A stretch of DNA of 39,314 nucleotides, taken from Lentilactobacillus farraginis DSM 18382 = JCM 14108 (GTDB lineage: Bacteria > Bacillota > Bacilli > Lactobacillales > Lactobacillaceae). The translations under genes were made by a program, and so were the position numbers. The DNA lies in the NCBI RefSeq assembly GCF_000583655.1, contig NZ_BAKI01000025.1, positions 1-39,314 of the forward strand, given 5' to 3'. Numbering within the stretch: position 1 is the stretch's first letter; each line of letters begins with the position of its first letter. Positions 1 through 39,314 of the stretch are shown here, in pieces. The notes beneath the pieces were generated by a model. It was not told the origin of the DNA. It ran no database searches and saw nothing but the letters and a program-made list of their open reading frames with translations.

Positions 1-189
1 TTTCAGCAGATAGTTCATGTCATATTCGCCAACGAACCGACTGGCCGGATTGTTTTCATACCGCTGATTGGCCATGGCTAACATGTGATTCCAGACAAAT
101 CGATCATTGCCAAACATTTGCCACAATAAATTGATTTGCGCTCGGTTGGGGTATAAACGTAGTTTAATCCCTTTAACTACTGTCGTCAT
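1..189 (-). CDS. tnpB: TnpB RNA-guided nuclease, N-terminal fragment cut by window edge
   Basis: The 63 visible residues match the start of the complete TnpB at 32744-33904 (MTTVVKGIKLRLYPNQ) almost perfectly; one visible change is Met for Leu near residue 25. The start codon is ATG at 189-187, preceded by AGGAGG at good spacing. The catalytic RuvC half lies outside the window, so it cannot be said whether this copy is intact. Known role of the family: an RNA-guided DNA endonuclease that helps IS200/IS605-type elements persist. Confidence 0.85.
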   Translation of the reverse strand, partial: MTTVVKGIKLRLYPNRAQINLLWQMFGNDRFVWNHMLAMANQRYENNPASRFVGEYDMNYLLK

Positions 190-443
190 ATGGGCCTCCT
201 CTCTTTACTTTACTGACTGATCTTGCTAATTAAGATTTTTGATCATGACCGGTCTCTTGCCAGTAATGTGCTTTTAATCGCGGATCCCGATAAGCGGTCA
301 TTTAGTTAATCAATAGAAACTTAGCTTAACTATTATAACATATGGTTATTGTTGATACACATATATATTTTAGAATATTTTCAATGTTTATTGATTCGAT
401 AATTATTAGAACCGCTTTTTAAATGCGAAAAGGAGCAATTCAT

Positions 444-463
444 CACGTCCTTAAAAGAACGTG
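444..463. repeat. Subterminal hairpin of the TnpB-element left end, copy A
   Basis: CACGTCCTTAAAAGAACGTG can fold as CACGT/ACGTG plus CTT/AAG with one C-A mismatch. The same 20 bases occur at 34152-34171 and 37309-37328, each about 14-15 bases inside an ATATC junction. Subterminal hairpins of this sort are what the TnpA transposase recognises in the IS200/IS605 family; that role is inferred here. Confidence 0.75.
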
Positions 464-517
464 TTTCCTTGCCCCTATATCAAAAAATTTCATTTTTAAA
501 ATTTGGAGGGTTTCTTT

Positions 518-2948
518 TTGAAAATTAATCAATTCGCATATGTACCGACATCTCATGAGCAAATTATCAAAGAATTGGCAGATAGCCGCTTTTTATCTGC
601 CAGAACACAGAAAATGGCCGATCCGGTGATGTTATATCGGGGACTGCTGCTGAAATTCTTCTTGGAGAAAAAGCAGAGCCGGGCTGTTCGAATCCAAAAA
701 GTTGCCGACCTGATGGCAACCACCAACCTAAACGCTTACGAATACACCACCACCCAAAGCAGTGTTTCCAGAGTCGCTTTCTACAACGTTGCCTTACAAC
801 TACTGGGTTTTCAGGTTGGTTTGGACTTTGAATTAGATGACCCCTTTACGGCACTAAAAAAATTCAAATTACCGGTCATTGACAGTGACGACCCATTGAC
901 CCGTGACCAATTAATTGATGCCTGGTATCGGCTCTTAAATACCCGAACCAAATTCGGTCAGACATTAATTGATGACTTGGCCGGTAAGGGTTACTACGCC
1001 CAGTTCTACGATGATCAACAGCTGCCCCGCCCGCTTTTCTTTAACGGCAAGGCCCAAGCCGTCTTTGACACCAGTCAACTCATTCGTGACGTGGTCTACG
1101 TCGAATCTTCTTTGGATACCGACCACGATGGTCAACGGGACCTCTTAAAAGCTGAAATTATCCGACCCGCTGACACCGAAGCCGGCTTAAAAGTGCCAAC
1201 GGTATTTACTGCCAGCCCCTACGATCAAGGGACCAACGATGAGAATGCCGACAAAATGACGCATAATGTCAATCATCCCCTCAGCCGCAAACAGCCAACT
1301 CAACTGACCTATGACGATATCAAGTCAGCCGATAAGCAACCAGAATTACCCGCACCAAGAAAAATCAATGGCAACACCGATGTTGCCGAAGAAACTTTTA
1401 TAAAGAACTGGACTTATACATTAAATGATTATTTCCTTGCCCGTGGTTTTGCGGTTGTTTATTCATCCGGGGTCGGCACCAAAGATTCCGATGGTGTCCG
1501 AACCACTGGAACCAGTGCCGAAACGCTGTCAGCAACCGCCATTATCGAGTGGCTGCATGGCGATCGACCAGCTTTCACCAACCGAACCGATCAGATCGGC
1601 ATCAAGGCTTGGTGGAGTAACGGCAACGTCGGGATGACCGGCCGCTCCTATTTGGGAACCCTTTCGACGGCGGCCGCTTTAACCGGGGTTGCCGGTTTAA
1701 AGACTGCGGTAGTTGAAGCCGGTATTTCCAACTATTATGAATATTATCGTGAAAACGGCCTGGTCGTGGCTCCCGGCGGCTTTCAGGGTGAAGATACCGA
1801 TGTCCTTGGTGAATTAACCTTCAGTCGGGAACAGTCAGCGGCCGACTACCTGAAAATCAGAGATACCTGGCAGGAACAACTAAAAAAGCTCCGGATCGGC
1901 CAGGACCGTGACAGTGGTAATTATAATTCATTCTGGGATGCCAGAAACCTGCTGAAAGACGTCAACATTAAATGTGACATACTGCTGGTTCATGGCTTAA
2001 ATGATTGGAACGTTAAATTATCCCACGTTTGGAACCTGCGCAATCGCTTAAAGCAGGAAGCCATTACTCAAAAACTGATTCTGCACCAAGGCCAACATGA
2101 ATATTTAAATAATTTCCGCTCAGTTGATTACACTGATTTGGTTAATCTGTGGTTATCCAATAAATTATATGATGTCCAAAATAACGCTAACGAAACCCTG
2201 CCGGACGTGCTGGTTCAGGACAATGCCGAACCCGAAACATGGCACACTTACCAGGACTGGGGAAGTTCTTCGATTGATCACTACACCTTGAGCGATCCCC
2301 GGTTCACTAATTTAAATGAGAATACCAGCTTCAGCGACCACTTAGACGAAGATTTGTTTAAATCCTATGTTAAAGATACAGCCAAGTGGCAGCGCGCTCT
2401 CTTTACCAAGTCACATTCCAAGATGGACAACCACGCCATTCAACTGGTTTCGGAACCGTTAAGAAAAGACCTGGTAATCGATGGCCGCGCTAAAATCACA
2501 CTGTCGGCAGCCAGCAGTGCAACTGTCGGTCTGTTAAGTGTCGCACTGGTCGATTATGGAAAGGCCAAGCGGTTAACGGCCACGCCACAGGTCTTGGCTG
2601 CCCAAAAAATTATCACCGGCTATAACTGGCGAAAAGATGATTTAAGAGAATTCATCCCGGAGAAAAAAGCTTCTGCTTACAAGAAATTTACCGACGCCCA
2701 CATGAATATGCAAAACCGTGAGAATGCCTACCGTTGATGATTTGAAGCCTGGTCAATTCTACACCTTTGAAATGGCCTTTCAGCCGACCTTCTGGCGACT
2801 ACTGGCCGGTCATCAATTGGGGATTCTGATTTACGCAACTGATATGGATTACACCATTCGCGGCAATCAGGAGATTACCTACACCGTTGATTTGGACAAT
2901 TCAACGCTGACATTGCCACTACTGGCAACGGATGCGGGCACCAACTAG
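518..2948 (+). pseudogene. pepX: X-prolyl dipeptidyl aminopeptidase PepX, frameshifted near its C-terminus
   Basis: PepX removes X-Pro dipeptides from peptide N-termini in the cytoplasm and is a core lactobacillus enzyme for using casein-type peptides. The likely start is TTG at 518, seven bases after TTGGAGGG (503-510); an upstream in-frame TTG at 503 lies inside that ribosome site. The Ser peptidase triad is visible: Ser in GMTGRSYLG (about residue 377), Asp in HGLNDWN (about 496) and His in HQGQHEY (about 527). The frame breaks at about 2730 (NRENAY) and continues one frame over as VDDLKPGQFYTFEM to 2948. Joined, the protein is about 810 residues, near the family length. A 2-base loss or a 1-base gain would explain the break, so it may be a sequence error. 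The TnpB element ends at 478, so the native promoter has probably been displaced. Confidence 0.9.
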
Positions 2949-3002
2949 AAGTGTTATTATTATTAATAATCAAACAAATTTTAGAAAGTACAGGTGAGTT
3001 GA

Positions 3003-3914
3003 ATGAAACAAGGAACCAAAATCATTACTTTGGATAACGGTTATCATTTATGGACCAATACACAGGGTGAAGGCGACATTCATTTATTAGCGCTTCACGG
3101 TGGCCCCGGCGGCGAACATGAATATTGGGAAGACGCTGCTTCACAACTTAAAAAACAGGGCTTAAATGTTCAGGTCACAATGTATGATCAATTAGGCTCC
3201 TGGTATTCGGATAGTCCCGACTTCAGTGATCCACAGGTCAGAAAAGATATTTTAAATTACGAATATTTCTTGGATGAAGTAGATGAAGTCCGTGACAAGC
3301 TTGGCTTGGACAACTTCTACTTGATCGGCCAATCCTGGGGTGGCCTGCTGGTTCAAGAATACGCTGAAAAATACGGTATGCACTTAAAGGGCGCCATCGT
3401 TTCCTCAATGGTCGACCGCATTGACGATTACACCAAGCACTTGGAGCAGGTTCGAGAAGAAGCCCTAACTCCTGATCAGGTTGCCTACATGAAAAAATGC
3501 GAAGCCAATAACGACTATGATAATGAACGTTACCAATCATACGTTGATATCTTAAACAAGGGCTATATCGATCGTAAGCAACCATCCAAACTTTCTCACC
3601 TAATCGATGTTACCAACACCGATATTTATGGTGCTTTCCAAGGTGATAACGAGTTCGTCATCACCGGTAAGCTGGCGGAGTGGAACTTCACTGATCACCT
3701 GAAGAATATCAAGGTGCCAACCTTGGTTACCTTTGGTGAACACGAAACCATGCCCGTTGAAACCGGTAAACGGATGGCTCAAATGATTCCAAACGCTAAA
3801 TTTGTTTCCACACCTGAGGGCGGTCACCATCACATGGTTGATAATCCGGATGTTTACTACAAACACCTGGCTGATTTCATCCGTCAGGTTGAGGCCGGCA
3901 CGTTTAACAAATAG
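3003..3914 (+). CDS. pepI: Proline iminopeptidase (alpha/beta hydrolase)
   Basis: PepI releases N-terminal proline from short peptides and complements PepX, which lies 54 bases upstream on the same strand; the two may be cotranscribed. The 303-residue length is typical. The oxyanion-hole motif HGGPGGEHEYWED is near residue 33, the nucleophile elbow GQSWGG near 109, and the catalytic His in GGHHHM near 277. The acid position reads GEHETM, with Glu where better-known relatives have Asp, a variation I believe occurs in lactobacillus PepI. The start ATG follows AGGTGAG. A strong terminator at 3939-3990 ends the unit. Confidence 0.92.
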   Translation: MKQGTKIITLDNGYHLWTNTQGEGDIHLLALHGGPGGEHEYWEDAASQLKKQGLNVQVTMYDQLGSWYSDSPDFSDPQVRKDILNYEYFLDEVDEVRDKLGLDNFYLIGQSWGGLLVQEYAEKYGMHLKGAIVSSMVDRIDDYTKHLEQVREEALTPDQVAYMKKCEANNDYDNERYQSYVDILNKGYIDRKQPSKLSHLIDVTNTDIYGAFQGDNEFVITGKLAEWNFTDHLKNIKVPTLVTFGEHETMPVETGKRMAQMIPNAKFVSTPEGGHHHMVDNPDVYYKHLADFIRQVEAGTFNK

Positions 3915-3938
3915 TCACCTAAATCATTAAAAATAACC

Positions 3939-3990
3939 AAAAATCGGGATATCACAACGTTTTTATTTGTCGTTGATATCCCGATTTTTT
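3939..3990. terminator. Bidirectional terminator between pepI and the next gene
   Basis: AAATCGGGATATCA and CAACG pair with CGTTG and TATCCCGATTTTTT around a T-rich loop. Both strands carry U-tracts, which suits the convergent genes on each side. Confidence 0.85.
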
Positions 3991-3992
3991 AT

Positions 3993-4376
3993 TTAGCTGG
4001 TTATTTGTTGACGCTTCGGCTTACTTAAGCCATCGCTAATTGCCACGCCAAGCCACAGCGCACCTATGGTAACCACATCCGAAAAACGATCCGGCACGAG
4101 CCAAAGCAGAATGCCGCCGAACACGACCGCCACTATAACCGTGACAGTAGCCGGCTTGGTGGTTCGATTCTTAGGATCATCTTGCGGGTGCTGTCGGCAA
4201 TGGGCCTTTAAAAATACCAGATAGTAAGGAATCCAAAATCCAATGAAAATAACCGGAGGTGCGATTAGCTGAAGCCAACCGTTATCAAGGAGAAGATCGG
4301 CAAGCAAAATAGCCATCATAAATACTATAAAAGGCCAATTTCTCAATAATGCATAACGCCAGTCAAAAGCCACCAT
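3993..4376 (-). CDS. Small integral membrane protein of unknown function
   Basis: About 127 residues, starting at ATG 4376 after GGGAGG. Three or four hydrophobic spans are visible: two near residues 13-55 (FIVFMMAILLADLLL and APPVIFIGFWIPYYLVF) and two near 80-117. A basic polar loop (QHPQDDPKNRTTK) separates them. I recognise no family. Its stop codon is only two bases past the shared terminator that also ends pepI. Confidence 0.7.
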   Translation of the reverse strand: MVAFDWRYALLRNWPFIVFMMAILLADLLLDNGWLQLIAPPVIFIGFWIPYYLVFLKAHCRQHPQDDPKNRTTKPATVTVIVAVVFGGILLWLVPDRFSDVVTIGALWLGVAISDGLSKPKRQQITS

Positions 4377-4493
4377 CAATGCCTCCCATCAGCCAAATCA
4401 ATAAGTCTAATCGACGTTGTTAACAGCTTACTACCCAATCACTCAGATTGGCAAAGAATTATGGTATCAAGGGTTATCATAATTTGGTTTTTA

Positions 4494-4817
4494 TCAATGG
4501 CCCGCGCCAGACATACTCAAAATGACAGTTCCTGCCAGAATTAACCCAATCCCTAAAACACTTGCCGGATTAATTGGTTCCTGCCACAAAAGGGCTGCAA
4601 TAATGGTAGTAAGGACCATGCCGATACCGCACCAAATTGCATAGGCAACGTTTAAATTAACGGTCTTCATCGACATTGCCAAGAAGTAAAAACAAACCAG
4701 ATAAGAAATCAATGCGCCGATGGTTGGCAGCAGCACACTGAAACCAACTGAAGCTTTTAAAAAACTAGTCCCTAATAATTCGCTAAAAATAGCCACCAAT
4801 AGGAAGATATACCCCAT
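4494..4817 (-). CDS. Small multidrug resistance (SMR) family transporter
   Basis: 107 residues and four membrane spans, typical of EmrE/QacE/SugE proteins, which work as dimers exchanging protons for cationic drugs or guanidinium. The membrane-embedded Glu is at residue 13 (FSELLGTSFLK), matching Glu14 of EmrE, and the conserved Trp is in YAIWCGIG. The start ATG at 4817 is preceded by GGAGGAAAAG; a longer reading upstream lacks a ribosome site and runs into the next gene. It begins 19 bases after the 4837-5253 gene, so the two probably form an operon. The transported substrate cannot be read from the sequence. Confidence 0.88.
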   Translation of the reverse strand: MGYIFLLVAIFSELLGTSFLKASVGFSVLLPTIGALISYLVCFYFLAMSMKTVNLNVAYAIWCGIGMVLTTIIAALLWQEPINPASVLGIGLILAGTVILSMSGAGH

Positions 4818-4836
4818 TGACTTTTCCTCCGTAATC

Positions 4837-5253
4837 TTAATCCAGCCGGTTGCCAACCCGCTGATAATAATAAACACCCATTCTGTCAAAAGCGTCTTCG
4901 TAAACTAATCGATCCGACTTGCCGGCTAGAAAATCCGAATATGCGTCAGCTGAAACACCGGTAATTTTTTGTACTTCCACCGGGCTAAGCTTCAAATCCC
5001 GAATTTCAAAATTAATCCCATTAAGTAAATAAGCCGAACGCATATCCAAGCCCGGCAGCTTTTTTTGAAGCACCACCTTGCGTAGGCGATCAGTCGCCGG
5101 GTCATATAATTCAGCCGGTGCGGCACCATTCATAAATGTCGGCAGGTCCTGCACCTTCATAATTTCTTTTAACTGTTCATCAGTAAACTGGAGATCACGC
5201 TGCCAATTTTCGATCAAGTTAACATCATACTTAATTTGTTTGCCTACCTGCAT
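4837..5253 (-). CDS. Hypothetical soluble helical protein upstream of the SMR pump
   Basis: 138 residues from ATG 5253, with GGGAGG eight bases upstream. The protein is soluble, charged and predicted helical. A stretch near residues 88-115 (LSPVEVQKITGVSADAY) has the look of a helix-turn-helix or small helical repressor-like domain, but I cannot place it in a family. It probably shares a transcript with the SMR gene that follows. A regulatory role is possible and unproven. Confidence 0.7.
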   Translation of the reverse strand: MQVGKQIKYDVNLIENWQRDLQFTDEQLKEIMKVQDLPTFMNGAAPAELYDPATDRLRKVVLQKKLPGLDMRSAYLLNGINFEIRDLKLSPVEVQKITGVSADAYSDFLAGKSDRLVYEDAFDRMGVYYYQRVGNRLD

Positions 5254-5388
5254 AATTAATCCTCCCAAAATTATTCACCTGTTTCATAATACCATCGTAA
5301 ACTTGAAAAAACTTCAAAAAAATCCGCCGTTTCTTCGTATTTAAAGATTAGAAGCATTAAAAAATAACAAAGGATGCGACGAACAATT

Positions 5389-5721
5389 ATGACAAGTGCT
5401 AAAATTTTTCAAGTAAATAATGTAAAGGGCATCTATCTCCCGGCGGAAGATCTGATCGGCCAAAAGTCCCGTGCAACTTCACTTTCGGAAAAAGACGGTT
5501 ATTTTTTTAAATTAATTGCCGAAAACGATCAAACGCTTAACCGCTTCTATCCGCTAAAGGACTGGCATCTTTCCGGGTTAAGCGGACCAGCTTTCGTTGA
5601 CATTGGCAATTCACTGCCGATTAAGCCCGACCTTGAAGCTGATAGTTATATCGGTAGCGTGTCGGACCGGGACAACTGGATTCTAAACCATTTCATCAGA
5701 CAGTACTACGGTAAAGCATAA
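5389..5721 (+). CDS. Hypothetical protein, about 110 residues
   Basis: Soluble protein beginning MTSAKIFQVNNVKGIYLP and ending FIRQYYGKA. No signal peptide, membrane span or familiar motif is seen. The start is uncertain: ATG at 5389 has AAAGGA 14 bases upstream, while an in-frame ATG at 5374 overlaps that site. It is divergent from the 4837-5253 gene and ends 13 bases before a terminator hairpin. Confidence 0.65.
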   Translation: MTSAKIFQVNNVKGIYLPAEDLIGQKSRATSLSEKDGYFFKLIAENDQTLNRFYPLKDWHLSGLSGPAFVDIGNSLPIKPDLEADSYIGSVSDRDNWILNHFIRQYYGKA

Positions 5722-5733
5722 TCAATCCAAACC

Positions 5734-5792
5734 AAAAGAAGCTTTCAATTCCGGCAACGACAAAAGTTGTCAGGATTAAAAGCCTCTTTTTC
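5734..5792. terminator. Bidirectional terminator
   Basis: A long imperfect stem pairs AAAAGAAGCTTT...CCGGCAAC with GTTG...GG...AAAAGCCTCTTTTT. The convergent gene 5389-5721 and the regulator at 5821 end on either side of it. Confidence 0.75.
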
Positions 5793-5820
5793 ATTTTAAT
5801 TTTTAGGTTATCCCGATCGG

Positions 5821-6814
5821 TTATTTTCTGACCGAATCCCGCTGTAAAAGCTTTACCGGCAAAACATACGTATCCAATAGCTTTTCATCATTCTCTTCCA
5901 ACCGATTAAACAATAGTCGAACCAGCAGATCGGCAATATCGCTGACCGGCTGGACAATCGTGCTGAGTTGGGGATGATATTCCTGAACGTAGCTGGAGCC
6001 GTCATAGCCAATCACCTGAACATCTGTTGGCACCCGCAGTCCCAACCTTTCAGCTTCCTGAATACACAACAATGCGGTCAGGTCATCCGTACAAAAAATA
6101 CCATCTGGGTGATGGGACGCCAATTCTTCTCGAAGCGTTGCCCGCTTAATCGTCGGCGTCGCGTTAAACGGAAACGCTACCGTTCTGACCGGTACCTGTC
6201 GCGCTGATGCTGCCTGTTGAAAGCCGGTCAGTCGCGCGTTATTCGGCGCTTTCTTTTCGATACTGCCGGAAACCAGCATCAAATTGGCAGACCCCTTTTC
6301 AATCATTGTGGCCGCCGCCAACTCACCACCGGCCTGATTATCACTACTGACAGTGGGAATCTTCGTTTCAAAATACCGATCATACGACACGATTGGCAAT
6401 CCCGACAACCGATATTCCTTAATCCCTTCATTATGTGAACCGGTGATAATCCCATCAACCTGATTGGCCATCAGCATTTTTAAGTACTGCTGCTCTTTTT
6501 CCGGGTTATCCATACTGTTGCAGATAATGGCCTTATAGCCCCGGGCAAATAAGCGATTTTCAATTTCCTCAACCATTTCGGCAATCAACGGATTTTCCAG
6601 ACTGGCAAAAATCAAGCCCACCAGCTTAAACTGCTTGCCATGAAGGGCCCTGGCTGCCAAGCTGTTGGTAATTCAGCTGTCGCATGGCTGAAAAAACTTT
6701 TTGCTTAGTGGTTGCCGACAAGTAACCCCGATTATTAATCACCCGGGAAACCGTGGTTGCCGAAACACCGGCCAATTTGGCCACATCGGCTAATTTAGGC
6801 TGCACATTTTTCAC
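5821..6814 (-). pseudogene. LacI/GalR-family regulator of the sugar locus, frameshifted after the DNA-binding domain
   Basis: The N-terminal part (6814-6626) has the LacI helix-turn-helix and hinge: LADVAKLAGVSATTVSRVIN, then MRQLNYQ. The frame breaks at about 6665 and the sugar-binding domain continues in another frame as LAARALHGKQFKLVGLIFAS to 5821. Joined, the protein is about 330 residues, the normal size. Restoring two bases after NYQ would give NYQPSLAARALHGK, a normal hinge. It is divergent from the alpha-glucosidase operon, and a perfect palindrome lies over that operon's promoter, so it is presumably the local repressor with a sugar effector. The effector domain shows LIFASLENPL, SYDRYF and VIGYDGSSY, typical of periplasmic-binding-like folds. 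Confidence 0.88.
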
Positions 6815-6905
6815 CTTCTCTTGTTCTTAAGCCGTCAGTGACGCCTTTTAGAACCATTTGTTATGGTCTAAGTATAGCACATCGTAAAATCTTTTTATGA
6901 AATTT

Positions 6906-6945
6906 TATGTCAATCGATTGACATATAAAATCAGAAGCGTATGAT
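6906..6945 (+). promoter_or_regulatory. Promoter with palindromic LacI-type operator
   Basis: TATGTCAATCGATTGACATA (6906-6925) is a perfect 20-base palindrome with a central CG, the usual form of LacI/GalR operators. Its right half contains the -35 box TTGACA (6918-6923). A -10 box TATGAT follows at 6940-6945 after 16 bases. Repressor binding here would block the operon starting at 6989 and perhaps autoregulate the divergent regulator. Confidence 0.85.
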
Positions 6946-6988
6946 ATGTTGGTGAAAAGGGTTACAAGAATCATGAGAGGTGAGTATT

Positions 6989-8638
6989 TTGATTAGTAAC
7001 GAGCAAAACCCAACCTGGTGGCAAAACGCCGTCGGTTATCAAATTTATCCAAAAAGCTTTTATGACAGCAATCATGACGGTATCGGCGATATTGCCGGGA
7101 TTATTTCCAAAATTCCCTACATCAAATCTTTAGGTGTTAACTTTGTTTGGCTGTCGCCGTTCTTTGCTTCACCAAATATTGATAACGGTTACGACATTTC
7201 CGATTATCGAGCAATTGATCCCCAATATGGCACGCTGGATGACATCTTTAAGATGATCGATCAGTTTCACCGTCAAGATATTCGGGTTGTCTTTGATTTG
7301 GTGATCAACCACACCTCCGATCAACACCGGTGGTTTCAAGAAGCCAAAAAGTCGGTTGACAACCCTTATCACGACTTTTATATCTGGCGAAAGCCGGTTA
7401 ACGGCGACGTTCCCAATAACTGGGTCTCGCTATTTGGCGGTTCTGCCTGGACTTATAACCCGGCGACCGACGAATACTATTACCACTTATTTGCCAAACA
7501 ACAGCCCGACTTGAACTGGGAGAACCCCCAAGTTCATCAGGCCGTTACCAAAATCATTGATTGGTGGGCCCAACAAGGCGTTGACGGTTTCCGGCTGGAC
7601 GCCATCTCCCACCTCAAAAAAGACCAACGATTCGAAAATGTCACCGATCAGGAAGCGGCGATGAACAACGTCCCCGGCATCGACAAACTGCTGGCCGGGC
7701 TGAGTTCCGACTTTAAGCGAAACCATTTAATGACCGTTGGCGAAGCCGGTGGCGTGCCGGTCAGTGAAGCCAAACGTTGGGTTGATCCAAAATCAGGCTA
7801 CTTCAATATGATTTTTCAATTTGACCACGTTAGCTTTTGGGAAAAATTTACGGTTGGCAAAGTCGATGTTGCCCAGCTTCGAGATGCCCTGACCCGCTGG
7901 CAGACCGGCTTGGCTGAAAATGGCTGGAACGCCCTTTTCCTTGAAAACCACGATTTACCACGGGCAGTTTCGTATTTCGGTAATGACCGCCGGTATCGTC
8001 AACAAAGCGCGACTTCCCTGGCAATGATGTACCTATTAATGAAAGGAACGCCATTCATTTATCAGGGCCAGGAATTAGGGATGACCAACGTTTCATTTGA
8101 CAAAATCGACCAATTCCGAGACCTGGATTCAAAACGTTTCTATCGAGAAGAACTGGCAAAGGGCAAAACTCCGGCCGAAACGCTGGTGAAGCTCCGCGGT
8201 AAAAGTCGGGACAATGCCCGAACACCGATGCAGTGGACTGCGGCTGCCAATGGCGGTTTCAGTGACCACCAACCGTGGATCGCTGCCAACCCCAACGCTG
8301 CTGAAATCAATGTCGCTAACGAAAGTAACCAGCGACATTCCGTATTGAATTTCTACCGGCGACTGGTTCAACTGCGGCTGACGGAACCAATCTTATTAAC
8401 CGGCCGTTATCAACTTATTGATACCCACGACCATCAATTATTTGTTTATTGTCGACAAGCCGACAAAGCCGGTTACCTGATCATTACCAATTTAAGCGAT
8501 CAACCGGCAGCCTTCACTATCCCATCGGATTATCACCACTTACAGCTGATTTTAGCCAACACTTCGGAAAAGCCGACGTCGCCAAACCTGAAGTTGGCAC
8601 CATGGAGCGCCTACCTTTACAAATACGAGAGGAATTGA
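6989..8638 (+). CDS. GH13 alpha-glucosidase (oligo-1,6-glucosidase/maltase type)
   Basis: A cytoplasmic glycoside hydrolase of about 549 residues that cuts glucose from the non-reducing end of short alpha-glucosides. The GH13 regions are in order: FDLVINHTS (about 103-110), GFRLDAISH with the nucleophile Asp (about 204), TVGEAGG with the acid/base Glu (about 252), and FLENHD with the stabilising Asp (about 322). The residue after the nucleophile is Ala, not the Val associated with isomaltase activity, so alpha-1,6 specificity should not be assumed. The start is taken as TTG 6989, four bases after AGAGGTGAG; GTG at 6980 overlaps that site. First gene of the operon, seven bases before the phosphorylase. 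Confidence 0.88.
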
Positions 8639-8645
8639 TTACATT

Positions 8646-10124
8646 ATGAAATTAACAAACAAAGCGATGCTGATTACTTATCCCGACAGCTTGGGAACCA
8701 ACATTAAAGAACTTCAAACCGTTTTGAACCGCCATTTAAAAGGCGTGGTCGGCGGTGTTCATCTCCTGCCATTTTTCCCGTCTTCCGGTGACCGTGGCTT
8801 CGCGCCAATGGATTATACCAAGGTGGACGAAAAATTCGGTAACTGGGATGACGTCCAGGAACTGGCAAAATCCTACTATTTAATGTTTGACTTCATGGTC
8901 AATCATATTTCCAAGCAATCCCGTTATTTCAAAGATTTTAAGCAACGCCACAACGCTTCGGCCTACCGGGATCTGTTTATCCACTGGGATGAATTTTGGC
9001 CCAAGGGTCGACCGACACAAGCCGACATTGACTTAATTTATAAGCGCAAACCCAAAGCACCTGTTCAGGAAGTCACCTTTGCGGACGGTCAAACCGAAAA
9101 AGTCTGGAACACGTTTGGTGAAGACCAAATTGATCTTGACGTTACCAAACAAGTTACCAAGGAATTTATCAAGCAAACTTTGACATTTCTAATGGCCCAC
9201 GGGGCTTCAATCATTCGCCTGGATGCTTTTGCCTATGCCGTTAAGAAATTGGGAACCAATGACTTCTTCGTGGAACCGGAAATTTGGGACCTGCTAAAAG
9301 ACATCAACCAGATCACCGCACCCAAAGGCACCACGCTGCTGCCCGAAATTCATGAAAACTACCACATTGTTCGCAAGCTAACCGATCATGATTACTTTAG
9401 TTACGACTTTGCGTTGCCGATTGTGACGCTTTACAGCCTATATTCGGGTAAAGCCGACCGTCTGGCAGCTTGGTTGCGTCAAAGTCCAATGAAACAGTTC
9501 ACTACCCTTGATACCCATGACGGCATCGGCGTTGTTGACGCCAAAGACATTTTGACGGACGACGAATTGGATTATACCAAGGCAGAAATGTACAAAGTCG
9601 GCGCCAACGTTAAAAAGGTTTATTCCAGCACTGCTTATCACAATCTGGACGTTTACCAAATCAACACCACCTACTATTCCGCTTTAGGTGATAATGACCA
9701 GGCCTACCTGCTGGCGCGAGCTATTCAAGTATTTGCGCCAGGCATCCCCCAAGTTTATTACGTTGGTCTGCTGGCCGGTAAGAATGATTTGGCGCTGCTT
9801 GAAAAAACCAAAGAGGGCCGCAACATTAACCGCCACTACTACTCACTTGATGAAATCGACCAAGAAGTGCAGCGGCCGGTCGTACAAGCACTTTTTAAAC
9901 TGCTGAAGTTCCGGAATACCAGTGCTGCCTTTAATTTGGACGGTCAAATCAAAGTTGCCCAGCCAAGTGAAAATCAAATTGTTATCACCCGGCAATCGGC
10001 CGATGGCAAGGTCAGCGCTACTTTAACCGCCGATTTAAAATCCCGCAGCTTTACCATCGACCAAACAACCGCTGACGGTAAAAGTAACCAGATCTTAACC
10101 AGCAATTTGTCACTCGTTGATTAA
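8646..10124 (+). CDS. gtfA: GH13_18 sucrose phosphorylase family enzyme
   Basis: Family members split sucrose or a related alpha-glucoside with phosphate, giving glucose 1-phosphate. The 492-residue length and N-terminus ([11 protein letters not shown]) match sucrose phosphorylases. The catalytic residues are visible: nucleophile Asp193 in RLDAFAYA, acid/base Glu234 in LLPEIHENY and Asp292 in [21 protein letters not shown] in the substrate loop region is also typical. ATG 8646 follows GAGAGGAA, which lies in the end of the alpha-glucosidase gene. Subfamily 18 also includes sucrose 6'-phosphate, glucosylglycerol and glucosylglycerate phosphorylases, which I cannot exclude by eye; the symbol assumes sucrose. 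Confidence 0.88.
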
Positions 10125-10151
10125 GGCAATCAGTTGAAAAGAGGATCTGTT

Positions 10152-11539
10152 ATGAAAATGACACAAACATTACCGAAAGAATCCGCTGCCTTAACGGATT
10201 CCGAACACATCACCAATAAGGAACGGCTCAGTTACGGCGCCAGTGATTTTGCCTGCAACGTTGCCAACGGCATGGTCGGTACCTACTTAATGTATTACTA
10301 TACCGACGTTTTCGGCCTGGCCGCCGGGGCTATTGGCACCCTATTCTTTATTGCCCGAATTGTTGATGCGATTTCTGGGCCGACATGGGGGATTATGATC
10401 GATCGAACCCACACCCGCTGGGGCAAAAGCCGGCCTTACTTCCTGTGGTTCTCGGTGCCTTACGCCATCTTCTTCATTCTGGCTTTTTCGTCTGTGCCGC
10501 TGGGACCACTCGGTAAATTAATCTGGGCCTACGTCACTTACATTGCAATTGATATTTTGTACCTTGGGATTAATATTCCGATTACTTCTATGCTGCCAAG
10601 CTTAACCGCCAGCCCTCAAGAACGGGTTAAATTCAGTACCGTTCGTCAGGTTCTGGCAACGACCGGCGCAACGCTGATTTCAATCGCTGTTTTGCCAGCC
10701 GTGCAATTGCTGGGAAATGGTAACGATAAGCAGGGCTTTCTTGTAACCGCTATTATTGTCGCCGTCTTAACCGCCTTTCTCCTATTGGTAACCTTTAAAA
10801 ATACCCACGAACGGGTGCACCCAAAACACCAAACCAAGTTGTCACTGAAACAATCAGCCAGCGCCTTAAAAGGCAACTGGCCGTGGATGATTATTTCTTT
10901 AATGTATTTCTTCTTCTGGATCGGGATGCAGACCAAATTACAGGTTACCGTTTACTTCTTTAAGTACAACATGCATAACGCCGATCTGGCCTCGTTCATG
11001 CTCGGATTGCAAGCGTTGTCACTGGTTGTCATTGTCTTTACGCCCTTCCTGACAAAGCACTTTGGCAAAAAAGGGACCATGGTTATTGGCTTGGGACTTT
11101 GTGTCATTAGTCAATTAATCCTGGGTGTCGGTGCTAAAATGATGAACGTGCCAATTTTAGCCGGTGCCACCATTTTAGGCTATTTTGGAAACGGATTCTT
11201 TGCCGGCCTGCTGCCAGTTATGTTGGCTGATACCGTTGACTACGGTGAATGGAAAAACGGCGTCCGGCAGAAGGACTGGTCACCTCGTTCTCAGGGATTG
11301 CTTCCAACCTTGGAATGGGCATGGGTGGCGTTGTAACCGGCTTCCTGCTAAGCATGAATGGCTACGTTGCCAACCACGCTCAAACTTCCCAAGCTCTGAA
11401 CGCCATTGAAATGAACTTCGTTTGGGTACCCTTTATCGGCTTTGGGATTGGCTTGATTCTGATGTACTTCTACAAGTTTGACAAGATGCAGGCAAAAATT
11501 GACGCTGACTTGAAGGCCCGTCATGAAGCTGCCGATTAG
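10152..11539 (+). pseudogene. GPH-family sugar:cation symporter, frameshifted
   Basis: A glycoside-pentoside-hexuronide type (MelB/LacS-like) transporter, probably importing the substrate of the two enzymes encoded upstream. The N-terminal part has ERLSYGASDFACN, YYTDVFGL, RIVDAISGPTWGIMIDRT and about ten membrane spans. The frame breaks at about 11270: TVDYGEWKNGVRQ is followed out of frame by EGLVTSFSGIASN, a conserved GPH segment. Adding one G (CAGAAGG to CAGGAAGG) restores one reading frame of about 462 residues. The start ATG 10152 follows GAGGAT. No phosphotransferase domain is fused. A terminator follows at 11577. Confidence 0.88.
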
Positions 11540-11576
11540 ACAATCTCCCAACCCTTATATTTAACAGCTTAGGGTT

Positions 11577-11618
11577 TAAAAAGCGCTTGATAACCCTTTG
11601 GAAATCAAGTGCTTTTTT
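11577..11618 (+). terminator. Terminator of the sugar operon
   Basis: AAAAAGCGCTTGAT pairs with ATCAAGTGCTTTTTT around a 12-base loop and ends in a run of six T. Confidence 0.9.
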
Positions 11619-11721
11619 GTATGTTAAGCCGAAATTTTTAAATTTATAACCATGCAAAAGAATGACAATTTACATCGTATTTAAATTATGTCGGAAGATT
11701 GCAGGCCTTAAACGTTTTTCA

Positions 11722-11751
11722 TTGCATCAAGTAGATACATTGTATATACTT
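11722..11751 (+). promoter_or_regulatory. mazEF promoter and putative MazE operator
   Basis: TTGCAT (11722-11727) and TATACT (11745-11750) are 17 bases apart. The inverted repeat AAGTAGATACA-T-TGTATATACTT (11729-11751) has one mismatch and covers the spacer and -10 box, as expected for autorepression by an AbrB-type antitoxin. Confidence 0.75.
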
Positions 11752-11799
11752 AGTGCAATCAGAAGCTGACTTAATTTAAAACATGAGGAAGTGCATACT

Positions 11800-12072
11800 A
11801 TGGATGATATAGTGAATCAAAAGAAAACGATTAAACTTACTCAATGGGGGAACTCGAAAGCGGTCAGAATCCCGGCGGACATCGTTGAGCAATTGGGCTT
11901 AAAAAAAGAACAGCCGTTAACACTAACCGTTAATGATGGTTCAATTATCCTGACACCGATCAAAAAAAGGCCCACAAATATTCACGAATTATTTGAAGGA
12001 TGGGAAGACGACGGCCAACGAGACCATGAACTGGACTGGGGAGAAAGTAAAGGAAAAGAACTGCCATGGTAA
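11800..12072 (+). CDS. mazE: MazE-type antitoxin (AbrB/SpoVT domain)
   Basis: About 90 residues. The N-terminal swapped-hairpin DNA-binding domain is visible: TIKLTQWGNSKAVRIPADIV, then LGLKKEQPLTLTV and IILTPIKK. The acidic C-terminal tail (ELFEGWEDDGQRDHELDWG) is the part that normally occupies the toxin's active site. ATG 11800 has GAGGAA nine bases upstream. The last codons overlap mazF by seven bases, a standard translational coupling of antitoxin and toxin. Confidence 0.9.
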   Translation: MDDIVNQKKTIKLTQWGNSKAVRIPADIVEQLGLKKEQPLTLTVNDGSIILTPIKKRPTNIHELFEGWEDDGQRDHELDWGESKGKELPW

Positions 12073-12404
12073 AGCAGGGTGAAATATTTTATCTTGATTT
12101 CGACCCAAGTAAGGGGCACGAAGAAAAGAAAAAGCGCCCCGCAATCGTTTTAAGTAATGATGTCGTTTTCAAAACAAGCGGTATGACGATTGTGGCACCA
12201 ATAAGTTCAACAACCAGAAATTTCCCCATGTATTACCAGCTTACGAGTACCAAAACTATTTATGGGAAAGTGCTACTTGATCAAACTGTTTCGCTGGATC
12301 TGATTGCACGTGGCGTATCGGACAAAAATGTCATCGATCAGGTTTCCAAACAAGAGTTACAAGAAATCATTTACTTGTATAAATTATTATTCAGCATCGA
12401 TTAG
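12066..12404 (+). CDS. mazF: MazF/PemK-type toxin endoribonuclease
   Basis: A 112-residue protein of the MazF fold, which cleaves mRNA at short sequence motifs when not bound by its antitoxin. Family marks are GEIFYLDFDPSKGHEEKKKRPAIVLS at the start, with the conserved Gly-x-Glu and Arg-Pro, then IVAPISST and the KVLLDQTVSLD strand. Its ATG lies inside the last codons of mazE. It is not closely similar to the shorter chromosomal MazF proteins, so its cleavage site cannot be predicted. A terminator at 12419 follows. Confidence 0.9.
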   Translation: MVKQGEIFYLDFDPSKGHEEKKKRPAIVLSNDVVFKTSGMTIVAPISSTTRNFPMYYQLTSTKTIYGKVLLDQTVSLDLIARGVSDKNVIDQVSKQELQEIIYLYKLLFSID

Positions 12405-12418
12405 CTGGCTAAGAAGCG

Positions 12419-12459
12419 CAAAAGAGGCACCCTATCAAGCGGATAAGGTGTCTCTTTTG
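12419..12459. terminator. Bidirectional terminator between mazF and the ABC-F gene
   Basis: CAAAAGAGGCACC..TATC pairs with GGATA.GGTGTCTCTTTTG around AAGC. The genes on both sides converge on it. Confidence 0.85.
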
Positions 12460-12467
12460 TCATATCT

Positions 12468-14031
12468 TTACAAGGTTTCGTTCTTTGCCCGTTCACGCAA
12501 GCTCAGTTTCTCAACGTTCAAAACTTTATCGACCAAGCCATCATAAAAACTGTTCTCATGGCTGACAATAATCACATTGCCTGGGAACCGGTCAATTGCC
12601 CGCTTCAAAGCTTCTTTGGTTTCTTCGTCCAAATGGTTGGTCGGCTCATCCATAATCAGGAAATTGCTTGGGACAAATTCCATCATCGCCAACTTAACCT
12701 TGGTTTGTTCACCACCGGAAAGCTCATGAATCGGCTTAATCGCGTTTTGCGCATCCAACCCACACTTGGCCAGTTTGGTTCGAATCGTTCGTTGCGTCAG
12801 CTTAGGATACTTATCCGCGATAATCTGCATCGGTGTCATTCGATTATTATCCCACGCCAAGTCCTGACTGAAATAATTAATGATGGCTGATGGTGAAAAT
12901 TTCGCGGTACCGCCCTTGGCCGGCAGCTTCTTCAAAATTGTTTTAATCAAAGTTGACTTACCAACCCCGTTAAAACCGCTAAAGCCCACTTTTTCACCCA
13001 TTGAAATGGTGAAAGTTACCGGTGCCAATAATGGCTTGTTATAACCAACCGACAATTTATCAACTGTCAGTGCTTCATGAGAACCGGTATCTTCATAGGG
13101 GAAGTTAAAGCTGGCGGAAATATTGGTCGAAGGCGGATCAATCTTATCCATATGGGCCAGTTTCTTTTCCCGGGACTTGGCCATCGTTGATTTGGAACCC
13201 GCTTTGTTCTTGCGAATAAAACGCTCGGCCTTTTCAATTTCAACTTGTTGTTTTTCATACTGCTTCTGTTGAAATTCTTCCCGTTCTTTTCGCTGTCGCA
13301 TGGCTTTTTTAAAATTACCCCGATATTTGGTGATTTTGCCAAAAGCAACATTAATAATACAATTGGTAATCCGGTCCAAAAAGTCATAGTCATGGGAGAC
13401 CACCATCGCCGCGCCACTGAAATTGTTCAGATAATCGACCAGCCATTCGATCTGGTTAACATCCAAATAGTTGTTGGCTCATCAAGTAAAATCACATCCG
13501 GATCTGCCAGCAGCATTTTAGCCAAAATAATTTTGGAACGCTGGCCACCTGACATTTTACCAACCAGATGATCACGACCGATGCTGTCCAACCCCAGGCC
13601 AACAACCGTTTGTTCAATTCGGGTATCAATATCGTAGAAGTTGCTGGAATCCAGCTCATCTTGAATCGTCCCGGCACGTTCCAACAATTTATCGTCAGCC
13701 GTCTCGGCATATTTTTCGTATAACTTGGTTAGCGTTTCATTTTTCTTGTACAGATCCGCAAACGCGGTCCGCAGAAATTGAATGAGTGTCAGATCGTCTT
13801 CAATATCGGCATACTGATCCAAGTAGCCGATTTTAATATTTTTTTGCCATTTGATGTCGCCGGATAACGGCAGCTGTGAATCCGTAATGATTTTGATCAG
13901 CGTGGATTTACCAACCCGTTTTGACCGACAACCCCCATATGTTCACCCTTCTCCAGCGTGAATTCGGCATCTTTATACAAATCTTTTTCCGCAAAACTCA
14001 TCGAAAGATTTGAAACTGATAATAGTGGCAA
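12468..14031 (-). pseudogene. ABC-F family ribosome-associated ATPase, with two frameshifts
   Basis: ABC-F proteins have two ATPase domains and no membrane part; they act on the ribosome as translation factors or antibiotic-protection proteins. Joined, this one is about 521 residues, starting at TTG 14031 five bases after GAGGTGA (MPLLSVSNLSMSFAEKD). Domain 1 has Walker A GQNGVGKST, signature MSGGQRSK and Walker B VILLDEPTNYLD. A charged linker follows (near residues 240-320), then domain 2 with GFNGVGKST, LSGGEQTK and FLIMDEPTNHLD. The frame is lost twice: inside the first Walker A (about 13916, GGGG read as GGG on the coding strand) and inside the first Walker B (about 13475, ACCAAC read as ACAAC). 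Each is repaired by one base, so the gene is probably intact in the real genome. Confidence 0.88.
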
Positions 14032-14280
14032 CTTGTTCACCTCACATTAAATACTTTTAGTTTCGAAAGACTGCATACAATTTGTTACGTTACTCTTATT
14101 AGGCCGAGTAGTCAATATGTATGCCGTAAAAGGCCATTCTTAACACTTGGGAAAAGCAATTCTCGAAGGGGGGCCGAAAATGGCTTATTAACCAGCCTTT
14201 TTTCAAGGGTTGCCTTCAATCTCAAGTATGGCATAATGATAGCAACCCAATAAACTCAAACTAAAATCCGGAGTGTACTT

Positions 14281-14475
14281 ATGAACATTTACTTAAACAT
14301 TTGCTTGATGTTCGGGATTCCAGCAGCTTTTGCAATCACCTTGAACCTCATTGGCTATAAGCTTATTCAAAATAAAGCCGCCAAGAAAAAATACTTTAAA
14401 TTCATCAGAATTTTAGGGCCAATCGTTGTTATTGGATATGCATTAATCCTCTGGCCGCTGATTCAGCCAGTATAG
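14281..14475 (+). CDS. Small membrane protein, 64 residues
   Basis: Two hydrophobic spans (near residues 5-27 and 44-61) flank a basic loop with QNKAAKKKYFK. ATG 14281 follows GGAG at normal spacing. I do not recognise the family. It stands alone between the ABC-F gene and the VOC gene. Confidence 0.65.
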   Translation: MNIYLNICLMFGIPAAFAITLNLIGYKLIQNKAAKKKYFKFIRILGPIVVIGYALILWPLIQPV

Positions 14476-14534
14476 AAACATCTACCCTTTCCCCGTCAAT
14501 TCCTTAAGCTCTCGCCAAAATTCAATTAAAATTT

Positions 14535-14572
14535 TTAGACATCGCCCCGTTTGGTATATAATGTAAACATTA
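14535..14572 (+). promoter_or_regulatory. Promoter with overlapping inverted repeat
   Basis: TTAGAC (14535-14540) and TATAAT (14557-14562) are 16 bases apart. The perfect inverted repeat TAATGT-AA-ACATTA (14559-14572) overlaps the -10 box and may be an operator for an unidentified regulator of the VOC gene. Confidence 0.6.
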
Positions 14573-14597
14573 CGCAAGTGAAAAGGACGACATTTTT

Positions 14598-14948
14598 ATG
14601 AATATCAGAGAAATTGAATATATTACCATCCCCGTTTCCGATCTTGAAGTCAGCCGCCGCTTTTACCACGAGGTTTTTGATTTGCCGATCATCAAGCTTC
14701 CAAATGGCGACACGGGGGCCGACCTTCGAAAAATGTTTTTGGATTTTCGAGTTGTCGACAAAGTCACCCCAATCTCATTTGGCTTAGTTGCTAAAGATTC
14801 AATTGAAGACATTCAAGCGCATTTGATTAATTATTTTGTTGACATCGTCAGCGACCCGACCGAAAAAACTGAGAACAGGAGAAACGTTAACTCTATTACG
14901 ATTCTGGATCCCGACAAGAATCGGATTGAAGTTAACGAGTTCAGATAA
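14598..14948 (+). CDS. VOC (glyoxalase/bleomycin-resistance fold) protein
   Basis: 116 residues with the vicinal-oxygen-chelate pattern: IEYITIPVSDLEVSRRFYHEVF at the start and ITILDPDKNRIEVNEF at the end, the DPDGN-like loop and terminal Glu of the family. The usual first metal His is replaced (YITIPV), so enzymatic activity is uncertain. Such proteins can be dioxygenases, glyoxalase-like enzymes or drug-binding proteins. The CPBP protease gene begins two bases after its stop, so they are probably one operon. Confidence 0.8.
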   Translation: MNIREIEYITIPVSDLEVSRRFYHEVFDLPIIKLPNGDTGADLRKMFLDFRVVDKVTPISFGLVAKDSIEDIQAHLINYFVDIVSDPTEKTENRRNVNSITILDPDKNRIEVNEFR

Positions 14949-14949
14949 G

Positions 14950-15630
14950 ATGCTGTCATCTCGGTATTTGGGTACCAAAGCCCTGCAAATTGGTAAATGG
15001 ATCGGCTTTTTAATCGTTTACTTATCAGCCTCGGTCACGCTGGAAGTTGCCGGCGAATATACCAAGAACGAATTTCTCGCGCGGCATGTTTTGGGAGTTG
15101 CATTAATTATTACAGCCGCCGCCCTGTCGCTTATTTCCTGGCGGTATGGCAAACAATTAGCATCTAATAATCCCCGTCGATTTGGTAAATCAAAATTAAC
15201 CGGCCAAAAAGTGGTCCAGTTTATTCTCATTTTCGTTTTGATGGTGGCTTTTCAAATGCTCTGGAGTTATTTAATCGCCAAGCATTTATTAGTGACACCG
15301 GAAAATCAAAAAGCGGTTGAAGCCGATCAAATCCAGTTACCGGTTTGGAACGCAATCTTTTCCGTTGTGCTGGCGCCTATTTTTGAAGAACTGATTTTTC
15401 GGGGCATCTTTATGAATTACTTCTTTAATAAAGATAACCGGCTGAACAATCTGCTGGCAGTTATTGTTAGTGGGTTGATATTTGGCTACGCCCACGAACC
15501 GCAATTCAGTATCAACTGGTTAATGTATTCGGGGCTGGGCTGCTTTTTGGCCTATACCTACATGCACTTTCGGGATATTCGTTACAGCATTGGCCTTCAT
15601 TTTCTAAATAACTTTGTCTCGATGATCTAG
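14950..15630 (+). CDS. CPBP-family intramembrane metalloprotease (CAAX/Abi type)
   Basis: About 226 residues with several membrane spans. The three CPBP motifs are present: EELIFRG (EExxxR), FGYAHE (FxxxH) and HFLNN (HxxxN). In lactobacilli these proteins are often linked to bacteriocin self-immunity or to processing of membrane peptides; no bacteriocin gene is seen here. The start is ATG 14950, directly after the VOC stop; a longer upstream reading of this frame only overlaps the VOC gene and is rejected. A terminator follows at 15652. Confidence 0.87.
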   Translation: MLSSRYLGTKALQIGKWIGFLIVYLSASVTLEVAGEYTKNEFLARHVLGVALIITAAALSLISWRYGKQLASNNPRRFGKSKLTGQKVVQFILIFVLMVAFQMLWSYLIAKHLLVTPENQKAVEADQIQLPVWNAIFSVVLAPIFEELIFRGIFMNYFFNKDNRLNNLLAVIVSGLIFGYAHEPQFSINWLMYSGLGCFLAYTYMHFRDIRYSIGLHFLNNFVSMI

Positions 15631-15651
15631 GAAACTTTAATTTGAATATTT

Positions 15652-15691
15652 AAAGAACTCGAAGTCAGTGGTTGGCTTCGAGTTCTTTTTT
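15652..15691 (+). terminator. Terminator of the VOC-CPBP unit
   Basis: AAGAACTCGAAGTCA pairs with TGGCTTCGAGTTCTT across a short loop and is followed by T residues. Confidence 0.9.
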
Positions 15692-15882
15692 ATCAGAAAG
15701 TAGGCGCTTTTAAGCGTTTCCTTCTCCTCTCTTCAATTAACAGGGAGGTAACAAATTCCGGCAGCTTTTAATTAGAACTTTCCGCATTGAGGTTGTTAAC
15801 CTGATATTTATATGATATTTTGATTGCGAAGAACTGCTTTAACAAATGAAATACTGATGCACCATTAGTTAGGAGGACATTT

Positions 15883-16119
15883 ATGCATTTCAAACGTTCC
15901 ATTAGCGAGACACTCACATTTCTATGGCCCTTGTGGTTACTGCTGATTCTCATCGGAATCGGTAAACTTTTGATCGATTTCTTTACAACCGGCCAATATC
16001 ATTTGGTTGGAAACACGTTACGTTTAACCAAAATTTGCTTCGACAGTTTTGTTTTCCTCTTTATTATCACGATTATTGATAACCTGCTTAAAAAGCGAAA
16101 ACAAAATCAGCAAAAATAA
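15883..16119 (+). CDS. Small membrane protein, 78 residues
   Basis: Two strongly hydrophobic spans (near residues 12-33 and 53-66) and a basic C-terminal tail (LLKKRKQNQQK). ATG 15883 has AGGAGGA at ideal distance, so translation is likely. I do not recognise the family. It stands between the CPBP unit and the convergent YxeA-like gene. Confidence 0.68.
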   Translation: MHFKRSISETLTFLWPLWLLLILIGIGKLLIDFFTTGQYHLVGNTLRLTKICFDSFVFLFIITIIDNLLKKRKQNQQK

Positions 16120-16193
16120 CGATGTTTTCGGTATGTCCGTAAATTGGTTGCCTCATTGCCCGATGGTCGACATTGTTGCTGCCTCAACAAAAT

Positions 16194-16232
16194 AATCGGC
16201 ATTGCTCAGTTTCAGCTGAACGATGCCGATTT
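16194..16232 (-). terminator. Terminator of the YxeA-like gene
   Basis: On the minus strand AATCGGCAT..TTCAG pairs with CTGAG..ATGCCGATT and is followed by ATTTTGTTG. It lies 15 bases past the stop of the gene at 16247. Confidence 0.8.
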
Positions 16233-16246
16233 ACTTTTGGCTAATT

Positions 16247-16618
16247 TTATAGATTCCCGGGTTTAGGCAGCTTTTCCCGAGCCTTTTGCGGGATTTGATG
16301 CCACATCACCTGACGATAATCGACCACTTTTCTGGCTTTTGACCAGCCGACTTTGATATAACGGCCCTGAACGAATCGATGCCCGCCAAATGAGCCAACT
16401 TCCAGTCGTTTCATCCGACCTGCTTTGTCATAACCGGTAATTCGATAATAGTAAGCGTTCGGGTACCCCTTGGCCTGTTTTTCCGAGCGGGCCATGGTTC
16501 CCACTCTGCCGTAATAATAGATCTTGCCATAATTAACGTGATACCAAACGCCGCCAACAACGCCCAAGACAATGATAACGGCCAGCGACACGTACAGTGT
16601 TCCCTTTTTCACTTGCAT
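16247..16618 (-). CDS. YxeA-like secreted protein (DUF1093)
   Basis: 123 residues with an N-terminal hydrophobic signal or anchor (VSLAVIIVLGVVGGVWY). The exported part has YYYRITGYDKAGRMKRLEVGS, RYIKVGWSK and QIPQKAREKL, the layout of YxeA-family proteins, which are small exported proteins of unknown function common in Firmicutes. ATG 16618 follows GGGGGC. It lies 55 bases downstream of the DUF2075 gene on the same strand and might be cotranscribed with it. Confidence 0.75.
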   Translation of the reverse strand: MQVKKGTLYVSLAVIIVLGVVGGVWYHVNYGKIYYYGRVGTMARSEKQAKGYPNAYYYRITGYDKAGRMKRLEVGSFGGHRFVQGRYIKVGWSKARKVVDYRQVMWHQIPQKAREKLPKPGNL

Positions 16619-16673
16619 TGCCCCCGATCAAGATATGAAGTGATTCAATCAGATACTCGCAATCAATGGTTGA

Positions 16674-17867
16674 TCAATCAAACCTACTTTGACGCCATTT
16701 TTCCAAATAACGTTCCAACTTGGGGTCATGGGCGTGCAGGTACATCCCCTTTATTCCTCGTCGCAGCAACACGTTCAATGAATTCCGCAACAGGATTTCC
16801 TTACTCTGCTCATAATCCTTACCGGTTAAATCCTGGCGATGTTTGAAGATTTCGACATCCGTCACTTTACTTGGATCCACGCCTAACCGGTTATCCGCGG
16901 TAAGGTAAAATGGTGGCCCGATAATAATTCCGATATAATTTAAATCAAAGCCCTGAACCGTATAAATACTGCCAACTTCATTAATTGTCTGGGGTTGTTC
17001 GGCCCACGGCGTACTGGTGAAATTGTACTGGTCCCATGGCAAGTGAAAATTGCCTTCGTTGACCAGGTGCTTGCCACCATCCAAGGTTGACGGATAACCA
17101 CTGGTTGACGTCATTCGCGATAGACCGTAATGGTCATTTTTTTTGATAATTTCTTGAAACATTTTCTGGGCATCGGCATAGATTCGAAAGTCATAATCAC
17201 CAACATCGTTTGGAATTGGTGGAATTACATCCCCATCAATAAAATGATCCAGCCAATCCATCAGTTTCGGCCCTGCCTGCATGCGAAACTGCTCTTTTAA
17301 ATGAACAAAGTCATGCGGGTATTTATCAATCAGCTTTAATAAGCGGTCCCTGGTCCAAAAACTCTTTGTCCGCAAAACCTGATGCGGATCAAAAACAACG
17401 ATGGTCACTTTACTTAATTGAATAATATCTTCAAGCTGATTTTCCCCATAATAGTTATTGTAGTGATCAGGCTTGCTCAAAAGCAGATGGGCTTCATCAA
17501 TGACCGTTAAATTAACGTGCTTAGCCGCTTTATGCAGTTTATTGATAAAGCTGGTTGGCCGCTGGTAGTATTTTTTTAACATATGTGGCGTCTCCCCGGC
17601 CAATTCCCGATAAACTTTTAGTAATTCGGGATGATTGACCAGAAAATAAGCGTCATCAACTTTTTGTGCCAAATTTGTAAACAGCTGATTGAGAATCAAG
17701 CTCTTGCCGGTACCGGCATCACCCATCAGAACAAATACCGCGTGGCCGTCTTGGCTTAAGTGCTGCTCGGTAAACCGGGTAATTTGGTTTAAAACCTGTT
17801 TTTGATGCGTCGTAAGTTGAATATTTTTGGAAAATGCATTTAACGTATGCGATTCCAATGACTGCAT
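16674..17867 (-). CDS. DUF2075-family P-loop ATPase/helicase-like protein
   Basis: 397 residues. Walker A GDAGTGKS is near residue 49 and Walker B VIDEAH near 121. Superfamily-1-like motifs follow: KEQFRM near 193, YTVQGFDLNYIG near 303 and LNVLLRRGIKGMYL near 368. This is the order of DUF2075 (Schlafen group 3-like) proteins, cytoplasmic nucleic-acid-dependent ATPases whose substrates are little known. No nuclease or methylase domain is attached and no defence genes are adjacent, so I do not call it a phage-defence gene. It is divergent from the amidohydrolase gene. Confidence 0.83.
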   Translation of the reverse strand: MQSLESHTLNAFSKNIQLTTHQKQVLNQITRFTEQHLSQDGHAVFVLMGDAGTGKSLILNQLFTNLAQKVDDAYFLVNHPELLKVYRELAGETPHMLKKYYQRPTSFINKLHKAAKHVNLTVIDEAHLLLSKPDHYNNYYGENQLEDIIQLSKVTIVVFDPHQVLRTKSFWTRDRLLKLIDKYPHDFVHLKEQFRMQAGPKLMDWLDHFIDGDVIPPIPNDVGDYDFRIYADAQKMFQEIIKKNDHYGLSRMTSTSGYPSTLDGGKHLVNEGNFHLPWDQYNFTSTPWAEQPQTINEVGSIYTVQGFDLNYIGIIIGPPFYLTADNRLGVDPSKVTDVEIFKHRQDLTGKDYEQSKEILLRNSLNVLLRRGIKGMYLHAHDPKLERYLEKWRQSRFD

Positions 17868-18022
17868 GATGGTTGTTCACCCCGTTTGGTTTAAATTTAA
17901 CTAATCTTCTTTATTTTAGCACCTTCGGCCAAGTTACCGATACATACCAGTGATATTGGTTGCATTTCCCCATCAATGCCCCAATAATAAAGATAACTAC
18001 TAAAACGAATTGGAGGACAATT

Positions 18023-19596
18023 ATGCCAACCTTTAAAAACGCCAAGATTTTTCTTGGCACCAACGCAACCAGCTTTGCTTCGGCAATGAACATCACAGAT
18101 GGTGTCGTGACCCACACCGGCGAAACTGCCGAGGTCAGTGATCCGGATGCCATCGATCTTCACGGGAAAACGGTTTTACCAGGCATCATCGATACTCACA
18201 CCCACCCAAAGTACATCGCCGATGCTTTACACGGCGTAGCTGCACACCCCCAAAGGTTAATAGTATTGCCGATATGAAAGCAGCCCTTAAAAAATCCCCG
18301 GCTTATGGTCAGGGGCCGGCTGTCTGGATTGAAGGCTGGGGCTTTGACGAATCCAAGCTGGCTGAACATCGCTCACCAACCGTTGATGATCTGGACGAGG
18401 TTTCCACGACGCAACCGATTTTTATTTACCGCTCCGACTGCCATTCATCGGTTGGCAATTCCAAAGCCCTGACTTTAGCCGGAATCGACGCCAATACGCC
18501 CAACCCGGTTGGCGGGACCATTGGCCATTTTTCAGACGGGCGGCCCAACGGTTACATGAAGGAAGTAGCTGCGACCCAATTACTGATTCAGGCCAAGTCG
18601 GAACAAAGTTATTTGGCCGATGTTGATAATATGGCCAACAGCTCAACACATTACCTAAAAAACGGCATCGTTGGGATTGGCGAATTGATGGGTCGTTTCC
18701 GTCCCTATGATTCCCTGCGACTTTATCAGGATGCCATGGTCGATGGCTTCAAGCCCAAGACCGCGATTTACTACGTTTTCAATGAGTTGATGCCCGGCCA
18801 GGTTATCGAGCCGACTTCCCAGGACCAGCTGCGGATTGCCGGGATTAAAGTTTTTATGGACGGCAGTATTTCCGGTGAAACCGCCTATAACAAGGCCCCG
18901 TATCCAAACGGCAGCCAGGGCGTGCTGTTAACCGATGCCGGTCAACTTAAACAGGCAGTCTGGTACGCGGTCGACCATCACCTCCAATTAGCAGTGCATG
19001 CAATGGGGGATGCCGCTATTCAACTGGTCATCGATGTCACTGCTGATTTAACCCCCTGGTTGACTGACCGGCCGTCGATTCGAATCGAACACGCTTCATT
19101 ACTATCGGATCAAATGCTGAAAGAAATCAACCGGGCCAGGATGAATTATGCCTTGGTCACCCAACCGATTTTCTTCTTTGCCGAAGATGAATCCTATCGC
19201 GCCTACCTCAGTGATGCCCAGTTTAAAACCGCCTACCGGGTTAAATCAATGCTGAATTCAACGGCGCCCATGGCACTGAGTTCAGATGCCCCGTGCACTC
19301 CGTGGGATGAACCCGATAGTCCATTTGTCAACATCTATGCGGCGGTTACCAGAACTGCCGCCAACGGTGACGTTGTCAACGCCAATGAGGCGATCACCGT
19401 TCCGGAAGCCGTCCTCGCCTATACCAATATTGGCGCCCAAGTTGGCGGCTTTACCCATAACGGTCAATTACGACGGGGCTATGCCGGCGATTTCACTGTC
19501 CTTGATCAAGATATCTTCTCGATTCCAGCTGAAAAAATCAAAGATGTTCACGTTGAGCAGACGTGGCTGGCTGGTGAAAAAGTTTATCAAAAGTAA
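18023..19596 (+). pseudogene. YtcJ-like amidohydrolase (Amidohydro_3), frameshifted
   Basis: A metal-dependent hydrolase of the amidohydrolase superfamily, about 524 residues when joined; natural substrates of the YtcJ group are unclear. The start is ATG 18023 with TGGAGGA upstream. The frame breaks at about 18250 in a C run: GVAAHP is followed out of frame by PKVNSIADMKAALKK. One extra C restores it. Metal-site motifs are DTHTHP near residue 55, the His in LAVHAMGDAA, RIEHASLL, and the Asp in SSDAPCTPWD. GWGFDESKL and the closing GDFTVLDQD are also typical of YtcJ-like proteins. Confidence 0.87.
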
Positions 19597-19600
19597 TCCA

Positions 19601-19637
19601 AGCAAGCGATCCCGGAGATTCCCGGAACCGCTTGTTT
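19601..19637 (+). terminator. Probable terminator after the amidohydrolase
   Basis: CAAGCG..CCGG pairs with CCGG..CGCTTG and is followed by TTTTAACG. Confidence 0.65.
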
Positions 19638-19766
19638 TAACGTTTCAATAGTTAAGCAGCAATAACCAACTCTAATCATAAAATTTTATTATCGTTTCAC
19701 ATTCACCCACTTTGGGATATGATATTAAATGAATATTTTACACATTAATAGAAATCAGGGAATAAC

Positions 19767-20711
19767 GTGAAATTACGTCAATCGCAAGCTAACGGCCTGT
19801 TACTTTTGGCCGCCTTTATTTGGGGAACCAGTTACACAATGATCAAAACCGCAACAGCGGCGGGAATGCCGGCCAGCTTGCTGAACGGGATTCGTGGCTT
19901 AATCTTTTTAATTTTGGTAACTACTTTTTTCCATAAACAAATCCGCCAAATGACAAAAGTCGAATTTAAATTGGGACTGGCAATCGGTTTCTTTTATTTT
20001 TGTGTCATTGAGTTTCAAACAACCGGATTGAAATACACGACCCCAAGCAACAGCGCTTTTCTAACCGCTAGTTACGTTGTAATTGTGCCCTTTGTTTCAT
20101 GGGTGATTCTCCATAAAAAGCCGGCTCTTAAGGCCTATTTTTCAACTTTTCTCTGCCTATTTGGCATGATGATTTTAACCGGGGTCTTGGAAAATGGTTT
20201 TCAGCTCCATATCGGTGACGCGCTGACAATTGCAGCAGCCGGCTTTTGCTCACTGCAGATTGTCTTTTTGGAATATGCGACGTCTAAAACGCGGCCAATG
20301 GTGATTGCGTTTATGACCGCACTTTTTCAAACTATTTTTTGCTTTGGTTCATCCATTTTGTTTGAAAATCACAATTACGCAACTATCGATTGGCCGCAAG
20401 CATTGTTACCAGTCATTTTGCTGGGAGTTTTCGCTTCCTTTGTTGCTCAGACACTGCAGATTGTCGGTCAACGCTACACTGACAGTATTTCTGCCGGCCT
20501 TATTCTCATGCTTGAATCGCTGTTTGCCAGCGTTATTTCCGTTTCACTCGGAATTGAAGAGCTGACTTTACAGTTGCTTGTTGGCGGTGGCATTATTTTC
20601 ATTTCTCTAATCATGTCCCAGTTTAATTTTACATGGTTAATTAATTACTTGATCGCAAGCCACCGAAAAGCGCATCATGCTTTCATCACAAATGCTAAGC
20701 ATCGGCATTGA
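19767..20711 (+). CDS. DMT superfamily (EamA) transporter
   Basis: 314 residues with ten hydrophobic spans arranged as two EamA repeats, the family fold. Marks include AAFIWGTSYTMIKTA at the start, LTASYVVIVPFVSW at the first-repeat end, and an acidic residue between the last spans (GIEELTLQLLVGGG). Such proteins export or import small metabolites; the substrate is unknown. The start is GTG 19767 after AGGGA. A hairpin terminator follows at 20762. Confidence 0.87.
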   Translation: MKLRQSQANGLLLLAAFIWGTSYTMIKTATAAGMPASLLNGIRGLIFLILVTTFFHKQIRQMTKVEFKLGLAIGFFYFCVIEFQTTGLKYTTPSNSAFLTASYVVIVPFVSWVILHKKPALKAYFSTFLCLFGMMILTGVLENGFQLHIGDALTIAAAGFCSLQIVFLEYATSKTRPMVIAFMTALFQTIFCFGSSILFENHNYATIDWPQALLPVILLGVFASFVAQTLQIVGQRYTDSISAGLILMLESLFASVISVSLGIEELTLQLLVGGGIIFISLIMSQFNFTWLINYLIASHRKAHHAFITNAKHRH

Positions 20712-20761
20712 CCAGGGCGTTTAGATTCTTCTACTGCCACCAGCAACTTCATATGTATATT

Positions 20762-20791
20762 AAAAGGAGTGCTATCAACGGCACTCCTTTT
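20762..20791. terminator. Terminator hairpin after the DMT gene
   Basis: AAAAGGAGTGC and GCACTCCTTTT form a perfect 11-bp stem around an eight-base loop. It is usable on either strand. Confidence 0.85.
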
Positions 20792-20830
20792 GATTATCAC
20801 GCATTGTTTCGAACGTGACAGTCCACGCAA

Positions 20831-21043
20831 TGAATTATTCAGATCATGATATTGAATCTTATTCAACAGTTGGTCATAGTGATGATCCTTGGACTTGGCG
20901 TGGTTGTGCGGGAAAGTTGAATAGAATTGCTGCAGCATGCTGAACGGATAAATATCGCCGGTCCAGCCACCAAGGGCCATATCGAATTTATAACTCATCA
21001 TTTTGGCAAATCTGGCCTGAGCAACCTCCAAAAGCGTTACAGC
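20831..21043 (-). pseudogene. Relic of an oligopeptide-binding protein (OppA-like)
   Basis: About 70 residues on the minus strand read like the C-terminal part of a peptide ABC-transporter solute-binding protein: ARFAKMMSYKFDMALGGW, then PFSMLQQFYST and HYDQLLNK. The Phe-Asp-Met...Gly-Gly-Trp motif followed by a proline-rich turn is characteristic. It lies inside an open frame (20675-21160) that has no matching N-terminus, signal peptide or downstream domain, and no opp transport genes are nearby. It is best read as a degraded remnant. Confidence 0.6.
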
Positions 21044-21143
21044 AACATCAATGATAAAGGCTTCCCAAACACTTGTGACAGTTGAATTGATAATGAAACT
21101 CACTGATTTATATTGAGCATCATTAAAAGAAATCCAAGCTAAA

Positions 21144-23270
21144 TTAATAATCACCCCCAATGATCAACTTCTTATTGGTCGTGACGTACTTGCCGTTCGT
21201 TAATTGATAACGGGTGGTCAAGTTATGCTTAACCAGCTTCTTAACTCGAAGATGGGTGCCCTTCTTGTAGCACTTAACTTTACCGGTTAATTTTGCCGAC
21301 TTGTAAGCATTAACACCTTTCTTGGCAATCACGGTAATTTTCTTGGATTTTGGTACACTGGCATAATAAACCGGCACAACGTACTTCTGACTGGCGGTAA
21401 TATAACCGGTCTTACCAGCGGTTTTGCGACCATGGTTGACATCCCGAACTTTGTATCGCAAAGTACCATTGCTGTTGCGCTTGTAGCCGGTGACCACAAA
21501 CATTGGTCGGTTGGTCCGCTTTTGCTTTGAATACCAGGCAATTCGGTTAGCCTTGGTAAAGTTGGTACTCTTGTACAAGCCGATCTTCTTGATGGCGTAA
21601 ACGGCTTCACCCTTTACGGCAACATTAGGGCTCGTTGAGGTAGAAGGTTTGGTTGTGGTAGTGGTCGTCGAGCCGGTTGTGCTTCCAGAACCATTCCCGG
21701 CATTACCAGTATTGTTGCCTGTATTTGATGCAGTCGACCCGTTGCCTGACGTTCCGGATGTTGACGGTGTTGTTGGAGTTGGAGTAGGATTCCCGCTCCC
21801 AACTGTAATTGTAACCGTCTTTTTAACCGTTAGGCCATTATTAACTACATAGGTATAAGTAACCCGGTAAACACCATTTTTAGTAGTATCAATCTTCTTA
21901 CTAGTCACATCGGTCTCGTTGTTATTAGCATCAACTTTTTTCACTACGTAGCTAACACCGTCAGGGACCGTTGTTAATTTTGTCTGATTAGTATCATAAA
22001 ATGTCGCGCCGTCATAAGCACTCCAGGTCCCCTTTAACGGAATTGTTTTATCTGAAGCACCTATAAATTGCTGAACCTGTAGCCCAATGTGTCCTAACAA
22101 TTCATTATTATATGTTTGACCACTAGCGTCAGATCCGTCTTTCAAAACATTAGAAAATGGTTTATTATTTGCAATCGAATAAATATAAGTTTTATCCTCG
22201 GTTCCTATCTTATGACCATAATCATTATCTGGAGAAATTGCAAATGAATACCCATTGTTGTGCAAATCATCAATTAACAACCCGTTTCCATTCACAGAAG
22301 GAATTTTATCCAAGTGCACAATTTGCAGACCGCCTGTATAGAACACATTGTCTGGATCATCTGGTGCACGATCGATAAAGGAATTGGTATTATCATAACC
22401 AATTGCACCAAGTGAATTTGTTATTTTAGGGAAATATTTTTGCACATCACTTGCAAAATTCAATTCTCCATTAGCAGCTTTTTCACCAGCTACAAAGACC
22501 CCCTGATAACCTGGTTGACGATAGTTCAATTCAACTGGTGAAGCAACCCTGGCCCAATTCTGAATAGCGGTATAGTACCAATTGTTATAAGACATATTAG
22601 CAAACGTAAAAGTCTTTGTATTACCATCGGCATCGGGCGTAACCCTAAGCGGTACATCAAGCTCAATAGACTGACCAGGGCCTAATGAATTACCATCTTG
22701 TATCACGATTGCGGATAAATGACTCCACTCCTCTGGTTGAATACTAGAGCCATCTGTCCTATCTGTTCGATTGTCAAAGGTATACATTAGCTTTACATTA
22801 CTAGGATCCGGTGTAATAGGAGTTGTTCCTGAATAAGTAACTTGATCAGTGGCAGCATTACCAAAAAAATTCTTATTAATTGGTAATACCAGCCATTCAG
22901 AATTAATCGCTTGAAAATTTACTGTCGTCTCATTTGATGAATTGGTTATCTTTAAATGCAAATGCAGATCAGTGTAGTTACCATTCTTAAGCAAGAAATT
23001 ATGGGTGACCCCTGGCTGAGCAGCGCCATAATTAGATGACTCCACTTGACCATTTTTCGTATTTTGAGCCGTCATCCAAACTTTATGAACCAGCCCATTA
23101 ACCGTGCGTGAACTGTTATTATTAGAATCTAAATCAGTCACTGTTCCATTATAAATAGCCGAATCACTTGCCGCATTAACCTTACTTGAGAATACTCCAA
23201 ATACCAGCAGGATACCAACCACTGCCAGTACAATCGGCAAGAGTAATCCTCTTAAACCTTTTTTCTCCAT
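21144..23270 (-). CDS. Secreted surface protein with Ig-like domain and C-terminal DUF5776
   Basis: 708 residues. A signal peptide (basic start, hydrophobic run LLLPIVLAVVGILLVFGVF, cleavage near VNA-AS at about 33) directs export. The N-terminal 350 residues, rich in Asn, Asp and Thr, are not recognised. Residues about 395-490 resemble a bacterial Ig-like or DUF5011-type repeat (GVYRVTYTYVVNNG then KKTVTITVGS). A Thr/Ser/Gly/Asn linker follows (about 487-554). The last 154 residues are a basic Tyr/Lys-rich DUF5776 module (NRPMFVVTGYKRN, VRDVNHGRKTAGKTGYI), thought to hold proteins to the lactobacillus envelope. No LPxTG motif is seen. It lies downstream of the glycosidase on the same strand, but a terminator separates them. 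Confidence 0.82.
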   Translation of the reverse strand: MEKKGLRGLLLPIVLAVVGILLVFGVFSSKVNAASDSAIYNGTVTDLDSNNNSSRTVNGLVHKVWMTAQNTKNGQVESSNYGAAQPGVTHNFLLKNGNYTDLHLHLKITNSSNETTVNFQAINSEWLVLPINKNFFGNAATDQVTYSGTTPITPDPSNVKLMYTFDNRTDRTDGSSIQPEEWSHLSAIVIQDGNSLGPGQSIELDVPLRVTPDADGNTKTFTFANMSYNNWYYTAIQNWARVASPVELNYRQPGYQGVFVAGEKAANGELNFASDVQKYFPKITNSLGAIGYDNTNSFIDRAPDDPDNVFYTGGLQIVHLDKIPSVNGNGLLIDDLHNNGYSFAISPDNDYGHKIGTEDKTYIYSIANNKPFSNVLKDGSDASGQTYNNELLGHIGLQVQQFIGASDKTIPLKGTWSAYDGATFYDTNQTKLTTVPDGVSYVVKKVDANNNETDVTSKKIDTTKNGVYRVTYTYVVNNGLTVKKTVTITVGSGNPTPTPTTPSTSGTSGNGSTASNTGNNTGNAGNGSGSTTGSTTTTTTKPSTSTSPNVAVKGEAVYAIKKIGLYKSTNFTKANRIAWYSKQKRTNRPMFVVTGYKRNSNGTLRYKVRDVNHGRKTAGKTGYITASQKYVVPVYYASVPKSKKITVIAKKGVNAYKSAKLTGKVKCYKKGTHLRVKKLVKHNLTTRYQLTNGKYVTTNKKLIIGGDY

Positions 23271-23380
23271 AAATCTACTCCCCCTAATCTCACTGCCAAA
23301 CTGTTAAAACTTTTGTTAAACAGTAAATTATTGAATCCACCTTCATTGTAATCGACTATTATTGAATTATCAATCAATTG

Positions 23381-23409
23381 ATTATATCCCTTGAATTTTA
23401 ATTAACTAA
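23381..23409 (-). promoter_or_regulatory. Candidate promoter of the 21144-23270 gene
   Basis: On the minus strand TTAGTT and TATAAT are separated by 17 bases, about 110 bases upstream of the start codon. The -35 box is weak. The rest of the 365-base gap holds the terminator of the neighbouring gene and AT-rich sequence. Confidence 0.5.
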
Positions 23410-23509
23410 TAAATTATATTTAGATGACAGTATTTTCTATAACCCCCATGTATTAATAACCACTTACCTAAATCTATAACATGCTCTTACTCAAATTAGT
23501 TAAAATAAA

Positions 23510-23548
23510 AGAAGCGACTGATCGAAAAATTCCAATCAGTCGCTTCTC
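23510..23548 (-). terminator. Terminator of the secreted glycosidase gene
   Basis: AGAAGCGACTGAT pairs perfectly with ATCAGTCGCTTCT; the minus strand continues TTTATTTT. It ends transcription of the gene at 23636-26113 before the next surface-protein gene. Confidence 0.9.
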
Positions 23549-23635
23549 TTACTTAAGTTAATTATTGGCCTTACTTTGAAGATTACTTCTAAGTTGGCAA
23601 ATCATGTTACCCATTATCAATCTTTCCATCACAAG

Positions 23636-26113
23636 TTATTGACGACCTTGAATGATAAAGTCTTTATTTCCAGTAATAAAACTACCGTCAGATAATTCAT
23701 ACCGGGTTGTTGTTTTGTATCGAACAACTTTTTTAACCTTCAGTTGTGCGTTTGCCTTATAATGCTTGATCTGACCATTTAATTTGGAAGTCCGATAAGC
23801 ATTGATTCCTGTCTTGTTAGCAACTGTTACGGTCTTTGATTTTGGCAAAGACTGGTAATAAGTCGATTGCGCATAACTAGGTTTAGCGGTAATATATCCC
23901 TTTTTGCCAAACGTTTGACTACCGCGATTTACGTCACGAACTTGATATCGCAGTGCACCATTAGCTGAGCGCGCGTATCCAATAACTACAAATTTCGGTC
24001 GATTTTTTCGGGTTACTTTCGTATAGCTTACAACTTTATTAGTTGCCTTAAAAGTCGGTGTTTTATATAAGTTGAGCTTCTTTACGGCATAAATCGTAGT
24101 ACCTTTCTTAGCTGCTGAACTCGGTACCTTAACCGTAGTGGTCGTTGTTGATGGTTTCGTTACAGTTGACGTTTGCGTTGTACTTGAGGAACCAGTTGAT
24201 GCTGCACTGGATGAACTTGTAGAAACCGCACTGGACGATGAAGACGACGAACTACTGGTTACCGCACTGGAACTTGAAGTTGATGGCGTCGTTGTTGAAG
24301 TAGAACTACTTCCACTGCCAGGTGTGGCTGCTCCAGTATTTACTGGCGTAAACTGTGCGTAATCCAGCTGACCATAACCAGATGCGTGGGTTAAAACAAA
24401 ATGGTTGGTTCCTTTGTTCAAATGAATTGTTCCGTACTGAGTAATTTTTCGGTTTCCAATAACATCCGGTGTCGCACCAATCCAGCCGCCACCAGTTGGC
24501 GGCAAGACAGCATCCTTTTGTTTTTGACCATTTAAAGTTACGTTAAAGATACCATTACTACCAGTTGCATTCCCATAACCAATCTCAACTTTGTAGTCAC
24601 CATCTGCTAAAGTGTTAACCGTCATATCAACTGAACTGTCTTTACCATTCAAGTCGGTCACAAAGAGCCCATTTGAAGCATAGCTCCCTTGAGCATCTGC
24701 CCCCGATTTAGTTCCATCGGTTACTTGACTGTCTTCGGCTTCTACTCGAATTGGGTCGCTGGCAGTTGGTTGAACGTATTGAATATCGTCTTTAGTGACT
24801 TGTGAATCTGCCGGCGTAACCAGCAATTGATATCCGGTAGAAGCCCGCATATTCTTAACCGGTACTGTCACCGTGCCATTCTTAACCTGAACATTTCCCG
24901 AAGCAATAGTCTTAGGTTGAACAGCCGTATCAACACCGTACCAAGGAGTTTCATTAACCTGAACTTTTGCCCCATTGGCAAACTTATTACTGTCCAAACC
25001 AGTGACGGTCACTGAATTGTCACCATTAGTCCCACCAAAGATAACGTTGGTTTCCGAACCATCATTGTTGGTGCTGGCAAGACTTGCCAAATTGCCATTT
25101 GTTGCATAAGTACTGGTTGTATCAATATGGCCAGTCATATCACCGTACCACTTGTATAACCAATAACCACCGTTTGGCTTTTGCTGATCTGTGAGTAAGT
25201 TATCCATTCGACCGTAATCGTACCAAAAGGCCAAATCGGCACTATCAGTATCTGTCGTATTCTCGAAATTTTGAATGTAGTGAATCAAGTCACCCGGGAC
25301 ACCTAGTTCATGACGCCAAGCGTATTCGTTAATACTAATCGGCATATGTTTCAAACTCAGCGAATCTTCAATAGCTTCCAGCTCTTTTACCTGGCCTGGA
25401 TAGGCAGCTGCACTCCATTGATGCCAGGAAACATAATCCGGCATTGTATTATTGTCTTTCGCATTTTGAAGGAAGCTTCTCATCCATTTATTGTTCCAGC
25501 CATTCAAACTTGGACCAACAATTTTTGCCTTAGGATTAATGCCCTTGATAATTTGATACGTTTCATTCCAAAGTTGATCAAAAGTTACTTGATCGTAATT
25601 AGCACCCTTACCTCGCTTAGCAGGATCCGGCCAATAACCACTTGGTTCATTGTAGATTTCATAAGCATAAATATCATCGCTATGCTTTTCGGCTTGTGTA
25701 ACCATTTTTGTAACATGGTTTTTCCATTCGGCCATGCCATCAAAATTGTATGGAAAGTTAGGATAGAAATCCGGTAATCGGACCATTACTTTAGCACCCA
25801 ATTGATGCGCCGTTGGCTGTATAGAGTCAAAATCACCGGCTGTTTTGGGCTCACCATTTGGAATCTGCTGACCAAATGGCGGTGCCTGTGTAAACGTCTT
25901 TGGTTTTAACGGCTGTAATAAGCTGACGTTCGGTGTGTTAGCATCCTGCATCGCGTAAAGTCCACCCGAAGCAACGTGGGTCACATCACGAACCGATGTG
26001 TTGGTGTTAACATTAATATCTTCCGCTTTAGCTGTGTTTGAGTTTACCCCAATTGCAAATAATCCGGCAATCGCGGTTGCCGCGAATAAAGCAACTTTTC
26101 TGTGTTCAAGCAT
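23636..26113 (-). CDS. Secreted clan GH-A glycosidase with CBM and C-terminal DUF5776
   Basis: 825 residues. The signal peptide ends near TAKA-ED (residue 30). Residues about 40-330 look like a GH-A TIM barrel: the acid/base Glu in YEIYNEPSGYW (about 156), a conserved His in SWHQW (about 231), and the nucleophile Glu in SINEYAW (about 263). A beta-rich domain (about 335-435) follows, as often behind such barrels. A carbohydrate-binding module of CBM6/CBM35 type is near 455-592 (IRVEAEDSQV ... GYGQLDYAQF). A Ser/Thr linker (about 593-672) leads to a DUF5776 module. The family is not certain; GH39-like is my best guess. The target is probably a plant or microbial polysaccharide at the cell surface. 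cre-like sites upstream suggest carbon control. ATG 26113 has GGGAG upstream. Confidence 0.82.
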   Translation of the reverse strand: MLEHRKVALFAATAIAGLFAIGVNSNTAKAEDINVNTNTSVRDVTHVASGGLYAMQDANTPNVSLLQPLKPKTFTQAPPFGQQIPNGEPKTAGDFDSIQPTAHQLGAKVMVRLPDFYPNFPYNFDGMAEWKNHVTKMVTQAEKHSDDIYAYEIYNEPSGYWPDPAKRGKGANYDQVTFDQLWNETYQIIKGINPKAKIVGPSLNGWNNKWMRSFLQNAKDNNTMPDYVSWHQWSAAAYPGQVKELEAIEDSLSLKHMPISINEYAWRHELGVPGDLIHYIQNFENTTDTDSADLAFWYDYGRMDNLLTDQQKPNGGYWLYKWYGDMTGHIDTTSTYATNGNLASLASTNNDGSETNVIFGGTNGDNSVTVTGLDSNKFANGAKVQVNETPWYGVDTAVQPKTIASGNVQVKNGTVTVPVKNMRASTGYQLLVTPADSQVTKDDIQYVQPTASDPIRVEAEDSQVTDGTKSGADAQGSYASNGLFVTDLNGKDSSVDMTVNTLADGDYKVEIGYGNATGSNGIFNVTLNGQKQKDAVLPPTGGGWIGATPDVIGNRKITQYGTIHLNKGTNHFVLTHASGYGQLDYAQFTPVNTGAATPGSGSSSTSTTTPSTSSSSAVTSSSSSSSSSAVSTSSSSAASTGSSSTTQTSTVTKPSTTTTTVKVPSSAAKKGTTIYAVKKLNLYKTPTFKATNKVVSYTKVTRKNRPKFVVIGYARSANGALRYQVRDVNRGSQTFGKKGYITAKPSYAQSTYYQSLPKSKTVTVANKTGINAYRTSKLNGQIKHYKANAQLKVKKVVRYKTTTRYELSDGSFITGNKDFIIQGRQ

Positions 26114-26182
26114 GTCAATACTCCCTTATTATTCAAAATAGTTAATTCTAATAACATTGCAAAGTGCGAACCCCCAATATAT

Positions 26183-26196
26183 AGTTAGCGCTTACA
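26183..26196 (-). promoter_or_regulatory. cre-like site upstream of the secreted glycosidase
   Basis: On the minus strand TGTAAGCGCTAACT fits the CcpA consensus TGNAARCGNWWWCA at 13 of 14 positions. It lies about 70 bases upstream of the glycosidase start, where it could block transcription. Confidence 0.6.
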
Positions 26197-26296
26197 ATTA
26201 ACCATACCAAAAATCATTTATACCCGATGTAACAATTGATTCCCCAGAATTAATTATTGAAAAGGCGTAAACTGACTTACTTAACCACTCGCGAGT

Positions 26297-26487
26297 AACA
26301 GTTAAATTAAAATAACTGTTGTATGTCATTTACGTTTTTAATTGTAAACGGTTTCTCGTTTTAGTAAAACACCTCAATTTGTATAATACGTGACAGTTTC
26401 CGATTTTTAAGATAAATACGAATGAGGCATTTTCAATATTTTTGAGAGATTTGTATTATAATCACGATAAATAGTAACTGTTTCCGA
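26297..26487. repeat. Cluster of AAC(A/T)GTT motifs in the glycosidase upstream region
   Basis: AACAGTTA (26297-26304) and TAACTGTT (26313-26320) form a perfect inverted repeat with eight bases between. TGACAGTTTCCGA (26391) and TAACTGTTTCCGA (26475-26487) repeat the core again with a shared TTCCGA extension. A cre-like TGTAAACGGTTTCT (26343-26356, 13 of 14) lies between. This 560-base gap (26114-26673) has no gene; it separates the divergent glycosidase and flavodoxin genes. The repeats could be binding sites for an unknown regulator. Confidence 0.5.
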
Positions 26488-26673
26488 CATTAATAAGTAG
26501 ACTTCCGCTAAAGTATTTATCAAATTTCACTGTACAAGAGATAAACTTATTTTATGATGGTAAAATTTAATTGAAGTAGTAGTTGTTCGAGTATAATAAA
26601 AATGATTATCCGTTTGACTAACTTTAATAGTGTAAAGATCGCCAATCATAATACAATTAGGAGATGTTTTATC

Positions 26674-27105
26674 GTGAAAATCGCTGTTCGTTACTACTCA
26701 AAATCCGGAAGCACCAAAAAACTAGCCGAAGCTTTGGGTGCCGGCATCGGTGTCCAAGCTGAATCAATCGAGGTACCGCTATCGGAACCGGTTGACCTAC
26801 TGTTTATCGGCGGTGCCCCTTACATTGCGTCACAGTTGGCACCCGAATTGCGTCACTTCATTTCCCAATTAACCGTTAACCAAGTAAAAGCAGTTGCGGC
26901 TTTCAGTACGTCAAACTGGAAACTGTCAATTCACAATCAGGTCAAACGCAGTCTGAAGGATCCTCAAATCAAATTGTTTGATGAAACTTATCAGAGCCGT
27001 GGCGCACTCAAAAACCTGATTAATCAAACCCATCCCAACCTCGAAGAGCAGGCCGAGGCCGTTAACTTTGCCAAACAGATTATCGCTGAAGCAAAGACCA
27101 AATAA
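26674..27105 (+). CDS. Flavodoxin-like protein
   Basis: About 143 residues with the FMN-binding N-terminal loop of flavodoxins (VKIAVRYYSKSGSTKKLAEAL), then LLFIGGAPY and AVAAFSTSNW, the second and third flavin loops. It would act as a small electron carrier or flavoprotein in the cytoplasm. GTG 26674 follows AGGAGATG; an upstream in-frame ATG at 26602 has no ribosome site. It is convergent with the NmrA-like gene. Confidence 0.85.
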   Translation: MKIAVRYYSKSGSTKKLAEALGAGIGVQAESIEVPLSEPVDLLFIGGAPYIASQLAPELRHFISQLTVNQVKAVAAFSTSNWKLSIHNQVKRSLKDPQIKLFDETYQSRGALKNLINQTHPNLEEQAEAVNFAKQIIAEAKTK

Positions 27106-27166
27106 AAAAGCGCTGATTAATTAAAATCAACACTGGTTACTCGTTAAATTTAGGTTACTTCGCTAT

Positions 27167-28033
27167 TTAGCTGAAAAAGTAATCCCGATAATCCTGAACA
27201 TAAGTCCGAATATCCCTTGGCGGCCGTTTCAAAACCCTTTCCGCCGTATCCGTCACCTTTTTAGCGTTGCCTAACTGGGTAATCAGATACAACATCACCA
27301 TGACGTTCACGAATTCTTTCTTAATTCCCCGCTTTAACATCACCCGCCGGAATTTTAAGAGCCCGGGCCGGCTGTAAGTAATGGGTGTTCCCAAGACCTC
27401 AGTCATGATCTTGGCAATTTCGTCATAAGTTAACGCTTGGGGGCCGGTGATTTCCAAAGCTTGATTCAGATAGCGGTCATCGGTTAAACAAACGCCGGCA
27501 ACCTCACCAATATCTCGGGTATCAATAAAGCTGGTTTTGGCATGGCCTGCCGGAATAAACAGGTCGTGGTGTTGCTGAATATCGAATCGATGAGTTGTAT
27601 TCAAATTCTGCATAAAGAAGCTGGGACGGATAAACGTGTGCGGAATACCCAACTGCTGAATCATCTTTTCAATTTTATGATGGGGCGTCATCGGATTCTT
27701 TTCAACGCCTATCAGCGATACAAAGACAAGTTGGTGAATTCGCTGCTGTTTGACGTATTTCAAAAACGGCAGCATGTCCGTCTTGGGCTTTGACAATTGT
27801 GGCGGCCGAACGAAGAAGACCCTTGAAACTCCTGAAAAAGCCGTCGGAAAGGTCGTTGCGTCCAGAAAGTCAAAGTGACGGATTTCAAGCCGTTCAATTC
27901 CAGCCAACGTCCTTTGTGCCCTTTGCACATTATGGACACCGGCGACGATTTGGCTATTTTGAGTGGTTGCTAACCATTGAATCAACGGTAGTCCGATATT
28001 GCCGGTACCGCCAATCACTAAAATTTTTTCCAT
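27167..28033 (-). CDS. NmrA-like NAD(P)-binding oxidoreductase/sensor
   Basis: 288 residues of the atypical short-chain dehydrogenase group. The dinucleotide motif GGTGNIGLPL is at residues 7-16. LVFVSLIGVEKNPMTPHHKIEKMI and TFIRPSFFMQNL match NmrA-like proteins, which bind NAD(P) and often sense redox state or reduce quinones. The usual YxxxK active site is not obvious. ATG 28033 follows AGGAAAT; the frame extends further upstream but without a ribosome site. Confidence 0.83.
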   Translation of the reverse strand: MEKILVIGGTGNIGLPLIQWLATTQNSQIVAGVHNVQRAQRTLAGIERLEIRHFDFLDATTFPTAFSGVSRVFFVRPPQLSKPKTDMLPFLKYVKQQRIHQLVFVSLIGVEKNPMTPHHKIEKMIQQLGIPHTFIRPSFFMQNLNTTHRFDIQQHHDLFIPAGHAKTSFIDTRDIGEVAGVCLTDDRYLNQALEITGPQALTYDEIAKIMTEVLGTPITYSRPGLLKFRRVMLKRGIKKEFVNVMVMLYLITQLGNAKKVTDTAERVLKRPPRDIRTYVQDYRDYFFS

Positions 28034-28198
28034 TTTAAATTTCCTTATCTGCAATAAATGATCATCATTTTGATTAACTTTTCCCATTGTATCATACCAA
28101 AACAGCTCACATACCAACCCGGTGATTTAGGTCAACCAATTCTTTCTACTTAATGACCACCAAACAACCGGTCACGGTTTCTTAATACGACGCCATTT

Positions 28199-28243
28199 GA
28201 AAGCGCGATTACCAAAAAAATATTGGCAATCGCGCTTTTTTTA
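28199..28243 (+). terminator. Terminator-like hairpin with no gene in front
   Basis: AAAGCGCGATT.CCAA pairs with TTGG.AATCGCGCTTTTTTT and has a clean plus-strand T-run. The nearest upstream gene is on the other strand, so this would end a short plus-strand RNA or read-through transcript. The gap 28034-28365 otherwise holds only the polY promoter. Confidence 0.75.
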
Positions 28244-28265
28244 ATCACTTTTCCCCAAATTTAAC

Positions 28266-28294
28266 TTGACTTTTAAAACGCCCGTTCGTAATAT
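28266..28294 (+). promoter_or_regulatory. polY promoter with LexA-like box
   Basis: TTGACT (28266-28271) and TAATAT (28289-28294) are 17 bases apart. AAACgcccGTTC (28276-28287) lies in the spacer and matches the Gram-positive SOS box GAAC-N4-GTTC at seven of eight bases, consistent with damage control of the cassette. Confidence 0.65.
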
Positions 28295-28365
28295 AAAGGT
28301 ATTCAAACCAATATTTGGCAACAGGTGTTCTAAGAGCAACTTGTACTTTTCGGGGAATGACAAAG

Positions 28366-29667
28366 ATGTTTATAGATAAAGAACCACGTGGCGTCTTCTT
28401 TTTAATCGATAACAAGTCCTTCTATGCCAGCTGTGAGGCTGTCCAGCGCGGGTTTAACCCGCTCAAGGTACCGCTGGTAGTAATGAGTGAAGAAAAAAAT
28501 ACCAATGGCGGGCTGATTCTGGCAACCTCGCCGGAGGCCAAACGTTTATTTCATCTTAAAGCCAACGTTTCCCGTAAACGGGACCTCCCCCAGGATCCCC
28601 GCCTGTGGGTTGTCCCGCCACGCATGAATCTTTATATTCAACGTAATCTACAGATTAATCAGATTTTTACTGAATTTGCGGCTGAAGCCGATGTTTGGCC
28701 CTACTCGATCGATGAAAGCATTGTTGATATGACCCATTCTTGGCGCTTGTTTGGCAACTCGCCCAGACAAGTTGCCCGGATAATTCAAAAAACTGTTCGC
28801 CAAAAATTAGGCCTTTACACTACCGTTGGCATTGGCGATAATCCACTGCAGGCCAAAATTGCCCTGGACGTGTACGCCAAACATACCGCGGATTTTATCG
28901 GCGAGATTCACTACGAAACTGTCCCGGAAAAAATCTGGTCCATTCAAAATCTCACCGATGTTTGGGGCATCGGCAAACGAACTGCCAAACACCTCAACCG
29001 ATTACACATCCACACCATGAACGATCTGGCCCACGCCAACCCGTACCTGTTAAAGCAGGAAATGGGCATCATTGGTGAACAGCTTTTCGCCACCGCCTGG
29101 GGGATTGACCGTTCCAAAGTCAGTCAACGTCCCGTTACCAAATCAGCCAGTCTGGGCAACTCCCAGGTTTTACCATATGACTACGCGGACAGCCACGCCA
29201 TTGAAACGGTTATTAAGGAAATTGGCGAACAGGTAGCGGCTCGGCTGCGGCATCATCATAAATTGGCCGGCTGCTTGTCGCTGAGTATCGGTTTTTCCTA
29301 CGCGGCAGCCGCCACCGATGGTCGGAGCGGCTTTCATCACGAACTGCGTATTAATCCAACCAACTGTGACCGGGAGATTATTAAGCCGCTCTTACAGCTG
29401 TTTCGCCAGGATTGGGACGGTCAAGCTGTCCGAAACATTGCCGTTTACAGCAGTCAATTGTCCGATGATAATCATCAGCAGCTTGACCTCTTCACGGCGC
29501 CGCAACGCCAAATCCAGGCCGAGAAACTTAACCGGGTAATTGATCAAATTCATCAAAAGTTTGGCTTTACCAAGCTGGTTTATGCCACCAGCCTGACAGC
29601 GGGCGGCACGGCAATCGAGCGGGCCAAACTGGTTGGCGGCCATAATGGGGGTAATGCTTATGAATAA
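28366..29667 (+). CDS. Y-family DNA polymerase (UvrX/ImpB-MucB-SamB type)
   Basis: About 433 residues. Y-family polymerases copy past damaged bases and cause mutations. The palm motifs are present: FFLIDNKSFYASCEAV with the first catalytic Asp, and YSIDESIVDM with the Asp-Glu pair. TVGIGDNPLQAKIALD and DVWGIGKRTAKHL (helix-hairpin-helix) are typical. It matches the UvrX-like branch rather than the housekeeping DinB. ATG 28366 has GGGGA nine bases upstream; ATG 28357 overlaps that site. It is the first gene of a three-gene operon under an SOS-like promoter and overlaps the next gene by eight bases. Confidence 0.9.
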   Translation: MFIDKEPRGVFFLIDNKSFYASCEAVQRGFNPLKVPLVVMSEEKNTNGGLILATSPEAKRLFHLKANVSRKRDLPQDPRLWVVPPRMNLYIQRNLQINQIFTEFAAEADVWPYSIDESIVDMTHSWRLFGNSPRQVARIIQKTVRQKLGLYTTVGIGDNPLQAKIALDVYAKHTADFIGEIHYETVPEKIWSIQNLTDVWGIGKRTAKHLNRLHIHTMNDLAHANPYLLKQEMGIIGEQLFATAWGIDRSKVSQRPVTKSASLGNSQVLPYDYADSHAIETVIKEIGEQVAARLRHHHKLAGCLSLSIGFSYAAAATDGRSGFHHELRINPTNCDREIIKPLLQLFRQDWDGQAVRNIAVYSSQLSDDNHQQLDLFTAPQRQIQAEKLNRVIDQIHQKFGFTKLVYATSLTAGGTAIERAKLVGGHNGGNAYE

Positions 29668-29980
29668 AGATTTAACCATTATTTATCAGCGACTAACGCC
29701 TTTATTTAAGCGTATCAGTCATACCCGCTACTGGCTTCAGGTAGTCAACGATCCCTATGATCGCAGTTATAATTTTTTCTTTAACAGCCAACGGCAGAAC
29801 GAACGGGTGAAATCCATCCCGCTGCATAAACTGCGCGATTATGATCTAACCACCTTGGAAAATTTAATTACCGGTCTCAAAGCCAAAACCAACTTAACCA
29901 TCGAATTTGTCGATTTTGCCGGTATGCGCTGGCCGAGTACTCAAAAAGTTATTCAATGGAGGCGTGAACAGCTTGAATAA
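29660..29980 (+). CDS. Small hypothetical protein of the polY-yolD cassette
   Basis: 106 residues from ATG 29660, inside the end of the polymerase gene and preceded by GGGGG. The protein is soluble and basic (NKDLTIIYQRL start, QKVIQWRREQLE end). I do not recognise a domain. Its overlap with genes on both sides indicates translational coupling and a shared job with the polymerase; such a small gene between umuC/uvrX and yolD homologues is, to my knowledge, common in lactobacilli. Confidence 0.75.
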   Translation: MNKDLTIIYQRLTPLFKRISHTRYWLQVVNDPYDRSYNFFFNSQRQNERVKSIPLHKLRDYDLTTLENLITGLKAKTNLTIEFVDFAGMRWPSTQKVIQWRREQLE

Positions 29981-30356
29981 TTACCCGAACGATAAACAAT
30001 TGGATATGACCATGGTAAACAACTTTTTCGAACACGATTATCACGACCGCGGCATGATGAAATGGCAGGGTTTCTACCTATCGGACCATACCGCTGCCCT
30101 TCATAAGCAGATGGCCAAGAAGCAACGACACTATCAACCCCAGCCGCAACAGACCCTTGCCACGATTACCAATATCTTGGCGTTGGCCTACCAACGGCAC
30201 CGACTAATTAAGCTTCAGCTAAATCAGGTTGATATCAATGACAGTCAGATCCCTGATTTCACCACCCACGTCTTGGGGTATCACGCCAACCGAATTGTTT
30301 TGGATCATCAACAACTGGTATTGCTTGATGAGATTCGCCACGTTGAACTGATTTGA
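29973..30356 (+). CDS. YolD-like protein
   Basis: 127 residues. DRGMMKWQGFYLSDHTAAL near residues 26-44 is the YolD signature (Arg-Gly-Met-x-Lys-Trp-x-Gly-Phe). YolD-like proteins are encoded beside Y-family polymerases and have been proposed to act like UmuD. TTG 29973 has GGAGG ten bases upstream and overlaps the preceding stop. A strong terminator follows. Confidence 0.85.
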   Translation: MNNYPNDKQLDMTMVNNFFEHDYHDRGMMKWQGFYLSDHTAALHKQMAKKQRHYQPQPQQTLATITNILALAYQRHRLIKLQLNQVDINDSQIPDFTTHVLGYHANRIVLDHQQLVLLDEIRHVELI

Positions 30357-30359
30357 TAA

Positions 30360-30400
30360 AACGAGACTGGATAAAATTGCTTTTATCCAGCCCCGTTTTT
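30360..30400 (+). terminator. Terminator of the polY-yolD operon
   Basis: AACGaGaCTGGATAAAA pairs with TTTTATCCAGcCcCGTTTTT around TTGC. It starts three bases after the yolD stop and forms part of the repeat at 30361-30446. Confidence 0.88.
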
Positions 30401-30446
30401 CACCGATTATTATCAAGCAGGAACGTGCGCCAAAAGGTAACTTTCA
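30361..30446. repeat. Intergenic repeat, copy 1 (second copy at 38132-38210)
   Basis: TCCAGCCCCGTTTT, then CGATTATTA.CAAG..GGAA..ACGTGCGCC.AAAGG, is shared with 38132-38210 in the same orientation over about 80 bases. The left part is the terminator stem and the right part has no known role. Confidence 0.65.
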
Positions 30447-30466
30447 AAAATATTCAAAAAACAGAC

Positions 30467-30505
30467 AAAAAGACACCTCACTTTCCCAAGTGAGGCATCT
30501 TTCCG
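30467..30505 (-). terminator. Minus-strand terminator hairpin
   Basis: On the minus strand AAAGATGCCTCACTT pairs with AAGTGAGGTGTCTTTTT, ending in TTTTTGTCTG. Any transcript ending here would run antisense to the small frame at 30541, or come from the gene at 30642. Confidence 0.75.
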
Positions 30506-30540
30506 CGTAATACCTTTAAAATTTGTTTAAGGGTGATGTG

Positions 30541-30615
30541 ATGATCATTGGGGGAATGGTCATCACCTATATTCTAACAGCTTTTGAAAAATTAACAATC
30601 CAATTTGGTAATTAA
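30541..30615 (+). CDS. Possible small hydrophobic toxin-like peptide, 24 residues
   Basis: The frame encodes MIIGGMVITYILTAFEK then LTIQFGN. Its middle is a short membrane-compatible helix with a polar end. AAGGGTGATG lies just upstream; an in-frame TTG at 30523 would add six residues. The ribosome site and start codon are in a potential hairpin: GGTGATG (30532-30538) with CATCACC (30561-30567) and ATCATT with AATGGT, enclosing GGGGG. A minus-strand terminator lies just upstream at 30467-30505, where an antisense RNA could end. This layout resembles type I toxin-antitoxin loci, but no family match is claimed. Confidence 0.4.
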   Translation: MIIGGMVITYILTAFEKLTIQFGN

Positions 30616-30641
30616 ATTTTAACTTAATTATACTACCTGCG

Positions 30642-31313
30642 TTAATCATCTTCAACTGTTGGAATATTATTTAAAATATCATTTAATTCGCCTTGAAGCT
30701 GCTTCTTAACAGCCGGCGTAAACCCGTGCTTCTTGCGATACATCCGCTTGGCGGAATTAAAAGTTTCCTGCCAACGCCTTAACAGTTCACGTTCGTCAAC
30801 TTTTTCCTTTTTTTCTGCCAAAATAAACTTGACGTTCTTTTTCAAGTAATCCAGCACGGTTGACTTATAGGCAACTACCTTACCGTGAAAAGTCACGCAA
30901 TAGTCGTTTTCATAAATCCCCCAGTAGGTCTGCTGGTCACGTGGCGGAATGTTCTCATTATCTAATTCGGCAAAAACGTCATTCATGCGTAATCCCGGCC
31001 AGCCCAGGTTTTTACCATATTCAGTGACCTGTCGCTTAATCACGTAGTCGTCAGTTTCTCTCAGTCGGGCTTCTTTACGGATTTGGTTTATCCGTTCTTG
31101 ATTGGCAACGTCGGTTTCAATATGCTCGAATAGTGTCGGCAAATCCGCTTGTGGAAAACCGGCCAAAAGTCGTTTCTTCAGATCCGAATCATGAAGCGCC
31201 ATTCGTGACACAATACTTACAAAAGTAAAATGGTCAACGGGCAACTTTTCGGAGCCGACTGCGTCCCCTAAATGAGAAGCTGCATCTAAAATTGCTTGTC
31301 TGTCTTGATCCAT
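30642..31313 (-). CDS. Hypothetical protein, 223 residues
   Basis: A soluble, highly charged, mostly helical protein (starts MDQDRQAILDAASHLG). A central segment has WGIYENDYCVTFHGKVVAY, a likely beta part, and the C-terminal third is basic (RRWQETFNSAKRMYRKKHGF). No motif or family is recognised. ATG 31313 is preceded by TGGGGAA. It stands alone, 187 bases from the CHAD gene on the same strand. Confidence 0.7.
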   Translation of the reverse strand: MDQDRQAILDAASHLGDAVGSEKLPVDHFTFVSIVSRMALHDSDLKKRLLAGFPQADLPTLFEHIETDVANQERINQIRKEARLRETDDYVIKRQVTEYGKNLGWPGLRMNDVFAELDNENIPPRDQQTYWGIYENDYCVTFHGKVVAYKSTVLDYLKKNVKFILAEKKEKVDERELLRRWQETFNSAKRMYRKKHGFTPAVKKQLQGELNDILNNIPTVEDD

Positions 31314-31500
31314 TAATATTATTCCCCATTTGTTTTTAGTTAGTGACGTACTTGTCTATGAAATTATCATAGGGGACAACGTCCATTGAATCAAGGGACT
31401 ATAGAAAAACTTATTCATTATGCCACAAACTTGTAATGAATGTAAAAATTTGTTATTAGTCAATGTCGTTTCAGTTTAAACTAACCGGCTTATCAAGTGA

Positions 31501-32325
31501 TCAATTATTTGTCAAGGCTCTTTTAACGACTGCCTGCTTATCTGCCGTATAAATTTTTCGTTGCTCTTCAGCAATCTGTAATAATACCCGACGATGTTCC
31601 AGACTAGACGTATTGGCTGCCAAACACTGCAATTGCTGGTCATTAACGTGGGCATCAGTAATCACACCGCAAATATCCTGAATTTTTTTGGCTCGTTCAA
31701 CCCGTTTGCGTTCTTTCTTCGGTACAAATGCCGCAAAATAAGTGGCCGAATAACGCAGTGTTTTAGCCCGCTTTCGAACATGATGCACCCGTGGATAGTC
31801 GTGAAAATCCAACTGGTGATACTGCTTCATCAATTCACGGTCCCGGCGCTTAAATTCTTTAGCTAATAATTTAGGATAATCGGGATTGCCTGCTCTCTCA
31901 AAGGTCAGCGAATCCAACTGTGTCTTGATTCTCTTCAAGCACGTCGTAAAAGTTAGCCGGCTGGCTTTCGTTAGGGTATGCTTCATCTCTTCATCGCGCT
32001 TTTGACGGAGCTTTTCAAAAAGCGCTGAATAAGCCGAGCTTTCTTTCGGATGTTCATAGACAAAATCACCTGCTTCAGCGATTAAAACATCCAGGTCCCG
32101 CAATGGGCTAAACAGTTTCGCCGCTTGACTCAAATCATTATCGAGCGATTCATAAGTCAGTTGTGGCATATCCCGTTTTAAAAATTTAATCAGTCCCCGC
32201 AGTGTTCGAATCGCCACCCGCAAGTCATGAGGCCGTTCTACATCATAAGGGTTGTTACAATAACGCCGCCACTCGATTTGAATTTTGGCGTATCGTTGCT
32301 GCAAAATTGCTTTAATTGACGTCAT
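31501..32325 (-). CDS. CHAD-domain protein
   Basis: 274 residues covering one CHAD domain, an alpha-helical fold with conserved histidines and basic residues that binds polyphosphate. The conserved parts are HDLRVAIRTLRGLIKFLK (near residue 33), LFSPLRDLDVLI (near 72) and HHVRKRAKTLRYSATYF (near 181). There is no CYTH (triphosphatase) domain fused to it and no polyphosphate kinase gene next to it. ATG 32325 has GGAGG upstream. Confidence 0.85.
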   Translation of the reverse strand: MTSIKAILQQRYAKIQIEWRRYCNNPYDVERPHDLRVAIRTLRGLIKFLKRDMPQLTYESLDNDLSQAAKLFSPLRDLDVLIAEAGDFVYEHPKESSAYSALFEKLRQKRDEEMKHTLTKASRLTFTTCLKRIKTQLDSLTFERAGNPDYPKLLAKEFKRRDRELMKQYHQLDFHDYPRVHHVRKRAKTLRYSATYFAAFVPKKERKRVERAKKIQDICGVITDAHVNDQQLQCLAANTSSLEHRRVLLQIAEEQRKIYTADKQAVVKRALTNN

Positions 32326-32624
32326 TGAATTGGCCTCCTTTGGTACTAAAGCCTGAAAATTGTGATAAACATTGGTTTGATTAATAGATTATTGTTTTTT
32401 TAGAAAGCGCATTCAACTTTATTATAGTCTCACTTTGTAAGTCCCCTAAGAATAAAGCTTCTACAACATGAAAAAAATTTGCTTTTATATCGAATCACCC
32501 TTCTAAACAGATAAAGCTTATCTTATAATATACTAGTAAAGAGGGGGAATGATTATCCAATGAAAAAGATTATTTTTCCATTGGTCGTTTTGCTGACACT
32601 GGGACTGGCATTATCGATCACATT

Positions 32625-32760
32625 GTGAACTACTCGGCCATGAATGACCGCGCTTCTGGGAACACGAAGTAGTATTTAGGCTGTTACATCGGTATGCCGA
32701 ACACCTAACTTACAGAACCCCGCTCTCTTACCATGGCTAGTCCCTAACCAGTAGCTTTTA
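32625..32760 (-). ncRNA. Putative omega RNA (reRNA) of TnpB
   Basis: TnpB guide RNAs arise from the 3' end of tnpB and the right end of the element, with the guide read from the flank. Here the minus strand from the tnpB stop runs through GC-rich foldable sequence to the CGGTCA/TGGCCG hairpin and GAGTAGTTCAC (ending 32625). The guide would begin AATGTGATCGATAATG (from 32624 downward). The exact 5' end is not visible. Confidence 0.6.
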
Positions 32761-33904
32761 AGCCGCGCTTCAGGATATTAACTGCCGCATTAATATCCCG
32801 ATCATGATGGGTTTGGCACTCAGAACACGTCCATTCCCGAATTGCTAAGGGTTTGGCGCCGTCATTGTGCCCGCAAGCTGAGCAGATTCGGGAAGTGTTC
32901 TTAGCACTGACCACCATTAATTGCTTTCCGTACCAGTCACACTTATATTCAAGCATGGTCCGGAATTGATACCAACTGGCGTTAGCAATGGCCTTAGCCA
33001 GGTGGTGATTATGCATCAGATTTTTGGTTTTCAAATCTTCAATCACAATCACATCATACTTCCGAACTAAGGCCGTCGTGAGCTTGTGCAGGTAATCCTT
33101 GCGCTGGTTGGCAATTTTAGCTTGATACCGGGCTTTGGTCATTTTCGCCCGTTGCCAATTTTGGTAATCATTAAGTTCCATCTTAAGCAATTTATGGTGG
33201 TGATTCCATTGGTGCATCGCAACGGTCGCTTGGTGCCTGCGTCGACTGAACTTGGCCTGCCACCGTTGGGCTTGCTTTTTCAGCCACTTAGCATTGAACG
33301 TCCCATACTTCACCCCATTAGAATCAATCGCTAAATCGGAAACGCCCAGGTCTAAACCAATTTTTTGATTGGTCTTGGGCAAGTGATGAACTTCAGTTTC
33401 GACCTGCAGGGAAATATAGTAACGCCCGGTGGCATCGTGACTAATCGTGTAGCGCTTAATTTTACCATTGGCCAAGCGGCCCGTCTTGCTGGTCCGAATA
33501 CTCCCGATTTTCGGCAGTTTTAACCGCCGCTTAGCTTCCACGGTGCAGATTGATTGCCCAGTGTAGGATTGCTTGGCACTACGCCGGGATTTGAACCGGG
33601 GATGGCCACCCCGATGTTGGAATAAGTTCTGATAAGCCAGCGCCAGGTTATGGTTAACCACCAACAAGCTGGTAGCATCACTTAACTTTAAAAAGGGGTA
33701 TTCCTGCTTGAGGGGTTTCAGCAGATAGTTCATGTCATATTCGCCAACGAACCGACTGGCCGGATTGTTTTCATACCGCTGGTTGGCCATGGCTAACATG
33801 TGATTCCAGACAAACCGGTCATTGCCAAACAGTTGCCACAATAAATTGATTTGCGCTTGGTTGGGGTATAAGCGTAGTTTAATCCCTTTAACCACTGTCG
33901 TCAT
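32744..33904 (-). CDS. tnpB: TnpB RNA-guided endonuclease, apparently intact
   Basis: 386 residues. TnpB is the compact ancestor-like relative of Cas12 and cuts DNA next to a short motif under guidance of the omega RNA. The RuvC-like active site is complete: Asp185 in GLDLGVSD, Glu289 in VIVIEDLKT and Asp370 in HDRDINAAVN. The zinc finger has Cys341, Cys344, Cys360 and Cys363 (CSAC...CSEC). The N-terminal start MTTVVKGIKLRLYPNQ is typical. ATG 33904 follows GAGGAGGT; the frame extends upstream without a ribosome site. No frameshift is seen. Confidence 0.93.
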   Translation of the reverse strand: MTTVVKGIKLRLYPNQAQINLLWQLFGNDRFVWNHMLAMANQRYENNPASRFVGEYDMNYLLKPLKQEYPFLKLSDATSLLVVNHNLALAYQNLFQHRGGHPRFKSRRSAKQSYTGQSICTVEAKRRLKLPKIGSIRTSKTGRLANGKIKRYTISHDATGRYYISLQVETEVHHLPKTNQKIGLDLGVSDLAIDSNGVKYGTFNAKWLKKQAQRWQAKFSRRRHQATVAMHQWNHHHKLLKMELNDYQNWQRAKMTKARYQAKIANQRKDYLHKLTTALVRKYDVIVIEDLKTKNLMHNHHLAKAIANASWYQFRTMLEYKCDWYGKQLMVVSAKNTSRICSACGHNDGAKPLAIREWTCSECQTHHDRDINAAVNILKRGLKATG

Positions 33905-34620
33905 CTGGGGACCTCCTCTCTTTACTTTACTAACTGATCTTGCTAATTTGATCATGACCGGTCTATTACCAGTACCGTGCTTTTAATCGCGGATCCGATA
34001 AACGGTCATTTAGTTAATCCATGGAAACTTAGCTTAACCATTATAACATATGGTCATTGTTGATACACACATATATTTTAGAAAGCTTTCAACATTTATT
34101 GATTTGATAATTATTAGAACCGCTTTTTAAATGCAAAAAGGAGCAATTCATCACGTCCTTAAAAGAACGTGTTTCCTTGCCTTATATCAAAAACACCATC
34201 GTCTGCGGATCAAAGGCATCCTTACGTAACAACGCCGGTTTCATTACGTGGCACCTGGTATCAATATGATCAGGCTGGTCATTACTTCATGAAAATGACG
34301 ATCACTAAGTATACCTGGTCCGTTGATTACGCACCACATTACGCAACGACCGTTTCCAGCAAGCGAATCATCCCCACACAAGCATGACGCAACTGGCCTG
34401 CCCTCAGCTCAAGTCGCATGGTTACTGGCAGCTAAAACAAAATCACACCGAATATAGCATGCTTTTAAAACGCGGTTCAATAAAAATTAATCGCCAAAAA
34501 ATCACCGTTTTGAAAAATTACTATCCAAACGCGCCTCAAGCCGTCAGCGTATGGACGACACGTAAAATTCGGTAATGGATGATCCACGCTGACATCCCCT
34601 AAAAGAGTCAACATCATAAA

Positions 34621-34665
34621 GTGCCCCACAATCGTTAGACCAGCAGTCCGATGATTGTGGGGCAC
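34621..34665. terminator. Strong hairpin between convergent genes
   Basis: GTGCCCCACAATC and GATTGTGGGGCAC form a perfect 13-bp stem around a 19-base loop. It lies between the split secreted gene and the DUF915 gene, which converge. The T-run is weak on both sides, so a termination role is probable but not certain. Confidence 0.6.
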
Positions 34666-34772
34666 CTCGTTATTAATGGTTCTTTTCTTTGCTTATCTTT
34701 GCTTATATGAACGTTTCTAAATGACAATCTTTAACTCAAACGTTACCTTCACCGTAAAAACACCTGATAGCA

Positions 34773-35706
34773 TTAGCTGCGGGTGCCCCACAGAAACTTA
34801 ATAATCTCATTTTGAACCCGCTTATTCTTGGTTTCAAGATACGGGTGTTTAGCCAGCCGGCCATGGGTGGCAAATTTTTGATAACCGGCAACCTGATTCT
34901 TTAAAATCGAATCCAGCGATAAAACTGAAGTCACCGACACCGTGCCGTCAGAATTTGACCCGTTTTCAACGTTGCCATAAATATTCAAAATATGCGCCTG
35001 ATGTGGGAAATTGCGACGGTTGCGCATTAACAACCGGTACTCGGGATGCTTGATCCTCGGCTGACCGTTTTTCAACAGTCGATTTTGATTTGGATGATCA
35101 TCCACAGTCGACTAAGTTTACCGCTAGTTGGTTGATCCCATTTTCCCCGATCCAAGATACCATCGTACGGCCCGGCAATCAAAACCAGCTTGTTAACCCG
35201 GGGAATTTGCCTTGAATTACCATCCCGCTCACTTTGGGTAACCAACGCGTAAGCACCCATTGAATGACCGATGGCGTTAAAGCTAGTTACGTGATAACGT
35301 TGCTTTAACAGCACCAAAATCTTGTGCAGTTCAGCTGCCTCTTGAAATTCACCAATATAAGCATTGGGGAACTTAACTAAAATCTCTGGTGATTTCTTGG
35401 GATGGGCCGGCAGATGGCCATACATTTTTATCTGGCCGGACGGGCCGACATAAACGTATAATCCCTTTTGGGCCACGCCTTCCCGAATAGCCTTTTTAGC
35501 CAGCGGCATCTGGGAATGCAGCCCGGCGCCCCAGCGTGAACAAATAAAACCGGCGTAGTCGAATGATTGACAGCTACCGTCTTTTGTTGCCTGCTTCGGT
35601 TAGCGTGATTTGCCGACCGGAAAAACAGCCCGGCTGCCGCAAAGATTACAACAATTCCCAAAACCACGCTTACCGTTACTAAAATTTTATTTCGTCTCGT
35701 CATCAT
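34773..35706 (-). pseudogene. DUF915-type secreted alpha/beta hydrolase, with two frameshifts
   Basis: A lactobacillus cell-surface hydrolase type of unknown substrate, about 310 residues when joined. The N-terminal signal anchor is VTVSVVLGIVVIFAAAGLFF. TPVLFVHAGAPG marks the oxyanion loop, although the usual HG is HA here. NAIGHSMGAYALV holds the nucleophile Ser, and VTSVLSLDSIL lies near the acid. The frame breaks at about 35523 (GGGG read as GGG on the coding strand) and about 35108 (one base lost before TVDDHPNQN). ATG 35706 follows GAGGTGG. Both breaks are single-base losses, so an assembly error is likely. Confidence 0.8.
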
Positions 35707-35873
35707 TCAACCACCTCGTCATTAGTCAGCATGGACTAACTTGATTACAAAACTATTTTAGTGCACCGGCCCACTTTCTGCCGGTATCACAATGAAAATA
35801 TACCAAACATTTACATTCTTAAGCAAATTGTTACCTATCACTTTCAAGTGGTAAGTGGTTTCGCTTCAAAAAT

Positions 35874-35922
35874 AAAGTCCCACCCAAAGACCGTTTCTGC
35901 ACGATTCTTCTGGTGGGGCTTT
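35874..35922 (-). terminator. Terminator of the glycerol dehydrogenase gene
   Basis: On the minus strand AAAGCCCCACC pairs with GGTGGGACTTT and is followed by ATTTTTG. The 296-base gap 35707-36002 holds only this and AT-rich sequence. Confidence 0.8.
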
Positions 35923-36002
35923 ACGTCTTGATAGTGATAATTAAATTTAAAATTTTTATATCGTTATCGACTTTTTAAATATTTTTTGAAAATTTATGAA
36001 AA

Positions 36003-37105
36003 TCAGCCAAAGTAACTTCTTGAGAAGGCGTCAACGGCTTTGATGCCTTCCAAGACATCATCGGCAGTTACTTTAAAGCCCATGTTGTGAATGGTTTCGC
36101 CGTCTTGAGTGGTCAGCTCGGCAACTTTTCGTAAATCATCCTCACTGGCATTTTCCAAATGAAGGTCCTTTAGAGTCGTCGGCAGGCCAAAGCGGTGCTC
36201 AAACGTCAGGAATCTAACCAGCCGTTCATCACTGGCACCTTCCAATACCAGGTTCAGCAATGTCCCAAAAGCCACTTTTTGGCCGTGAGACAGTTTGTGA
36301 ACGTCACCTGAAAGCGCGGTTAATCCGTTTTGGAAACTGTGAGCAGCAGCCAACCCAGAGCTTTCGGCCCCAACCCCGCTCAACAAGGTATTGGCTTCCA
36401 CAATATGATCAAGCGCCGGGGTAACCGTGTGATCACCGGCAGCGGCCACTGCTTGGTCGGCATAGTGAAACAGTAGCGCTTCACATCTTTCAGCCAGGGC
36501 CAGACCGGCTTCCGTCTGTTGGGTCTGAAGCGGTAATAAAGTTGTTTCACGAGCTCGGCGAACGCTTTGAGCTTCTACGTTGGTCGATAACGCATCAGCG
36601 ATGCCATCAATCAAAAACTTCACCGGCGCACCGGCAATTACCGACGTATCAACCAAAACCAGATCCGGATTCTTATCATAGAACAGGTACTTCAAGAAAC
36701 TACCGTCCTCGGAGTAAAGGACACTCAATCGGGTACACGGTGAGTCGTTGGAAGCCAGTGTCGGCGTGATAATGATCGGAATTTTCAATTGATCGCCAAC
36801 CGCTTGGTGGTGTCGTTGGTTTTCCCGCCACCAAGTGAAATCACAAATTGGGCGTCGCTCTTAGCGGCAATTTCCTTAATCCGGTCAATTTCTTCCGGTG
36901 AACTTTCACCGCCGAACTGAACATGTTCGATCTTTAAGCCGCCCTTGGTTAGGTAATCGTAGAACCGCTGACCAACCAATCCCCAAACAATATCATCAGT
37001 CAATAAAATTCCGTGATCGCCAAACGGCTTGATATACTTGCTGGCCGTCTTCAATAAATCTTTGCCCTGCACATAGGTCGATGGACTTGCAAATGCTGTT
37101 GTCAT
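36003..37105 (-). pseudogene. gldA: Glycerol dehydrogenase GldA-type enzyme, frameshifted
   Basis: GldA oxidises glycerol to dihydroxyacetone with NAD and needs a metal ion. Joined, it is about 367 residues, the normal size. The NAD site ISLGGGKTNDTTK is near residue 95. Metal ligands are the Asp in DGIADAL, the His in GLAAAHSFQNG and the His in KLSHGQKVAFG. TPTLASNDSPCTRLSVLY is also typical. The frame breaks at about 36803: AAG-CGG-TT should be AAG-GCG-GTT, one G lost on the coding strand, after which LKIPIIITPT continues. ATG 37105 follows GGGAGGA. The enzyme might also act on 1,2-propanediol or hydroxyacetone. Confidence 0.88.
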
Positions 37106-37290
37106 TATAAAATCCTCCCTAAAATTACAAAAACAAACAAACTTCCCCTAATCAGGGCCGCGGAAAAGGATTCGCTTGCACCGCTGTCCTGTCAGTTTGG
37201 ATTTTAATGCCGATTGGTTGGATTCTCAACGATTTCGACTTCGGTTGTGTGAATTAATTATTGGCGTGGCTTGTCAAAGCTGCTGTTTAT

Positions 37291-37342
37291 GAAAAGAAGG
37301 CAATTCATCACGTCCTTAAAAGAACGTGTTTTCTTACCTTAT
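37291..37342 (-). repeat. Solo left-end remnant of the TnpB element (copy C)
   Basis: The last 50 bases of the element left end are present (GCAATTCATCA, then the 37309-37328 hairpin, then TTATAT), with no tnpB or right end next to it. The flank is again TTTTTGAT on the element strand. Those T residues are also the U-tract of the terminator at 37346-37390. Confidence 0.8.
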
Positions 37343-37345
37343 ATC

Positions 37346-37390
37346 AAAAATAGGCCTCAGGTTTGCGATGCGCTTCAACCTGAGTGCCTA
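37346..37390 (-). terminator. Minus-strand terminator ending the 37.4-38.0 kb transcript
   Basis: On the minus strand TAGGCACTCAGGTT pairs with AACCTGAGGCCTA and is followed by TTTTTGATA. It lies about 240 bases upstream of gldA, so it would end or attenuate transcription coming from the promoter at 38034-38061. Confidence 0.8.
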
Positions 37391-38027
37391 TTGTTCGGAA
37401 GGGATATATTGATAAAGGGTTAATGCCCACTTCTGTTTAAATCTAATGTCTTATCGCCTCAATTTAACTCATTAAATTGATCTGACTGTCGCAAACATGC
37501 ATCACTGGCTGTGACTTTAACTTTTGATAAATTTGCCGCACGATCAATTTTCATGTTTCGTAACACCTTGGAACTTAGAACTGTCATTTACTGGTATTAA
37601 AGTACTTACTATCAAAATCTAATTCTTAATGATTGGATCTGTAAATCTATTATCTATGCGTCAATTTGATATCCCATCAATTTGACCGCTTATTGGATTC
37701 ATCGATCTACTACAAGCGACCCCTGTACAATGATCTATTCAATTACGCCAATGAGTATTAATAGTCGATCTTTAAATCCATTTCGGATGATTGGATCATT
37801 TTATATTCAAACACTTTATCACCTGAAATTAACTTTGTCATCTTCGCTGGTAATCATCCTAATCAATGTGACTGCTTAAAACTCATACTTACCAAGATGA
37901 ATCAGCTATCACTTCAAATTACAAACATCTGAAAATAAGTTATCATTTCCAACAAGTACTTGCTGGTGGAAGAATCGTCAAAGCAAGTCTTAAACCCTTG
38001 ATACTTCGAACTTTCTTTCCCTTCCTT
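37346..38027 (-). ncRNA. Candidate long noncoding RNA or leader between promoter and terminator
   Basis: About 680 bases between a convincing promoter and a convincing terminator, without any long open frame. A near-palindrome CCAGCAAGTACTTGTTGG lies at about 37946-37963. The string ATCCAATCAT recurs with similar downstream bases near 37795 and 37634. The longest minus-strand frame is 42 codons (37587-37459, beginning MTVLSSKVLRNMK) without a clear ribosome site. It does not match tmRNA, RNase P or T-box features that I can see. It may also be a degraded gene. Confidence 0.35.
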
Positions 38028-38033
38028 GACTAT

Positions 38034-38061
38034 ATAATACCACATTTGAAAACGTTTGCAA
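38034..38061 (-). promoter_or_regulatory. Promoter overlapped by a perfect cre site
   Basis: On the minus strand TTGCAA (38061-38056) and TATTAT (38039-38034) are 16 bases apart. TGCAAACGTTTTCA (38060-38047) fits the CcpA consensus TGNAARCGNWWWCA at all 14 positions and overlaps the -35 box, so carbon catabolite repression of the downstream transcript is likely. Confidence 0.75.
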
Positions 38062-38131
38062 GACTTAAAACTCACTTCTTAAATCGCTGCTTGATTCTCT
38101 GATAAGACCGGTCATTTAAGGATAAAAAGGA

Positions 38132-38210
38132 ATCGAGACAACCATAATTTTGTCCAGCCCCGTTTTGTTTAATCGCGATTATTACCAAGTGGAAAACGTG
38201 CGCCGAAAGG
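38132..38210. repeat. Intergenic repeat, copy 2 (first copy at 30361-30446)
   Basis: It carries TCCAGCCCCGTTTT and CGATTATTACCAAGTGGAA, then ACGTGCGCCGAAAGG, matching copy 1 with small differences. The hairpin is weaker here (GAGACAA with TTGTC). It lies downstream of the YdcF-like gene, which ends at 38354. Confidence 0.65.
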
Positions 38211-38353
38211 CACTTCCTGCCACATAATCAAATTATCCAAACATTCAAGCCCGGAATATTCGGATAATTCGATTATGCTCTGGAAGTTAACCGCCTTTCG
38301 TCCCACTCTCCTGTTCATCACGACCGATAAACCGGTAAATAAAACACTGAAAA

Positions 38354-39314
38354 TCAAAAGCCTTGCCCAACCATCAAGCCATCCAGGACGGCGACTAAAA
38401 AGATTAGACTAAACATCACAATATGAAAACGTTTATGCATCACAAACAGCGCTAAATATTCGCGAATCACCGCGTTGGGCAGATAATAAAACGGGGTCGG
38501 CGCACCGATGCCATTTGCCTTTAAACCAACCCGATCCGCCAAAACGCCTGCTCTCATGGTGTGAAAATTATTGGTCACAAAAACAACTTTACGCCGCTCA
38601 TTGCCACCGTCACGCTCAATCAGCTGCTTTGAAAATTTCATATTCTGAAACGTATTCACGGACTTATCCTCAATTAATGTATCCTGCGTTGGCACACCGT
38701 GTTGAACAGCGTACTTTTGCATGGCAACTGCTTCAGGCAGCTTTTCGTCGCCACCCTGGCCGCCGGAAAAGATAAACTTGGGATGTTGCTTGGTTTCGGC
38801 AATCTGTCGTTTATAAAAATCAATTGCTGTATTAATCCGATTACCAAGCAGCCGGCCGACTTTATAACCGTCGATCAAACCAGCTCCCAAGACGATAATG
38901 TAATCCTTATTTCGCCTCGGAAAATACCATTGGTAAACAAACATGGATGATAATGTGTTCCAAACCGTCAGTAATATGTACAAGATAATCGCTGAAAGGA
39001 AAACGTTAGCAAAACTTTTAATTGGTGCCGGTGCTTTGATTGGATCAAAGAAAAACAGCACGTCGGCCGCAATCACACCCAAACCGGCAATCAAAGTCAG
39101 CGAACTTGCCAGACTATATCCTTCACGGCGCCAAACAATCACGCATTGGCAAACAGAAAAATAAAACTTAGTGCCAAGCCAATAAAAATAACCGTCGAAA
39201 GAACAAATATCAGAATACCAACAATGGTTCCCATTAAGACATTATTGGTCAGCACAATTGTTTCAAGCAACAGGGCCAATAAAAATAACAGGTTTAAGTT
39301 TACCAGCCAGCCAA
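38354..39314 (-). pseudogene. YdcF/SanA-type (DUF218) membrane protein, frameshifted and cut by window edge
   Basis: The visible part has several membrane spans followed by a DUF218 domain: DYIIVLGAGLIDGYKVGRLL, FIFSGGQGGDEKLPEAVAM, SVNTFQNMKFSK and VTNNFHTMRAGVLA, and ends with a last hydrophobic span. Such proteins are linked to envelope or vancomycin-barrier functions, but the reaction is unknown. The upstream segment 39143-39314 is in another frame (NLLFLLALLLETIVL and IFVLSTVIFIGLALS). It joins as FANA-LIVWRREGYS if one base is restored at about 39142. The 5' end lies outside the window. Confidence 0.8.

What the first reader, a model, noticed from the sequence alone, without database searches (positions are those of the whole stretch)
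32560..34575. Excision of the TnpB element restores an exported-protein gene in frame and fixes both element ends
Joining base 32624 to base 34186 gives one open frame running from the signal sequence (LGLALSI) into SKTPSSADQRH and RGTWYQYD. The premature stop in the 5' part is made only by the first bases of the right end. No target duplication is present, as expected for single-strand IS200/IS605 transposition. On the element strand the left flank ends TTTTTGAT. The bases after the right end, AATGTGATCGATAATG, are those that follow TTGAT in the restored allele, which is the arrangement of motif plus guide target described for ISDra2 TnpB. The locus is thus a natural target and donor joint with a predicted guide.
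Basis: partly seen in the sequence, partly recalled or inferred. Interest (0 to 1): 0.72.

Follow-up and report, generated by a model that had tools for sequence, protein, structure and literature searches.

The report
ISDra2-like TnpB jumping gene, ends mapped
This is a jumping gene of a known kind (IS200/IS605, close to ISDra2) that sits inside a small exported-protein gene of a lactic acid bacterium; sister copies in the same genome show where it begins and ends, and its way of working is already published for relatives.

Summary
In detail: joining 32624 to 34186 gives one open frame from the signal sequence into SKTPSSADQRH…RGTWYQYD, and the premature stop lies inside the element. Twelve right ends in the own genome fix the right end at 32625. 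Twelve left ends share sequence up to about 34193; the last eight bases (TTTTTGAT in 10 of 12) are assigned to the target site by ISDra2 precedent, by the host frame and by related empty plasmid sites, giving 34185. TnpB keeps its RuvC triad and matches ISDra2 TnpB best among natural PDB chains. One TnpA copy with matching ends exists in the genome. The right end covaries as an RNA. This is a tnpB-only IS200/IS605 element, probably mobilised in trans.

Corrections: the restored frame ends after 88 codons with the C-terminal part in another frame, so excision alone would not give a full protein in this assembly (other window genes are frame-split too; sequencing error is plausible). No empty allele was found. 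Open joined frames across 15 copies are no commoner at the true boundary than at shifted ones. The mechanism is published. The one unusual point is the eight-base motif.

The parts
32625..34185 (-). IS200/IS605-type element, tnpB only, 1561 bp
   Evidence: 20 matching places in own genome, the window's own included; end comparison
32744..33955 (-). TnpB, 403 aa as first ATG; RuvC residues D202, E306, D387 by alignment with ISDra2 D191, E278, D361; Zn ribbon CSACGH..CSECQ
   Evidence: Pfam PF07282, PF01385, PF12323; NCBIfam NF040570 above cut-off; 8h1j E 2.9e-56; 8H1J is ISDra2 TnpB with that triad (PMC10097598 passages). Residue counting by eye on the alignment
34143..34185 (-). left end (LE), hairpin CACGTTCTTTTAAGGACGTG at 34152-34171
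   Evidence: 12 own copies; shared with the tnpA-tnpB copy on C122
32625..32743 (-). right end (RE) and predicted reRNA/omega RNA scaffold; RE hairpin 32635-32650; ends GAGTAGTTCAC
   Evidence: alignment A1, 21 sequences; 33 pairs; pair counts with controls
32609..32624 (-). predicted guide AATGTGATCGATAATG (16 nt beyond the RE)
   Evidence: position inferred from ISDra2 reRNA (PMC8612924 passages); no RNA data here
34186..34193 (-). target motif / predicted TAM: TTGAT core (34186-34190), extended TTTTTGAT
   Evidence: positions -8 to -1 conserved in 12 own LE flanks, -9 not
32560..32624 (+). 5' part of the interrupted exported-protein gene (signal sequence)
34186..34387 (+). middle part, in frame with the 5' part after joining; stop 34385-34387
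34399..34575 (+). C-terminal part of the same gene in another frame
   Evidence: open frame 34327-34575; weak matches to C-terminal halves of relatives, best E 5e-4

Best explanation
A tnpB-only member of the ISDra2-like branch of IS200/IS605 inserted as a single strand 3' of TTTTTGAT, without target duplication, into the signal-sequence part of a small exported-protein gene of a Lentilactobacillus-type bacterium. It has no TnpA of its own. Its LE and RE closely resemble those of one tnpA-tnpB copy in the same genome (contig C122), whose TnpA could excise it in trans. TnpB would be guided by an RNA made from the 3' end of tnpB and the RE plus about 16 flanking bases. After excision the joint TTGAT|AATGTGATCGATAATG would be its target, so cutting would favour recopying of the element. 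Shown: right end, motif, family, uninterrupted TnpB frame, RE covariation, one TnpA copy. Well supported but partly by precedent: left end. Inferred: trans-mobilisation, guide RNA, cleavage and homing.
For: 12 own RE copies and 12 own LE copies. LE flank motif at -8..-1 over 12 copies, none in 12 RE flanks. 31 of 570 TTGAT sites in 95,431 bases of own DNA are preceded by TTT, against 11 of 12 LE flanks with T at -8, -7 and -6. Left end at 34185 and not 34193: excluding the eight bases closes the host frame (46 codons instead of 88), and three related L. brevis plasmid alleles without the element keep TTTTTG. TnpB to 8h1j E 2.9e-56 (identified as ISDra2 TnpB). TnpA on C122 to 2xm3 E 1.1e-25 (that 2xm3 is ISDra2 TnpA is recalled), PF01797. 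RE RNA: 98.1% of 693 cells paired, 10 of 33 pairs with changes on both sides, 0 of 500 shuffles as high, slides 32.6-47.6% paired. The joined protein aligns with relatives across the junction in one frame.
Against: No empty allele of this site. Control on joined frames: of 15 delimited copies, 5 have a spanning frame of at least 80 codons at the boundary, but so do 6 with the motif removed and 5 to 7 with shifts of 1-2 bases, so open joined frames in general say nothing; only the homology-backed window frame counts. The junction falls in a variable part of the signal sequence. A second frame break remains. The L. brevis empty alleles carry about six to eight bases between TTTTTG and the RE-side flank that the filled allele lacks, and only 2 of 3 match the RE-side flank exactly; two further relatives (L184, L188) do not show the junction. 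The L. pentosus comparison was not a clean empty site and its LE flank reads TTTTTAA. One near-full own TnpB copy has two stops. No expression data.
Confidence: 0.87

Rival explanations
1. The element is a remnant that no longer moves, with TnpB kept by chance or for a host role.
For: No tnpA in the element; only one Y1 TnpA found in the own genome; partial copies and solo ends exist, many of the partial ones at contig ends; one near-full own TnpB copy has two stops.
Against: The window TnpB is uninterrupted with its triad, and 3 of 4 other near-full own TnpB copies have no stop (C98, C122, C108:18205). Own copies have different flanks. RE pairs covary.
Confidence: 0.2
2. The host gene was already a pseudogene when the element arrived, so nothing functional was interrupted.
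For: A frame break downstream of the insertion separates the C-terminal part. The neighbouring DUF915 gene is also split.
Against: Five other gene pairs in the window are split between overlapping frames: MFS_2, ABC ATPase, amidohydrolase, iron alcohol dehydrogenase, DUF915. That many in 39 kb suggests frame errors in the assembly.
Confidence: 0.35
3. The left end lies at 34193, so that TTTTTGAT belongs to the element.
For: Own-copy alignments run through these eight bases.
Against: The motif varies between copies and lineages (TTTATGAT, GTTTTAAT, TTTATGAG, TTTTTGAC), the host frame closes if it is removed, empty L. brevis alleles keep TTTTTG, and ISDra2 inserts 3' of TTGAT (passages).
Confidence: 0.05

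Closest known systems
ISDra2 of Deinococcus radiodurans (IS200/IS605 family)
   Same: TnpB and TnpA best natural PDB matches (2xm3 as ISDra2 TnpA is recalled); TTGAT next to the LE; no target duplication; RE-derived RNA plus about 16 flanking bases in ISDra2 (PMC8612924 and PMC2806898 passages)
   Different: window copy lacks tnpA; own insertion motif is eight bases, TTTTTGAT, rather than five; the own tnpA-tnpB copy sits at TTTATGAT
tnpA-tnpB copy on contig C122 of the same genome (L131)
   Same: LE 91% over 43 bp, RE 95% over 130 bp, TnpB 93%
   Different: carries a 165-aa Y1 TnpA between LE and tnpB
TnpB elements of Lentilactobacillus hilgardii, L. diolivorans and Levilactobacillus species
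   Same: TnpB 65-84% identical; same RE ending in most
   Different: LE flank differs in detail: TTTATGAG, TTTATTGAT

Membership tests
IS200/IS605, ISDra2-like | tnpA and tnpB in some configuration, or either alone (wording of PMC8612924 passage) | tested here: met
   tnpB alone in this element; no tnpA in it; one Y1 TnpA elsewhere in the genome with matching ends
IS200/IS605, ISDra2-like | TnpB with RuvC triad and Zn ribbon | tested here: met
IS200/IS605, ISDra2-like | no target duplication; insertion 3' of a fixed motif next to the LE | tested here: met
IS200/IS605, ISDra2-like | subterminal hairpins at LE and RE | tested here: met
   RE helix 6: 4 of 6 pairs with changes on both sides; LE hairpin read from the sequence, conserved in the rows; not folded by a tool
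IS200/IS605, ISDra2-like | TTGAT works as TAM for RNA-guided cleavage | not testable with these tools
   motif present in 10 of 12 own LE flanks
IS200/IS605, ISDra2-like | reRNA / omega RNA from the RE with flanking guide | tested here: inconclusive
   structure and covariation seen; no RNA data; no Rfam match at gathering threshold in the window
IS200/IS605, ISDra2-like | precise empty site | tested here: inconclusive
   none at this locus; related L. brevis plasmid alleles only roughly agree

The most novel reading that the evidence does not exclude
The eight-base motif TTTTTGAT, rather than TTGAT, is the true recognition site of this branch. Either TnpA reads three more bases than TnpB, or this TnpB has a longer TAM than the 5-nt maximum reported in one survey (PMC10278001 passage). 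The motif would then shift between lineages (TTTATGAG, TTTATTGAT) together with bases of the LE just before its hairpin (GGAAAC or GAAAAC).
Probability: 0.3. Interest if true: 0.45.

Novelty: new member of a known kind. Interest (0 to 1): 0.3.

Why it matters
One genome's own repeat copies give the right end, target motif and predicted guides of a TnpB element almost to the base without comparing strains. The 12 own right ends with different flanks are a natural set of predicted guides. The longer insertion motif makes it testable whether TnpA and TnpB read the same site.

Tried and rejected
Empty site at this locus: 3' flank DNA in 24 genus genomes (own only), junction pattern with up to 3 mismatches in 24 genomes (no exact match; best 2 mismatches), motif plus guide in the own genome (two hits: the RE joint itself and C96 with two mismatches, motif TTGAC). 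The C96 hit lies in no closed ORF of 100 aa or more and was treated as chance. Synteny: no host-gene match at E up to 1 in the 16 other CHAD loci (15 genomes, about 1.5 kb flanks). L. pentosus plasmid: flanks lie 1.2 kb apart in one relative, not clean. L. brevis plasmid: of 5 relatives opened, 3 show both flanks, with extra bases; 15 of 401 matching records were listed. L. reuteri plasmid: no allele without the element among 15 of 46 records listed; a second L. reuteri record was opened and not used.

Joined frames as general proof of the boundary: rejected by control (5 of 15 at the boundary, 5 to 7 of 15 when shifted, 6 of 15 with the motif removed). The first version of this test (at least 90 codons, 4 of 14, no control) is superseded. 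In one search the ends of L006 were set in the wrong orientation; that row was not used. Link of motif variants to LE bases: read by eye, with two own exceptions; not tested.

Full report
Observation. The element lies on the minus strand. The interrupted gene starts at 32560 and, as read, stops at 32626-32628 within the element. Joining 32624 to 34186 opens the frame for 88 codons. The frame alone is a weak test: shifts by multiples of three are also open.

Organism. The genus is inferred to be Lentilactobacillus: the locus of named L. diolivorans DSM 14421 (L053) and that of G004, a genome of the window's genus (L154), show the same LE and RE flanks. The species was not identified.

Right end. 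The own genome (2.84 Mb, 129 contigs, 94% complete) holds 20 matching places including the window's, several cut by contig ends. Own-copy alignments stop at 32624 or 32625, with two exceptions taken as chance. One search lists 30 RE rows, 12 of them own; L053/L154 and L155/L157 appear to be the same places. 28 of 30 rows end in TTCAC; L137 reads TTTAC and L054 TTCAT. The 12 own RE flanks share no motif.

Left end. There are 12 own LE copies. Their alignments run through TTTTTGAT to about 34193, so copy comparison alone does not separate element from motif. I put the end at 34185 for four reasons: ISDra2 inserts 3' of TTGAT (passages); the motif varies between copies and lineages; removing it closes the host frame (46 against 88 codons); and three L. 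brevis plasmid alleles without the element keep TTTTTG. Own motif counts: T at -8 in 11 of 12, at -7 and -6 in 12, at -5 in 11, at -4 in 12, G at -3 in 11, A at -2 and T at -1 in 12; -9 carries little signal. Background: 31 of 570 TTGAT sites in 95,431 bases of own DNA, element copies included, are preceded by TTT.

Family. TnpB carries three Pfam domains. The best PDB hit is an AI-designed nuclease (9yyg); the best natural one is 8h1j, ISDra2 TnpB. One own Y1 TnpA passes the Pfam cut-off; it lies between an LE and a tnpB with matching ends and matches 2xm3 best. In a draft genome other copies may be missing. Of five near-full own TnpB copies, four have no stop and one (C108:12233) has two.

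RNA. 21 of the 30 RE rows were aligned over 151 columns. Nine were left out: L154 (duplicate of L053), the short matches L152, L063, L155, L157, L129, L136 and the second L055 copy, and L133 by oversight. The consensus has 33 pairs. 98.1% of 693 cells pair and 10 pairs have changes on both sides, above all 500 shuffles and all slides. The structure was derived from the same alignment and the sequences are related, so this is support and not proof. Rfam at gathering threshold found nothing in the window.

Host gene. Relatives occur in 52 of 301 family genomes, the own one included, at 24-48% identity apart from the own locus. Those aligned are small proteins with a signal-like start and an LRGTW-like motif. 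The joined protein aligns with most of them across the junction, and the downstream frame weakly matches C-terminal halves of some (best E 5e-4). No Pfam family matched. In this assembly the gene is therefore broken twice. Five other window genes are split between frames, so an assembly error is plausible. Intact relatives exist.

Empty sites. None at this locus. For a L. brevis plasmid element with the same RE (L179), three of five opened relatives without it show both flanks: CTAATTTTTG is kept on the LE side, AAGGCTAG follows exactly in two of three on the RE side, but six to eight further bases stand between. These are not exact predicted joints.

Control that went against a first impression. 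Joined frames of at least 80 codons span the boundary in 5 of 15 delimited copies, against 6 of 15 with the motif removed and 5 to 7 of 15 with shifts of one or two bases. Open joined frames in the other copies are therefore no evidence.

Literature. PMC8612924 and PMC2806898 (passages) describe TTGAT, single-strand excision and the donor joint; PMC8612924 adds the approximately 16-nt flanking guide and the donor joint as TnpB target. PMC10097598 (passages) gives the structure and triad. PMC10278001 (passages) reports TAMs of at most 5 nt among 27 active of 59 orthologs. PMC11870625 (abstract and outline) reports gene-drive behaviour on plasmids. Searches for TnpB with Lentilactobacillus (1 paper) and with Lactobacillus, IS605 and TAM (4 papers) gave listings only, whose titles do not name this element; the texts were not read, so no claim is made that it is undescribed.

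Verdict. A new member of a known kind, with the right end firm and the left end well supported. Confidence in the explanation was lowered slightly (0.90 to 0.87) after the left-end point and the negative frame control. The point worth a bench test is the eight-base motif.

Noticed in passing
window 37292-37342 (minus strand): Solo left end (92% identical over 51 bp) next to TTTTTGAT with no tnpB and no right end found; a second solo LE lies on own contig C55. A 58-bp LE stretch occurs in 70 plasmid records, 67 at 90-95% identity. Of two opened, one (L175) shows it between an IS30 transposase and an APC permease without tnpB, the other (L176) is the LE of a TnpB element.
   Followed up: partly
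window 1-473: Left part of another copy of the same element, cut by the contig end, with a stop in its tnpB part.
   Followed up: partly
L131 (own contig C122), about 3949-4341: The tnpA-tnpB copy abuts an exported-protein-like ORF that runs into its right end; joining the flanks gives a 162-codon frame, but the control shows such frames are common.
   Followed up: partly
window 10134-11539, 12468-13822, 17960-19596, 34773-35706, 36003-37105: Five genes are split between overlapping frames, suggesting frame errors in this assembly.
   Followed up: partly
L203, L209, L211, L214, L131 and others: Copies with TTTATGA next to the LE read GAAAAC before the LE hairpin, those with TTTTTGA mostly GGAAAC; two own copies (L002, window 37342) are exceptions.
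   Followed up: no
L205 (same place as L053, L. diolivorans): The LE hairpin is extended into a nearly perfect long palindrome.
   Followed up: no
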